Shown piece by piece: positions 1-54,280 of a DNA stretch of 54,280 nucleotides. Positions within the stretch are counted from its first letter, which is position 1. Every line of letters starts with the position of its first letter. The stretch lies in assembly GCF_005876855.1 (NCBI RefSeq), contig NZ_QLAE01000033.1, positions 1 to 54,280 on the forward strand, in the 5' to 3' direction. Origin of the DNA: Stutzerimonas nosocomialis (GTDB lineage Bacteria; Pseudomonadota; Gammaproteobacteria; Pseudomonadales; Pseudomonadaceae). Under the pieces are notes generated by a model that did no database searches, was not told the origin of the DNA, and saw only the letters and a list, made by a program, of their open reading frames with translations. A program made the position numbers and the translations under genes.

Positions 1-29
1 TCTCGACGCGAAAGGGGCGCCGAAAGCCC

Positions 30-62
30 CGGTCAAGACTGGGCATCCCGCCCGCTCCCACA
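30..62 (-). repeat. REP-like element, reverse orientation
   Basis: The stretch reads CGGTCAAGACTGGGCATCCC followed by GCCCGCTCCCACA. This is the reverse complement of the GTGGGAGCGG...GTCTTGACCG repeat seen at 4057-4135, 36569-36603 and 38974-39052. The family resembles Pseudomonas REP sequences. It lies upstream of the first operon. Confidence 0.55.
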
Positions 63-84
63 AATCCTCTCCGCCAGATCTCGT

Positions 85-130
85 CATATCGATATGCATA
101 AAAGATATTTAAATTAATTTTCTTATATCG
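85..130 (+). promoter_or_regulatory. AT-rich promoter region with CATATCGATATG palindrome
   Basis: Positions 85-96 form a perfect 12-bp palindrome, followed by an AT-rich run to about position 130. It is the only AT-rich DNA before the dioxygenase/ABC operon, so it is the likely promoter. No regulator gene is adjacent, and assignment to a sulfur-starvation activator such as CysB or Cbl is only a guess. Confidence 0.4.
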
Positions 131-242
131 CTAGATTGAGGCTCTGCGTACCTGCCGACCAATCGGCGCGCCGCACTTAACGTTGGGCTCGAGCCCTTCC
201 CGAGTGATGCGCCGATTGGCGCTCTTGCATGGAGTTTCTTCT

Positions 243-1136
243 ATGTCGGCATCCGCACTGCCTCGCCTCGGCGCCCATTCCAGCCAGGCCTTCGAGGTGC
301 ATCCCTTCGATGCGCCCCTGGGCGCCGAGATCATCGGTCTCGACCTTTCCCAGCCGCTGGCCGACCCGGACTTCGCCCGCATCCACCAGGCCCATCTGGA
401 TCACGGCGTGCTGGTGTTTCGCGACCAGCGCATCACCCCCGAAGAGCAGATCGCCTTCAGCCGCCGCTTCGGCCCGCTGCAGATCCACGTGCTCAAGCAG
501 TTCCTGCTGGCCGGGCATCCGGAGATCTTCATCATTTCCAACATCGTCGAGAACGGTCAGCCGATCGGCCTGGGCGACGCCGGCAAGTTCTGGCACTCGG
601 ACCTGTCCTACAAGGAGCTGCCCAGCCTGGGCTCGATGCTCCATGCCCAGGAGCTGCCGGAAGAGGGCGGCGATACCCTGTTCGCGCAGCAGCAGCTGGC
701 CTACGAGGCGCTGCCCGCCGCGCTGCGCCAGGCCATCGACGGCAGGCGCGCCGCGCATTCCTACACCGCGCGCTACGCCGACGAGGTCTTCGAAGGCATC
801 CAGCGGCCGCGCCTGACGCCCGCCCAGCTGGCCGAGGTCAAGGCCGTGGTGCACCCGGTGGTGCGCACGCATCCGGAGACCGGACGCAAGGGCCTGTTCG
901 TCAACGAGAACTTCACCACCCACATCCTCGACATCCCGGAAGACGAAAGCCGGCAGATCCTCGCCGAGCTGTTCGCCCACAGCGCCCGCCCGGAGTTCAT
1001 CTACCGCCACACGTGGCAGCCGCACGACATGGTGTTCTGGGACAACCGCGCGCTGATTCACCTGGCCACCGGCTGCCCGCGGCACCTGCGCCGCCGCATG
1101 CACCGCACCACCATCCAGGGCGATGCCCCGTTCTGA
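243..1136 (+). CDS. TauD/TfdA-family Fe(II)/2-oxoglutarate dioxygenase
   Basis: Protein of 297 aa. It carries the iron-binding HxD pair in FWHSD and a distal His in RALIHLATG. The C-terminal RRRMHRTTI fits the 2-oxoglutarate-binding arginine of the family. TauD enzymes hydroxylate the carbon next to a sulfonate, so that sulfite is released. The ATG at 243 is chosen because GGAG at 231-234 sits eight bases upstream; an earlier in-frame GTG at 183 lacks this support. It is the first gene of an operon with a sulfonate/nitrate-type ABC transporter, which supports an alkanesulfonate or related substrate. Other TfdA-like substrates (for example phenoxyacetates or sulfate esters) cannot be excluded. 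Confidence 0.85.
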   Translation: MSASALPRLGAHSSQAFEVHPFDAPLGAEIIGLDLSQPLADPDFARIHQAHLDHGVLVFRDQRITPEEQIAFSRRFGPLQIHVLKQFLLAGHPEIFIISNIVENGQPIGLGDAGKFWHSDLSYKELPSLGSMLHAQELPEEGGDTLFAQQQLAYEALPAALRQAIDGRRAAHSYTARYADEVFEGIQRPRLTPAQLAEVKAVVHPVVRTHPETGRKGLFVNENFTTHILDIPEDESRQILAELFAHSARPEFIYRHTWQPHDMVFWDNRALIHLATGCPRHLRRRMHRTTIQGDAPF

Positions 1137-1175
1137 CCTTCGCCGATCCCGGCAACCCGTACATGGAGTTTCGCG

Positions 1176-2219
1176 ATGTCTCTAGGTGAGCGCTTTTCCC
1201 TGAAGAACCGCCTGGCCCGGCTGGTCGGCGGCCTGGGCCTGTCTTTCGGCCTGCTGGCCGGCGCCCTGGCCACGACCCAGGCCGCCCACGCCGAAGGGCG
1301 TATCCGCATCGCCGAGCAGTTCGGCATCGTCTACCTGCTGCTCAACGTGGTGCGCGACCAGCAGCTGATCGAGAAGCACGGCAAGGCCGAGGGCCTGGAC
1401 ATCACCGTCGACTGGCAGCAGCTGTCCGGCGGCTCGGCGGTGAACGACGCGCTGCTGTCCGGCGCCATCGATATCGCCGGGGCCGGCATCGGCCCGCTGC
1501 TGACCGTCTGGGACCGTACCCAGGGCCGGCAGAACGTCAGGGGCGTCGCCTCGCTGGGCAACTTTCCCTACTACCTGCTGAGCAACGACCCGAACGTCAG
1601 GACCATCGCCGACTTCACCGAGAAGGACCGCATCGCGGTGCCCTCGGTGGGCGTGTCGGTGCAGTCGCGCTTTCTCCAGTACGCCGCCGCCAAACGGTGG
1701 GGCGACGACCAGTTCGACCGCCTGGACAAGTACACCCTGGCGTTGCCGCATCCGGACGCCACCGCCTCGCTGATCTCCGGTGGCACCGAACTGACCGGGC
1801 ATTTCTCCAACCCGCCGTTCCAGAACCAGGCGCTGAAGAACCCCAGCGTCCACGTGGTGCTGGACACCTACGAGCTGCTCGGGCCGAACTCGCCGACCGT
1901 GCTCTACGCCACCGAGAAATTCCGCCGGGACAACCCGAAGACCTACAAGGCCTTCGTCGCCGCGCTGGCCGAGGCGGCCGCCTTCGCCCAGGCCGACAAG
2001 GGCGCGGCGGCCGACACCTACCTCCGCGTGACCGGCGCCAGGATCGGCCGCGACGAGTTGCTGCAGATCATCGACAACGAGCAGTTCCAGTTCACCGTCA
2101 CCCCCACCAACACCTACCCGCTGGCGGACTTCCTCCACCGCGTCGGCGCCATCAAAAAAAGGCCGGCCTCCTGGCAGGACTACTTCTTCGAAGACGCCGC
2201 CATCGGCCAGGGAAGCTGA
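1176..2219 (+). CDS. ABC transporter periplasmic binding protein, SsuA/TauA (NMT1-like) family, copy 1
   Basis: Protein of 347 aa with a signal sequence: basic start, hydrophobic stretch about residues 17-30, likely cleavage after AHA. The mature protein begins EGRIRIAEQFG. The fold is the aliphatic sulfonate/taurine/nitrate binding type, with FGIVYLLLNVV near the mature N terminus and SWQDYFFED at the C terminus. GGAG lies 8-9 bases upstream of the ATG. It is clearly paralogous to the binding protein at 4304-5305, sharing for example LIEKHGKA, LTVWDRT and YATEKF. It is encoded between the dioxygenase and the ATPase, so it should capture the dioxygenase substrate in the periplasm. Confidence 0.88.
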   Translation: MSLGERFSLKNRLARLVGGLGLSFGLLAGALATTQAAHAEGRIRIAEQFGIVYLLLNVVRDQQLIEKHGKAEGLDITVDWQQLSGGSAVNDALLSGAIDIAGAGIGPLLTVWDRTQGRQNVRGVASLGNFPYYLLSNDPNVRTIADFTEKDRIAVPSVGVSVQSRFLQYAAAKRWGDDQFDRLDKYTLALPHPDATASLISGGTELTGHFSNPPFQNQALKNPSVHVVLDTYELLGPNSPTVLYATEKFRRDNPKTYKAFVAALAEAAAFAQADKGAAADTYLRVTGARIGRDELLQIIDNEQFQFTVTPTNTYPLADFLHRVGAIKKRPASWQDYFFEDAAIGQGS

Positions 2220-2224
2220 AATCC

Positions 2225-3103
2225 ATGAATGCCCCTCTGCAAGGCCACACGGCCAGCAACCTGAATAAGACCGCCTTCGACACCGTTCTCGAAGTGGACC
2301 GGGTCAGCCTCGAATACCGCACCCCGCAGCGCGTGGTGCGGGCCACCCACGAGGTCAGCTTCGAGGTCGACCGCGCCGACCGCTTCGTCCTGCTCGGCCC
2401 CTCCGGCTGCGGCAAGTCCACGCTGCTCAAGGCGGTGGCCGGCTTCATCGAGCCGGTCGCCGGCAGCATCCGCCTGGACGGCGCCCAGGTGCGCGAGCCG
2501 GGCCCGGATCGCATCGTGGTGTTCCAGGAATTCGACCAGCTGCCGCCGTGGAAGACGGTCAAGCAGAACGTCATGTTCCCGCTGCTGGCCTCGCGCACCC
2601 TGGGCCGCCGCGAGGCCGGGGAACGCGCGCTGCACTACCTGGAGAAGGTCGGCCTGAGCGCCTTTGCCGACGCCTATCCGCACACCCTGTCCGGCGGCAT
2701 GAAGGCGCGCGTGGCGATCGCCCGCGCGCTGGCCATGCAGCCGAAGATCCTGCTGATGGACGAGCCCTTCGCCGCGCTGGACGCCCTGACCCGGCGCAAG
2801 ATGCAGGAGGAGTTGCTGCAGCTGTGGGACGAGGTGCGCTTCACCCTGTTGTTCGTCACCCATTCGATCGAAGAGGCGCTGGTGGTGGGCAACCGCATCC
2901 TGCTGCTGTCGCCGCACCCCGGGCGGGTGAGGGCGGAGATCGACAGCCACCGGTTCGGCCTGCACAGCCTCGGCGGCCATGACTTCCAGCAGAGCGCCCA
3001 ACGCATCCATCGGCTGTTGTTCGAAACGGCGCCCGGCGAGGCCACGGCGGGTCCGCAGGCGCCACAGATCCCTCTCGCCCAGCCCCAGGAGCGCACGTCA
3101 TGA
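2225..3103 (+). CDS. ABC transporter ATP-binding protein (SsuB/TauB type)
   Basis: Protein of 292 aa. It shows Walker A (GPSGCGKST), Q-loop (VFQEFDQLPPW), the ABC signature (LSGGMKARVAIARAL), Walker B (ILLMDEPFAALD) and the switch His (VTHSIEEA). FQ-x-LPPW is typical of the nitrate/sulfonate/taurine importer ATPases. The ATG at 2225 follows five bases after the binding-protein stop. The last four bases overlap the permease start (ATGA), indicating translational coupling. A C-terminal tail after about residue 260, rich in Pro, Ala and Gln, extends beyond the usual ATPase core. Confidence 0.93.
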   Translation: MNAPLQGHTASNLNKTAFDTVLEVDRVSLEYRTPQRVVRATHEVSFEVDRADRFVLLGPSGCGKSTLLKAVAGFIEPVAGSIRLDGAQVREPGPDRIVVFQEFDQLPPWKTVKQNVMFPLLASRTLGRREAGERALHYLEKVGLSAFADAYPHTLSGGMKARVAIARALAMQPKILLMDEPFAALDALTRRKMQEELLQLWDEVRFTLLFVTHSIEEALVVGNRILLLSPHPGRVRAEIDSHRFGLHSLGGHDFQQSAQRIHRLLFETAPGEATAGPQAPQIPLAQPQERTS

Positions 3104-3951
3104 GCCGCGCCGAATACGAAATCCTCCCCCAGCCGCTGCCCGAGCTCAGGCTCGAGCGCGAGCTGTCGCCGGGCCAGCGCCTCTGGCAGCAGGGCTGGCT
3201 GCGCAAGTCGCTGATCCTGCTCATCCTTGCGCTGATCTGGGAGCTGGCCGCGCGCTACCAGGGCAACGACCTTCTGCTGCCGAGCTTCCTGCAGACGGCC
3301 CACGCCTTCGTCGAGGGCATCGGCAGCGGCGAACTGCTGGAAAAGGTGGCGATCTCGCTGTCGGTGCTGGTCAAGGGCTACCTGATCGGCATCGGCCTGG
3401 CCTTCCTGTTGACCACCCTGGCGGTGTCCACCCAGCTCGGCCGCGACCTCTTGTCCACGCTGACCTCGATGTTCAACCCGCTGCCGGCCATCGCGCTGCT
3501 GCCGCTGGCGCTGTTGTGGTTCGGCCTGGGCGAGAACAGCCTGATCTTCGTGCTGGTGCACTCGGTGCTCTGGGCCCTGGCGCTGAATACCTACGCGGGC
3601 TTTCTGGGCGTCTCCGACACCCTGCGCATGGCCGGGCGCAACTACGGCCTCAAGGGCTTGCGCTTCGTGCTGTTCATCCTGATCCCGGCGGCGCTGCCGT
3701 CGATCCTCGCGGGCCTGAAGATCGGCTGGGCCTTCGCCTGGCGCACGCTGATCGCCGCCGAGCTGGTGTTCGGCGCCTCCAGCGGCAGGGGCGGGCTGGG
3801 CTGGTACATCTTCCAGAACCGCAACGAGCTCTACACCGACAAGGTCTTCGCCGGTCTCGCGGCGGTGATCCTCATCGGCCTGCTGGTGGAAAACCTCATC
3901 TTCGCCAGCGTCGAGCGGGTCACCGTCAAGCGCTGGGGGATGCAGCGATAG
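3100..3951 (+). CDS. ABC transporter permease (SsuC/TauC type)
   Basis: Protein of 283 aa with about six hydrophobic segments, in the BPD_transp_1 family. The first membrane segment is near residues 35-55, and the cytoplasmic coupling (EAA-like) loop is around residues 165-195 (TLRMAGRNYGLKG...LIPAALPSILAGLKIGWAFAW). The start overlaps the ATPase gene by four bases. The TAG stop lies inside a REP palindrome that begins at 3948, so the repeat has become the 3' end of the gene. Confidence 0.92.
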   Translation: MSRAEYEILPQPLPELRLERELSPGQRLWQQGWLRKSLILLILALIWELAARYQGNDLLLPSFLQTAHAFVEGIGSGELLEKVAISLSVLVKGYLIGIGLAFLLTTLAVSTQLGRDLLSTLTSMFNPLPAIALLPLALLWFGLGENSLIFVLVHSVLWALALNTYAGFLGVSDTLRMAGRNYGLKGLRFVLFILIPAALPSILAGLKIGWAFAWRTLIAAELVFGASSGRGGLGWYIFQNRNELYTDKVFAGLAAVILIGLLVENLIFASVERVTVKRWGMQR

Positions 3952-4022
3952 GGTGGATCACGCTTCACCGATCCGCCGTTTTCAACCGGTTGGTGGATGA
4001 AAAGAGCGTCATCCACCCTACG
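3948..4022. repeat. REP palindrome (GTAGGGTGGATC type)
   Basis: An imperfect inverted repeat of about 75 bp runs from GATAGGGTGGATCACGCTTC to GAGCGTCATCCACCCTACG. The same palindrome occurs at 5307-5382 and 5426-5501, with partial copies at 4142-4206 and 5554-5586. It overlaps the permease stop codon and may act as an mRNA-stabilising or attenuating hairpin between permease and the second binding-protein gene. Confidence 0.8.
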
Positions 4023-4056
4023 TGGCCTGGAAGGAGAAACGACAGGCGAAAGTCCC

Positions 4057-4135
4057 CTGGGAGCGGTCTTGACCGCGAAGGGGGCGACGCAAAAGCGCGC
4101 GGTCAAGACGAGGCGTTTTCCGACCGTTCCCACAG
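4057..4135. repeat. Pair of inverted REP elements (GGGAGCGGTCTTGACCGCGAA type)
   Basis: A forward copy at about 4057-4080 faces a reverse copy at about 4097-4135 (GCGCGGTCAAGACGAGGCG... to CGTTCCCACAG), a BIME-like pair. The 350-bp gap 3952-4303 is almost wholly made of such repeats, then a short leader to the next gene. Confidence 0.65.
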
Positions 4136-4141
4136 CCCTCG

Positions 4142-4206
4142 TAGGGTGGATCACGCTTCATCGATCCACCGCTTCAACCGGATTGGCGGAGAAAAAAGCG
4201 TCGACT
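4142..4206. repeat. Degenerate REP palindrome
   Basis: The left arm GTAGGGTGGATCACGCTTCA is intact. The right arm has decayed (GAAAAAAGCGTCGACTCCGCG). Confidence 0.6.
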
Positions 4207-4303
4207 CCGCGTCACGATCCTCCCGACGTCCTGATCTTCCCGCGAACCTAACCACCCAAGGAACCGCCTGGCCCATATGGCCGGGCACAGAGGAGATATA
4301 CCC

Positions 4304-5305
4304 ATGAAAAAATCCCGTCTCGCCGCGGCCCTCGGCCTGCTCGGCGCCCTCACGCTGCCGCTGGCCGCCCAGGCCGAAGGCAGGATCAGCATCGCCCAGC
4401 AGTTCGGCATCGGCTACCTCATCCTGCACGTGGTCAAGGACCAGCAGCTGATCGAGAAGCACGGCAAGGCCCAGGGCCTGGACATCGAGGTGGACTGGCG
4501 CACCATCTCCGGCGCCACGGCGATGAACGAGGCGTTGCTGGCCGGCGCCATTGACGTGGTCTCGGCCGGCGTACCGCCGATGCTCACCGTCTGGGACCGC
4601 ACCCACGGCCGGCAGAACGTCAAGGCGGTGGCCGCGCTCGGCTCGCTGCCCAACTACCTGCTGAGCAACCGCGAGGAGGTCAGGACCCTGCACGACCTCT
4701 CCGACAAGGACCGCATCGCCGTACCGGCCGCCGGCGTCGGCTTCCAGTCGCGCACCCTGCAGATCGAGACCGCGCGGCTGTTCGGCAAGGACGACTTCCA
4801 GCGCTTCGACCGAATCTCCGTCAGCCTGCCGCACCCGGACGCCACGGTCGCGCTGACCAAGGGCGGCTCGGAAATCACCGCGCACTTCTCAAGCCCGCCG
4901 TTCCAGTACCAGGCGCTGGAAAACCCCAGGGTGCACAAGCTGCTCAGCAGCTACGACATCCTCGGCGGCCCGGCCACCTTCAACGTGCTCTACGCCACCG
5001 AGAAATTCCACGACGAGAACCCCAGGACCTACCGCGCCTTCTACGACGCCCTGGCCGAGGCCGAGCGGATCATCAAGGCCGACAAGGCGGCGGCCGCCGA
5101 GGCCTACATCCGCGTGGAGAACTCCAGGCTGCCGCTGGAGTTCGTGCGCACCATCGTCGAGGACCCGGAAATCGACTTCACCATCACGCCGCAGCGCACC
5201 TACGTCTACGCCGAGGAATTGCACGGGCTGGGCGTGCTGAAGAACAAGGCAGGGTCCTGGCAGGACTACTTCTTCGAAGAGGCCCACACCGCACCAGGGA
5301 GCTGA
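4304..5305 (+). CDS. ABC transporter periplasmic binding protein, SsuA/TauA family, copy 2
   Basis: Protein of 333 aa with a signal peptide (MKKSRLAAALGLLGALTLPL, likely cleavage after AQA), then EGRISIAQQFGIGYLI. It aligns over its whole length with the binding protein at 1176-2219 and ends SWQDYFFEEAHTAPGS. The ATG at 4304 is chosen over an upstream in-frame ATG because AGGAG lies eight bases before it. Two binding proteins feeding one permease/ATPase pair would widen substrate range. The 3' end of the gene is repeated twice downstream (see the repeat at 5256-5586). Confidence 0.88.
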   Translation: MKKSRLAAALGLLGALTLPLAAQAEGRISIAQQFGIGYLILHVVKDQQLIEKHGKAQGLDIEVDWRTISGATAMNEALLAGAIDVVSAGVPPMLTVWDRTHGRQNVKAVAALGSLPNYLLSNREEVRTLHDLSDKDRIAVPAAGVGFQSRTLQIETARLFGKDDFQRFDRISVSLPHPDATVALTKGGSEITAHFSSPPFQYQALENPRVHKLLSSYDILGGPATFNVLYATEKFHDENPRTYRAFYDALAEAERIIKADKAAAAEAYIRVENSRLPLEFVRTIVEDPEIDFTITPQRTYVYAEELHGLGVLKNKAGSWQDYFFEEAHTAPGS

Positions 5306-5586
5306 CCGTAGGGTGGATCACGCTTCACCGATCCACCGGTTTTGGCGGATTGGTGGATGAAAAGAGCGTCATCCACCCTACGCAGCTACTTCTTCGAAGA
5401 GGCCCACACCGCACCAGGAGCTGACCGTAGGGTGGATCACGCTTCATCGATCCACCGGCTTTGGTGGATCGGTGGATGAAAGGAGCGTCATCCACCCTAC
5501 GCAGCTGGCAGGACTACTTCTTCGAAGAGGCCCACACCGCGCCGGGAGCTGACCGTAGGGTGGATCACGCTTCATCGATCCACCGC
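5256..5586 (+). repeat. Tandem repeat: gene tail plus REP palindrome, about three units
   Basis: The segment CTACTTCTTCGAAGAGGCCC (the codons for YFFEEA of the upstream gene) starts at about 5266, 5386 and 5514, giving spacings of 120 and 128 bp. Each copy continues through the gene end and GAGCTGACCG into a REP palindrome: complete at 5307-5382 and 5426-5501, truncated at 5554-5586. The third copy retains more of the upstream coding bases (CTGGCAGGACTAC) than the second. Confidence 0.85.
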
Positions 5587-5893
5587 TCCCACGAAGCGCC
5601 TTCACGGCTGGATCACACCCGCCACCGCTCCCACAAGAAGCTCCACCGCGGGTGGGTCACGCTTTACCGGTCCGCCGCTTTCAACGGGGCTGCTGGATCA
5701 AGGCGCCCAGCCCTGCGCTGTCCGGGCATTCCTGCATGCTCGCAGGGCCCCTCGTTTCGAGAATCATCCCCAGCGGTCACGGTCTTAACCCGTGTCGTGC
5801 ACTGCGAGACGACAGCCTGACCACGACGGCCAGGCAGGACAGTTCCGGCAAAGACGCCGACGTCCAACTCACCCGCAAACGAGGAGGACGGGG
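5587..5893. other. Intergenic region with decayed REP fragments
   Basis: Short REP-like pieces are visible, such as GCTCCCAC at 5585-5592 and 5627-5634, and a diverged GGGTGGGTCACGCTTTACCGG near 5650. I see no coding sequence. The last bases carry the ribosome binding site of the ExoD-like gene. Confidence 0.5.
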
Positions 5894-6493
5894 ATGGCCG
5901 ATACCCACGCGCATGAGTTCGATTGCCTGGAGAAGGTGATCGATGAAGTCATTGGTCTCGGCGAGGGGGGATCGGAGGTGTCGGTCGGCGATATCCAGCA
6001 GACGATCGGGGAGCGCAGCTTCGGCCCCTTTCTCTTCGTGCCCGCCATCATCGAAGTCAGTCCGATCGGGGGCATTCCCGGTCTGCCCACGCTGCTGGCC
6101 GCGATCATCGCGCTGTTCGCGCTGCAATTGCTGTTCGGGCGCCGTCACCTGTGGATGCCCGGTTTTCTTGCCCGTCGCTCGGTGAAGGGGCAGAAGCTCG
6201 AAAAAGGCCTGAACAAGGTTCGCCCGCTGGTGCGCTGGCTGGACAAGGTCAGCCGTCACCGACTGCCCTGGGCCACTCGCGGTGTGTTTCTGCGGGTCAT
6301 CGCGGTGCTCTGCGTGCTGCTGACCTTGTCGGTGCCGCCGCTGGAACTGGTGCCGTTCGCCAGTACCGCCCCGTTTTCGGCGATCTGCCTGTTCGGCCTT
6401 GGCCTCACGACGCGGGACGGCGCGGCGATCGTGCTGGGCATGGTGGTGACGGTCGGTGCCTTCGTGCTCCTGGGCATGGGGTTGACCGGTTGA
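5894..6493 (+). CDS. ExoD-family membrane protein (exopolysaccharide synthesis, ExoD)
   Basis: Protein of 199 aa. It has an N-terminal soluble part with VSVGDIQQTIGERSFGPFLFVPA, typical of ExoD proteins, a PIGGIPGLPT loop, and about four hydrophobic segments. GAGGAGG at 5881-5887 sets the start. ExoD was linked to exopolysaccharide production and alkali tolerance in Sinorhizobium; its biochemical role is unclear. It stands alone between the REP region and a convergent operon. Confidence 0.82.
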   Translation: MADTHAHEFDCLEKVIDEVIGLGEGGSEVSVGDIQQTIGERSFGPFLFVPAIIEVSPIGGIPGLPTLLAAIIALFALQLLFGRRHLWMPGFLARRSVKGQKLEKGLNKVRPLVRWLDKVSRHRLPWATRGVFLRVIAVLCVLLTLSVPPLELVPFASTAPFSAICLFGLGLTTRDGAAIVLGMVVTVGAFVLLGMGLTG

Positions 6494-6513
6494 GAGGGGG
6501 CGCAGATGGCTAT

Positions 6514-6609
6514 TGGCGCCTCGCCGCGATGATCGCCACCGCGAGCGTCGTGATGTTCGGCCCGATGTCGCTGGAATTCGGGGAGGCGCGCCCGACGCGC
6601 CCCTTGTGA
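6514..6609 (+). pseudogene. Possible remnant of a small membrane-protein gene
   Basis: One frame reads YWRLAAMIATASVVMFG, which resembles the first transmembrane helix of small membrane proteins that start with a similar MIATSTVVMFG segment. The frame lacks a credible start and stops after about 30 codons. It may be a fragment of a deleted gene; this is a weak call. Confidence 0.25.
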
Positions 6610-6642
6610 GCGCTGCCGACGGGGCGTCGCCCACCCCCTGCT

Positions 6643-9042
6643 TTAGCGCCGCGCGCAGGCGAGCGTCAGGTGCGCTCCGGGCGCCAGCCGGACCAGGCCG
6701 CCCGCATGCCGGATCGGCGTATCGCGCCGGTTGGCCGCGTCGGCGCGGACGAACAGGGTGTCGCCTTCGAGCCGCACGCGCAGCCGATCACCCCGGTAGC
6801 GTACCGCCACCTCGACATCGCCCAGCGCCGCCGGTGGCGCCGGGAACACGTGCAGGCCGTCAATGTCCGGGCGGATGCCGAGGTAATGCCGCTGGAGCAC
6901 GTCCAGCGAGCCGGCCATCGCCCCCAGGTGCACGCCCTCGAGCGTTCCGCCGTGCGACGGCGCCTCGAGGTCGATGCCCATGCTCTGCCGGAAGTAGGAC
7001 CAGGACGCCTGCGGATCGAGGCGGGCCATCGCACCGGCGCAGACGACGATCGACAGGCTGGATTCGTGGGTGATGTTCGACAGGTGGAACTCGGCGGTTC
7101 GACGCAGCGCCCGCTGATCGAACCGATAGCCGAGGGACTCGATCAATGCCTGCAACGTCGGCGGCGCAAAGAGATAGAGCAGCATCAGCACGTCCGGCTG
7201 CTTGGTCAGGCGGTAGCGATCGGGGCGGTCGCCCAGGGCTTCGAGCATCCAGTCCAGGCGGGGCCGATCATCGTGCCGCCAGGCGTCGGGGCCGTGCTCG
7301 AGTCGCTCGGCGCCGTCGAACTGATCCAGCACGCCGTCAGGCCGGATCGGCAGGTACATGGCCCGGGCGATTTCGCCCCAGCCGTCCAGCTCCGCGGGCG
7401 TCACCTCCAGGCGCTCGCACAGGCCCTCGGCCTGGCCGTCCGGCAGGCAGTCCACGACCTGCAAGCCCAGTTTCAGCGCCCATACCGCCATCAGGTTGGT
7501 ATAGGCGTTGTTGCTCAAGCCCGGCTCGTGCCCGTCCGGGGGGAAGTTGTGGTACTCGTCCGGACCGATGACCCCGTGGATCATGAAGCGGCTGTGCTCG
7601 CTGTCCCACTGCGCGAGGCTGGCCCAGAAACGGGCGATTTCGAGGATCAGTTCCCCGGCCTCGCCGGCCAGCAGGGTCTCGTCGCCGGTGGCCAGATACA
7701 GCTGCCACGCCCCCTGGGCGATGGCCGATCCGATGTGGCGCTGGCGCTCGGTGTGGTCGGGCATCCAGTGACCGGACAGGGGGTTGCACTGGAACGGAGG
7801 CGTCTGTTCGCGGCCGCTGTCGGCGCTGCGCCAGGGAAACATGGCGCCCCGCAGGCCCGCGCTCCGGGCCCGCTTTCTGGCCTCGTCGAGGCGACGATGA
7901 CGGTAGCGGAGCAGTTGCCGGGCCAGGTCCGGGAAATGGGTACAGAGGAAGGGATAGGCGAAGAGTTCGTCCCAGAACACCTGGCCGAAGTAGCCCTCGT
8001 GCCATCCCCGCGGCGGGAACCCGATGTCCTGCCCCAGGCTGTGCGGCGACAGGGTTTGCAGCAGGTGAAAGGCGTGCAGGCGCAAGGGCCGCTCCAGTTC
8101 GGCGTCCGACAGCGCCAGCGGGGCCTGTGCCCAGATCTCGCGCCAGGCCCGCGCATGCCTGAGCGCCAGCCGGGCGAAGGGCTCCTGCGGCAGGCGTTCG
8201 AGTGCCTGCCGTCTCGCTCGGGACGCCTCTTCCGGCCGTTCGGCATCCACCTGAACGACGACGCGTTTTTCGATCACCAGCCGATGACCGCCGGCCAGCC
8301 GGCATTCGGACTGCTGCAGCAACCGGTCGCCCTGGCGTTGGCATCGCCACGGCAGGGGAGCGCCGTCGTGGCGCGTCTGGACGGCCATCGCCAGGCGGCG
8401 CCCCGGGGTCGACAACCGCGCGCTCAGGGCCGCCCGACCGTCATCGGAGGCGTCGATGCACAGGTCGAGCAGGCGCCTGCCCTCGTAGGCGCGGTTCTTC
8501 TTCACCAGCGCGTTCTCCACGCCCCCGTCGAGCACCGAGCGCAGGAAGAGTCGCTCGGTGCCCGGCGGGCATTCCAGCTCCCAGCGCAGCACCGCGAGTT
8601 CGGGGTCGGCCAGGCTCAGCAGGCGTACCTCGCGCAGGCGAAAGGCATGCCCGGCCAGCTCGAAGGTCACCTCCCGTTCCAGCTGGGCACGGTCCATGCG
8701 CAGCGATTGCCGGTACCGCGGCTGCGGTACATCGGCCGAGCCGAACCACTGGCAGCCATCGAGCGAAACACTCAGGCCGAACGGATCGGGCAGGTTGACC
8801 AGGGCCTCCAGGCGTACCGTTTCGCCGTTGACGTCGCGTCTGGCATCGTCGTACCAGCCGGCCCGGTAGAAGCCGGCGTAATGCCGTTCACGCGCCGCGC
8901 CGTCGGCGGCCGACACCTCGGGCGCGCTGGCGCGCCACGACAGCTGGCCGTTGCCCAGTGCCAGCAGCGCCTCGCGCCGGCGTTCGTCCTCTGCGTCGAA
9001 AGCCTCGAAGCAGACCTGCCAGCGGGCCTTATCGCGCCTCAT
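6643..9042 (-). CDS. Glycoside hydrolase family 65 protein (disaccharide phosphorylase or trehalose hydrolase type)
   Basis: Protein of 799 aa, normal for GH65. The N-terminal domain contains ALLALGNGQLSWR, the catalytic barrel has GYFGQVFWDELFAYPF and GLRGAMFPW, and the catalytic acid is Glu of GPDEYH at about residue 496. GH65 enzymes phosphorolyse or hydrolyse alpha-glucosidic disaccharides such as trehalose, maltose, kojibiose or nigerose; substrate cannot be read from sequence alone. The ATG at 9042 lies inside the end of the kinase gene (14-bp overlap). An upstream extension of the frame is a shadow of that gene. The partner kinase suggests that the released sugar is phosphorylated. Confidence 0.87.
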   Translation of the reverse strand: MRRDKARWQVCFEAFDAEDERRREALLALGNGQLSWRASAPEVSAADGAARERHYAGFYRAGWYDDARRDVNGETVRLEALVNLPDPFGLSVSLDGCQWFGSADVPQPRYRQSLRMDRAQLEREVTFELAGHAFRLREVRLLSLADPELAVLRWELECPPGTERLFLRSVLDGGVENALVKKNRAYEGRRLLDLCIDASDDGRAALSARLSTPGRRLAMAVQTRHDGAPLPWRCQRQGDRLLQQSECRLAGGHRLVIEKRVVVQVDAERPEEASRARRQALERLPQEPFARLALRHARAWREIWAQAPLALSDAELERPLRLHAFHLLQTLSPHSLGQDIGFPPRGWHEGYFGQVFWDELFAYPFLCTHFPDLARQLLRYRHRRLDEARKRARSAGLRGAMFPWRSADSGREQTPPFQCNPLSGHWMPDHTERQRHIGSAIAQGAWQLYLATGDETLLAGEAGELILEIARFWASLAQWDSEHSRFMIHGVIGPDEYHNFPPDGHEPGLSNNAYTNLMAVWALKLGLQVVDCLPDGQAEGLCERLEVTPAELDGWGEIARAMYLPIRPDGVLDQFDGAERLEHGPDAWRHDDRPRLDWMLEALGDRPDRYRLTKQPDVLMLLYLFAPPTLQALIESLGYRFDQRALRRTAEFHLSNITHESSLSIVVCAGAMARLDPQASWSYFRQSMGIDLEAPSHGGTLEGVHLGAMAGSLDVLQRHYLGIRPDIDGLHVFPAPPAALGDVEVAVRYRGDRLRVRLEGDTLFVRADAANRRDTPIRHAGGLVRLAPGAHLTLACARR

Positions 9043-10003
9043 CGAGGCACCTGGCGTCACGCAGCAACCGGGCGGCCATCGAGCTGACCTGCTGGCGGTC
9101 CGGATAGGCGGGCTTGGAGCCGTAGGCGGTGACCGCGAGGTTGGCCGCCGCCACGCCCCAGGCCGCCGCCTCGAGCGGCTCGCGCCCTTCGAGCAGGGCG
9201 ATGGCGAACACGCCGGTGAAGGCATCGCCGGCACCGGTGCTGTCGGTCACCTGCACCTCGCCGGGCGGTACGTGGATGGCGCCTTCGCCGGCATCCAGCA
9301 CGCAGCCGCCATCGCCCAGCTTGATGCAGGCGATGCGCACGCCCCGGTCGCGCAGCTGGCGGGCCGCCCAGGCGGCATCGTGCAGGCCCTGGATCTCGCG
9401 CCCGGTCAGCGCCCGGGCTTCGCTGGTGTTGGGCGTCACCGCCTGCAGGCGGGACAACAACTCGTCCGGTACCCGGTCGGGAAACGAGGGGTCGAGCACG
9501 ACCGGGATGTCCTTCCCGGTGGCCGCTTCTACCGCCGGCAGCACCACCGCAGCCGGCACCTCGCAATCGACCACCAGGCAGGCGGGCGATTCGGTGCGTT
9601 CGATCAGCCGGACCATGGCGTCGATGGCGGGCTCATCCCAGCAATCGTTGGCGTTGGTCGCCAGCACGATGTGCTTCTTCCCATCCGGCGGCACCATGAT
9701 CATCGAGACCGCCGTCGGCTCGCCCTCGGCCACGGTCACACCGCTGACATCGACGCCCGCCTCGCGCAGCGAACCCAGCGCCTGGTCGGCCAGCTCGTCG
9801 TCGCCGACCCGCCCGAGCAACAGGCTGCGATGGCCGAAGGTCGCGCCCAGCCAGGCGGTGTTGCTCGCCTTGCCGCCGGCGAGCCTGCAGAAATCATGGG
9901 CCAGCAGGGTCTCCTCGCTGCCCGGTGGCTGGTCGACGCGGACCTGGAAGTCGGCATTGATGCTACCCAACGACAACAGCGTCGGCCGGGGCGGGGCATT
10001 CAT
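9029..10003 (-). CDS. PfkB-family carbohydrate kinase
   Basis: Protein of 324 aa. It shows the ribokinase-family N-terminal signature (GSINADFQVRVD and RLAGGKASNTAWLGATFG) and the C-terminal anion-hole/catalytic motif DSTGAGDAFTGVFAIAL with the Asp base. The start at 10003 is preferred because AGGAG lies six bases upstream; an ATG at 10009 would abut it. It is the middle gene of a minus-strand operon (FAD/Rieske oxidoreductase, kinase, GH65), with 21 bp and -14 bp junctions. Likely it phosphorylates a sugar or nucleoside connected to the GH65 product. Confidence 0.87.
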   Translation of the reverse strand: MNAPPRPTLLSLGSINADFQVRVDQPPGSEETLLAHDFCRLAGGKASNTAWLGATFGHRSLLLGRVGDDELADQALGSLREAGVDVSGVTVAEGEPTAVSMIMVPPDGKKHIVLATNANDCWDEPAIDAMVRLIERTESPACLVVDCEVPAAVVLPAVEAATGKDIPVVLDPSFPDRVPDELLSRLQAVTPNTSEARALTGREIQGLHDAAWAARQLRDRGVRIACIKLGDGGCVLDAGEGAIHVPPGEVQVTDSTGAGDAFTGVFAIALLEGREPLEAAAWGVAAANLAVTAYGSKPAYPDRQQVSSMAARLLRDARCLDEAR

Positions 10004-10024
10004 GGGCATCTCCTGAGCGTGTGA

Positions 10025-11500
10025 TCAGAGCGACCGGGCAGCCAGCGGCTCGATGGCCGGGCCGTGGAGGACGTCGCCGTCTGCCTGGAAGATCGACCCA
10101 TGGCAGGGGCAATCCCAGGTGCGGTCGGCGTTGTTCCAGGTCACCGTGCAGCCCATGTGGGTGCAGGCGGCGGACACCGCGTGCAGGGCGCCGGCGTCGT
10201 CGCGCCACACGGCGATCTTTTCATTGTCCCGGGTGATCACGCCGCCTTCGCCACGGTCGATGGCGTCCAGCCCGTCGACCTGCGACTGGCTGTCGCTGCT
10301 CTGGTTGTAGTCGTCCGGGGCCGGGCGGTTGGGGTCGTACAGATGCTTCCACGGACGGCGACCGGTGATGATCTGGCGAGCGATGCCGAGGCCGGCGGCG
10401 GTGCCGTTGCTGATGCCCCAGCCGTTGAAGCCGGTCGCGACGAACAGGCCGGGTGATTGCTTGGGGTCCGGCTCACCGACGTAGGCCACGCGGTCGGCGG
10501 TGTCGTAGTCCTCGTTGCACCAGCGCCAGACCGGCTCGCCTGCCGGCAGGTTGCTGCGCGCCCAGTTTTCCAGGTCGACGAAGCGGCGGGCGACGTCGCC
10601 GTCCTGCCCGGTCCTGAAACGGGGGCCGAGCACGATCAGCAGGGGGCCTTCGGCATCGCGGCCCATGCGGATCGAGTGGGTCGGCTCGTCGACGCCGATG
10701 AACATGCCGGGAAGGTGCGCGCCCTCCGTGGGCCTGAAGGCCATGGCCACGTGGCAGCGCGGCTGTGTGGGGCTGGCCAGGTCGATCGGTGTCTCGACCG
10801 GCATATGCGTGGCGAGGATCACCTGGTCGGCCTCGATGCTGCCCCCTTCGAAACCCACCTGCCAGCGTTGCTGGCGTTCGAAGCGCTGCGCGCGGGTCTG
10901 CTGGTGGATGCGGCCGCCGCGGGCCTCGATCGCCGCCGCCAGACCGACCAGGTAGCTGGCGGGGTTGAACTGTGCCTGGTCGGGAAACTCCAGCGCGCCG
11001 GCGGTCGCGAAGGGCAGGGGCGCCTGTTCCAGCACCCTGGCGGCGAACCCCAGGCGGCGCGCTGCTTCGGCTTCCTGCTCGATGGCCGCGCGCCAGTCTG
11101 GCGAGCAGGCGTAGGCGAAGGCGGACTGGCGCTGATAATCGCAGTCGATCTGCAGGGTCTCGACCCAATGGCGGATGCGGTCGACCGCTTCGCGATTGGC
11201 ATCGGCATAGCATTGCGCGAGTTCCTGGCCGAAGGTGTCGATCAGGTGCCGGTAGATCAGCGCGTGCTGGGTGGTGATCTTCGCCGTCGAACGTCCGGTG
11301 ACCTGCCGGCCGACGTCGCGCGCCTCGATCACCACGACGGATTTGCCCGCCTCGCACAGGGTCATGGCGGCGCTGAGCCCGACGATGCCGGCGCCGACCA
11401 CCACCACATCGCACTCGCTGTGCCCGGTCAGTCGCGGGAAACGGCTGTCCGGCGCGCTGGCGGTCCAGCAGCAGTCAGGGGTTGCAGGGAGCTCGGGCAT
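10025..11500 (-). CDS. FAD-dependent oxidoreductase with C-terminal Rieske [2Fe-2S] domain
   Basis: Protein of 491 aa. A DAO-type FAD domain starts with VVVVGAGIVGLSAAMTL near residue 32 and carries GRSTAKITTQH. The C-terminal 90 residues form a Rieske domain with CTHMGC and CPCHGS. The architecture is that of the oxidoreductase family found next to stress and carbohydrate genes in many bacteria; the substrate is unknown. The start at 11500 has GAGG about nine bases upstream; an in-frame ATG at 11515 is an alternative. It is the first gene of the operon with the sugar kinase and GH65. Confidence 0.85.
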   Translation of the reverse strand: MPELPATPDCCWTASAPDSRFPRLTGHSECDVVVVGAGIVGLSAAMTLCEAGKSVVVIEARDVGRQVTGRSTAKITTQHALIYRHLIDTFGQELAQCYADANREAVDRIRHWVETLQIDCDYQRQSAFAYACSPDWRAAIEQEAEAARRLGFAARVLEQAPLPFATAGALEFPDQAQFNPASYLVGLAAAIEARGGRIHQQTRAQRFERQQRWQVGFEGGSIEADQVILATHMPVETPIDLASPTQPRCHVAMAFRPTEGAHLPGMFIGVDEPTHSIRMGRDAEGPLLIVLGPRFRTGQDGDVARRFVDLENWARSNLPAGEPVWRWCNEDYDTADRVAYVGEPDPKQSPGLFVATGFNGWGISNGTAAGLGIARQIITGRRPWKHLYDPNRPAPDDYNQSSDSQSQVDGLDAIDRGEGGVITRDNEKIAVWRDDAGALHAVSAACTHMGCTVTWNNADRTWDCPCHGSIFQADGDVLHGPAIEPLAARSL

Positions 11501-11779
11501 GGGGCGGGTCCTCATCGGCTGGGTCGCTGGGGCGGTCGACGTTCGTCTGGCGACCGCGCGGCGGTACCGGAGTGGTCCCGCAAACCTGCGAGGGCTTTTG
11601 CGCGGCGGGCTGCGAAACGCCAACACACCAGCCAGTAGAGCGGACCGCGCCCGGCCAGGTTCCTGCCACCGAGCGGAAGGCGGCGGTGGTCTTCCCCTCT
11701 CGTCGGCCGGGGGCGGGCCGGCCAAAACGGATGGGTGCCGCGCGGGTCATCTGTCTTGAACCCATCGCGGAGGCGGCCA

Positions 11780-12424
11780 ATGAAGCTCTACTACTACGAT
11801 CACTGTCCGTTCAGTGCCCGGGTGCGCATGGCCTTGAACCTGAAGGCAATCGAAGCCGAGCGTGTGGTGCTGCCGGCCGACGACGAGCAGACCCTCGTCG
11901 GCCTGATCGGCAAGCACCAGATACCGGTGCTGGTGCGCGATGACGGCACGCCCATGGCCGACAGCACGGACATCGTCCGCTACCTCGACGCGCTCGACGG
12001 CCGGCCGACGATCCGCGAGCCGGATACGCCCGCGCTGCACCGGTGGCTCGAACCCTTCGTGCCGAACCTGCAGTACCTCGGTTATCCGCGCTGGACGCGG
12101 ATCGGTCTGGAAGAGTTCGCCAGCCCCTCGGCCTACGCGCATTTTCGCGAGAAGAAGACCGAAACCATCGGCGACTTCGACGAGGCGCTGGCCAACACCG
12201 ATGCCAAAGCCCGCGAAGTCGAGGAGCAGCTGGCCCGGCTGCCGGACATCCTGGACCTGACGCCGACCCACGATCATCCCCGCTGGGACGACATCACCCT
12301 GTTCCCCATGCTGCGCAGCCTCAGCGTGGTCGAGGCCATCGACTGGCCGCAGGCGGTGCGCGCCTACGTGGTCACCCAGGCCGAGCGAAGCGGGCTGGAC
12401 ACCTTCTTCGACCGGGCGTTGTGA
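11780..12424 (+). CDS. grxB: Glutaredoxin 2 (GrxB-like)
   Basis: Protein of 214 aa with the GrxB start MKLYYYDHCPFSARVRMAL, a GST-like N-terminal thioredoxin fold and a Grx2 C-terminal helical domain. The E. coli protein has a CPYC active site. Here residues 9-12 are CPFS, so the resolving Cys is Ser and the enzyme should act by a monothiol mechanism. GCGGAGG at 11767-11773 supports the start. It is encoded beside the arsenic genes and convergent to them; a role as electron donor to arsenate reductase is possible but unproven, because ArsC here is of the Cys-triad type. Confidence 0.85.
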   Translation: MKLYYYDHCPFSARVRMALNLKAIEAERVVLPADDEQTLVGLIGKHQIPVLVRDDGTPMADSTDIVRYLDALDGRPTIREPDTPALHRWLEPFVPNLQYLGYPRWTRIGLEEFASPSAYAHFREKKTETIGDFDEALANTDAKAREVEEQLARLPDILDLTPTHDHPRWDDITLFPMLRSLSVVEAIDWPQAVRAYVVTQAERSGLDTFFDRAL

Positions 12425-12454
12425 AGCGGCGCGACAGCCGAATAGGGGGCGGGT

Positions 12455-12928
12455 CTATCCGAGCATGCCGATGCGTTCCAGTTCGCGCTGGAGTTCGTCT
12501 CGGCCAAGGGTTTGGAGGGGCAGGGCCAGGAAGGCGCGGCAGCGTTTCTCGATGATCGCCAGGGTGGCGCGGAAGGCCGCATCCACCGCCGCCTCGTCGC
12601 CCTGGACGTCGGACGGGTCGGCCAGCCCCCAGTGGGCCTTGAGCGCCGGGCCGAAATAGACCGGGCAGGCCTCGTTCGCGGCTTTGTCGCACACGGTGAT
12701 GACGATCTGCGGCGGCTCGTCCGCGAAGGCGTCGTTGCCCTTGCTGCTCAGGCCCGCCGTGGGGATTCCGGCCCGCTCGAGCGCCGTCAGGGTGCGCGGC
12801 AGCACCTGGCCCCGGGGCACGCTGCCGGCGCTCACCGCGCCGATGCCGTCCGGCGCCAGGTGGTTGAACAGGGCTTCGGACAGAATGCTGCGGCAACTGT
12901 TGGCCGTGCACATGAACAGGACTCGCAT
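12455..12928 (-). CDS. arsC: Arsenate reductase, low-molecular-weight phosphatase type
   Basis: Protein of 157 aa with the P-loop CTANSCRS (Cys7, Arg13) and the redox pair Cys80 and Cys88 (VCDKAANEACPV). This is the thioredoxin-coupled ArsC class that reduces arsenate to arsenite. AGGAG seven bases upstream supports the start. It is the third gene of arsR-arsB-arsC, 29 bp after arsB. Confidence 0.9.
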   Translation of the reverse strand: MRVLFMCTANSCRSILSEALFNHLAPDGIGAVSAGSVPRGQVLPRTLTALERAGIPTAGLSSKGNDAFADEPPQIVITVCDKAANEACPVYFGPALKAHWGLADPSDVQGDEAAVDAAFRATLAIIEKRCRAFLALPLQTLGRDELQRELERIGMLG

Positions 12929-12957
12929 GTCGTGCTCCTGCCGCGTCGAGGCGGCCG

Positions 12958-14241
12958 TCAGAGGGTCAGGCGCAAGGCCAACGCGGACAGGGTGATCAGC
13001 AGAACCGGCAGCGTCAGGACGATGCCGATGCGGAAGTAGTAACCCCAGGTGATGGTGATGCCCTTGCGCTGCAGGACGTGCAGCCAGAGCAGGGTGGCCA
13101 GGCTGCCGATGGGCGTGATCTTCGGGCCCAGGTCGCAGCCGATCACGTTGGCATAGATCATCGCGTCGCGGACCACCCCTTCGGCCTCGCTCGCCTGGAT
13201 CGACAGCGCGCCGATCAGCACGCTCGGCAGGTTGTTCATGACCGAGGAGAGCACGGCCGACAGCAACCCGGTGCCCAGCGCCGCCGCCCAGACGCCTTGG
13301 CCGGCGAGGGCGTCGAGCGCCCGGGTGAGGTAGCCGGTCAGCCCGGCGTTGCTCAGCCCATAGACCACCAGGTACATGCCCAGCGAGAACACCACCACCT
13401 GCCAGGGCGCCTCGCGCATCACGCGGCGGGTGGAGATCGTGTGCCCATTGGCCGCGACGGCGAACAGGATGGCCGCACAGACCGCCGCCACCGCGCTGAT
13501 CGGAATGCCCAGCGGCTCCAGCGCGAACAGGCCGACCAGCAGGACCAGCAGCATCCAGCCGCCGACGACGAAGGTGGTGCGGTCCCGGATCGCGCTCTGC
13601 GGCGCTTTCAGCTGAGCCACCTCGTAGCGCACGGGCAGGTCGCGCCGAAAGTACAGGTACAGCACCAGCAGCGTGGCGGCGACGCTGACCAGGTTGACCG
13701 GCACCATCACCGAGGCGTACTCGGCGAAGCCCAGCCCGAAGTAGTCCGCCGACACGATGTTCACCAGGTTCGAGACCACCAGTGGCAGGCTCGCGGTATC
13801 GGCGATGAAGCCGGCGGCCATGACGAAGCCCAGGGTCGCCGCCGGCGAGAAACGCAGCGCCAGGAGGATGGAGATCACGATGGGCGTCAGGATCAGCGCC
13901 GCCCCGTCGTTGGCGAACAGCGCCGAGACGCAGGCGCCGAGCAACACGCAGAAGGCGAACAGCCGGTGCCCGCTGCCGTTCGCCCAACGGGCGACATGCA
14001 ACGCCGCCCATTCGAAGAACCCCGCTTCGTCCAGCAGCAGGCTGATGACGATGATCGCGATGAAGGTCGCGGTGGCGTTCCAGACGATCGCCCAGACGGT
14101 GGGAATGTCCTGCACCGACACCGTGCCCACCGCCAGGGCGATGAGCGCGCCGATACTGGCGCTCCAACCCACGCCCAGGCCCCTGGGTTGCCAGATGACC
14201 AGAACCAGGGTGAACAGGAATACGGCGGCAGCGACAACCAT
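12958..14241 (-). CDS. arsB: Arsenite efflux permease ArsB
   Basis: Protein of 427 aa with 11-12 hydrophobic segments. Family motifs include [33 protein letters not shown] and [14 protein letters not shown], and length and motifs match ArsB. It exports arsenite made by the neighbouring reductase. It begins 21 bp after the arsR stop, and no strong ribosome binding site is visible, which suggests coupling with arsR. Confidence 0.93.
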
Positions 14242-14262
14242 CGGGGATACGTCCAGGGCGGG

Positions 14263-14610
14263 TTAGCAGCAGGCGGAGGCGCGCACGGGGCGGCCATCCA
14301 TGTGAAGCAGGCGGGTGGCGTTTCGTTCGAGCCAGGCGGCATTGGCCTGCAGCGTCATGTGCAGCACCTGATGCGCCCAGTCGGGCAGTTCCGGATTCAG
14401 GCGGTAATACACCCATTGCCCCTGGCGACGGTCGAGCAGCAGCCCGGCGCTGCGCAGCAGGGCCAGGTGGCGGCTGATCTTCGGCTGGCTTTCATCCAGC
14501 GCGCAGGTCAGCTCGCAGACGCACAGCTCGCCGTGCTCGGCGATCAGCAGCGTGGCGCGCAGGCGAGTCTCCTCGGCCAGGCACTTGAAGACCTCCGGTG
14601 GGGTGAGCAT
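14263..14610 (-). CDS. arsR: ArsR-family arsenic-responsive repressor
   Basis: Protein of 115 aa with winged helix-turn-helix. The metal site ELCVCEL (Cys30, Cys32) starts the alpha-3 helix and is the arsenite/antimonite sensor motif. The recognition helix follows (ESQPKISRHLALLRSAGLL). It is first in the operon and should repress it through the palindrome at 14640-14659. A C-terminal Cys-Cys pair is present and might also bind metal. Confidence 0.92.
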   Translation of the reverse strand: MLTPPEVFKCLAEETRLRATLLIAEHGELCVCELTCALDESQPKISRHLALLRSAGLLLDRRQGQWVYYRLNPELPDWAHQVLHMTLQANAAWLERNATRLLHMDGRPVRASACC

Positions 14611-14639
14611 TGGGGGATGCCTCGAAAGCGAAGATGCGA

Positions 14640-14659
14640 ATATATGGATATCCATATAT
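14640..14659. promoter_or_regulatory. Probable ArsR operator (20-bp perfect palindrome)
   Basis: ATATATGGATATCCATATAT is a perfect inverted repeat centred 40 bp upstream of the arsR start, the position expected for ArsR autoregulation. Confidence 0.7.
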
Positions 14660-14918
14660 GAATGCAAGCAGCGGCGCTTGCCGGGCTCTTTCGGCACCCG
14701 ACGGGCCTCTCCGACCGAGCGGTCACGATCGACGCTTTCATTGACGCAGATCAACCAAATGGATTCGGCCAAAGGCCGCGCGCCGTCGATAAGGATTGTG
14801 ACGCAGGCATCGAGGCATGCCGGCGCTTTTCCGGCCCATCCGCGACGAAACGGGATGGGCCAAACGGCATTCGGCTCTGGCCGCACGACGCCATGAGCCG
14901 GCAAACGAGGTACACGAC

Positions 14919-16877
14919 GTGCTCAGAAATATCCCATTGCGCTTCAAGCTGGTGATGATCCTCCTGCTCCCTTCGATCGGCTTTCTCTGGCTCGCGGGGG
15001 TATCCGTCTCCGACAGCTACCGGACGCTGCGCAACATGGATCACACCGTCGCGGCCAGCGCTGCCGCGCAGAAGGTCAGCCAGCTGATCACCACCCTGCA
15101 ACGCGAGCGTGGCGCCAGCGGCGTCTACCTGGGCAGCCAGGGCAGGACCATGCAGGACCGCCTGCCCGGCATGCGGCGCGACACCGACCAGGCCCTCGAG
15201 GCCGTGCGCGCGCTTTCGCAAGGCAACGACCAGGTCGACAAGGCCGTCGCCGCGTTGAGCGGCCTGCAGGCGACCCGTCGCCAGATCGACGCCCTGAGTA
15301 TCAGTGGGCGCGATTCGGGCGCGCGCTTCACCGAGATCATCCAGGCCCTGATCGGCTTCACCTACGAGCTGGAACTCAGCGTCAGCGACGTCGAGCTGTC
15401 CCGGCTGCTGGGCTCGCTGAACCAGTTCATCGAGATGAAGGAGCGCGCGGGCCGCGAACGCGCGATGCTCGGCGTGGTGTTCAATCAGGATCGCTTCGAC
15501 GCCGGCCTGCTGTCCGGCTTCAGCCGCAACCTGGGCGAATTTTCCGCCTACCTGGACAGCTTCGAACGCGCGGCGTCCGAGCCCTTCGTGCGTCAGCTCG
15601 AGCAGACGCTGGAACAGCCCAGCGCCCAGGAAGTGGCCAGGCTGCAGCGCCTGGCGTTCGACGTACCGCTCGGCGAGTCGCTCGGAGTCAGGCCCGAAGC
15701 CTGGTTCGAGACCGCCACCCGCCGGATCGACCTGATGGGCCAGGTGGAGGATGCGCTCAGCCAGAGCGTAGGCAGCGTGGCGGCGCTGGCACGGGACAAG
15801 GCGCGGCTGGCCCTCTGGCTGACCGTTTCCCTGTCGCTGTTCGCCCTGGCCGCGGTCTCGGCCCTCTCGTACGTCATCATCCGCAACATCAACCTCGCCG
15901 TCGGCGACGTGAACCATGCGCTGGTCGCCCTTTCGGCGCGCGACCTGACCGCCAGGACGTCCTATGCAGGCAAGGACGAATTCGGCCTCATCTCCCACAA
16001 CCTGAACGCCATGGCCGAGGAGCTGACCCACGTCGTCCAGGACATCGGCAACGCCACGGGCCAACTGGCGACCGCCGCCGAGGAATGCTCCGCGGTCACC
16101 GTCCAGACCAGCCAGAGCGTCGAACGTCAGCGCGAAGGCACCGAGCTGGTGGTCACCGCCGTCAACGAGATGAGCGCGACCGTCAGGGAAGTGGCCCGCA
16201 GCACCAGCGACGCGGCCGAACTGTCGCAACGGGTCAACCGCAGCACCGCCCAGGGCAAGAGCGAGATCGACGGCACCATCGAGCTGATCCGCCAGCTGTC
16301 CAGCCAGGCCGACCAGACCGCCGCGATCATCCGCGACCTCAAGCATGAGAGCGACTCGATCTCCTCGGTGCTCGACGTGATCCGCGGCATCGCCGAGCAG
16401 ACCAACCTGCTGGCCCTCAACGCCGCGATCGAAGCGGCCAGGGCAGGGGACCACGGGCGCGGCTTCGCCGTGGTCGCCTCCGAAGTGCGCGTGCTCGCCC
16501 AGAAAACCCAGGAGTCCACCGGCGACATCCAGCAGATGATCACCAACCTGCAAGCCGGCTCCGACCGCGCCGCACGCTCGATGCAGGAAACGCTGAACAC
16601 CGTGCAGGCCGGCGCCGACAACATCGTGCGCGCCGGCGACCTCCTGGCCGAGATCGCCGAAGGCGTCGCCGGCATCAGCGACCGCAACATCCAGATCGCC
16701 TCCGCCGCCGAAGAACAAAGCGCCGTCGCCGAAGACATCAACCGCAACGTCACCGAAATCAACGACGTGGCCATCCAGGTCAGCGCCGGCGCCGAACAGA
16801 CCGCCACCACCAGCCTGGAACTCGCACGGCTGGCAGAACAACAGCAAGAGTTGGTGGGTAGGTTCAAGGTGGCGTGA
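14919..16877 (+). CDS. Methyl-accepting chemotaxis protein with NIT sensor domain
   Basis: Protein of 652 aa. TM1 is at about residues 10-28. A large periplasmic helical NIT (nitrate/nitrite-sensing type) domain follows, with [13 protein letters not shown] and [14 protein letters not shown]2 is near 302-322, then HAMP, and a signalling domain with the hairpin tip [20 protein letters not shown]. The GTG start at 14919 is chosen because GAGG lies eight bases upstream and the next residues ([14 protein letters not shown]) form the expected N terminus. There is no C-terminal CheR-tethering pentapeptide. The ligand is unknown. Confidence 0.92.
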
Positions 16878-16887
16878 TGAAAGGCTG

Positions 16888-16911
16888 CCTGGGCTGAGCG
16901 ATCAGCCCAGG
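16888..16911 (+). terminator. Hairpin after the chemoreceptor gene
   Basis: CCTGGGCTGA and TCAGCCCAGG form a perfect 10-bp stem with a GCGA loop, 10 bp past the stop. It lacks a T run, so it may be a processing or stabilising hairpin. Confidence 0.55.
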
Positions 16912-17005
16912 CGAATGGCAGACATCGAGGGAAAGACTTTGCGCCAGTCGACAGGTGCGTGACCCTGTGACATATAAGATGCCAAACCCGTCAGTCAGAC
17001 GTTGC

Positions 17006-17030
17006 AAGGCCCGCTCTGCGGGCCTTTGGC
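17006..17030 (+). terminator. Rho-independent terminator-like hairpin
   Basis: AAGGCCCGCTCTGCGGGCCTTT forms a GC-rich stem followed by TTTGGCGTTTG. It separates the chemoreceptor from the cassette array. Confidence 0.65.
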
Positions 17031-17088
17031 GTTTGATTGAAGAATGTTATCCGTCAGACGCGTCCGGCGTGTTATGCGTCAGGTGACG

Positions 17089-17105
17089 TCTAATTATAGT
17101 TAGAG
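17089..17105 (+). other. Possible attI-like or leading core site of the cassette array
   Basis: TCTAA...TTAGA inverted half-sites enclose TTATAG, ending in GTTAGAG, which is close to the GTTRRRY core that precedes an integron cassette. The first cassette ATG follows at 17112. GTCAG-containing repeats lie upstream (about 16990, 17053 and 17078). No intI gene is present between here and the chemoreceptor, so the site is a remnant or a chance match. Confidence 0.35.
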
Positions 17106-17111
17106 ATCAGC

Positions 17112-17564
17112 ATGAAAAATTTATTCATTATTAAATTTATTTTAATAATCGCCTTTCTATCTGGCTGCTCAAGCAAAACCCAAATCAATGATGAGCCAGA
17201 ATCACCAACCACAATAAATGCGCTTTGGAATGATAGCGGAAAAGATAGTGACATAGGCTTTTGGATTTATGAGAAAAATGGCACATGCCCTTCAATACGT
17301 AAAAATCTACCTATAGTTTTTTCACCTACTAAATTAATGTCGAAGGCCTCTATAAAAAACGTTAACGTCACGGATCTAAAATACTGCTTTGAAGCAATGC
17401 CAGAAGAGCCTGTTAAATATGGCAATAATTGCGAGAGCGGTAGAGTTTCATACGAGCACAATAAAAATGATAATAGGTACTACGGCACATACAGTATGAA
17501 GTTTACAAACGGCAAACTCATAGAAGGAGATTTTATTGCAGAATACTGTCCTCCCTCCAAATGA
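17112..17564 (+). CDS. Cassette 1: putative lipoprotein of unknown function
   Basis: Protein of 150 aa. The N terminus MKNLFIIKFILIIAFLSGC is a type II signal peptide with lipobox LSGC, so Cys19 is the likely lipidated residue. Four further Cys in the mature domain (CPSI, KYCF, NNCES, EYCPP) could form two disulfides in the periplasm. I recognise no family. The gene is AT-rich and lies directly upstream of attC1, the normal position of a cassette gene. With no integrase promoter (Pc) visible, it may rely on its own promoter around 17091-17100. Confidence 0.8.
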   Translation: MKNLFIIKFILIIAFLSGCSSKTQINDEPESPTTINALWNDSGKDSDIGFWIYEKNGTCPSIRKNLPIVFSPTKLMSKASIKNVNVTDLKYCFEAMPEEPVKYGNNCESGRVSYEHNKNDNRYYGTYSMKFTNGKLIEGDFIAEYCPPSK

Positions 17565-17586
17565 AAATTCTTCAGAAAATACAAAT

Positions 17587-17662
17587 CTCTAACAACTGGT
17601 TCAAATCGTTCGCTTCGCTCTCTGGGACGGGCTAAAGCCCGCCCCTTAACCAAACGTTATAC
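17587..17662 (+). other. attC1 recombination site
   Basis: The 76-bp site runs from CTCTAAC (R'') to GTTATAC (R'). The centre is the self-complementary GGGACGGGCT / AGCCCGCCCC arm pair. Confidence 0.88.
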
Positions 17663-17679
17663 GGCAACGAGGAATTATC

Positions 17680-18408
17680 GTGGGATGGCTTGAGGACGCA
17701 GCGAAAATGCTACCAGTTGAAAAAATATATGACGATCTCGCTTCACCTGCTTTTAAAGAAATAGGGGAAGCCGCAAGAACCACTATAAAAGCCTCACGTT
17801 TCTTGCTTGCACCAATTGACTACCTAGCATCTCAGCACGACCGATGGCTAAATTACTTACAACGGGTTAACGATAAAGTCCCTGAAGAAAACCTAATACC
17901 TGCCCACCCGCAACTATCAGGTAGAGTTTTAGAGGGCTTGAAGTACCTAGAAGAAGACAGTCTGCTTGCAGAGTTTTTTCTTAATCTTTTGGCAAGAGCA
18001 ATTGACAAGGAGCGCGCTAGCGAAGCGCATCCAGCATTCGCCACAGTTATTTCTCAGTTAGCCCCAGATGAAGCGCTAATTATTTTTCACCTCAGCAAAA
18101 GCAATAAAATATTAAAACAGCACTCACCTTACAATCCAGCCAACAACACATTTTCTGGAAGAACTTTGCTATCAAATGAATTTCCTACTGAAATATTAGC
18201 CTTCCCCCAAAATTTCTTTATGTATGCTGACCACTTGCATAGTCTTAATCTTGCTGGAATATGGCAGCAAGGCAACCAGGAAGCCACATATGAAAATGGC
18301 CAGCAAAGCGGTGTAAATATAACAAGTAGCGCTCAGCTGACTCCATTTGGCGAGTTATTTGCCAAGGCGTGTTTGCCCGAAAATATTGATGCGTACAATA
18401 CCGTATAA
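17680..18408 (+). CDS. Cassette 2: Abi-alpha (DUF4393) family protein
   Basis: Protein of 242 aa, GTG start 18 bp after the attC1 core. The pattern LAPIDYLASQHDRW, then PEENLIPAHPQLSGRVLEGLKY, then FFLNLLARAID and HPAFATVISQLAPDEALII matches DUF4393/Abi-alpha proteins, a family associated with abortive infection. Family knowledge suggests a phage-defence or prophage-linked role; mechanism is not established. The TAA stop lies inside the R'' end of attC2, so the cassette is compact. No membrane segment is obvious. Confidence 0.78.
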   Translation: MGWLEDAAKMLPVEKIYDDLASPAFKEIGEAARTTIKASRFLLAPIDYLASQHDRWLNYLQRVNDKVPEENLIPAHPQLSGRVLEGLKYLEEDSLLAEFFLNLLARAIDKERASEAHPAFATVISQLAPDEALIIFHLSKSNKILKQHSPYNPANNTFSGRTLLSNEFPTEILAFPQNFFMYADHLHSLNLAGIWQQGNQEATYENGQQSGVNITSSAQLTPFGELFAKACLPENIDAYNTV

Positions 18409-18478
18409 CAACTGGTTCAAACCGTTCGCTTCGCTCACTGGGACGGGCTAAAGCCCGCCCCTTAACCAAACGTTAGCC
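18403..18478 (+). other. attC2 recombination site
   Basis: The 76-bp site runs from GTATAAC to GTTAGCC and is nearly identical to attC1 (AAACCG replaces AAATCG; TCACTGG replaces TCTCTGG). Confidence 0.9.
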
Positions 18479-18491
18479 TACAGGAGGTCGT

Positions 18492-19028
18492 ATGCGTGAG
18501 ATTGAAGGCATTGATCGAGTAGTTGAGATACTTCGCCCTCATATGGCTGAGATTGAGGAGCGCTTCAATATTGAAAACCAGCGCTTCATCACTCTAATCC
18601 AGCACCCTCATGACATCATCGGCCGCTTGCTGAAATGCCATTTAATTATCGAACACTATTTAGAACGTTTTCTTTCCGCGCACTTCGGCCTTGAAAACAT
18701 TGAAGATGCAAAGCTTAATTTCTTCAACAAAGCAATGCTGCTTCCAACTAGCTCCAGTAGCGCAGCTTTTGTTCGCCCCGGCATACTAAAACTCAACTCC
18801 ATACGCAATAAGGCTAGCCATAACCTCGCACGCGAGCCGAGTTTCGAGGATCTTGGCCCCATCAGTGATGTGCTTGAAATCGCACGCCCGGCAGCATCCT
18901 TCAGCAGCCCCATTGAGGCGATAGAAGCATTTACAACCGTTGCTTGCACCTGGCTCATCGTTCCACCAAAAGAACATCAGCAGCTATTCGCTGATGCTTT
19001 CGCCGAAGTGCGAGTAACTGCAGGCTAA
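18492..19028 (+). CDS. Cassette 3: HEPN-like protein
   Basis: Protein of 178 aa, ATG with AGGAGG at 18482-18487. A helical N-terminal half contains LLKCHLIIEHYLERFLSAHFG. A second helix carries LNSIRNKASHNL. R105-N106-x3-H110 matches the Rx4-6H (often RNxxxH) active-site motif of HEPN RNases, and the upstream helix with paired acidic and aromatic residues suits a HEPN four-helix bundle. HEPN proteins are common RNase toxins in toxin-antitoxin and defence systems. No antitoxin-like partner is in the same cassette. The function is inferred. Confidence 0.6.
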   Translation: MREIEGIDRVVEILRPHMAEIEERFNIENQRFITLIQHPHDIIGRLLKCHLIIEHYLERFLSAHFGLENIEDAKLNFFNKAMLLPTSSSSAAFVRPGILKLNSIRNKASHNLAREPSFEDLGPISDVLEIARPAASFSSPIEAIEAFTTVACTWLIVPPKEHQQLFADAFAEVRVTAG

Positions 19029-19098
19029 CAACTGGTTCAAATCGTTCGCTTCGCTCACTGGGACCGGCTAAAGCCGGCCCCTTAACCAAACGTTAGAC
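19023..19098 (+). other. attC3 recombination site
   Basis: The 76-bp site runs from GGCTAAC to GTTAGAC, with compensatory changes in the arm (GGGACCGGCT with AGCCGGCCCC), which shows that folding is conserved. The stop codon of cassette 3 is inside R''. Confidence 0.92.
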
Positions 19099-19106
19099 GT
19101 AGGACC

Positions 19107-19436
19107 ATGAACAGACACGCCGAATTTCTTGAGTTAGTTCAGAAGCATAAAAGAGCTCAAGCAAATTTCAGCCTGAGCAGCAAAGTTGTTGGTGATTTAG
19201 GTATCGACGGCGACGACGCTGAAGAGCTTATCGAAGAGCTGAATACAAAACTTCAGCCTCAAAGAATTGATGTAAACTGGTTGAGGTATTTCCATACCGA
19301 AGCGGAGCTTCTGTCATGGAGCTACTACCTAAAGCTACTTACATATAAAGTAGGCATCAGAAAAAAACCAGCGCTTAGACACGTCGACCCTTTAACAGTT
19401 GAAAAGCTCATGGAGCTTTACAATGCACCCGTGTAA
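19107..19436 (+). CDS. Cassette 4: DUF1493-family protein
   Basis: Protein of 109 aa. DLGIDGDDAEELIEEL followed by VNWLRYFHTEAEL and LTVEKLMELY matches the DUF1493 pattern. These are small acyl-carrier-like folds that here lack the DSL phosphopantetheine serine (the position reads GDDAEEL). The function is unknown. The TAA stop is in the R'' half of attC4, which is interrupted by the IS immediately after. Confidence 0.72.
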   Translation: MNRHAEFLELVQKHKRAQANFSLSSKVVGDLGIDGDDAEELIEELNTKLQPQRIDVNWLRYFHTEAELLSWSYYLKLLTYKVGIRKKPALRHVDPLTVEKLMELYNAPV

Positions 19437-20332
19437 CGTCGAGTCAGCCTTTCAGGTGTTCGCGCCCTGCAGCGTTTGGCTGCCAACAGCGCGGCTCGCC
19501 CGCCATGGATGAACAAGGTGCGGACGTAGACGTTGCCTTTGCAACTGATCCGTCCAAGCCTGCGACGCTCGCCACTACTGTATTCGTTCGGCGTCATGCC
19601 CAGCCAGGCGCTGAGGTGCCGGCCACTGGCGAAGCGCTCGGGTTTGCCGACTGCGGTTTTCAACGCACTGGCCGTCAGCAGGCCGATGCCACTTACTTCA
19701 TCCAGCTTGTGCACGATTTCATCGTCGGCGTGCCAGCGGGCCAGTTGCGCTTCGCACTCGCGCATCGACTGTTCATATAGGTTGATCTCGGCCAGTACCA
19801 CTTGCAGCGCACCGCGCAGAGTCTGCACTTCAGGCCGCTCGATCAGCTCGCACGCGTGGCGCAGCAAGGGCTTGATGCCGTTCGGCGCTTCAACCCCTGC
19901 TTCACGCAGGATGCCACGCAGCAAGTTGATGCGTTGCACACGGGATTTCTTCCAGCCCTCGCGCAGCTTGTGAAGTTGTTGCATCTGCTGCTGTTGCACG
20001 CTTTTGACCGGAACCGGGCGGATTCCTTGGCAGCGCGCCGCTTCCAGGATGGCGTCGCAGTCGTTGCGATCGGTCTTGTTCCGCCGCCGGTACGGGCGCA
20101 CGTAACGGGGGTGCAAGAGCACGACGCGATGCCCTTTCTCCTGCATCAACCGGCCCCAATGGTGAGCCGTGCCACAGGCTTCCATCACCCACTCGACAGG
20201 CTCGAGCTGCTCCTGTACATATCGCGCAAATGCCCCGGAATCGAGCCGCCTGCGCCGATCCACCCGGCCGACCTGGACACTCTCGGCAACTTGGTAAACG
20301 GACTTGGCCAAATCAACCGCTATGCGTTTCAT
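19418..20332 (-). CDS. IS1111-group DEDD transposase
   Basis: Protein of 304 aa. The N-terminal RuvC-like DEDD domain starts MKRIAVDLAKSVYQV (Asp7), with Glu51 in WVMEACGTAHHWG and Asp88/Asp91 in KTDRNDCDA. The C-terminal IS116/IS110/IS902 domain contains SGIGLLTASALKTAVG and LSAWLGMTPNEYSSG. The frame leaves the IS at its 3' end and takes its last residues and TAA stop from the cassette DNA. In an attC with the usual CTAAC core, the first flanking codon would instead be TAG. The protein looks intact and probably active. Confidence 0.92.
   Translation of the reverse strand: MKRIAVDLAKSVYQVAESVQVGRVDRRRRLDSGAFARYVQEQLEPVEWVMEACGTAHHWGRLMQEKGHRVVLLHPRYVRPYRRRNKTDRNDCDAILEAARCQGIRPVPVKSVQQQQMQQLHKLREGWKKSRVQRINLLRGILREAGVEAPNGIKPLLRHACELIERPEVQTLRGALQVVLAEINLYEQSMRECEAQLARWHADDEIVHKLDEVSGIGLLTASALKTAVGKPERFASGRHLSAWLGMTPNEYSSGERRRLGRISCKGNVYVRTLFIHGGRAALLAAKRCRARTPERLTRRYTGAL
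19431..19437 (+). other. attC4, left fragment (R'')
   Basis: GTGTAAC is the R'' core of attC4. The rest of the site lies beyond the IS at 20401-20468. Joined, the two parts make a site of about 75 bp, close to the 76 bp of the other three. Confidence 0.8.
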
Positions 20333-20400
20333 CGCACCTCTCCCAACGAACAGTCACCACGGTGTTATAGAAGAAACGTGGTGCAGGGAGAGTCCATTAC
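19438..20400 (-). mobile_element. IS110-family element, IS1111 group, inserted in attC4
   Basis: An element of about 963 bp carries a DEDD transposase on the minus strand. Subterminal imperfect inverted repeats are 19439-19451 (TCGAGTCAGCCTT) and 20384-20396 (CAGGGAGAGTCCA); read inward they match at 8 of 13 positions. The insertion lies just inside the R'' end of attC4, the behaviour described for the IS1111-attC group. Boundaries are inferred by reconstructing the attC and could be off by a few bases. Confidence 0.85.
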
Positions 20401-20468
20401 AGCCCTCAAATCGTTCGCTTCGCTCACTGGGACAGGCTGAAGCCTGCCCCTTAGCTTAATCGTTAGCT
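20401..20468 (+). other. attC4, right fragment
   Basis: AGCCCTCAAATCGTTCGCTT... continues through GGGACAGGCT / AGCCTGCCCC to the R' core GTTAGCT at 20462-20468. Confidence 0.85.
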
Positions 20469-20487
20469 GCACTTAGAAGTGTCATGT

Positions 20488-20643
20488 ATGAATGATGATC
20501 AAATAGCAGTAGGCGGTGACTTCAACCGAATCTTTGATCACAAAGATTATCTCGCAATGATAAGCATCCCTGACGAGGCCACATGCGTTCTTCGAGGTCA
20601 TCTGATACCGGTGAAAAGGGGACAGCTTTATTTCTCAGGGTGA
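20488..20643 (+). pseudogene. Cassette 5: truncated cassette gene fused to repeat DNA
   Basis: An ATG 19 bp after the attC4 core opens 51 codons beginning MNDDQIAVGGDFNRIFDHKD. The composition suits a cassette gene. From codon 42 on it reads through GTGAAAAGGGGACAG repeats (PVKRGQLYFSG) to a TGA, so the native 3' end has been replaced. I recognise no family in the remaining 40 residues. Confidence 0.55.
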
Positions 20644-20680
20644 AAAGGGTGAAAAGGGGACAGGGGTGAAAAGGGGACAG
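20611..20680 (+). repeat. Direct repeats of GTGAAAAGGGGACAG
   Basis: Copies are at 20611-20625, 20649-20663 and 20666-20680, with a partial copy at 20640-20649. Two are followed by TTTATTT. Similar bases in inverse orientation occur at 21048-21063 (ATAAAAATCTGTCCC) and 21613-21630. Such words are widespread in proteobacterial intergenic DNA, often near REP-associated transposases; no such transposase is here. Confidence 0.75.
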
Positions 20681-20731
20681 ATTTATTTCTCCAGAGCGCT
20701 ACCAAAAACTGCCCTCTTTTTAAGTGCTTGT

Positions 20732-20758
20732 TGGGCCGAGCTAAAATCGGTCCTTAAC
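20732..20758 (+). other. Decayed attC fragment
   Basis: TGGGCCGAGCTAAAATCGGTCCTTAAC matches the arm of attC1-3 (TGGGACCGGCTAAAGCCGGCCCCTTAAC) in spacing and keeps a CCGA/TCGG stem. It lacks the outer core sites. Confidence 0.55.
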
Positions 20759-21156
20759 TCATGAAGATCTGAGTGGGTTGTAAGTGGCGCGTGGAAGAAG
20801 GAGGGTTAAGGCGTTTTCAGCGCTGTGCTATTTATAATCAACTTAGCCTTTGACTGGTTTTGTGTGCGCATTCGCTTAGTGATTTTGGTTGTTGTAAGTC
20901 CCGGCGGATGCGTGTCTGTAGGTTAAAAGTCCGGCAGTATTGCGAGAGCTATTGTAGGTGGCCATTGAGCAGCCGAAAAAAGCCGAGCAAGCCAGGATTC
21001 ACGTAACTGGCTCGGTCAGGCTTTGGGAGTATCGAGTTGGTTTTATCATAAAAATCTGTCCCTATTTGTGAGACGAGAGTAATACTTACTTGAATTCCAC
21101 GGCCGAAGTTGTCGGGCTGTGGTTATGCCAGCCTTGCTAGTCATGAAAACAGTCCT
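20759..21156. other. Intergenic region, no gene seen
   Basis: Moderately AT-rich DNA between the decayed attC and the frameshifted gene. It contains one inverted ATAAAAATCTGTCCC word at 21048-21063. I see no credible reading frame or stable RNA. Confidence 0.4.
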
Positions 21157-21551
21157 ATGAAAAGAGCTTTAATTGCATTGATTTTTCTTCCAGCCTCTCA
21201 GCGGATCAGTCAGCTTTGGACCTTGAGCCTCTGGCCTGGGCTAACGTAAGCTGCGCTGCATTTTATGCGGCCGCACAAATGCTTGTTAAGCCAGAAGCGA
21301 AGAAGGAGCAGGAGTCGAAATTCAACACACATTACTCCTTGTCACATCAATTCACCTCTGCATATGAGAGAATATCAAAAGACCTGAATGCAGAGATTCA
21401 ACGTGAATTTGCCGAGGCTGCGTCTTTGACAGAGCGCGAGCAGGTTTCCAACTACTTAAGCAGAAATCGTATCAAATGCTCTGTAATCGAGATGAATTCT
21501 GTTGGAGTATTACGTGGCGGCATGGTTAAAAACGATGTGGATCATGAATAA
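21157..21551 (+). pseudogene. Frameshifted gene for a small secreted protein
   Basis: An ATG at 21157 opens a signal-peptide-like MKRALIALIFLPAS, but this frame soon stops. From about 21198 a second frame reads SADQSALDLEPLAWANVSC and continues about 117 codons to 21551. Joining them by a one-base change near 21198 gives a plausible exported protein of about 131 aa with two Cys. No family recognised. It could be an integron passenger that has decayed. Confidence 0.5.
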
Positions 21552-21738
21552 AACCCGTTAATCAAAATTAAAGACCGAAAGGTGGCGGATTTATTTTTCA
21601 GAGCGCTGCCCAGAAATAAATCTGTTCCTTTGTGATCGATAGCCCTAAGTTTGGTGCCAGGATTCTGGGCTTCCGGTATCTCGCGACGGTCGTCCGAAAG
21701 AACTCTTGAACAGAACGTGGACAGTACATTTACCCCTT

Positions 21739-22176
21739 ATGACCATCCGAACCGCACTTACCTCTGACTTCCCCATCCTCGTGGGAATATGGGAAGCCTC
21801 CGTCCGGGCTACGCATGATTTTCTGGCGGAAGACGATCTGCAGGCGCTGCGCCCCCGCATGCTTCACGAATGGCTCCCGGCAGTTGAGCTGGCTGTTTTC
21901 GTCGACGCCAGGGGCGAGACCCTTGGCTTCATGGGCACGTCGGGCGAAAGCCTGGAGATGCTTTTCATCGCGCCTTCCGCGCGGGGGATGGGGATTGGTA
22001 GGGCGTTGGTGGAGCATGCGATCCGTGAGCTGGCCGTTCGCGTGGTCGATGTGAATGAGCAGAACGGCCAGGCGGTGGGCTTCTATCGGCGCATGGGGTT
22101 CGAGGTGGTAGGGCGGTCCGAGCTGGACGGCCAAGGCAGGCCTTACCCGTTGCTGCATATGCGCTTGGCCGGCTGA
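21739..22176 (+). CDS. GNAT-family N-acetyltransferase (YjaB-like)
   Basis: Protein of 145 aa. MLFIAPSARGMGIGRALVEHAI is the acetyl-CoA binding motif A (R/Q-x-x-G-x-G/A), and the C-terminal VNEQNGQAVGFYRRMGFEVVGR is motif B. The ATG at 21739 is chosen over a TTG at 21706; the ribosome binding site is weak. Substrate unknown. GC content is like the core chromosome, so it marks the right end of the accessory region. Confidence 0.85.
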   Translation: MTIRTALTSDFPILVGIWEASVRATHDFLAEDDLQALRPRMLHEWLPAVELAVFVDARGETLGFMGTSGESLEMLFIAPSARGMGIGRALVEHAIRELAVRVVDVNEQNGQAVGFYRRMGFEVVGRSELDGQGRPYPLLHMRLAG

Positions 22177-22364
22177 AGAGGCCGCCGACAAGGGCAAGAA
22201 TCAGGCGCTTCTGCCGCACATTTGATTATGACGAATCAGTCTTGCCCGGCCGGGCTGTTTTGACGGCGAGCGCGCTTATACCAGCTAACGTTCAGGTGCT
22301 GGTTCGCAACGAACCTTTCCGCTGTTCCCAGATTGCTGCGTAAGCCCTTACGGAGTGACTCGTC

Positions 22365-23497
22365 ATGACTATCGCAAAAATAACGACTGCCGCCGTTCTC
22401 GCGGTGCAGGTGCTGGCTGCCCATGCGCAAGGCAATAGCATAGAACTGGATCAGGAAGGCAATGCCAATGACGCAACGATCACCCAGGAAGGGGTTGGGG
22501 ATCGCGTGCGCCATGTTCAAGCGGGGATTTCAACAGTTCCGTTATCCAACAGGCGAGCAGCGCAAGTGAGCTTGTCGATATTCAGCAGGGCAATGGCAAC
22601 AGTTCATGGGTCTATCAACTGGGTGGCAGTGGGAATTCGATCGAAAGCGATCAGGTCGGCGATAACAATCATCATTCCAATGGGCAGTACGAGAGCAGCA
22701 GTTCCTCGATTTCCACGTATCAGGAAGGTAACGGCAATACGGGAGGCGGGGACCACCGGGATGCGACCAACGCGTCGGCGGCCTTCGAAACGATCGGGGA
22801 CAACAATCACGCCAGTATGTCGCAGTGGCGTGGCGATTCCAGCGTGACCACCCTTTATCAGCACGGCAACGGCAACTGGAGCAGTACCTTTCAATACGGC
22901 ACGCAATTGGTGAGTGACGTGCGACAGGAGGGCGATAACAACGAGGCGCATGCCGATCAGAGTTATTTTCACAACAACTATTCGACCATCACCATCCGTC
23001 AGGAAGGTAACGGCAATTACGCCTTGAGCCAGCAGGCGCTCGAACATAACAGTGCCTCGATCGTCCAGGTCGGCGACTCGAACCTAATCCGCAGCCGCCA
23101 ATATGGCTTCGATAACGCGATCGATATCTACCAGGCGGGTTCCGGCAACGTGGTTAACGGCACCCCCAGCGGTACCGATCAAGCGATGACCCAGGAGGGG
23201 AACGATAACCTGGTATCGGTCGCGCAAATCGGCAATGACAATGAGCTGTTTCACGAGCAGATGGGCGACGGGCTTGACTTCGCGTTGAGCCAGATCGGCG
23301 ATTCCCATCATGTGACGGCTGTCAGTGAAGGCGGGGATAACGCGATCGATATCGTTCAGTCCGGTGGAAATCACACGGCCATGGTCATGCAGTCCGGGAG
23401 CATGAACCGGCTCGGCCTGATCCAGGGCGGGTTCGGTAATAGCGTCAGCGCGACCCAGAACGGCAGTGGCAACACGGCCACGCTCATTCAGCGATAA
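22365..23497 (+). pseudogene. Curlin-repeat (CsgA/CsgB-like) gene with a single-base frameshift
   Basis: The signal peptide MTIAKITTAAVLAVQVLAAHA leads into curlin-type repeats (Q-E-G-N-x-N pattern), as in LDQEGNANDATITQEG. Near 22523-22526 the sequence GCGGGGATTTC shifts frame; adding one C (GCGGGCGATTTC) restores QAGDFNSSVIQQ and continuous repeats to the stop at 23497, about 377 residues in all. More than ten repeats such as DIQQGNGNSS, TIRQEGNGNY and QNGSGNTATLIQR follow. The protein would be an amyloid fibre subunit, but no csgD-G genes are nearby. The frameshift could be real, phase-variable at the G run, or a sequence error. Confidence 0.75.
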
Positions 23498-23605
23498 CCG
23501 CGCCGCCGGCCGTTCGAGCGGCCCACATGGCCCAACGCGCTGGCGGCCGAGTCCACGGCTGCCGGCGCGTTTCCCCACCTGGGGGTCTTTCGCGCCCCAG
23601 CATCA

Positions 23606-23647
<42 letters not shown>

Positions 23648-23857
23648 CGGCCGGCCTTCGGTTACGCACCGTACTGTTACCGGCGCACGGCTTATGCTCC
23701 TAAATGGAACAGGCGCCTGGTCCGGATTCCGCGCTCGGTTTCACCCATGGTTCAAACGCTCGCGTTTTTCATGTGAAACATCCAACCTGTTGTTTCTCAA
23801 GCACATTTTTTTAGAGCCGGTTTTTGCCGATGATTGGCACTCTTCATGCTTGATTAC

Positions 23858-23876
23858 ATGGAAAACAATGTTCCAT
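23858..23876. promoter_or_regulatory. IclR-type operator candidate
   Basis: ATGGAA and TTCCAT are inverted around AACAATG, 50-68 bp before the oxygenase start. It resembles the TGGAAAT-N-ATTTCCA operator of E. coli IclR. No IclR gene is in the window. Confidence 0.35.
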
Positions 23877-23925
23877 CCATAAAACAAAACTTCGGGCTGT
23901 TGGACTGAAGGTAGAGGAGGACGTG

Positions 23926-25230
23926 ATGCTGAGTGAGGAGAAGAACCGTCGGCTGACCCAGGTCGGGCCAGGGACGGAGATGGGTGATTACCTGCGTCGC
24001 TACTGGCACCCCATCGCGGGGGAAAGCGAGTTCGACGATAAAACGATTCGCCCCATACGCATCCTTGGCGAGGATCTGGTCCTGTTCAAGGACCTCAGCG
24101 GCAACTACGGTCTGGTGGACCGCCAGTGTCCTCACCGCAATGCCGACATGTCCTATGGCTACGTGGAGCAGACCGGCATTCGCTGCAGCTACCACGGCTG
24201 GCAGTTCGGCGCGGACGGGCAGTGTCTGCACCAGCCCTACGAGCAGGCCTGCGATCCCACGGCGCGCATGTGCAAGAGCACGCGCATCAAGGCCTATCGG
24301 GTCCAGGTCAAGGCCGGCATGCTGTGGGCTTACATGGGGCCGGAGCCGGTGCCCGAGCTGCCGGACTGGGAGCTTTTCAACTTCCCCAACGGCTTTGCCC
24401 AGGCGGTCTTCGCGGAGTTGCCCTGCAACTGGTTCCAATGCCAGGAAAACTCCATCGACCCCGTGCATTTCGAGTGGACGCACAACAACTGGACGATCCG
24501 CCAGGCCGGGGATACGGGCCCCTATGTGCCTTCCCACCTGAAGCTGGCGTTCGACGAGTTCGAGTACGGCTTCACCTACCGCCGTCTGCGCGAGGGGGAG
24601 GACGAGAACAACGTGATGTGGACCACCGGCCGCGTCACCCTGTGGCCCAACGGTTTCTACCTGGGCCACCACTTCGAGTGGAGGGTGCCCATCGACGACC
24701 ACAACACCTTGAGCGTGCTCTGGGTCCTGAGCCGCGTGCCCACCGAGCAGGAGCCCTACCGGCAGGAGAAGATCCCCTCCTGGTACGGCCCGATCCGCGA
24801 TCCCCAGACGGGGCGCTGGATCACGTCCCACGTCGCCAACCAGGACTTCGTGGTCTGGGTCGGGCAGGGGACCATCACCGATCGCACCCGGGAGAAGCTC
24901 GGACAAAGCGACAAGGGCGTGGTGATGATGCGCCGGCGCTTCTTCGAGGAGCTGGACGCGATGCGGGAAAACCCGCAGCACGTGCCCAAGGGCACCATCC
25001 TCGATCCCGAGCTCAACAAGAACGTCTTCCTGCCTTCGGCCTGCCGTGACGAGATGCTCAACGGCCTGCCCCGCGAGGCGCTGGCCGAGCATCCGTTGCT
25101 GGGGCCCTACCTGAAGGACTTCTTCGGACAGGCCGGTCAGCCGGATGACGTGCGCGCCGCCTACGAGGAAGCCGTCGGCCAGAAGATGCAGGGCGCGAAG
25201 CTGTTCGTGGTGCACGGCTCGCGCAAATAA
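23926..25230 (+). CDS. Rieske non-heme iron aromatic-ring oxygenase (phthalate 4,5-dioxygenase type)
   Basis: Protein of 434 aa. The N-terminal Rieske domain shows C68-P-H70 and C87-S-Y-H90. The catalytic domain has QENSIDPVHFEWTH, the D/H/H iron-binding and bridging-aspartate motif. Length and motif order fit single-component terminal oxygenases of the phthalate/vanillate branch. The ATG at 23926 is chosen over GTG 23923 for better spacing from AGGAGG at 23915-23920. No reductase gene follows; an electron donor must be encoded elsewhere. It precedes a binding protein and a porin, suggesting uptake and oxidation of one aromatic acid. Confidence 0.9.
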   Translation: MLSEEKNRRLTQVGPGTEMGDYLRRYWHPIAGESEFDDKTIRPIRILGEDLVLFKDLSGNYGLVDRQCPHRNADMSYGYVEQTGIRCSYHGWQFGADGQCLHQPYEQACDPTARMCKSTRIKAYRVQVKAGMLWAYMGPEPVPELPDWELFNFPNGFAQAVFAELPCNWFQCQENSIDPVHFEWTHNNWTIRQAGDTGPYVPSHLKLAFDEFEYGFTYRRLREGEDENNVMWTTGRVTLWPNGFYLGHHFEWRVPIDDHNTLSVLWVLSRVPTEQEPYRQEKIPSWYGPIRDPQTGRWITSHVANQDFVVWVGQGTITDRTREKLGQSDKGVVMMRRRFFEELDAMRENPQHVPKGTILDPELNKNVFLPSACRDEMLNGLPREALAEHPLLGPYLKDFFGQAGQPDDVRAAYEEAVGQKMQGAKLFVVHGSRK

Positions 25231-25345
25231 CCCCGACGTTTCCCTGACAACACCAAGGCCTGCGTGGCGCCATGAGGCGCCGCGTCGGGCTCGATCCGCC
25301 CGGATTTCACGAACACTGCCGTCCCCTCTGAATAGGAATCCTTGT

Positions 25346-26353
25346 ATGAACGTTCTACGGTCGTATGTACGGCGCCTCTGGTTGTTTGGCGTGTTGTGCC
25401 TGGTTGGAACCACCGCCCTGGCCGATGTCCAGCGCGTCACGCTGCTGATGCCGGCTCCGCCCAATCTGCCGGGCTTCGCGCCCTGGCTGCTGGCCAAGGA
25501 AAAGGGCTACTACCAGCGCTTTGGCTACGACGTCGATCTGGTCGCCGCCAAGGGCGGCGCCGACGTGGCCAAGCAGGTCGGCGCGGGCAATGCCCTGTTC
25601 GGCGTGGGTAATGGCGATACGCCGATCATCGTGCGCGGCAACGGCGTGCCGGTGAAGACCGTCGCGCTGCTGGGGATGCACCCGCACACGCTGCTGGCGC
25701 TGGACCCGACGCAGAACATCCGCTCGGTACAGGACCTCAAGGGCAAGACCGTCACGGTCATGTCCTATTCCGATTCGATGTACTACACCCTGCTCGCGAC
25801 CCTGCGTGCCGCCGGCATGGGCCGCTCCGACGTGAATATCCAGGCGGCGGGCCCGGCCGGCGTCTGGCAGCTGTTTGCCGACGGCAAGGCGGACGCCATG
25901 GCGGGTTCGGCCGACTGGGTGGTGAACATCCGCGAAAGCGGCCGGCCCGTGGAGCTGATGCCGCGCGAGGCCCTGTTCGACGCGATGTCGCAGGCGGTGA
26001 TCGCTTCCGACAAGGCCATCGCCGAGCATCCGGAGGCGGTTCAGGCGATCGTCAGCGGCACGCTGATGGCCCTGCGCGACATCATTGCCGACCCGGTTGC
26101 CGCCGCCCAGGTGTTCGCCAAGGTGGTTCCGTCCTACTCCGGCAAGGAAGCCAAGGTCGAGGAGACCTTCGCCCTCTACATCGAGCGTATCTACGGCAAG
26201 CAAGCCCGCCTGGGTGAAATCGACGCGGCGCGCGTCACCAAGTCGCGCGACTTCTACGCCAGCGAAGGCATGGTCCGCCAGGCCGAGCCCCTCGACGCCT
26301 ACTACACCAACCAGTTCGCCAGCCAGGCCAACGCCACCGCCCTGGCTCCCTAA
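25346..26353 (+). CDS. Orphan ABC-type periplasmic binding protein (NMT1/SsuA-like)
   Basis: Protein of 335 aa with a signal peptide ending TTALA, then DVQRVTLLMPAPPNLPGFAPWLLAKEKGYY. The start shows the NMT1/THI5-like fold of nitrate, sulfonate and aromatic-acid binding proteins. AGGA lies nine bases upstream. No permease or ATPase is adjacent, so it either feeds a remote transporter or acts as a chemoreceptor ligand binder. It is distinct from the two binding proteins at the window start. Confidence 0.85.
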   Translation: MNVLRSYVRRLWLFGVLCLVGTTALADVQRVTLLMPAPPNLPGFAPWLLAKEKGYYQRFGYDVDLVAAKGGADVAKQVGAGNALFGVGNGDTPIIVRGNGVPVKTVALLGMHPHTLLALDPTQNIRSVQDLKGKTVTVMSYSDSMYYTLLATLRAAGMGRSDVNIQAAGPAGVWQLFADGKADAMAGSADWVVNIRESGRPVELMPREALFDAMSQAVIASDKAIAEHPEAVQAIVSGTLMALRDIIADPVAAAQVFAKVVPSYSGKEAKVEETFALYIERIYGKQARLGEIDAARVTKSRDFYASEGMVRQAEPLDAYYTNQFASQANATALAP

Positions 26354-26499
26354 GACCCTCCCGAACGGGCAGGCATGCCTGCCCGAGCGCCTTTCAGCTA
26401 CCTGGAAGGTGTGGAGCCGCTCGCCCTGAAAAAACCACGACAGGCTGTCCGCGCCCCATGCGCGGGGGCCATGACGGGACCGACACGAGGCCCTTTACG

Positions 26500-27780
26500 A
26501 TGAAAACCACTCTAATCACGCCCTGCACCCTCGGCGTTGCCCTGCTGGCCGGTTCGTTCTGCGCGACCGCGTCCGCCGAGGGCTTCGTCGAAGATTCCAA
26601 GGCAAGCCTGATGCTGCGCAACCAGTACTTCAATCGCGACTACAAGGATGACGGCAGCAAGTCGCAGATCCGCGAGTGGGCCCAGGCCTTCATTGCCCAG
26701 TACTCCTCCGGCTACACCCAGGGCCCGCTGGGCTTCGGCCTGGACGCCCAGGGCTTTCTCGGCGTCAAGCTGGACTCCGCGCCCGGTCGCACCGGCTCCA
26801 ACCTGCTGCCGATACACGACGATGGCCGCGCCGCCGATGAGTTCTCCGAGCTGGGGCTGACCGGTCGAATACGGCTCTCCCAGACCGAACTGCGGCTCGG
26901 CACCCATTACCCGCTGCTGCCCGTGGCCCTGGCGCCGGCGACCCGCCTGTACCCGACGACCTTCCGCGGCGGTTCGCTGCGCTCCAGGGAGATCGCCGGG
27001 CTGAACCTGGAAGCGGGCAAGTTCGACCGGGTCAACCTCCGCGATTCCAGCGACAACGAGCCCATGGGCGTGGCGGCACCCAACGCGCGCTTCGACCGCA
27101 GCGCACGGTCCAACGATTTCACCTATGCCGGCGGCACCTACCAGTGGTCGCCGGCCCTCGAGCTGCGTTATTTCCACGCCCGCCTGGAAGACATCTACCG
27201 GCAGGACTACGCAGGCTTCAACCACCGCCTGCCGCTGGGGCCGGGCGCGCTGCGCAGCCAGTTCCGCTATTTCGACTCGCGCGAGGACGGCCAGTCCCGC
27301 GCAGGCCAGGTGGACAACCGCAACGCCACCCTGAACCTCACCTACGACCTGGGCGGGCACAGCTTCGGCGTCGCCTACCAGCACATGACGGGCGACACGG
27401 GGATGCCGTACCTCATGGGGGGCGACCCGGACGGGCTGAGCGAGTACCTCTACAGTTCCGACTTCGTCAATCCGAACGAAAAGGTCTGGCAGATCCGCCA
27501 CGACTACGACTTCGCCGCCATCGGTATCCCGGGGCTGAGCAGCTGGCTGCGCTGGGTGCACGGTTACGACATCGAACTGCCGGCGAGCCTCGGCGGCGGC
27601 AACCGCACCGAGACCGAAAAGCAGGTGCAGCTCGCCTACGTGGTGCAGAGCGGCCCGGCGCGCGGGCTGGCGGTGCGCGTGCGGCACTCGTGGTACAGCA
27701 ACGACTTCAACAACACCGCCGCGTTTCGTGACGACCGGGAACTGCGCGTGCTGATCGACTACAAGCTGGATCTGCTCTGA
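26500..27780 (+). CDS. OprD-family outer-membrane porin
   Basis: Protein of 426 aa, signal peptide ending TASA. OprD hallmarks are FVEDSKASLMLRNQYFNRDY at the mature N terminus, REWAQAFIAQYSSGYT, and RVRHSWYSNDFN...RVLIDYKLDLL at the C-terminal strand. OprD porins are substrate-selective for small acids or basic compounds; with the Rieske oxygenase and binding protein upstream it probably admits the aromatic substrate. The ATG at 26500 is taken because it begins the signal peptide. Confidence 0.93.
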   Translation: MKTTLITPCTLGVALLAGSFCATASAEGFVEDSKASLMLRNQYFNRDYKDDGSKSQIREWAQAFIAQYSSGYTQGPLGFGLDAQGFLGVKLDSAPGRTGSNLLPIHDDGRAADEFSELGLTGRIRLSQTELRLGTHYPLLPVALAPATRLYPTTFRGGSLRSREIAGLNLEAGKFDRVNLRDSSDNEPMGVAAPNARFDRSARSNDFTYAGGTYQWSPALELRYFHARLEDIYRQDYAGFNHRLPLGPGALRSQFRYFDSREDGQSRAGQVDNRNATLNLTYDLGGHSFGVAYQHMTGDTGMPYLMGGDPDGLSEYLYSSDFVNPNEKVWQIRHDYDFAAIGIPGLSSWLRWVHGYDIELPASLGGGNRTETEKQVQLAYVVQSGPARGLAVRVRHSWYSNDFNNTAAFRDDRELRVLIDYKLDLL

Positions 27781-27795
27781 CCGGCCTTCGCCCCG

Positions 27796-27824
27796 GCGAC
27801 CCCGCCCGGGTGGCCGGGGTTCGC
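27796..27824. terminator. Bidirectional terminator-like hairpin between convergent genes
   Basis: GCGACCCCG and CCGGGGTTCGC pair around CCCGGGTGG, between the porin and the GH15 gene. Confidence 0.5.
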
Positions 27825-27843
27825 CGTGCGCGGCTTCCGGGCC

Positions 27844-29664
27844 TCAGGGCTGCCAGTGCGTCTCGCTGCCGGAGAGTTTGCGGTCCAGAAAGTAGGCGGC
27901 GCTGATCAGCGCCAGGTGGGTCAGCGCCTGGGGTGTGTTGCCCAGGTGCCGGCCGCGGGCGTCCAGCTCCTCGGAGAACAGCCCCAGCGGGCTGGCATAG
28001 CCGATGAGTTTTTCGAACTCCATGTGGGCTTCTTCCGTCCGCCCGGCGCGGGCCAGGCATTCCACGTACCAGAACGAACAGGCGGTGAACGCGCCTTCCT
28101 CGCTGTGCAGCCCGTCCGGTGTCGCGTGCAGGTCGTAGCGTTTGACCATGCCATCGCATACCAGGCGTTTCTTGATGGCGTCGAGGGTCGCTAGCCAGGC
28201 CGGGTCGGTGGCGCCGACGAAGCGGAACAGGGGCATCAGCAGCATCGAGGCATCCAGCGAATCCTGCCCCAGCACGGCGTTGAAATGGCCTTTCTCCTTG
28301 TTCCAGAAATGGGTCCAGATGTCTTCCTTGATGTCCTCGCGTGCCTGCAGCCAGCGCGCGTAGGGCATCGACAGGGAGCGTTTCTGGGCCAGGCGGATGG
28401 CGCGGTCGACCGCCACCCAGCACATCAGCCGCGAATGCAGGAAGTGTCGATTGCCGCTGCGCACTTCCCAGATGCCCGCATCTTCGGAGCGCCAGTGCTC
28501 GCAGACGTAGTCGATGAGGCTGATGGTGGTTTTCCAGCCGCGATGGGAGATGGCCTGGTCGTACTTGTTGGACAGGTACACGGCGTCCATCAGCTCGCCG
28601 TAGATGTCCAGCTGCACCTGCTTGAACGCGTCGTTGCCGATACGCACCGGCCTGGCGCCGCCGTGGCCGCTGAGGTGGTCGAGTTCCTGCTCCGGCAGTT
28701 CGCGGCCGCCATCGAGGCGGTACATGATCTGCAGCTTGTGCGCGATGTCGCTGCTGCGCTCCAGGCATTCGCCGACCCAGTGCATGAAGTGATGGGCCTC
28801 TTCCTTGAACCCCAGGCGCATGAAGGCGTAGACGGTGAAGGAGGCGTCCCGGATCCAGGTCGCGCGATAGTCCCAGTTGCGTTCGCCGCCGGGGGCTTCC
28901 GGCAGCCCGAAGGTGGCCGCCGCGGCGATCGAGCCGTACTGGCGCGATACCAGCAGCTTGAGCACCAGGGCCGAGCGCATGACCTGTTCACGCCAGCGCC
29001 CCCGGTAATGGCTCTGCCGGCACCAGCGGCGCCAGAAGGCGAGGGCGTGCGCCAGGCTGTGCTCGGGATCTTCCTGCACCACCTGTTCATCCTCGGCGCA
29101 GCCAAAAACGAACGTGGCGCATTCACGCTCGCCAAGGGTGAAGTGCGCGACCGCCGCCGCCCCCTCGAGGGTCAGCGGCACCGAGCCCGCCAGGCGCATG
29201 CTGCGTTGCCCTTCGGCGGCGAAGACGACGCTGTCGCCATCGCGGCTGGCCGTGGTGTCGGCGCGTGCGTAGTCGAGCCGGGGCGCGCATCTGAGGTGTA
29301 TGCGGGCGGTCCCCTTCACGGCATAGATGCGCCGCACCAGGCGGGGCAGGGCGTGCTTGTCCTCCTGCACCGGCATCCAGTCGGTCAGCTCGACGGCGCC
29401 TTCCTCGTCCAGCCAGCGGGTCTGCAGCACGTTGCTCTCGGGCAGGTAGAGTTGCTGCCGCCTGGCGTCGGGCAGCTCCGGGGCGATGCTGAACAGCCCG
29501 GCCTGGTCACCGTCGAGCAGTGCGGTGAAGACCGAGGGGCTGTCCAGGTCGGGCCAGCACAGGTAGTCGATGCAGCCGTCGTCGGCGACCAGCGCGCAGG
29601 TGCGCATGTCGCCAATCACGCCGTGCGCGTCGATGGCGCGGATGCCGTCTTCTCGTTCAGCCAT
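27844..29664 (-). CDS. Glycoside hydrolase family 15 protein (glucoamylase/trehalase type)
   Basis: Protein of 606 aa. The N-terminal beta-sandwich starts IGDMRTCALVADDGCIDYLCWPDLDSPSVF. The (alpha/alpha)6 barrel shows NWDYRATWIRDASFTVYA, the catalytic acid in SEDAGIWEVR (about Glu398) and the base in GLFSEELD (about residue 564). Bacterial GH15 proteins of this length include glucoamylases and trehalases. No signal peptide, so it acts in the cytoplasm. The start overlaps the upstream SDR gene by eight bases, implying coupling with a glucose-oxidising enzyme. Confidence 0.9.
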   Translation of the reverse strand: MAEREDGIRAIDAHGVIGDMRTCALVADDGCIDYLCWPDLDSPSVFTALLDGDQAGLFSIAPELPDARRQQLYLPESNVLQTRWLDEEGAVELTDWMPVQEDKHALPRLVRRIYAVKGTARIHLRCAPRLDYARADTTASRDGDSVVFAAEGQRSMRLAGSVPLTLEGAAAVAHFTLGERECATFVFGCAEDEQVVQEDPEHSLAHALAFWRRWCRQSHYRGRWREQVMRSALVLKLLVSRQYGSIAAAATFGLPEAPGGERNWDYRATWIRDASFTVYAFMRLGFKEEAHHFMHWVGECLERSSDIAHKLQIMYRLDGGRELPEQELDHLSGHGGARPVRIGNDAFKQVQLDIYGELMDAVYLSNKYDQAISHRGWKTTISLIDYVCEHWRSEDAGIWEVRSGNRHFLHSRLMCWVAVDRAIRLAQKRSLSMPYARWLQAREDIKEDIWTHFWNKEKGHFNAVLGQDSLDASMLLMPLFRFVGATDPAWLATLDAIKKRLVCDGMVKRYDLHATPDGLHSEEGAFTACSFWYVECLARAGRTEEAHMEFEKLIGYASPLGLFSEELDARGRHLGNTPQALTHLALISAAYFLDRKLSGSETHWQP

Positions 29665-30460
29665 TGTCCTTGAACCCCGGATACAGGCTCATGCCGCCGT
29701 CCACGAAGAGCGTGGCGCCCACCACGTAGTCGGACAGGTCCGACGCCAGCCAGACCACGGCGTTGCCGATGTCCTCGACCTCGCCGACCCGCCCGTAGGG
29801 AATCAGCTCGAGCAGCTCCCGCCGGCCTTGCTCGTTGCCCGTCACCTCGTCGTTGATCGCCGTGGCGATGGCGCCGGGCGCGATGCCATTGATGCGGATG
29901 CGCTTCTCGGCCATTTCCTGCGCCAGGGTCTTCATCAACAGGCTGACCCCGCCCTTGGAGGCCGCGTAGTTCACGTGTCCGGCCCAGGGGATGACCTCGT
30001 GCACCGAACTCATGTGGATGATCTTGCCGGCCGCGCGGGAGCGCTCGGGGTCGATGCCCTGGGCGAGGAACTGGCCGATCGCCGCCCGCGCGCAGAGGAA
30101 CTGGCCGGTGAGGTTGGTCTGGATGACGGTGTTCCAGTCCTTGAGCGACAGCTCAGGCGAAGGCGCGTCGCGCTGCAGCCCGGAGTTGGCGACGAGGATG
30201 TCCAGCCGGCCGAAGGCGTCGATCGTTTCGGCGAACAGCCGCTCGACGGCCTGCTCGTCGCCCACGTCGGCGCCGATGGCGATCGCCCGGCCGCCCGCGT
30301 CGACGATCTCCCGGGCCAGCCGCTGCGCCGGCTCGGCGTTGGCGTGATAGTTGATGGCGACCGCCGCGCCGACCTCGGCCAGGGCCCTGGCCGAGGCGGC
30401 GCCGATCCCGGAACTGGCGCCGGTGACCAGCGCCACCTGGCCTTCGAGTGAAATCTGCAT
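29657..30460 (-). CDS. SDR oxidoreductase, glucose 1-dehydrogenase-like
   Basis: Protein of 267 aa. It has the TGASSGIG cofactor loop, NSG strand, the catalytic Ser of HMSSVHE and the YxxxK pair (NYAASKGG). The C-terminal FVDGGMSLYPGF resembles glucose 1-dehydrogenases of the SDR family. GGAG seven bases before ATG 30460 fixes the start. Co-transcribed with the GH15 enzyme, it may oxidise glucose released from trehalose or maltodextrin, yielding NAD(P)H; specificity is inferred. Confidence 0.85.
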   Translation of the reverse strand: MQISLEGQVALVTGASSGIGAASARALAEVGAAVAINYHANAEPAQRLAREIVDAGGRAIAIGADVGDEQAVERLFAETIDAFGRLDILVANSGLQRDAPSPELSLKDWNTVIQTNLTGQFLCARAAIGQFLAQGIDPERSRAAGKIIHMSSVHEVIPWAGHVNYAASKGGVSLLMKTLAQEMAEKRIRINGIAPGAIATAINDEVTGNEQGRRELLELIPYGRVGEVEDIGNAVVWLASDLSDYVVGATLFVDGGMSLYPGFKDNG

Positions 30461-30884
30461 CGCAAGACTCCTGCCCATCGGGTTGAAAGCGGAGGGGGAT
30501 CGCGGGCCCTGCAGGCGCCCGTGGTGCTGGGTTCGACCATCCGATTGGGCGACCCGTTTCGCGGCGCGGGATGGATGGTCCGATGTCGCCGCCGGAGGCT
30601 CGTTCGCGACCCGCCGGCACGACGGTAGCGCCCGAGCGGGCGTTTCGATCCGCCGAATGGTCGGGTTGCGCACTTGTAATCAGCGGTTTCGCGAGGTCAC
30701 ACGAATACGGCAGCTGTAAAGAGGCCGAGGCGGCTTGAGCGATCTGCCGGGGTGCCGACCGTTCCGCAAAAGCGGGGCGGTGCGTCGGAAAAAGATCGGC
30801 AAGCCATCGCTAGCTTGGCAGACTGTGAAGGCCGCGCCCCGGCACGGGTGGCGGCGATTCAGTCCCTTTCCTACCGAGTGCCTC
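30461..30884. other. Divergent intergenic region
   Basis: About 420 bp between the SDR operon and the MHYT kinase. It should hold both promoters. I see no gene or strong palindrome. Confidence 0.5.
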
Positions 30885-33170
<2,286 letters not shown>

Positions 33171-33371
33171 GCCGCCGGACCGACCGTTGCGCGGATAGCC
33201 GCGCCGTCGCGGCCCGATTACGGAACATCGGCCTGCAATCGGCGGTCCCCACCCCATGCGAAGGTCATCCGGCCGACCAGTCTCCTGAGCGGACCTTCGC
33301 CGATTCCCGGACGTGAAACGTACGTCGCCGGGAACCGGATCCCTCCTCTCACGCAGGCGAGACAGGTGTTC

Positions 33372-35759
33372 ATGGTCAGACAGGCGGAAACGACACGGCA
33401 TGCCGTCGCACGTGCAAGGTTCATCGCGCCGGTGTGCGCGGGCCTGGCCGTCGTGATCGCGTGCGGTGCCCTGGTCAACCGGTGGCGAGACGAGGCCCCC
33501 GTCGCGGGCGTCGATCCGCCGGTCATGGTGCCGCTGGTGGCCATCGGCATCCTGCTGGCGGCGCTCGCCCTGCTGCTGGTCCGCCCGCGCCGTGGCGAGC
33601 TCGCGCGCGGCCTGGGCCTGCTGGCCGCGGCGGGCACCCTGGCGGCGGGCATCTTCACCCTGGGCGAGTACCTGGCCGGATGGGGCGAGACGCTGGAGGA
33701 GGGCCACTGGCTGAGGTTGAGGCCGGGGCCGGCCAGCGGCCTGGGGCTGGTGATCGCTGGCACCGCTCTGATCGCATTCGGCCTTCGTCGCAGGTGGGCG
33801 CGGCGCCTGGCGATGGGCAGTGCGGCGGCCACCCTGGTGATCGCCTTCGCCGGCTTGGTCGGCCATGCCTACGGCGCCAGCGTGCTCTACGGCCTCAACC
33901 ACTGGGGCGGCACCGCCGTGTCGACCGGCCTCGCGCTCAGCGCGCTGGCGCTGGGGATGCTGTTCGTCGATCCCGCGCGCGGCACCGCCGGGCTGTTCGT
34001 CAGCGCCAGTGCCTCGGGGTATCTGATGCGCCGGCTGATTCCCGCCGCCCTCGCCGCGCCGCTGCTGCTCGGGTGGCTGATGCTGATCGCCCAGGGCACC
34101 GACCGTGTCGACATCGAGTTCGGCACGGCGCTGCTGATCGTCTCGCTCATCGTCCTGCTGGTTGGGCTGATCGTCCACCAGGCGATGGTGCTGCACGCCA
34201 CCGAGGCCGAACGCGAACGGCTGCTCGCCCGCGAACGCCAGTCCCGCGAGCGGATCAGCGACATCCTCGAAAGCATCCACGACGCCTTTGCCGCGGTCGA
34301 TCGCGACTGGCGCTTCACCTACATCAACCGCGAAGCCGAACGCCTGCTCCGCCAGCCCCGGGAGGAGCTGCTCGGCCGCAGCCTGTGGGAGAAGTTTCCC
34401 GCCGTGCTCGGGACGGTGTTCGATCGGCAGTACCACTGGGCCATGGAGACCAAACAGGCGGTGCAGTTCGAGGAGTACTACGCGCCGCTGGAGTTCTGGG
34501 TCGACGTGCGCGCCTTCCCGACCGCCGACGGCCTGTCCATCTACCTGCGCGACGTCACCTCGCGCAGGCTGACGGAGGAACAGATCCGCCAGAGCGAAGC
34601 GCTCAACCGGCTGCTGGTGGAAATGATCCCGCAGCACATCTGGGCCACCGATCCGGACGGCTACCACACCTATTTCAGCCGTCGCTGGTACGAGTTCTCC
34701 GGCACCCAGCTGGAGCAGACCCAGGGCCAGGGCTGGCTCGAATACCTGCACCCCGAGGACCGCAAGCGCACGGTCAAGCGCTGGCAGCATTCCCTGAAGA
34801 CCGGCGAGCCCTACGCCATCGAATACCGCTTCCGGGGGGTGGACGGGGAATACCACTGGTTCCTCGGCCAGGCCATGGCGCAGCGCAACGAGGCCGGCGA
34901 GATCGTCCGCTGGATCGGCACGCTGACCGACATCTCCGAGCGCAAGGCGCTGGAAGAGGAGCGCGAGCGGCTGCTGGCGCTCGAGCAGGAAGCGCGCGCC
35001 GAGGCCGAGCGCCGGCGTACCGAACTGGAGCGGGTGACCGAGAGCCGCGCGCGGCTGATGCGCGGTTTCAGCCACGACATGCGCAACCCCCTGAGCGCCG
35101 CCGACGGCCACGCCTGGCTGCTCGAAAGCGGCCGCATCGGCGCGCTGACGCCCCGGCAGTCCGACAGCGTGCAGGGCATCCGCCGGGCGATCCGCACCGC
35201 CGTGCGGCTGATCGACGACCTGCTGGAGCTGGCCCGTGCCGAATCCGGGCAACTGAACATCCAGCGCGTGGCGACGGACGTGGGGCAGGCGGCCGAGGAA
35301 GTAGCGCACGATTTCCACGCCAAGGCCACTTCCGCCGGGCTCAGCCTGGAGGTGCTGGCCCCCCATGGCCTGCAGGCCGACACCGACCCGGCGCGCCTGC
35401 GCCAGATCCTCGCCAACCTGCTATCCAATAGCGTGAAGTACGCGCCGCACAGCCACGTGACCCTCGATGCCCGGCGGGTCCACGACGGAGGCCCGCAGCC
35501 GGGCGTGTGGGTGGCGATCAGCGTTACCGACACCGGGCCGGGCATACCCGCCGACAAGCAGGAACTGATCTTCCAGGAATACACCCGGCTCGAACCCGAG
35601 GCGCAGCAGGGCGCTGGCATCGGCCTTGCCATCAGCCGCCGGATCGCCCAGCTGATGGGCGGCGACCTCACGGTCGAAAGCGAGCCCGGACACGGCGCCC
35701 GCTTCACCCTCTGGCTACCCCCCGCCGCTGCGGAGGAAAGGGCCGTGGCGACGCGTTAG
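33372..35759 (+). CDS. Membrane PAS-domain sensor histidine kinase
   Basis: Protein of 795 aa. An N-terminal region of about 270 residues has seven or eight hydrophobic segments. Two PAS domains follow (about 285-400 and 415-530, the second with PAC-like GEYHWFLGQAM), a coiled linker, HisKA with FSHDMRNPLSAADGH (about residue 568) and HATPase with ILANLLSNSVKYAP, DTGPGIP and GAGIGLAISRR. GTG 33366 is an alternative start. No cognate response regulator is adjacent. It directly follows another kinase on the same strand, and a shared signal path is possible. Confidence 0.88.
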   Translation: MVRQAETTRHAVARARFIAPVCAGLAVVIACGALVNRWRDEAPVAGVDPPVMVPLVAIGILLAALALLLVRPRRGELARGLGLLAAAGTLAAGIFTLGEYLAGWGETLEEGHWLRLRPGPASGLGLVIAGTALIAFGLRRRWARRLAMGSAAATLVIAFAGLVGHAYGASVLYGLNHWGGTAVSTGLALSALALGMLFVDPARGTAGLFVSASASGYLMRRLIPAALAAPLLLGWLMLIAQGTDRVDIEFGTALLIVSLIVLLVGLIVHQAMVLHATEAERERLLARERQSRERISDILESIHDAFAAVDRDWRFTYINREAERLLRQPREELLGRSLWEKFPAVLGTVFDRQYHWAMETKQAVQFEEYYAPLEFWVDVRAFPTADGLSIYLRDVTSRRLTEEQIRQSEALNRLLVEMIPQHIWATDPDGYHTYFSRRWYEFSGTQLEQTQGQGWLEYLHPEDRKRTVKRWQHSLKTGEPYAIEYRFRGVDGEYHWFLGQAMAQRNEAGEIVRWIGTLTDISERKALEEERERLLALEQEARAEAERRRTELERVTESRARLMRGFSHDMRNPLSAADGHAWLLESGRIGALTPRQSDSVQGIRRAIRTAVRLIDDLLELARAESGQLNIQRVATDVGQAAEEVAHDFHAKATSAGLSLEVLAPHGLQADTDPARLRQILANLLSNSVKYAPHSHVTLDARRVHDGGPQPGVWVAISVTDTGPGIPADKQELIFQEYTRLEPEAQQGAGIGLAISRRIAQLMGGDLTVESEPGHGARFTLWLPPAAAEERAVATR

Positions 35760-35776
35760 ACAACGACGCCACACCC

Positions 35777-35816
35777 CATGGGGGCGGTCGGGGGCGCCTG
35801 GTCTCGACCGCGGGCT
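35777..35816 (+). repeat. REP-like element
   Basis: GGGGGCGGTCGGGGGCGCCT continuing to GGTCTCGACCGCGGGCTTTC belongs to the GTGGGAGCGG...TTGACCGCGAA family. Confidence 0.5.
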
Positions 35817-35858
35817 TTCTCCCCCTCGATCACAGCCCGCAAACCCTCCGGGCGACGA

Positions 35859-36422
35859 TCAACGGCCTCCCGCGTGGCGCTCGACCCAGCCGGCGTAGGT
35901 GTCGATGAATTTCTGCAGGAAGGGCCGCACCCCTTCGCCGGGTTTGCCCTCTTCGTCGAACAGGGTCGCGGCGCCGCCGAGGTAGGCTTCCGGCTGCTGC
36001 ATCAGCGGCACGTCCAGGAAAACCATGCACTGGCGAATGGCGTGGTTGGCGCCAAAGCCGCCCATGGCGCCGGGCGAAGCGGTGATCACCGCGCCGGGCT
36101 TGCCGCTGAAGGCGCTCTGGCCGTAAGGGCGCGAGCCGACGTCGATGGCGTTCTTCAATGGCGCGGGGATCGAGCGGTTGTATTCGGGGCTGACGAACAA
36201 CAGCGCGTCGGCGGCCTTGAGCTGGTCGCGAAAACGCCCGTACGGGCTCGGCGCGGACGGGCCGTCGATGTCCTCGTTGTAGAGCGGCAGATCGCCGATC
36301 TCGACGATTTCGAGCTTCAGCGATTCGGGCGCGAGGTCGGCCAGGGCGAGGGCCAGCTTGCGGTTGATCGATGCCTTGCGCAGGCTGCCGACCAGAACGG
36401 CGACGGTGTAGACCTTGCTCAT
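35859..36422 (-). CDS. NAD(P)H-dependent FMN reductase family protein
   Basis: Protein of 187 aa with a flavodoxin-like fold. The FMN phosphate loop is VGSLRKASINRKLA, FVSPEYNRSIPAPLKNAID is the flavin-binding signature of the ChrR/SsuE-like NADPH_FMN_red family, and ASPGAMGGFGANHAI follows. It reduces free FMN, quinones or metals such as chromate. AGGAG seven bases before ATG 36422. Confidence 0.88.
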   Translation of the reverse strand: MSKVYTVAVLVGSLRKASINRKLALALADLAPESLKLEIVEIGDLPLYNEDIDGPSAPSPYGRFRDQLKAADALLFVSPEYNRSIPAPLKNAIDVGSRPYGQSAFSGKPGAVITASPGAMGGFGANHAIRQCMVFLDVPLMQQPEAYLGGAATLFDEEGKPGEGVRPFLQKFIDTYAGWVERHAGGR

Positions 36423-36832
36423 GCGGATGCTCCTGGGTGGGTGGCGGTCTATGGCAGACCACGGCCTGTGGACGATGACTCCACCGGCGCGGCGAGATCG
36501 TCGGCGACACCGGCAGACGGCCGCGCTCGGCGGGCCTCGTGGAGTGTCGGGCCGGCGGCTTGTAAAGCTCGCGGTCAGACCAGGCGTCCCCGACCGCTCC
36601 CACGGGTGGTTTCAAGGTGAGGGGGCGGCAGAGTTCGCAGCCAAGGTCGCTTCCACAGTGGAGGTCGATGCGGTCGTGGTTTTCGTGGGGTGGTCGGGGC
36701 GCCTGGGCTTGACCGTGAATCCTCCTGACTCAGCCAGCGCCATGCCGCCAGTGTGCGGCACGTCACGGCGACTGATGCCCTTCTTGCGGACGGCCGCGCC
36801 GCTGCGGTCTACCCCTTCCAGGTACCCATTGG
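36423..36832. other. Intergenic region with REP elements
   Basis: Copies of the GTGGGAGCGG-type REP lie at 36569-36603 (reverse) and 36675-36721 (forward, diverged). I see no gene. Confidence 0.5.
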
Positions 36833-36952
36833 TAGACGAAAAAAATCAATATTTACACGTTGGTTTCTCGAATATAGATTCTTCGAGAAGCTCATGTTGT
36901 ATATGTTGATTATCTTCGTACATGTCTACAAAAATAAAAAAGGGTACAACGC
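36833..36952 (+). promoter_or_regulatory. AT-rich leader resembling the CitMHS upstream region
   Basis: TAGACGAAAAAAATCAATATTTACAC at 36833-36858 resembles GTACATAAAAAATCAAGATTTACGC at 42680-42704, upstream of the intact CitMHS gene. A later CGTACAT word is also shared (36918 and 42734). This indicates a duplicated regulatory region, and the AT content suggests a promoter. Confidence 0.5.
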
Positions 36953-37206
36953 ATGGCTTGGTTAGATTCCGCAAAGGTCGCCACCTTCATGGCGCCGGTT
37001 TTCGGCAAGCGATCATCCGCACTGGCTGTGCTGATACTGGTGGCGCTCGCATCCGGCCTCGCTGGCCAGACAGCGCTTGGCGAGATGGCCCCGGGTGGGG
37101 GGGCTGCAGCTGCACCCACCGCGTTCATATCGATGTTTCCCATCTTCTGTTTCGCGCTCCTGCACGCTCATCGCCGATGTCCGGGCGGCGTTACCGGAGC
37201 GATGCC
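36953..37206 (+). pseudogene. Decayed N-terminal fragment of a CitMHS transporter gene
   Basis: The frame MAWLDSAKVATFMAP...KRSSALAVLILV...SGLAG...LGEMAPGG...PTAFISMFPIFCFALL aligns position by position with the start of the CitMHS protein at 42812 (MAWVGFAMVSVFMLL...RRLSAIVALILV...FGLGI...MGEMIMDG...PTAMMLMFALLYFA). The similarity fades near 37206 and the rest of the transporter is absent. Open for 98 codons but probably not functional. Confidence 0.6.
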
Positions 37207-37524
37207 CGCCGGGTTGGATCGCCCGGCCCCTTGCGCCATCGGTAGATGAGCCCGTGCTCCTGAAATCGAAAACCTGCTTTGAACTCGGGCCTGTCTGTCT
37301 GCCTGGCGCGAGCAGTTCGCGGGCTGCGTCCGTTTAATCAGCGAGCGGCATTTTCGAGCGGTTCTGTCTGTTTGCGTCTCGGCAAGTTGTCCGGCTTGAA
37401 AGTCGCCTGCTCGGCCGCTTTTGAATGTGCTGCCGGGGAGTCAAGTAGTTGTTTGATCGTTGCGGGCCTCGCATAGGCCTGTAGGGAAAGCCTTGTCCAT
37501 ATAAAAACAATAGAAGAGGTTCGT
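37207..37524. other. Intergenic region before the porin gene
   Basis: No supported gene. The final part (37495-37520) is AT-rich and carries AGAAGAGG as ribosome binding site for the porin. Confidence 0.45.
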
Positions 37525-38922
37525 ATGCTGGCGAAAAGAATGACGTTAATGGCCTGTTCGGTATTGCTTGCGGGTGCCGGTAGTTGTCTGGCGGCAACCA
37601 TCGAATATCCCGAGCGGCTACAGGATGAAGGGAAACTGAACCTTTATATCCGCGCCTTGCAGATAGACACCGAAATATACAACGACCTGGTGGAGGACCA
37701 GTTTGGGGGATTTCCGGACGGATCGAAGTTGGGGGGTACCGGTATCGGCGCCATCGTGGATTACAGCTCCGGTTACTGGGGCGGATTCGTCGGATTCGAT
37801 GCGTCGCTTTATGGCGTGGCCAAGATCGATTCCAGGCAGAACAGCCGGGATATCTTTGACGACACGAGTGGAAGCAACAAGGGCTTCGCCAAGTTGGGGC
37901 AGGGCTACCTGAAGTTTCGGCATGGCGGTACGGGCTGGGTTGCCGACATGCAGGTCGGCCGGGGTCGCTTCGATGCCGGCACGCTGGCAACGCTGGATAC
38001 CCGGATCGCACCGGGGTCCTACCAGGGCGCGCGTGCGCGCCTCAGCTTCACCGACCTCGGAGTCGGCCCGCTGCCGGGCGAACTGGACTTCGACGTCGCC
38101 TACGTCAACCGCAGTTCGCCCCGGGACCGGGAAGACTTCGAGCGCCTGATGAGCAACACCGGCGAAACGATAGATGGCCTGTATACCTACGGCTTCAATT
38201 ATGACCTGAAGGCCGTTGAGTTCAGCTACCGGCATGGTGTGGCGAAGGACTTCAACGAGAACAGGCGCTATGAACTCACCTTGCAGGCCCCGGTCGGCGA
38301 AAACGGCGGCGTCATATTGAATACACAGTATTACGACTTCAAACGTGCGGGCGACATATGGCGGCGTGACTGGTTGGAAGGTGAAGCCGCCTACGACGAC
38401 AAGGCCAGTTGGTTGAACGTGAATCTGGGCATATTGATGAATCGCCTGCGCCTCGGGCTTTCCTACTCCGAAACGGATGCGAAGTTGAGCAACGGGCTAC
38501 TTGGCTACGCCTTTTACGATCATGGCGATAACGTCGACGGGCTGATGGATGCCTGGACGGAAGCGGGCAACGACTTCAACAATGACGGCGAAAAAACCTG
38601 GCAGGTCGGGGCCGAATATGATTTCAGCGGGCTCTCCTTGTTCGATGTGCCTCTTGATGGCGTAAAGGCAATGATCATCCACAAGCGAGGTAAGTTCGAT
38701 GCGGACAATCCCTTTACAGGGGTGTCGACGGATATCACCGAACGTCAGACGGAGTACCGTCTTTATTATCGTTTCGATGAAAAGGACTATGCCGGTTTGT
38801 CGGTGGGCATCATTTATACGGACTACCGGATCGACCAGGACTTCGTTTCCCTGGTCTCCGCCCAACCGGAGAACGTGGTGACGGGCAAGGAACTGCGGAC
38901 CTATATCGATTACGCCTTCTGA
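37525..38922 (+). CDS. OprD-family outer-membrane porin
   Basis: Protein of 465 aa with a signal peptide ending SCLA. The mature start ATIEYPERLQDEGKLNLYIRAL and the C-terminal YRLYYRFDE...YTDYRIDQDF...LRTYIDYAF strands fit the OprD superfamily. It is somewhat less GC-rich than its neighbours. It lies just downstream of the CitMHS fragment, so it may have served uptake of the same carboxylate class before the transporter decayed. Confidence 0.85.
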   Translation: MLAKRMTLMACSVLLAGAGSCLAATIEYPERLQDEGKLNLYIRALQIDTEIYNDLVEDQFGGFPDGSKLGGTGIGAIVDYSSGYWGGFVGFDASLYGVAKIDSRQNSRDIFDDTSGSNKGFAKLGQGYLKFRHGGTGWVADMQVGRGRFDAGTLATLDTRIAPGSYQGARARLSFTDLGVGPLPGELDFDVAYVNRSSPRDREDFERLMSNTGETIDGLYTYGFNYDLKAVEFSYRHGVAKDFNENRRYELTLQAPVGENGGVILNTQYYDFKRAGDIWRRDWLEGEAAYDDKASWLNVNLGILMNRLRLGLSYSETDAKLSNGLLGYAFYDHGDNVDGLMDAWTEAGNDFNNDGEKTWQVGAEYDFSGLSLFDVPLDGVKAMIIHKRGKFDADNPFTGVSTDITERQTEYRLYYRFDEKDYAGLSVGIIYTDYRIDQDFVSLVSAQPENVVTGKELRTYIDYAF

Positions 38923-38973
38923 CCTGTCCGGATTGTCTGCCGGGCTGGCTTGAGGGAGTGTTGTTGTCCCCAT

Positions 38974-39052
38974 TCGCGGTCGAGACTAGGCGCCCCCGAC
39001 CGTTCCCACAAAGCCGCACGGAACCCGTGGGAGCGCGGTCTTGATCGCGAAA
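38974..39052. repeat. Inverted pair of REP elements
   Basis: A reverse copy (TTCGCGGTCGAGACTAGGCG to CCGTTCCCACA, about 38974-39010) faces a forward copy (GTGGGAGCGCGGTCTTGATC GCGAA, about 39026-39052). Confidence 0.65.
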
Positions 39053-39173
39053 GACGTTCGAGCCGCCCAGACGATTACCGGCCAGGCTCGCCTGCCAGGG
39101 TAGGCGGGCGTTCTCACAACCACCTGCCGTGGCGGGATTCGCAGCCGCGGCCCTGATGATCGGAGCGGCCGTG

Positions 39174-40457
39174 ATGCGGATATTCGGCGTGTTTCAGGCG
39201 GCGCCAGCCGTCGTTCGGCTCGGGGCCGTCGCGGCGCTGTGCCTGGTGGTGTCGTTCCATGCGAAGGGGGCGGAGTTGCCCGTCGGACCCGACGTGGGGG
39301 ACATGGTCCTGTCGCCCTTCTATCGGTGGTCCGGCCCGGTGCCGGATACGCCCGGAACCCTGCTGAAACAGGAGGCGATGGCAGGGCAGGAGGACATGCC
39401 CGCCGCGTCGGCAGCCATTCGTATCCTTTACAGCTCGCGGGACGAGCGCTGGGGGTCGGGGCCGATACCGGTCAGCGGAACCCTGTTTCTGCCGGCAGGT
39501 GAACCGCCCGCCGGTGGCTGGCCGCTGTTGGCCTGGGCGCACGGCACGCTGGGCATCGCCGACAGCTGTGCGCCCTCCTGGGCGGGCTTCAGGAGCCGCG
39601 ATGCGTCCTATCTGAACCGCTGGCTGGCGCAGGGCTTTGCGGTGGTCGCCACCGACTACCAGGGCCTGGGAGGGCCCGGGCCTCACCCTTATTCCTACTG
39701 GCAGGCGGAAGGCCGCTCGGTGCTGGATTCGATCCGCGCCGCCCAGGCTGTCGCGCCCGGCGCGCTTTCGGGCCGGACGCTGCTCGCCGGGCAGTCCCAG
39801 GGAGGAGGGGCGGCCTTGGGGGCGGCGACGCTGGCCGACACCCATGCCAGGGACCTGGATATCCGCGGCGCGGTGATCACCGGACCCAACAGCACCTTTC
39901 CCGAGGGGCCGATCGACTTGCCGAGGCGCCACTCGCTGACCATGTTCCTGGGATTCGCGACCGGGGCATTGAAGGACGGGGCGCCGCCGATGGAGGACAT
40001 TCTGAGCCTCAAGGGGCGCACCTTGCTGGGCGTGGCGCGCCAGGGCTGCACGGGCGATATCGCGCGCAAGGCGAGGGAGCTCGAGGTCGGCTCGTTCGAG
40101 GATCTGCTGGCCATCAGCCCGCAGGAACTGGCGTCCCTGCGCGTGCCCACGACCGACATGCCGCTGTCCTCGATCCGCTTTCCACTGCTGATCGCAACCG
40201 GCAAGGCCGACCGGACGATCACGCCCATGGAGCAGTACGCGGTCGCCGCCGCCCTGTGCGCGGCCGGCAACCAGGTCACCTGGCGGCTGCTCGAGGGGAT
40301 GGGGCATGACGGGGCGATGCACGGCTCCCTGGACGAGGCCTTCGCGTTCGCCAGGGCCCGGCTCGACGGGCGACCGGTCGGCGCCAATTGTTCCGACCTA
40401 CAACCGCCCGGCCCTCCTGGCGAGCGGAACCCGCAGGCGCCCTTCAACGATGACTGA
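39174..40457 (+). CDS. Secreted alpha/beta-hydrolase, secretory lipase (LIP) type
   Basis: Protein of 427 aa with a signal peptide (hydrophobic residues about 12-30). The nucleophile elbow is AGQSQGGGAA (GxSxG). The start region LLAWAHGTLGIADSCAPS and ATDYQGLGGPGPHPY are typical of the LIP family. C-terminal GKADRTITP and GMGHDGAMH supply the Asp and His of the triad. ATG 39174 with GGAG eight bases upstream is chosen over upstream GTG 39129 and ATG 39156. Substrate probably esters or triglycerides. Confidence 0.82.
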   Translation: MRIFGVFQAAPAVVRLGAVAALCLVVSFHAKGAELPVGPDVGDMVLSPFYRWSGPVPDTPGTLLKQEAMAGQEDMPAASAAIRILYSSRDERWGSGPIPVSGTLFLPAGEPPAGGWPLLAWAHGTLGIADSCAPSWAGFRSRDASYLNRWLAQGFAVVATDYQGLGGPGPHPYSYWQAEGRSVLDSIRAAQAVAPGALSGRTLLAGQSQGGGAALGAATLADTHARDLDIRGAVITGPNSTFPEGPIDLPRRHSLTMFLGFATGALKDGAPPMEDILSLKGRTLLGVARQGCTGDIARKARELEVGSFEDLLAISPQELASLRVPTTDMPLSSIRFPLLIATGKADRTITPMEQYAVAAALCAAGNQVTWRLLEGMGHDGAMHGSLDEAFAFARARLDGRPVGANCSDLQPPGPPGERNPQAPFNDD

Positions 40458-40548
40458 GGTGCGCTGAGCCCAGCATGAGGGGCGGGGCGTCGGCCCGCAC
40501 TCGCCGCCGTACGGCCTGCGCCAAGGCGCGGACCGTCCGCGCCGAAGC

Positions 40549-41757
40549 TCAGCCCGGCAGGGCGCCGGTATAGCGGGCGCGGTGCCGGACCAGCGGCTGC
40601 TGGTTGTACTGCTCGCAGGCGTGGGCGATCCAGCCGATCAGGCGGGCGACGGCGGCGAGCGTCAGTTCCTGGCCATCCAGGCCCAGCTTGCGACCGACGA
40701 AACTGACCAGCAGGATGAATTCGGCCGGGCGCTGCACCAGTTCCTCGGCCACCTTCATCGCCTTGAGCAGGCGCAGGTACTCCGGGTCCTCGGCGAACAT
40801 CTCGTCCAGCGTCCTTTTCAGGCTGATGGCGCGCGGGTCGGCGATGCTGTGCACGCGGTGCGCCGAGTGCGCGGTGGCGCAGAACCCGGGGATGTCCCCA
40901 CCTTGGCTGTAGTACTGCAGGATGGGCTCGGCCGGGTCCTTGGCATTGCACACATCCGACAGCAGGCGGCTGACCGCCTCGCTGCGGCCATAGGCGATGC
41001 GCCGGCCCCGCGCGGCGGCCAGGCCCGTGATCGCGGCGTAGTAGGGTGTGACGCCGGTATTGGCCGCCGCGCGCACGCTGTAGGTGGAGTGGTCCAGCTC
41101 GTGATCGATGCAGAGGATCAGCAGGCGCCGGATGAGGTCGGCGAAGCGCTCATCGACGCCGCAGGAGGCGGCGATGAATTCGTGCAGCGGGCGGGTGTCG
41201 GGCGCCGTCGCGCCGACCACCAGCGCGGCGAACCAGCGCACCACGTCGGCGCCGGTGCGTGCGTAGCCTTCCGGTGACAGGTCGAAGGCCTTCGGGTTTT
41301 CCCGCTCCACCAGCGGAAACAGGGCGATGGCCTTCTCGGTCACCGTGGTGTGGGCGTACAGCTCGAGCAACGGCGCGACCCCCTCGGGCAGGTGCGGCAG
41401 GGTGTCGCCGAAGGCGCCCGGCACCTGCCAGAACATCTCCGCGACTTCTTCCACGGTGGCCTGTTCCACCAGCTCGTTGACGTCCCGGCCGCGGTAATAC
41501 AGGCCGTCTTCGGTCAGCAGCGTCAGCGAGCTGTTGGAGTCGGGGCTGGCGCGTCGGGTCGATGGGCTGTCGCCGCCCCGGTTGCCCTTGACCAGGCGGT
41601 GGATATCCGCAGCCCAGTAGCGCCGCTTGCGCGAGCCTTCGACCTTCACCGAGCGGATGTTCTTGCGGCCCACGTAGGCATACAGGGTCGTCAGGTTGAC
41701 GCCGAGCAGGCTCGCGGCCTCTTCAGCGGAGAGGTAGAGCTCATCTTGATTCGCCAT
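40549..41757 (-). CDS. Citrate-synthase-fold protein with N-terminal HTH, catalytic residues altered
   Basis: Protein of 402 aa. Residues 8-57 form an excisionase/MerR-like helix-turn-helix (LSAEEAASLLGVNLTTLYAY, then RYWAADIHRL). The rest is a citrate synthase domain: HEL at residue 219, HRVH...DPRA at about 300, GWIAHACEQ and a final RARYTG. The LHGGANE loop that supplies a catalytic His reads RRIAYGRSEA (about 253-262) and the catalytic Asp of NVDF is Glu346 (PAEF). Substrate-binding His/Arg positions are kept. It is divergent from MipA/CitMHS and the catabolic genes. I infer a carboxylate-sensing regulator rather than a standard enzyme, though weak or different catalysis cannot be excluded. 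Confidence 0.82.
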   Translation of the reverse strand: MANQDELYLSAEEAASLLGVNLTTLYAYVGRKNIRSVKVEGSRKRRYWAADIHRLVKGNRGGDSPSTRRASPDSNSSLTLLTEDGLYYRGRDVNELVEQATVEEVAEMFWQVPGAFGDTLPHLPEGVAPLLELYAHTTVTEKAIALFPLVERENPKAFDLSPEGYARTGADVVRWFAALVVGATAPDTRPLHEFIAASCGVDERFADLIRRLLILCIDHELDHSTYSVRAAANTGVTPYYAAITGLAAARGRRIAYGRSEAVSRLLSDVCNAKDPAEPILQYYSQGGDIPGFCATAHSAHRVHSIADPRAISLKRTLDEMFAEDPEYLRLLKAMKVAEELVQRPAEFILLVSFVGRKLGLDGQELTLAAVARLIGWIAHACEQYNQQPLVRHRARYTGALPG

Positions 41758-41806
41758 GGCGCCCTTATGTAGACGATTCCCGTACAGATTTACCGATGTT
41801 AGTCCT

Positions 41807-41816
41807 CTGTATACAG
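41807..41816. promoter_or_regulatory. Palindrome CTGTATACAG in the divergent promoter
   Basis: A perfect 10-bp palindrome about 50 bp upstream of the citrate-synthase-like start and 76 bp before mipA. GTATAC-centred sites are typical of GntR/FCD operators. It could equally be the site of the HTH protein encoded next to it. TATGTAGAC and CGTACAG words lie nearby. Confidence 0.4.
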
Positions 41817-41891
41817 TCCTGCAAATCCTCCTTCGGAGCGTCTAGATCGGCACTCCGCGCATAATCCACCCCCTGATCAGAGGCTTTCCTC

Positions 41892-42674
41892 ATGAAATCG
41901 CTGTGTCTTGCTGTGTCTGTCGCTCACGCTGCTCTGCTGCTGCCCCTTGCGGCCCTGGCGGACAGGGAGCCCGGCTTCCAGTCCATCGGCCTGGGGGTGG
42001 CGGCGTCGGACAGCCTCTACGCCGGCGCGGACAAATCCGTGTCGGTGCTGCCCTTGCTGCACTACGAAGGGGAGCGCTTCTTCGTGCGTGGCGTGACGGC
42101 CGGCATGCGGTTGATCGAGCGCGAGGGCTTCGGCCTGGAGGCGATCGTCGCCGGGCGCTTCGAGGGGATCGACCGCAGCGACTTCGGGCGCGCCGAACTG
42201 GCCAGGAACGGCATCGACCGCGACCTGCTGGACGATCGTGACGATGGCGTCGACCTCGGCTTGCGGGCGAACTGGAAAAGCCTCGGGGGCGAGGTGCGCC
42301 TGTCCGCCCGTGCCGACGTCAGCGGCGCCAGCGAGGGTTACGAGCTGACCCTGGGCTATGGCTATCCAATGCAGCTGGCGGGCATGAAGGTGACGCCGTC
42401 GCTGGCGGTGAGCTACCTGTCGGACAAGCTCGCCGACTACTACTACGGCACTCTGAGCGACGAGGAGGCGCGCGGCGTGAGCCGCTATCGTCCGGGCGGC
42501 GCCGTGGTGCCCGGCGTGGCGCTGGGCCTGGCCAAGCCGCTCGGCGAGCGCTGGCTGCTCAGTGCCGAGGCCAGCTACCGCAGGCTGCCGGACCGTATCA
42601 CCGACAGCCCGCTGGTGGACAGTGATTCCAGCCACGTCGGATTCAGGTTGGGAGTGTCCTGGCTGTCCGATTGA
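41892..42674 (+). CDS. MipA/OmpV-family outer-membrane protein
   Basis: Protein of 260 aa with a signal peptide ending AALA. The pattern GLGVAASDSLYAGADKSVSVLPLLHYEGERFFVRG and YYYGTLSDEEARGVSRYRPGG matches the MipA/OmpV beta-barrel family. GAGG nine bases upstream. Some members are scaffolds for murein enzymes, others behave as porins; here the position before CitMHS suggests a passage for a carboxylate, which is an inference. Confidence 0.85.
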   Translation: MKSLCLAVSVAHAALLLPLAALADREPGFQSIGLGVAASDSLYAGADKSVSVLPLLHYEGERFFVRGVTAGMRLIEREGFGLEAIVAGRFEGIDRSDFGRAELARNGIDRDLLDDRDDGVDLGLRANWKSLGGEVRLSARADVSGASEGYELTLGYGYPMQLAGMKVTPSLAVSYLSDKLADYYYGTLSDEEARGVSRYRPGGAVVPGVALGLAKPLGERWLLSAEASYRRLPDRITDSPLVDSDSSHVGFRLGVSWLSD

Positions 42675-42811
42675 AGGGTGTACATAAAAAATCAAGATTT
42701 ACGCAAAAAACGTCAATGTGTATGTTCATCCCGTCGTACATCTTGGCCGGCTGCCTGGCCGCCTGATGGTTCGCACCCCCACCTGAATTCCTAAGAACAA
42801 GGACAAAAATA

Positions 42812-44095
42812 ATGGCTTGGGTTGGTTTCGCGATGGTTTCGGTGTTCATGCTGCTGATCCTCACGCGACGATTGTCGGCGATCGTCGCGCTGATCCTGGT
42901 GCCGGTGGCCTTCGGCCTCGGCATCGGGCTCGGTCCGCAGATGGGCGAGATGATCATGGACGGCGTCCTCAAGGTGACGCCCACCGCGATGATGCTGATG
43001 TTCGCGCTGCTGTACTTCGCGGTGATGTTCGACGCCGGCCTGTTCGAGCCGGCGGTGAAGCGGATCATCCGCTGGGTCGGTGACGACCCGCTGCGCATCA
43101 CCCTGGGCACCGCCGCGCTGTCGGCGATCATCTCGCTGGACGGTGACGGCGCGACCACGGTGCTGGTGGTGGTGACCTCGTTCCTTCCGGTGTACCTGCG
43201 GCTGGGCCTGAATCCGCTGATCCTGGCGGTGATGCTGCTGCTGACCAACACGGTGATGAACATCGTGCCCTGGGGCGGGCCGACAGCGCGGGCTGCCAGT
43301 GCGCTGCACCTGGACGCGCTGGACGTGTTCCTCGGCCTGATCCCGACCATGGTGATCGGCCTGGTCTATGCCTTCGCCGCCGCCTGGTGGCTGGGCATGC
43401 GCGAGCGCAAGCGCCTCGGCTGGGTGCCCGGCCGGACGACGGACGCGGGCCCGCTGCTGGTGCGCGAGCCCAAGGCCAGCCACCGGCCCAGGCTGTTCTG
43501 GGTCAACCTGGCGCTGACCCTGGGGCTGGTCGTGTCCATGGGGGCGGGGCTGGGGCCCTTGCCGATGCTGATGATGATCGGCCTCGCCCTGGCGCTGGTG
43601 ATCAACTACCCACGCCTGGCCGAGCAGCGCGAACGGATCGCCGCCCATTCCGAGAGCGTGCTGAGCGTGGTGGCCCTGATCTTCGCCGCCGGCGCCTTCA
43701 CCGGCATCCTCACCGGCTCGGGCATGGTCGACGGCATGTCCCAGGCGCTGCTCAGGGTGGTGCCGGAAGACGCCGGCCCCTACATGGGCTTCATCACGGC
43801 GCTGGCGAGCGTGCCTTTCACCTTCTTCATGTCCAACGATGCCTTCTTCTTCGGGATTCTGCCGATCCTGGGCGCCGCCGCCGCGGAGTATGGCGTGGAC
43901 CCGATCCACATCGCCCGCGCCTCGGTGCTGGGGCTGCCGGTGCACGCGATGAGCCCGCTGGTGGCGGCGCCCTACCTGCTGGCGGGTTTGCTCAAGCGCG
44001 ACCTGGGCGAGTTGCAGCGTTACTGCCTGGGCTGGGCCCTGGGCAGCTCCGGGGTGCTGATCATCGGCGCGCTCGTCACCGGCGCCATCATCTAG
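42812..44095 (+). CDS. CitMHS-family citrate/metal-citrate transporter
   Basis: Protein of 427 aa with about 12 membrane segments. Family motifs include SAIISLDGDGATTVLVV near residues 106-122, LTNTVMNIVPWGGPTARAAS, and in the C-terminal half GILTGSGMVDGMSQALLRVVPEDAGPYMGF and FFMSNDAFFFGILPI. CitMHS proteins take up citrate or citrate-metal complexes with protons. AAGGA about eight bases upstream. It begins the probable operon with four downstream enzymes; the gap to the next gene is 125 bp. Confidence 0.93.
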   Translation: MAWVGFAMVSVFMLLILTRRLSAIVALILVPVAFGLGIGLGPQMGEMIMDGVLKVTPTAMMLMFALLYFAVMFDAGLFEPAVKRIIRWVGDDPLRITLGTAALSAIISLDGDGATTVLVVVTSFLPVYLRLGLNPLILAVMLLLTNTVMNIVPWGGPTARAASALHLDALDVFLGLIPTMVIGLVYAFAAAWWLGMRERKRLGWVPGRTTDAGPLLVREPKASHRPRLFWVNLALTLGLVVSMGAGLGPLPMLMMIGLALALVINYPRLAEQRERIAAHSESVLSVVALIFAAGAFTGILTGSGMVDGMSQALLRVVPEDAGPYMGFITALASVPFTFFMSNDAFFFGILPILGAAAAEYGVDPIHIARASVLGLPVHAMSPLVAAPYLLAGLLKRDLGELQRYCLGWALGSSGVLIIGALVTGAII

Positions 44096-44220
44096 CGAGC
44101 CCCTTTACAGAGAACCGCCACCCGCCCGGCCGCTGACGCCCGGGACGGGGAGCGGCTTGCCGAAAGAAACGCCGTGCCCTGGCGGGCGGACGGCGACCAC
44201 GTGGAAGGACGAGCGACGCC

Positions 44221-45243
44221 ATGAACGAGCAATTCCCGCGCAAGGTCGTGGTGACCCAGCGCTTCTTCGATCCCGAAAGCCTGGCCTACCTGCAGGCCAA
44301 TGGCTGCGCGGTGGAGATCGCCCCGCTGGCCGACGGGCAGGCCGATGGCGACCTCGACGAAGCCCGGCTGCTGGCGCTGTTGGCCGATGCCGACGCCTGG
44401 ATCGTCGGCCACGCCTGGATCACCGCCTCGCTGCTGGCCGGGCTGCCGCGGCTGAAGGTGATCGCCCGCCGCGGCGTCGGCTACGAGCGCGTCGATGTCG
44501 AGGCCGTGCGCGCCAGCGGCAAGGTGGCGACCATCGCGGTGGGCGGCAACGATGCCAGCGTGGCCGATCATGCCGTGGCCATGATGCTGGCGCTCGGGCG
44601 CCGACTGGGCGAGTCGAAGGCGCGCATGGCGGCTGGCGACTGGTCCATCACCCTCGGCCACGACCTCTGCGGCAAGACCGTCGGCATCGTCGGCCTGGGC
44701 CGCATCGGCTGCGGGGTCGCCAAGCGGCTGGTCGGCTTCGATGCCCGGGTGCTGGCCTGTACCCCGCACCCGGACCGGCGCCCCGGCTGGGCCCTGGGGG
44801 TGAACTACGTCGAGCTGGACACCCTGCTGGCCGAGAGCGACTACGTGACGCTGCATGCGCCGCTGCGCGAGGACACGCGCTTTCTCATCGACGCCGAGGC
44901 GCTGCGCCGGATGAAACCCACGGCCTTTCTGATCAACACCGCCCGCGGCGGCCTGGTGGACGACCGCGCGCTGCTCGAAGCCCTGCAGGCGGGCGTCATC
45001 GCGGGGGCCGGCCTGGACGTGTTCCAGAGCGAGATCGATCCCCTTTACCAACCCACCACCCAGGCGCTGCTCGCCCTGCCCAACGTCGTGGCCACCCCGC
45101 ACAGCGGCGCCTCGACCCACGAGGGCCTGCAGCGCACCAACCTGATCGCCGCGCAGTGCGTCGTCGCGGTGCTGAACGGCGACACGCCGCCAGCGTCCTG
45201 CGTCATCGCCGACGGACGCGGCCAGCTTTCACACGAGGAATGA
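44221..45243 (+). CDS. D-2-hydroxyacid dehydrogenase (SerA/GyaR-like)
   Basis: Protein of 340 aa. The NAD-binding loop is GIVGLGRIGCGVAKR and the catalytic triad residues are Arg242 (NTARGG), Glu271 (FQSEID) and His294 (PHSGAS). It would interconvert a 2-oxo acid and a D-2-hydroxy acid. It ends two bases before the AtuA-like gene, so the pair is co-translated. It lacks the ACT domain of many SerA proteins, fitting a catabolic role. Confidence 0.88.
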   Translation: MNEQFPRKVVVTQRFFDPESLAYLQANGCAVEIAPLADGQADGDLDEARLLALLADADAWIVGHAWITASLLAGLPRLKVIARRGVGYERVDVEAVRASGKVATIAVGGNDASVADHAVAMMLALGRRLGESKARMAAGDWSITLGHDLCGKTVGIVGLGRIGCGVAKRLVGFDARVLACTPHPDRRPGWALGVNYVELDTLLAESDYVTLHAPLREDTRFLIDAEALRRMKPTAFLINTARGGLVDDRALLEALQAGVIAGAGLDVFQSEIDPLYQPTTQALLALPNVVATPHSGASTHEGLQRTNLIAAQCVVAVLNGDTPPASCVIADGRGQLSHEE

Positions 45244-45245
45244 CG

Positions 45246-46613
45246 ATGAAAAACAGCATCAAGGTGCTCGTCCCGACTGGCTGCATCGGCTCGGGCGTAC
45301 GACTGGACCTGTTCGAGCAGGCCCTGCTGGAAAAACCGGACGTGATCGCGATGGACGGCGGCTCGACGGACTCCGGCCCCTACTACCTCGGCACCGGCAA
45401 GACCAAGGGTTCGGCGGCCGTGCTCAAGGCCGAGCTGCTGGTGTACATGCGCGCTCGCGCCGAGCTGGGCGTGCCGCTGATCATCGGCAGCAGTGGCACC
45501 TGCGGCTCCGACGCCGGCGTCGACCTGCTGCGCGGCCTGTGCCTGGAAGTGGCCGCCGAGCTGGGGCAGAAGGTCAAGATCGCCGCGATCTACGGCGAGC
45601 AGGACGCCGCCACGGTGACCCAGGCGCTGGCCGACGGCCGCGTGCTGCCGCTGAACCCGGTACGCCCGATCGACGACGCGCTGATCGAGCGCTGCTCGCA
45701 CATCGTCGCGGCGATGGGCGTCGAGCCCTTCATCCACGCACTGCAGCAGGGCGCGGACATCATCGTCGCCGGTCGCGCCACCGATACCGCGGTGCTCGCC
45801 TGCCTGCCGATCATGCGCGGCGCGCCGGCAGGGCCGGCCTGGCACGCCGGCAAGACCATGGAATGCGGCGCCCAGTGCACCACGACGCCCGCCGACGCCA
45901 TGGTCATGGCCGAGATCGACGAGGGGGGCTTCACCATCACCGCGATCGGCGACCAGGCGCGCCTGACTCCGCAATCGGTGATGGCGCACATGCTCTACGA
46001 GAACAGCAACCCGCTGCTGCTGGTCGAGCCGGGCGGCGCGCTGAACGTCGAGGCGGCCACCTACACCGCCCTCAGCGAGCGCAGCGTGCGGGTGGAGGGT
46101 TCGGTTTGGGAGCCGGCCGAGCGCTACACGGTCAAGCTCGAAGGGGCCGCGCCGGCCGGCTATCAGTCGGTGCTGCTGAGCGTGGTGCGTGGGCCGGAAT
46201 ACATCGCGCGTTTCGATGAATGGCTGGGGCAGCTGGACGACGTGATGCGCAAGCGCATCGAGAAGAACCTTGGGATCGGCCCGGCGGACTACGACCTGCA
46301 GTTTCGCGCCATCGGCAAGAACTCGGCGCTGGGCGCGCTGGAGCCGCGGGTCGGCACGCCGGTGGAAATCGGCGTGCTGGCCATCGCCACCAGCCCGGAC
46401 GAGTCGCGCACCCGCGACATCCTCGCGCTGCTCAACCCCTACATGCTGCATTTCCCGCTGCCCGAGGACGAGGAACTGCCGACCCACGCCTTCCCGCTGT
46501 CGCCGGCGTCCATGGATCGCGGGCTGATCTACGAGTTCGCGCTCAACCACGTGATGGTGGTGCCGGACCCGCTGACCCCGTTCCGCTTCGATTTCACCGT
46601 GACAGGAGCCTGA
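45246..46613 (+). CDS. AtuA/DUF1446-family protein
   Basis: Protein of 455 aa. N-terminal VPTGCIGSGVR, then MDGGSTDSGPYYLG, IIGSSGTCGSD and IVAGRATDTAVLACLPIMRG are typical of the acyclic-terpene-utilisation AtuA (DUF1446) family. The family is named from the citronellol pathway, but many members sit in other carboxylic-acid clusters and the reaction is unknown. The partner gene for DUF4387 follows after two bases; in longer AtuA proteins a similar small domain is fused, suggesting a complex. Confidence 0.87.
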   Translation: MKNSIKVLVPTGCIGSGVRLDLFEQALLEKPDVIAMDGGSTDSGPYYLGTGKTKGSAAVLKAELLVYMRARAELGVPLIIGSSGTCGSDAGVDLLRGLCLEVAAELGQKVKIAAIYGEQDAATVTQALADGRVLPLNPVRPIDDALIERCSHIVAAMGVEPFIHALQQGADIIVAGRATDTAVLACLPIMRGAPAGPAWHAGKTMECGAQCTTTPADAMVMAEIDEGGFTITAIGDQARLTPQSVMAHMLYENSNPLLLVEPGGALNVEAATYTALSERSVRVEGSVWEPAERYTVKLEGAAPAGYQSVLLSVVRGPEYIARFDEWLGQLDDVMRKRIEKNLGIGPADYDLQFRAIGKNSALGALEPRVGTPVEIGVLAIATSPDESRTRDILALLNPYMLHFPLPEDEELPTHAFPLSPASMDRGLIYEFALNHVMVVPDPLTPFRFDFTVTGA

Positions 46614-46615
46614 AC

Positions 46616-46927
46616 ATGATCCATTCCCAGGGTTACGAGATCCGTTCGAAGAGCGCCGGGCCGTTCTGGCTGACCTTCGACATCTTCTGCGCCGACGCCG
46701 AGACCTTCGGCAAGCTGTGCGGCGATCCGCACCTGAGCGCGCCGTCCATGGCCGCGCTGTTCCACAGCGACCCCGAGCAGGTGCGGATCTTCCACATGGC
46801 GCCGCTCAACGTGATCAAGATCAGCCTGCCGCGCCCCGTGGTGCAGGGCTCGGTGGCCGATCGCGACATGCACGGCGCGCAGTGGGGCTACGTGCTGGCC
46901 GAGGAACTGGCCCGGGCCGGCGTCTGA
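46616..46927 (+). CDS. DUF4387-family protein (AtuA-like small partner)
   Basis: Protein of 103 aa. SKSAGPFWLTFDIFCADAETFGKL and the end DRDMHGAQWGYVLAEELA match DUF4387, almost always encoded beside DUF1446 proteins. AGGAG at 46604-46608 and a two-base gap after the AtuA stop support co-translation. Probably a subunit of the same enzyme; no activity is established. Confidence 0.87.
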   Translation: MIHSQGYEIRSKSAGPFWLTFDIFCADAETFGKLCGDPHLSAPSMAALFHSDPEQVRIFHMAPLNVIKISLPRPVVQGSVADRDMHGAQWGYVLAEELARAGV

Positions 46928-47049
46928 TCGCGTCGTCGCTCTGATGCGGGAGCCGGGGCCATGCACGCGCAGGTCGCCCCGGCCCCGCCACCTGCAAATA
47001 CCCAAGCGCTCGGCGCAGCCGCGCGAAGCCAAGAGACGGAGAGCCCCAC

Positions 47050-48417
47050 ATGTCTGACCTGACGTTGGCCCGGCGGATCGCACGCTACGCCTGCGAACTG
47101 TCCGTCGACGACATTCCCGAGCCCGTGACCGCCTGCGTGCGGCGGCGCCTGGTCGACAGCCTGGCCTGCATCCTGGGGGCCTACGGCGCCGGCCCGGTGC
47201 AGGTCGCGCTGGCGATGGCGGCGCAGACGCCGCTGCCGGCTGCCAGCGTGTTCGGCACCAACCTGCGCACCACGCCTGAGTTGGCGGCGTTCGCCAACGG
47301 CGTCATGGTGCGCTTTCTCGACTACAACGACGGCTACATGGGCCGCGAGCCGGGCCATCCGAGCGACAACATTCCCGCCTGCCTCGCCCTGGCGGAGGCC
47401 GAGGGCGCGACGGGGCGCGAGCTGATCGCGGCCATCGTGGTCGCCTACGAGATCCAGATGCGGCTGCAGGACGCGGCCAGCCTGAACAAGCGCGGCTGGG
47501 ACCACGTCAACTACATCAACGTCGCCATGGCCGCCGCCGCGTCCCGACTGCTGAAGCTGGACGAAGCGCGCACTGAGCAGGCGATCAACATCGCGCTCAG
47601 CGCACACCTGGCCACGCGCCAGGTGCGCTCGGGCTCGCTGTCGGACTGGAAGGGCTGCTCGGCCGCCAACGCGGCGCGCAACGCGATCTTCGCCGCGCAG
47701 CTGGCGCGCCACGGCATGACCGGGCCGTCTCCGGCGTTCGAAGGCGAGATGGGCTTCTTCCGGCAGGTATCGGGCGAGTTCGAGCTCGACGTCGAAGGCT
47801 TCGGAAACCGCGCGAACGGCGACTTCGCCATCCTGCGCTCGCTCACCAAGACCTTCCCCACCAACGGGGAGCTGCACACGGCGGTGTGGGCGGCCATCGA
47901 CCTGCGCGCGCGAATCCCCGACCTCGAGGCCATCGAATCCATACGGATCGAGACCTCCGAATTCAATCGCCGGGTACTGGCCGACCCGGAGAAATGGCAG
48001 CCCAGAACGCGCGAGACGGCCGACCACAGCCTGCCCTACAACGTGGCCCGGGCGCTGCTGGACGGAGACATCACCCTGGATTCCTATTCCATGGAGCGGA
48101 TCTGCGACCCGCGCGCCATCGCCCTGATGGGCCGGACCACGGTCAGCGAGGACGCCGGGCTGACCCGGCTGTTCCCCCGCTACCTGGCGAACCGGGTGAG
48201 CGCGACCCTGGTGTCGGGCGAAAAGCTGACCTGCGAAATGATCAGCGGCCCCGGCTCCCTGGAAACCCCGATGACCGATGGGGATTTCGAGCGCAAGTTC
48301 CGCCGCATGGCGGCGCCGCACCTCGCCCCGTCCGCGCAGGACCGGGCCCTGGCGTTCGTCGCGAACCTGGAGCGGCAGAGCGACTACGCCGGGCTGTTCG
48401 ACGCGATGAGGCCCTGA
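47050..48417 (+). CDS. MmgE/PrpD-family protein
   Basis: Protein of 455 aa, the usual length. The N-terminal helical domain has RRRLVDSLACILGAYGAGP and NGVMVRFLDYNDGYMGREPGHPSDNIPA. Later come KRGWDHVNYINVAMAAAASRLL and TADHSLPYNVARALLDG. The family includes 2-methylcitrate dehydratase, cis-aconitate decarboxylase and iminodisuccinate epimerase, that is, enzymes acting on tri- and dicarboxylates. With CitMHS it supports a branched or substituted tricarboxylate as substrate; the exact reaction is not readable. Confidence 0.9.
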   Translation: MSDLTLARRIARYACELSVDDIPEPVTACVRRRLVDSLACILGAYGAGPVQVALAMAAQTPLPAASVFGTNLRTTPELAAFANGVMVRFLDYNDGYMGREPGHPSDNIPACLALAEAEGATGRELIAAIVVAYEIQMRLQDAASLNKRGWDHVNYINVAMAAAASRLLKLDEARTEQAINIALSAHLATRQVRSGSLSDWKGCSAANAARNAIFAAQLARHGMTGPSPAFEGEMGFFRQVSGEFELDVEGFGNRANGDFAILRSLTKTFPTNGELHTAVWAAIDLRARIPDLEAIESIRIETSEFNRRVLADPEKWQPRTRETADHSLPYNVARALLDGDITLDSYSMERICDPRAIALMGRTTVSEDAGLTRLFPRYLANRVSATLVSGEKLTCEMISGPGSLETPMTDGDFERKFRRMAAPHLAPSAQDRALAFVANLERQSDYAGLFDAMRP

Positions 48418-48426
48418 CCGGTCGGG

Positions 48427-48443
48427 CAGGGCGGGCGGCCCTG
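48427..48443. terminator. Hairpin between convergent PrpD and EamA genes
   Basis: CAGGG and CCCTG pair around CGGGCGG, just past the MmgE/PrpD stop. The stem is short, and a GC-rich terminator is possible. Confidence 0.4.
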
Positions 48444-48447
48444 TCGC

Positions 48448-49377
48448 TTACGGCTTCGGCGCGCGCTCGGTGGACCAGATGGCCACCACCATGATCGCGA
48501 CGCCGATCAGTTGCAGCGTTCCCAGACGCTGCCCGTAGGCCAGCCAGTCGATGAGGATGGCGACCGCCGGGTAGAGAAACTGGTAGACCGCGATACGGTC
48601 GCTGCTCAGGCGCGCCATGCCGGCATACAGCAGCGCGTAGGCCAGCCCCGTGTGGATCAGCCCGAGACTCGAGAGCCAGACCCAGGACGCGCCCCATTCG
48701 GGCCAGCCATTTAGGGTCGGCCATGCCAGCAAGGCCAGTGTCCCGACCGCGCATTGCCACCACGCCAGAATGCCGGCCGGCATGTGCCGCAGCTGCCGCG
48801 CGATGATGGTGACCCAGGCCGTGCAGAAGGCGCCGAACAGGCAGAAGCCCACGCCCAGCCAGTAGCCCGCCTGCGATGGCTGGCCGGCGCCAAACGGCGA
48901 AAGGCGTTCGAGCACGCCGGTGGCCAGGATCAGCCCCAGCATGGCGATCCCCACCGAGACGATGCGTCGCCGGGCGACGGCTTCCTTCAGGTACCAGGCG
49001 CCCAGCAGCAGCACCCACAAGGGCTGCATGTGGAACAGCACGGTGGCCACCCCGGCGGACGTGCGCTCGATGGCGGCGAAGAACAATCCCCAGCCGAGCA
49101 CCATCAGCACCCCGGCGGTGAGCACTCCGCGCCAGGTCGCCCGGCTCAGGCGCAGATGGCCGAGCTGCCTGCGCCAGCCTATCCAGAGCGTCAGGCCGAG
49201 CAGGCCGAAGGCGCAGCGGAACCAGGTCGCCGTCAGCGGATCGGTGCCGGCCTCGTGCACAAAAATGCCGATGGTGCCCAGGATGACGCTGCCCAGGACG
49301 AAGGGCAGGGCGCCGCCGGCGCGCATCCTGGCGTGTCTGTCGGGGGCTTGGGGGTTCTGCGGTTGGTCGGTGTTCAT
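48448..49377 (-). CDS. EamA/DMT-family transporter
   Basis: Protein of 309 aa with ten hydrophobic segments in two EamA repeats (first with GSVILGTIGIFVHEAG, second with GYWLGVGFCLFGAFCTAWV and HTGLAYALLYAGM). Likely an inner-membrane metabolite exporter. Divergent from the LysR gene; shares its promoter region. Confidence 0.88.
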   Translation of the reverse strand: MNTDQPQNPQAPDRHARMRAGGALPFVLGSVILGTIGIFVHEAGTDPLTATWFRCAFGLLGLTLWIGWRRQLGHLRLSRATWRGVLTAGVLMVLGWGLFFAAIERTSAGVATVLFHMQPLWVLLLGAWYLKEAVARRRIVSVGIAMLGLILATGVLERLSPFGAGQPSQAGYWLGVGFCLFGAFCTAWVTIIARQLRHMPAGILAWWQCAVGTLALLAWPTLNGWPEWGASWVWLSSLGLIHTGLAYALLYAGMARLSSDRIAVYQFLYPAVAILIDWLAYGQRLGTLQLIGVAIMVVAIWSTERAPKP

Positions 49378-49433
49378 GCGGCCATCATCGGGCTGGTTCG
49401 CCCAGGCGAGAAGCGCATAATCTGGCAGACAGG

Positions 49434-49450
49434 TATTCGAATATCGAATA
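49434..49450. promoter_or_regulatory. LysR-type operator palindrome
   Basis: TATTCGA-ATA-TCGAATA is a perfect inverted repeat with the T-N11-A form, between divergent EamA and LysR genes. Confidence 0.65.
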
Positions 49451-49464
49451 GAAGGATGGCGCCG

Positions 49465-50334
49465 ATGATGCCCCGCGATTTGCAGATGGACTGGCTCAAG
49501 TGCTTCGTCGCCGTGGTCGACGCCGGCTCGCTGTCGAGCGCGGCCGGTGAGGTGCATCGCTCGCAATCGGCGGTGAGCATGCAATTGAAGAAGCTGGAGG
49601 CGGCCCTGGGACGCCAGCTGCTGGTGCGTGGCCCGCGCCATCTGCAGCTGACGGCCGACGGGCAGACGCTGCTGGGCTACGCCCGGCGCATGCTCGACCT
49701 GCACGCCGAGACCCAGGCCGTCTTCGGTGGCGAGACGCTCACCGGCCGGGTCCGGCTCGGCGTGCCCGACGACTACGCCACCCGCTACATCACCCCGGTG
49801 CTCAAGCGCTTCGCCCCTCGGCACGGCGCGGTGGAGATCGAGCTGAACTGCGAACAGTCGACCGCGCTCATCCCGCGCGTGGCCAGCGGCGACCTGGACC
49901 TGGCGCTGGTCTCCCGCGATCACGCTCGCCGCGGCACGCTGCTGTTCCACGAGCCGTTGGTGTGGGTGGGCTCCGCGCACTTCGAACTGTGGCGGCGCGA
50001 CCCGCTGCCGATCGCAGTCTACGAGGCCGCCAGCCTCGCACGCCGCAGCGCGATCAATTCGCTCGCGCTGCAGGGGCGCCGCTACAAGGTGGTCTACAAC
50101 AGCTCCAGCCTGGCCGGCCAGATCGCCGCGGTCGAGAGCGGCCTGGCGGTGGCGGTGCTGACCCAGTGCAGCGCACCCGACCACCTGCAGATCCTCGGCA
50201 GCGAGCATGGCCTGGGCCCGCTGGAACCGATGCAGGTCGCGGTCTACCGAAGCCGCGCCTCGCAAGGCTCCAGGGCCGTGGACAGCCTCAGGAACCTGAT
50301 CATCAGGACGCTCAGGTCGTCCGGTTCGGATTGA
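49465..50334 (+). CDS. LysR-family transcriptional regulator
   Basis: Protein of 289 aa. The N-terminal winged HTH (FVAVVDAGSLSSAAGEVHRSQSAVSMQLKKLEAALG) is followed by a LysR substrate-binding domain. The start at 49465 is chosen because AAGGA at 49452-49456 is eight bases upstream; ATG 49456 overlaps that site. Probably activates the divergent EamA gene through the palindrome at 49434. Confidence 0.9.
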   Translation: MMPRDLQMDWLKCFVAVVDAGSLSSAAGEVHRSQSAVSMQLKKLEAALGRQLLVRGPRHLQLTADGQTLLGYARRMLDLHAETQAVFGGETLTGRVRLGVPDDYATRYITPVLKRFAPRHGAVEIELNCEQSTALIPRVASGDLDLALVSRDHARRGTLLFHEPLVWVGSAHFELWRRDPLPIAVYEAASLARRSAINSLALQGRRYKVVYNSSSLAGQIAAVESGLAVAVLTQCSAPDHLQILGSEHGLGPLEPMQVAVYRSRASQGSRAVDSLRNLIIRTLRSSGSD

Positions 50335-50389
50335 GCAGCGAGGGGTGGATCGGGAGGTAAGAGCGGCAGCGGACTTCGTTCAGCGCTGC

Positions 50390-50986
50390 TTATGGAGTCG
50401 CTGCCAGCGTCTCGAATAGCCGAGCACCGAGCGCTTCGCCAGCGCGAAGGGCGAGTTCCGTGCCCGCGGTTTCGGAGTCGAGCAGCAGTTGTGAACTCAC
50501 CACCTGCGCGCCGCAGTAGTCGAAGATGCCGTGATCGATCTGGGTTTGCATGGCCGCGGCGTACCCGTGTCGGGCGTAGGTGCCCGCATCGGCTCCGCCA
50601 ATGCCGATGAGGTGTACCCGCAGTCGGGTCAGCTTTTTGATGAGCGGACCGTCCGGGCGAAAATCGAATGCCCAGCCATTGCTGAACACCCTGTCGATCC
50701 AGCCCTTCAGCAAGGCCGGCATGGACCACCAGTACACCGGAAAGACCAGCACCAGAGCATCGGCCCGGTCGATTTTGGTCTGTTCGGCCAGGACATCAGC
50801 GGGAGGCGTCTCCTGTCTGCGGTGCACGGCGAGGTCGGCCGGGGAAAAGCGGGGGTCGAAGTCCTGTACCGCCAGGTCGGCGATCTCGAAGGTGTTTGCA
50901 GACCCGATCCCTTCGGCAACGCGAGCGGCAACGCTATGGGTAAGCGAGTGCTGCTCAGGGTGGGCCACGACTATCAGTGCGTGCAT
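50390..50986 (-). CDS. NAD(P)H:quinone oxidoreductase, flavodoxin-like (KefF/MdaB type)
   Basis: Protein of 198 aa. ALIVVAHPEQHSLTHSVA and LVLVFPVYWWSMPALLKGWIDRVFSNGWAF are the FMN- and NADPH-binding signatures of the NQO/KefF family. Two-electron quinone reduction protects from redox cycling. Divergent from a TetR gene with a repeat-bearing 88-bp gap. Confidence 0.9.
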   Translation of the reverse strand: MHALIVVAHPEQHSLTHSVAARVAEGIGSANTFEIADLAVQDFDPRFSPADLAVHRRQETPPADVLAEQTKIDRADALVLVFPVYWWSMPALLKGWIDRVFSNGWAFDFRPDGPLIKKLTRLRVHLIGIGGADAGTYARHGYAAAMQTQIDHGIFDYCGAQVVSSQLLLDSETAGTELALRAGEALGARLFETLAATP

Positions 50987-51030
50987 GGAGAGCTCCCGGG
51001 CGATTGAGAGTGAGTGGGGAGGGTTATATA

Positions 51031-51070
51031 CTAAAGGTAAGTTACGGTTAGTAAGTTACTTTTGGTACAT
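51031..51070. promoter_or_regulatory. TetR operator candidate with GTAAGTTAC direct repeats
   Basis: GTAAGTTAC occurs at 51037-51045 and 51051-51059. AAAGGTAA (51033-51040) and TTACTTTT (51056-51063) also form an inverted pair around them. It lies between the divergent quinone reductase and TetR genes. Confidence 0.6.
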
Positions 51071-51074
51071 AGCG

Positions 51075-51692
51075 ATGTCAACACAGAAAGTCGCTCCAGC
51101 GGGAGTTCGTCGCCGGTTGAGTCGTGAAGACAGGGCGCGCCAGCTACTGGAGACCGCGTGGCAGCTTGTGCGTGAAGAGGGCACCGAGGCGCTGACCCTG
51201 GGGCGGCTGGCCGAGCGCTCTGGCGTAACGAAGCCGTTGGTTTATGACCACTTCGGTACGCGCGCCGGGCTGCTGGTGGCCCTCTATCGGGATTTCGACG
51301 AGCGACAGACTGAGGTCATGGACTCTGCGCTGGAATCTGGAGAACCCACCTTGCCTGGCAGGGCGAAAATCATTGCCGTCTCCTACGTCGACTGCGTCTT
51401 GCTGCAGGGTCGGGAAATATCAGGTGTCATCGCCGCATTGGCGAGTTCACCGGAGTTGGAACTCACCAAGCGTGAATACGAGAAGGCGTTCCTGGGCAAG
51501 TGCCGAACGGCATTGTCGCCTTTTGCCGGCGATGCGGGTCTGACATCCGCTGGACTGACGGCGATGCTGGGCGCGGCCGAGGCGCTTTCGCACGCCGCGG
51601 CGAGAGGGGAAGTCGATGCGGAGCAGGCGAAGGATGAGCTGATGCAAGTCATCGTATCCATGGTCAACCGAAGCGCGGGCGCCTGCTGCTGA
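51075..51692 (+). CDS. TetR-family transcriptional regulator
   Basis: Protein of 205 aa. The HTH is LGRLAERSGVTKPLVYDHFGTRAGLLVALY, at residues of about 43-72. The C-terminal ligand domain is unlike any I can name. ATG 51075 immediately precedes the basic arm. Likely represses the divergent quinone reductase and itself, with a quinone or electrophile as inducer (inference). Confidence 0.9.
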   Translation: MSTQKVAPAGVRRRLSREDRARQLLETAWQLVREEGTEALTLGRLAERSGVTKPLVYDHFGTRAGLLVALYRDFDERQTEVMDSALESGEPTLPGRAKIIAVSYVDCVLLQGREISGVIAALASSPELELTKREYEKAFLGKCRTALSPFAGDAGLTSAGLTAMLGAAEALSHAAARGEVDAEQAKDELMQVIVSMVNRSAGACC

Positions 51693-51788
51693 CTCGGCCG
51701 GTCGGGGCTCCGGTGAAGCCGGCCCGAGTCGACGCTGAAGCCTTGTGGAGGCGGCCTTACCCGTTTTCGGATGCGCGCTCCTGATCCG

Positions 51789-52295
51789 CTACCGAACCCG
51801 CTCCCAGACGATGTGGACCTGTGTGCCATCCGGGCGGAGGAAGTGCTCGGTCATCCGGTCGCCATCGACCTGCAGCAGCAGGTCGTCACGGGTGCGCACC
51901 GAACCCACCCAGTTAGGGAAGGTGGCGCCTTCGACGGTATTGCCGCTGAATTCACCCTTCTGGTCGACCGTGTAGCGACCGAAGAAACCGATGCTGCCGG
52001 CCATCGCCGCGCGATTTTCCTCATCGGTGCCTTCGCCGCGGACGTTGGATCTGAAGGCCGGGACGCGTGGGTCGGTCAGTACCTCGATGAAGGTCATTTC
52101 CCTGGTGAAGACCAGCCAGCCATGGGGCTCGGGCCCGTAGGCATCGGCCCTGATGCCTTGTCGCTCGGTCGTTGCACTGACCATGCTCCAGGTACCCACG
52201 AGCTGGTTCTTCGCACCATCGGGCGCGCTATTCCAGGCGCAAGCGGACAATGTCATCGCGGCACTCAAGGCGAGTGCGAGAACGCCGGTTTTCAT
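51789..52295 (-). CDS. Lipocalin-like lipoprotein
   Basis: Protein of 168 aa. Signal peptide with lipobox LSAC (Cys19), then NQLVGTWSMVSATTER and YGPEPHGWLVFTREMTFIEVL, typical of the lipocalin-like (Lipocalin_5) domain. Probably periplasmic, membrane-anchored. 91 bp downstream of the SDR gene and on the same strand, so likely co-transcribed. Confidence 0.83.
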   Translation of the reverse strand: MKTGVLALALSAAMTLSACAWNSAPDGAKNQLVGTWSMVSATTERQGIRADAYGPEPHGWLVFTREMTFIEVLTDPRVPAFRSNVRGEGTDEENRAAMAGSIGFFGRYTVDQKGEFSGNTVEGATFPNWVGSVRTRDDLLLQVDGDRMTEHFLRPDGTQVHIVWERVR

Positions 52296-52386
52296 GGTTG
52301 TACCTGCTGCATTGGCCGAATGCGTGCGTCGAACAAAGCGATCTTCTCGGCAGGCTCCGATATGGAGCCTGCCCTTGCTCGCTGCG

Positions 52387-53220
52387 TCATTGCGCGGTCT
52401 TGTCGGCCTGGAACGCCTCGCGCTTGTAGTCGCCCAGCACCTGCAACCGCTTGGTCAGTGCGGCATGAATGTTGTCGAACGCAGCGCTGCCGAGCGCGAG
52501 GCGCAAGGGTGGATTCGGCTGGTCGATGACCCGCATCAGCACCTCCACCGTGCGTTCCGGGTCTCCCTTCACCGGAAAGGCGTCGGAGCGAATGGCCGTG
52601 CGCACGTTGTCGGCGGGCGTACCGGCATACTCGGGAAGCCCCTGCGCATAATCGATACCGGCGCCGAACCGGGTAGCGGTCGGCCCCGGTTCCGCCAGGA
52701 TGAAGTCGATGCCGAACCCGGCCACTTCCTGGGCGACCGTTTCGACGAAACCTTCGATGCCCCATTTGCTCGCGTGGTAGAGGCTGAACCCGGGGTAGGC
52801 GACCTGACCGCCTTCGGACGATACCTGCACGATGCGGCCGCCGCCCTGGTGGCGCAGATGCGGGAGTGCCGCGCGGATGATCTGGATGCTGCCGAGGAGG
52901 TTGGTGGCTAGCTGCCGCTCGATCTGCGCGTCGCTCAGCTCCTCGGCGGCGCCGACCAGCCCGTACCCCGCATTGCTGACGACCAGGTCGATGCGGCCCG
53001 CCTGGGCGAAGGCCGTATCCACGACCTGGCGGATGCCGGTCGTGTCGGTCAGTTCCAGCGCGAGCCTGTGCAGGCGCTCCGGGTAGCGCGCCTTCAGCTC
53101 ATCCAGGGCGGCGAGCTTGCGCGCGGTGGCGAATACCTGATCGCCTCGGGCCAAGGCACGTTCTGCCAGGATGCGTCCGAGGCCGGAGGAGGTGCCGGTG
53201 ATGAACCAGGTCTTGCTCAT
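52387..53220 (-). CDS. Short-chain dehydrogenase/reductase
   Basis: Protein of 277 aa. TGTSSGLGR cofactor loop, VSNAGYGLVG, Ser of VSSEGGQ and YHASKWG (Tyr, Lys). The classical SDR with ARKLAALDEL after the second strand suggests NADP(H) preference. The substrate is unknown. Divergent from the LysR gene, which probably regulates it. Confidence 0.88.
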   Translation of the reverse strand: MSKTWFITGTSSGLGRILAERALARGDQVFATARKLAALDELKARYPERLHRLALELTDTTGIRQVVDTAFAQAGRIDLVVSNAGYGLVGAAEELSDAQIERQLATNLLGSIQIIRAALPHLRHQGGGRIVQVSSEGGQVAYPGFSLYHASKWGIEGFVETVAQEVAGFGIDFILAEPGPTATRFGAGIDYAQGLPEYAGTPADNVRTAIRSDAFPVKGDPERTVEVLMRVIDQPNPPLRLALGSAAFDNIHAALTKRLQVLGDYKREAFQADKTAQ

Positions 53221-53321
53221 GTCGCTCTCCTGAAAAAGGAAGATGAGGGCTCATGCTAGTCGCCGGTCATTGATGTCAGAATCCCCATCGAACAGAACGT
53301 GCTGGTGAGGAAAATTCACCA

Positions 53322-54209
53322 ATGAAAAGACCTTCCTGGAGTGACCTTAACGCGCTGGGCGAGATCATTGCCCGGCGCAGCTTTCGCGAAGCGGCCGATG
53401 CGCTGGGCGTTACCCGCTCCTCGCTCAGCCATACGGTTCGCGCCATGGAGCGGGACCTCGGGGTGCGCCTGCTGCATCGGACGACCCGCAGCGTGTCGCC
53501 CACGCCCGAGGGCGAACGCCTGATCACCCGTGCGCTGCCGCTCATGAGCGCGCTGGACGAAGTGCTGTCCGACCTTGCGCCGTCGGCCGAGCAGTTGCGC
53601 GGGGTGCTGCGCATCAACGGCAACGAAGGAGGGATCCGCTACCTGCTGTCCACCGTGGTGCCCCGGTTCGTCGAACGGTATCCACAGGTGGAGCTGGACC
53701 TGGTCACCGACGGCGCCCTGGTGGACATCATCGAGCGAGGCTTCGATGCCGGCGTTCGCCTGACCGAGGCGGTGCCGCGCGACATGGTGGCGGTGCCCCT
53801 GGGGCCTGCGTTGCGGTTTCTCGCGGTGGCCTCGCCCAGGTATCTGGCAGGGCATCCCGAAATAACCGAACCGCAAGCGCTTCACCGCCACCGCTGCATT
53901 CGCCAGCGGCTGCCCAGCGGCAAGCGCTACCGCTGGGAATTCGCCCGCGACGGCAAAGCCGTGTCGGTCGATGTACCGGGCCAGCTGACCCTCGACAACA
54001 GCACGCTGATGGTCGAGGCGGCCATCGACGGCCTGGGAATCGCCTACGTCCCCGAGCCCTATGCGCAGGCTGCGATCGCCGAGGGCCGCCTGGTCGCGGT
54101 CTTGCTGGACTGGTGTCCTGTCGAGCCGGGACTGGCGCTTTACTACTCGGGGCACCGACAGGTGCCGGCGGCGCTGCGTGCCTTCATCGACATGCTGAAG
54201 GCCGTCTGA
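53322..54209 (+). CDS. LysR-family transcriptional regulator
   Basis: Protein of 295 aa. The HTH RRSFREAADALGVTRSSLSHTVRAMERDLGVRLLHRTTRSV is followed by an effector domain of the CrgA/AaeR-like subgroup (LRINGNEGGIRYLL, DAGVRLTEAVPRDMVAVPLG). It is divergent from the SDR/lipocalin genes across a 101-bp gap, the classical LysR arrangement. The remaining 71 bases of the window hold no gene. Confidence 0.9.
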   Translation: MKRPSWSDLNALGEIIARRSFREAADALGVTRSSLSHTVRAMERDLGVRLLHRTTRSVSPTPEGERLITRALPLMSALDEVLSDLAPSAEQLRGVLRINGNEGGIRYLLSTVVPRFVERYPQVELDLVTDGALVDIIERGFDAGVRLTEAVPRDMVAVPLGPALRFLAVASPRYLAGHPEITEPQALHRHRCIRQRLPSGKRYRWEFARDGKAVSVDVPGQLTLDNSTLMVEAAIDGLGIAYVPEPYAQAAIAEGRLVAVLLDWCPVEPGLALYYSGHRQVPAALRAFIDMLKAV

Positions 54210-54280
54210 GCAGAGTTTCCGTCGCTTCCCGTTCTCATTGCGCCGCCAACATGAGCGCCGAGTCGCCGCGGCCTGCTAGG

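Follow-up and report, generated by a model that had tools for sequence, protein, structure and literature searches.

The window, that is, the whole stretch of 54,280 nucleotides from Stutzerimonas nosocomialis that was analyzed, carries at 40549..41757 on the minus strand an open reading frame whose translation is a fusion protein of 402 amino acids, proposed here to be a regulator. Its N-terminal part (residues 8-59; 41581..41736, minus strand) is an excisionase/MerR-like helix-turn-helix (HTH), which matched Pfam HTH_17 over the cut-off (E 4.3e-7), and residues 76-392 (40582..41532, minus strand) form a citrate-synthase-fold domain, which matched Pfam Citrate_synt over the cut-off (E 3.7e-33) and was aligned to plain citrate synthase (CS) by hhalign with a probability of 99.8. 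Both the reading frame and the fusion had been given in a first-pass annotation of this DNA, and both are borne out. The match of the HTH to the NCBIfam excise model TIGR01764 was below the cut-off (1.5e-6), and that to Pfam MerR_1 (PF13411; 0.006) scored 17.1 bits against a cut-off of 21.6, so the domain was not assigned to the MerR family. According to Pfam, a DNA-binding domain and a ligand-type domain are combined in one chain, which is the architecture of a one-component transcription factor. The dN/dS values against the relatives L034, L035, L037, L041, and L044 were 0.05-0.15 for the HTH and 0.11-0.17 for the CS part, whereas the comparison with L059 was saturated. The overall range of 0.05-0.17 indicates that the gene is maintained by purifying selection, and pseudogene decay was thereby ruled out. 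An AlphaFold2 model of the protein from 12 close rows was of low confidence (pLDDT 42.6). Two further citrate synthases, GltA-like and PrpC-like as named from their sequences, are encoded elsewhere in the same genome, so the window protein is not the only CS-like gene product of the cell.

Divergent from the HTH-CS gene lies mipA, coding for a MipA/OmpV outer-membrane protein (41892..42674, plus strand; Pfam MipA 1e-43). It is followed on the plus strand by genes for a CitMHS citrate:proton symporter (42812..44095; TIGR00784 2e-145, over the cut-off), a D-2-hydroxyacid dehydrogenase (44221..45243; Pfam 2-Hacid_dh_C 7.5e-57), an AtuA-family protein (45240..46613; Pfam AtuA 3.5e-24), a DUF4387 protein (46613..46927; Pfam DUF4387 1.9e-24), and an MmgE/PrpD-family protein (47050..48417; Pfam MmgE_PrpD_N 6e-80 and MmgE_PrpD_C 1e-37). 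The CitMHS, AtuA, dehydrogenase, and MmgE neighbors make the cluster look like one that takes up and degrades a citrate-like acid. Our search of open-licence papers found none that contains both AtuA and DUF4387. On the other side of the HTH-CS gene, also on the plus strand, are an OprD-family porin (37525..38922; Pfam OprD 1.7e-17) and a secretory-lipase-like alpha/beta hydrolase (39129..40457; Pfam LIP 3e-16). An open reading frame of 98 amino acids at 36953-37249 may open the porin-side unit or be a remnant. At about 49.4-50.3 kb on the plus strand, close to where the catabolic genes end, there is a reading frame of LysR-type appearance as judged by eye.

Proteins of the same architecture are widespread. 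We collected 84 HTH-CS genes, which gave 79 distinct proteins after five identical pairs were merged, together with 38 plain CS genes from the same loci. Full-length HTH-CS proteins were found in 14 of 298 sampled Pseudomonadaceae genomes and, as a single match, in 52 of 398 sampled Pseudomonadota genomes (the window's own genome is included in both counts, and genome G653 has the protein in two pieces). Close relatives of the window protein, 83-99% identical, are found in Pseudomonas, and the protein of Stutzerimonas azotifigens (L034) is 99% identical. Plasmid-borne relatives occur in Agrobacterium, Azospirillum, Cupriavidus, and Deinococcus, among others. On a Cupriavidus oxalaticus plasmid of 402 kb that was typed as conjugative (L045), two HTH-CS genes of the clade that lost catalysis lie about 5-6 kb apart, one adjoining AtuA and DUF4387 and the other a porin and an MFS transporter. 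No HTH-CS relative was found in viral contigs, and none of the 3 operator-like matches in those contigs lay beside an HTH-CS gene.

The phylogeny was inferred as a quick IQ-TREE tree of 119 rows from which the three catalytic columns had been removed; support was by SH-aLRT only, and long branches were flagged. All 79 HTH-CS proteins formed one clade (SH-aLRT 99), and a single change suffices to place the HTH label on the tree. A chance fusion was ruled out by this grouping, within the limits of a quick tree with SH-aLRT support and flagged long branches. The window protein belongs to a monophyletic group of 21 members (SH-aLRT 100), hereafter the window clade, which is nested within HTH-CS proteins that keep the catalytic triad, via branches with support of 82-90. 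Our reading of the tree is that a single HTH-CS fusion took place, that catalysis was presumably lost later in the window clade, and that further losses may have occurred elsewhere (L110, L100, L073/L111-L115); the number of loss events was not counted because of the flagged long branches. The family can thus be traced from triad-intact members to a clade that appears catalytically dead. The earlier view that a central metabolic enzyme had become a regulator needs amending accordingly: the protein is derived from CS, but not from the cell's own GltA, since the cell has GltA and PrpC as genes in their own right and the fusion dates far back. Members L111-L115 constitute a second degenerate group, in which 4 of 5 proteins also lack the His226 residue and no operator was found. 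The gene downstream of HTH-CS in L111 and L113 starts like an undecaprenyl-diphosphatase by eye, and the gene upstream in L113 codes for a cation-efflux protein.

The gene neighborhoods of these relatives are informative about the role of the protein. A blastp comparison with the proteins encoded in the window placed a CitMHS relative beside 15 of the 21 window-clade members, and one or more of CitMHS, AtuA, dehydrogenase, and MmgE beside 20 of the 21. The upstream neighbor is divergent in 65 of 79 HTH-CS genes, compared with about 46% of gene starts in the same loci, a baseline that rests on 84 entries with duplicates included (212 of 891 adjacent pairs divergent, 488 tandem) and, like the count itself, on a crude ORF caller; some of the partners are 1-3 kb distant. 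Outside the window clade, 31 loci have a plain CS as this divergent neighbor. When 10 of the other divergent neighbors were scanned with Pfam, CoA-transferase family III accounted for 5, with single cases of an MFS transporter, a 2-hydroxyacid dehydrogenase, a cation efflux protein, and a methyltransferase. The plain CS of the HTH-CS loci are themselves unusual, as 34 of 38 have Glu at the position of the catalytic Asp (e.g., L047, 7758-8870), and these 34 form one clade (SH-aLRT 99). Citrate synthase enzymes are dimers or larger, and 38 loci of distant HTH-CS genes also contain a plain CS gene, which would fit a pseudoenzyme that joins GltA or PrpC in mixed oligomers to adjust their activity and uses the HTH as a protein contact. 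We regard this as highly unlikely for the window protein, since in the stretches covered (L035 ends at a contig end) none of the 21 window-clade genes was found to have a plain CS beside it, a plain CS that is the immediate upstream neighbor is divergent rather than co-transcribed, and the operator motif described below has no role in such a scheme.

The catalytic and ligand-binding residues were compared in a MAFFT alignment of the 79 HTH-CS proteins, the 38 plain CS, and the cell's GltA and PrpC, and are numbered as in E. coli citrate synthase (H226, H264, H305, D362, R314, R387, and R407). The three citrate/oxaloacetate-binding arginines R314, R387, and R407 (Arg309, Arg372, and Arg391 of the window protein) are kept in all 21 window-clade members, and in 58/58, 57/58, and 58/58 of the other HTH-CS proteins, respectively. 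The H226 position, His219 in the window protein, is kept in 20 of 21 clade members. His219 and the arginines of DPRA, VARxxGW, and RHRARYTG are retained as first noted. The replacement of the HGG-loop His is solid and goes beyond chance: H264 is absent from all 21 members by MAFFT, with I, V, M, L, or T instead, and residues 250-262 of the window protein contain no His at all, while 6 of 21 members have a His at another place in the loop.

The remaining two catalytic positions are less uniform. The HRV His of the window protein sits at a 6-residue insert, and hhalign places it on H305, in agreement with the first-pass annotation as far as this one protein is concerned. Across the clade it is not a conserved feature; MAFFT finds His at H305 in 3 of 21 members, and in 11 of 21 if the His of the insert is counted as aligned. 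Members lacking the insert have Ala (4), Ser (3), His (3), or Pro, Arg, and Phe (1 each), so that 10 of 21 members have a residue other than His. This variability indicates that the position lacks the constraint expected of a catalytic residue. For D362, the proposed change of the catalytic Asp to Glu346 depends on the method, because hhalign of the clade with plain CS aligns Glu346 with D362, whereas MAFFT, via the intact HTH-CS relatives, puts Ile348, two residues further on, in that column; neither residue is Asp. The D362 column by MAFFT contains Ile, Val, or Ala in the clade; at position 346, 20 of 21 members have an acidic residue (16 Glu, 4 Asp) and one has Ala. The claim that exactly two catalytic residues were lost is consequently unsupported, with His305 variable and the Asp362 equivalent dependent on the alignment. 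Two substitutions that the first-pass annotation did not mention mark the clade: Arg258 in the HGG loop is present in 21 of 21 members, 1 of 58 other HTH-CS proteins, and 0 of 40 plain CS, and His303 replaces a Tyr in 20 of 21 members and 0 of 98 others, Tyr being found in 54 of 58 other HTH-CS proteins and all 40 plain CS. The 58 other HTH-CS proteins keep H264 in 52, H305 in 51, and D362 in 52 cases, and the complete His/His/Asp set is intact in 50 of the 79 family members. Judged from these residues, the window clade looks catalytically dead, having lost one key catalytic residue or more while keeping the acid-binding arginines. The overall Citrate_synt match, the hhalign placement of the HRV His and Glu346 on H305 and D362, and the Glu-bearing plain CS beside distant relatives, which may be active, would be compatible with a working citrate or methylcitrate synthase, or another acyl-CoA condensing enzyme, that carries an incidental HTH. 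This is nevertheless very improbable given the loss of the HGG-loop His throughout the clade, the substitutions at H305, and the cell's own GltA and PrpC.

Candidate operators were identified around the gene. O1 (GTAAATCTGTAC-N7-GTCTAC; 41769..41793, minus strand) lies in the gap shared with mipA, its 12-mer starts 36 bases before the ATG of the regulator, and it is conserved in relatives. O2 (GTAAATCTTGAT-N7-GTACAC; 42678..42702, minus strand) is located between mipA and the CitMHS gene, where 6 relatives have GTAAATCTGTAT at the same place. O3 (GTAAATATTGAT-N7-GTCTAC; 36832..36856, minus strand), found with 1 mismatch in the whole-genome scan, lies upstream of the 98-amino-acid reading frame, which directly follows O3 and O4, and, about 670 bases on, of the OprD porin. 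The weak site O4 (36899..36923, plus strand) has 3 mismatches and came from a pattern that was loosened after O3 had been seen; with this loosened pattern, the window has 4 sites, where shuffled versions averaged 0.24 and none of 100 reached 4. The exact 12-mer of O1 is unique in the genome, with four one-mismatch sites elsewhere. The extended pattern GTAAATCTKKAYN7GTNNAC, allowing 2 mismatches, had 3 matches in the 4.76-Mb genome, all in this cluster (O1, O2, and O3), and its reversed control also had 3 matches in the genome. As the extended pattern was drawn from O1 and O2, O3 represents an independent match. A scan of 41700-42900 for sigma-70-like promoters and terminators found nothing.

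Similar sites are present in most relatives. Distant members have the upstream sequence RTCAATMTTGATN7ATCAAY, in most cases some 25-40 bases ahead of the start; at up to 2 mismatches it was found 53 times in 1.05 Mb of loci, 49 of these at HTH-CS starts. Allowing 1 mismatch, this motif occurred exactly once per genome, just before HTH-CS, in 14 of 14 genomes with a triad-intact member, from 11 genera, and its reversed form had no match in them; these genomes were picked from members already seen with the motif, so the result bears on uniqueness and not on presence. In the window clade, the motif has diverged to GTAAATCTGTAY while keeping its register. This form was matched 28 times in the 14 Pseudomonadaceae genomes that carry the gene (26 matches fall within neighborhoods of about 13 kb) and twice in 14 genomes without it. 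Counting all forms, 69 of 79 members have an operator-like motif close to the start codon, versus 5 of 1580 dinucleotide-shuffled regions, where the motifs were derived from the same loci in which they were counted, genome-wide uniqueness and O3 being the independent parts, and L045b was counted only at 3 mismatches. No operator was found by the rule used in 10 of 79 members (L049, L063, L073, L105, and L110-L115). L049 and L110 have a version with a shorter spacer, and L063 (genome G310) is a window-clade member with the gene present. The operators of L062, L064, and L065 are hybrids with a new left half and an old right half. Operator type also tracks the HTH, with Lys32 in 20 of 20 type-B/B2 and Gly32 in 46 of 49 type-A members, an association that is phylogenetically confounded because it largely sets one clade against the rest. 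In relatives, further motif copies are found ahead of CitMHS (6 loci) and ahead of a pair of downstream genes (DUF1302/DUF1329 in L039). By sequence evidence, then, a conserved and specific site is present at the HTH-CS gene's own promoter and at neighboring ones.

These sites could belong to another regulator, such as the LysR-type-looking reading frame, with the HTH-CS gene merely a target, and self-regulation by HTH-CS is itself an inference. We consider this unlikely, because each of the 14 chosen genomes has a single copy of the motif, next to HTH-CS, and the motif persists across divergent partners as different as plain CS, CoA transferase family III, an MFS transporter, and a dehydrogenase. 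A distinct regulator devoted to these sites would need to move together with HTH-CS. The presence of the motif in most members makes DNA binding directly testable.

Taken together, the window protein is probably a local one-component transcription factor that acts on the neighboring organic-acid cluster and uses a dead citrate-synthase domain as its sensor. The suggestion of a CS-derived transcription factor over the adjacent transporter and catabolic genes gains support from the motif before the regulator and CitMHS genes, its confinement to the cluster, its recurrence in relatives, and the frequent divergence of the upstream gene. According to this model, the N-terminal HTH would bind O1, O2, and O3. 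O1 would serve the regulator's own promoter and the mipA side, O2 the genes from CitMHS through the dehydrogenase, AtuA, and DUF4387 to MmgE, which may form one operon, and O3 the OprD side; self-control is probable because of the position of O1 relative to the regulator's start codon. The CS domain would no longer condense substrates and would bind a tri- or dicarboxylate, presumably the substrate or an intermediate of the cluster, through His219, Arg309, Arg372, and Arg391. Closure of the domain, as in the enzyme, might then alter DNA binding, and our guess is a repressor relieved by its ligand.

The triad-intact members, most of which share the operator position, raise the idea of a trigger enzyme that binds DNA and slowly turns over a modified substrate, with flux rather than ligand level as the signal. 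The loss of the HGG-loop His in every window-clade member makes this very unlikely for the window protein. A ligand-sensing regulator is the reading that we prefer, and a bolder extension of it is offered tentatively, as more doubtful than not. HTH-CS proteins may form a broad family of metabolite-sensing transcription factors, and since most of those collected keep the triad and many lie divergently beside Glu-substituted plain CS, catalysis or closure on the DNA-bound protein may be the signal. The Pseudomonas/Cupriavidus clade might then have lost catalysis and refitted its pocket (Arg258, His303) for a different polycarboxylate while operator and HTH diverged together, and the cluster might represent an undescribed route for a citrate-like acid, for example an alkyl- or isomeric tricarboxylate.

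NadR, BirA, PutA, the ROK repressors, and MocR are examples of one-component regulators derived from enzymes and of trigger enzymes. They resemble the window protein in that a DNA-binding part is joined to an enzyme fold, and differ from it in the fold concerned. To our knowledge, no enzyme-derived regulator is built on citrate synthase. A subfamily for CS-like proteins that carry an HTH may exist in the CDD. Among the 60 of 84 family-profile matches listed for solved structures, none has both an HTH and a CS domain, and the best stretches all start at or after profile position 70. Our search of open-licence papers found no description of the HTH-CS family as regulators, and many such proteins are annotated by NCBI as 'citrate synthase family protein'. 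The window protein belongs to a widespread, apparently undescribed family of putative CS-based regulators. If this is true, some genes annotated as citrate synthase code for regulators, which affects metabolic models, and the HTH-CS regulator provides a handle on the uncharacterised CitMHS/AtuA/DUF4387/MmgE acid-degradation cluster.

Several known systems can be set beside the window protein. GltA and PrpC have a homologous domain and the ligand-binding arginines in common with it, and differ in lacking an HTH and in having the catalytic His/His/Asp intact. In the part of one paper available to us, a citrate synthase family protein is named in a table row and in a general mention (PMC12542777). 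Adjacent CS-like genes with a shared intergenic region have been described in Streptomyces coelicolor (sco5831/sco5832, citA3/citA4; PMC12323332), and of the products of the Caulobacter pair citB/citC (CCNA_03757/03758), only CitB was able to stand in for E. coli GltA (PMC7083601). In the accessible portions of these papers both pairs are treated as citrate synthases, with no mention of an HTH or a regulator role (PMC12323332; PMC7083601). Kinship with the HTH-CS loci is at most a lead. HTH-CS and Glu-substituted plain CS would constitute an undescribed type of pair, and the plain partner may match Caulobacter CitB. Caulobacter CitA is a functional citrate synthase that exerts cell-cycle control through CtrA independently of catalysis; like the proposed regulator it is a regulatory CS, and unlike it, as far as the parts of the source available to us go, it is a plain enzyme with no DNA-binding domain mentioned (PMC7083601). 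A parallel with the same architecture is ATU_RS25370, a pAt gene of Agrobacterium fabrum C58, which codes for an HTH-CS protein of the same clade with a similarly placed operator, and differs from the window protein in keeping His/His/Asp, in lying divergently beside a plain CS, and in being only 32.6% identical to it (tblastn).
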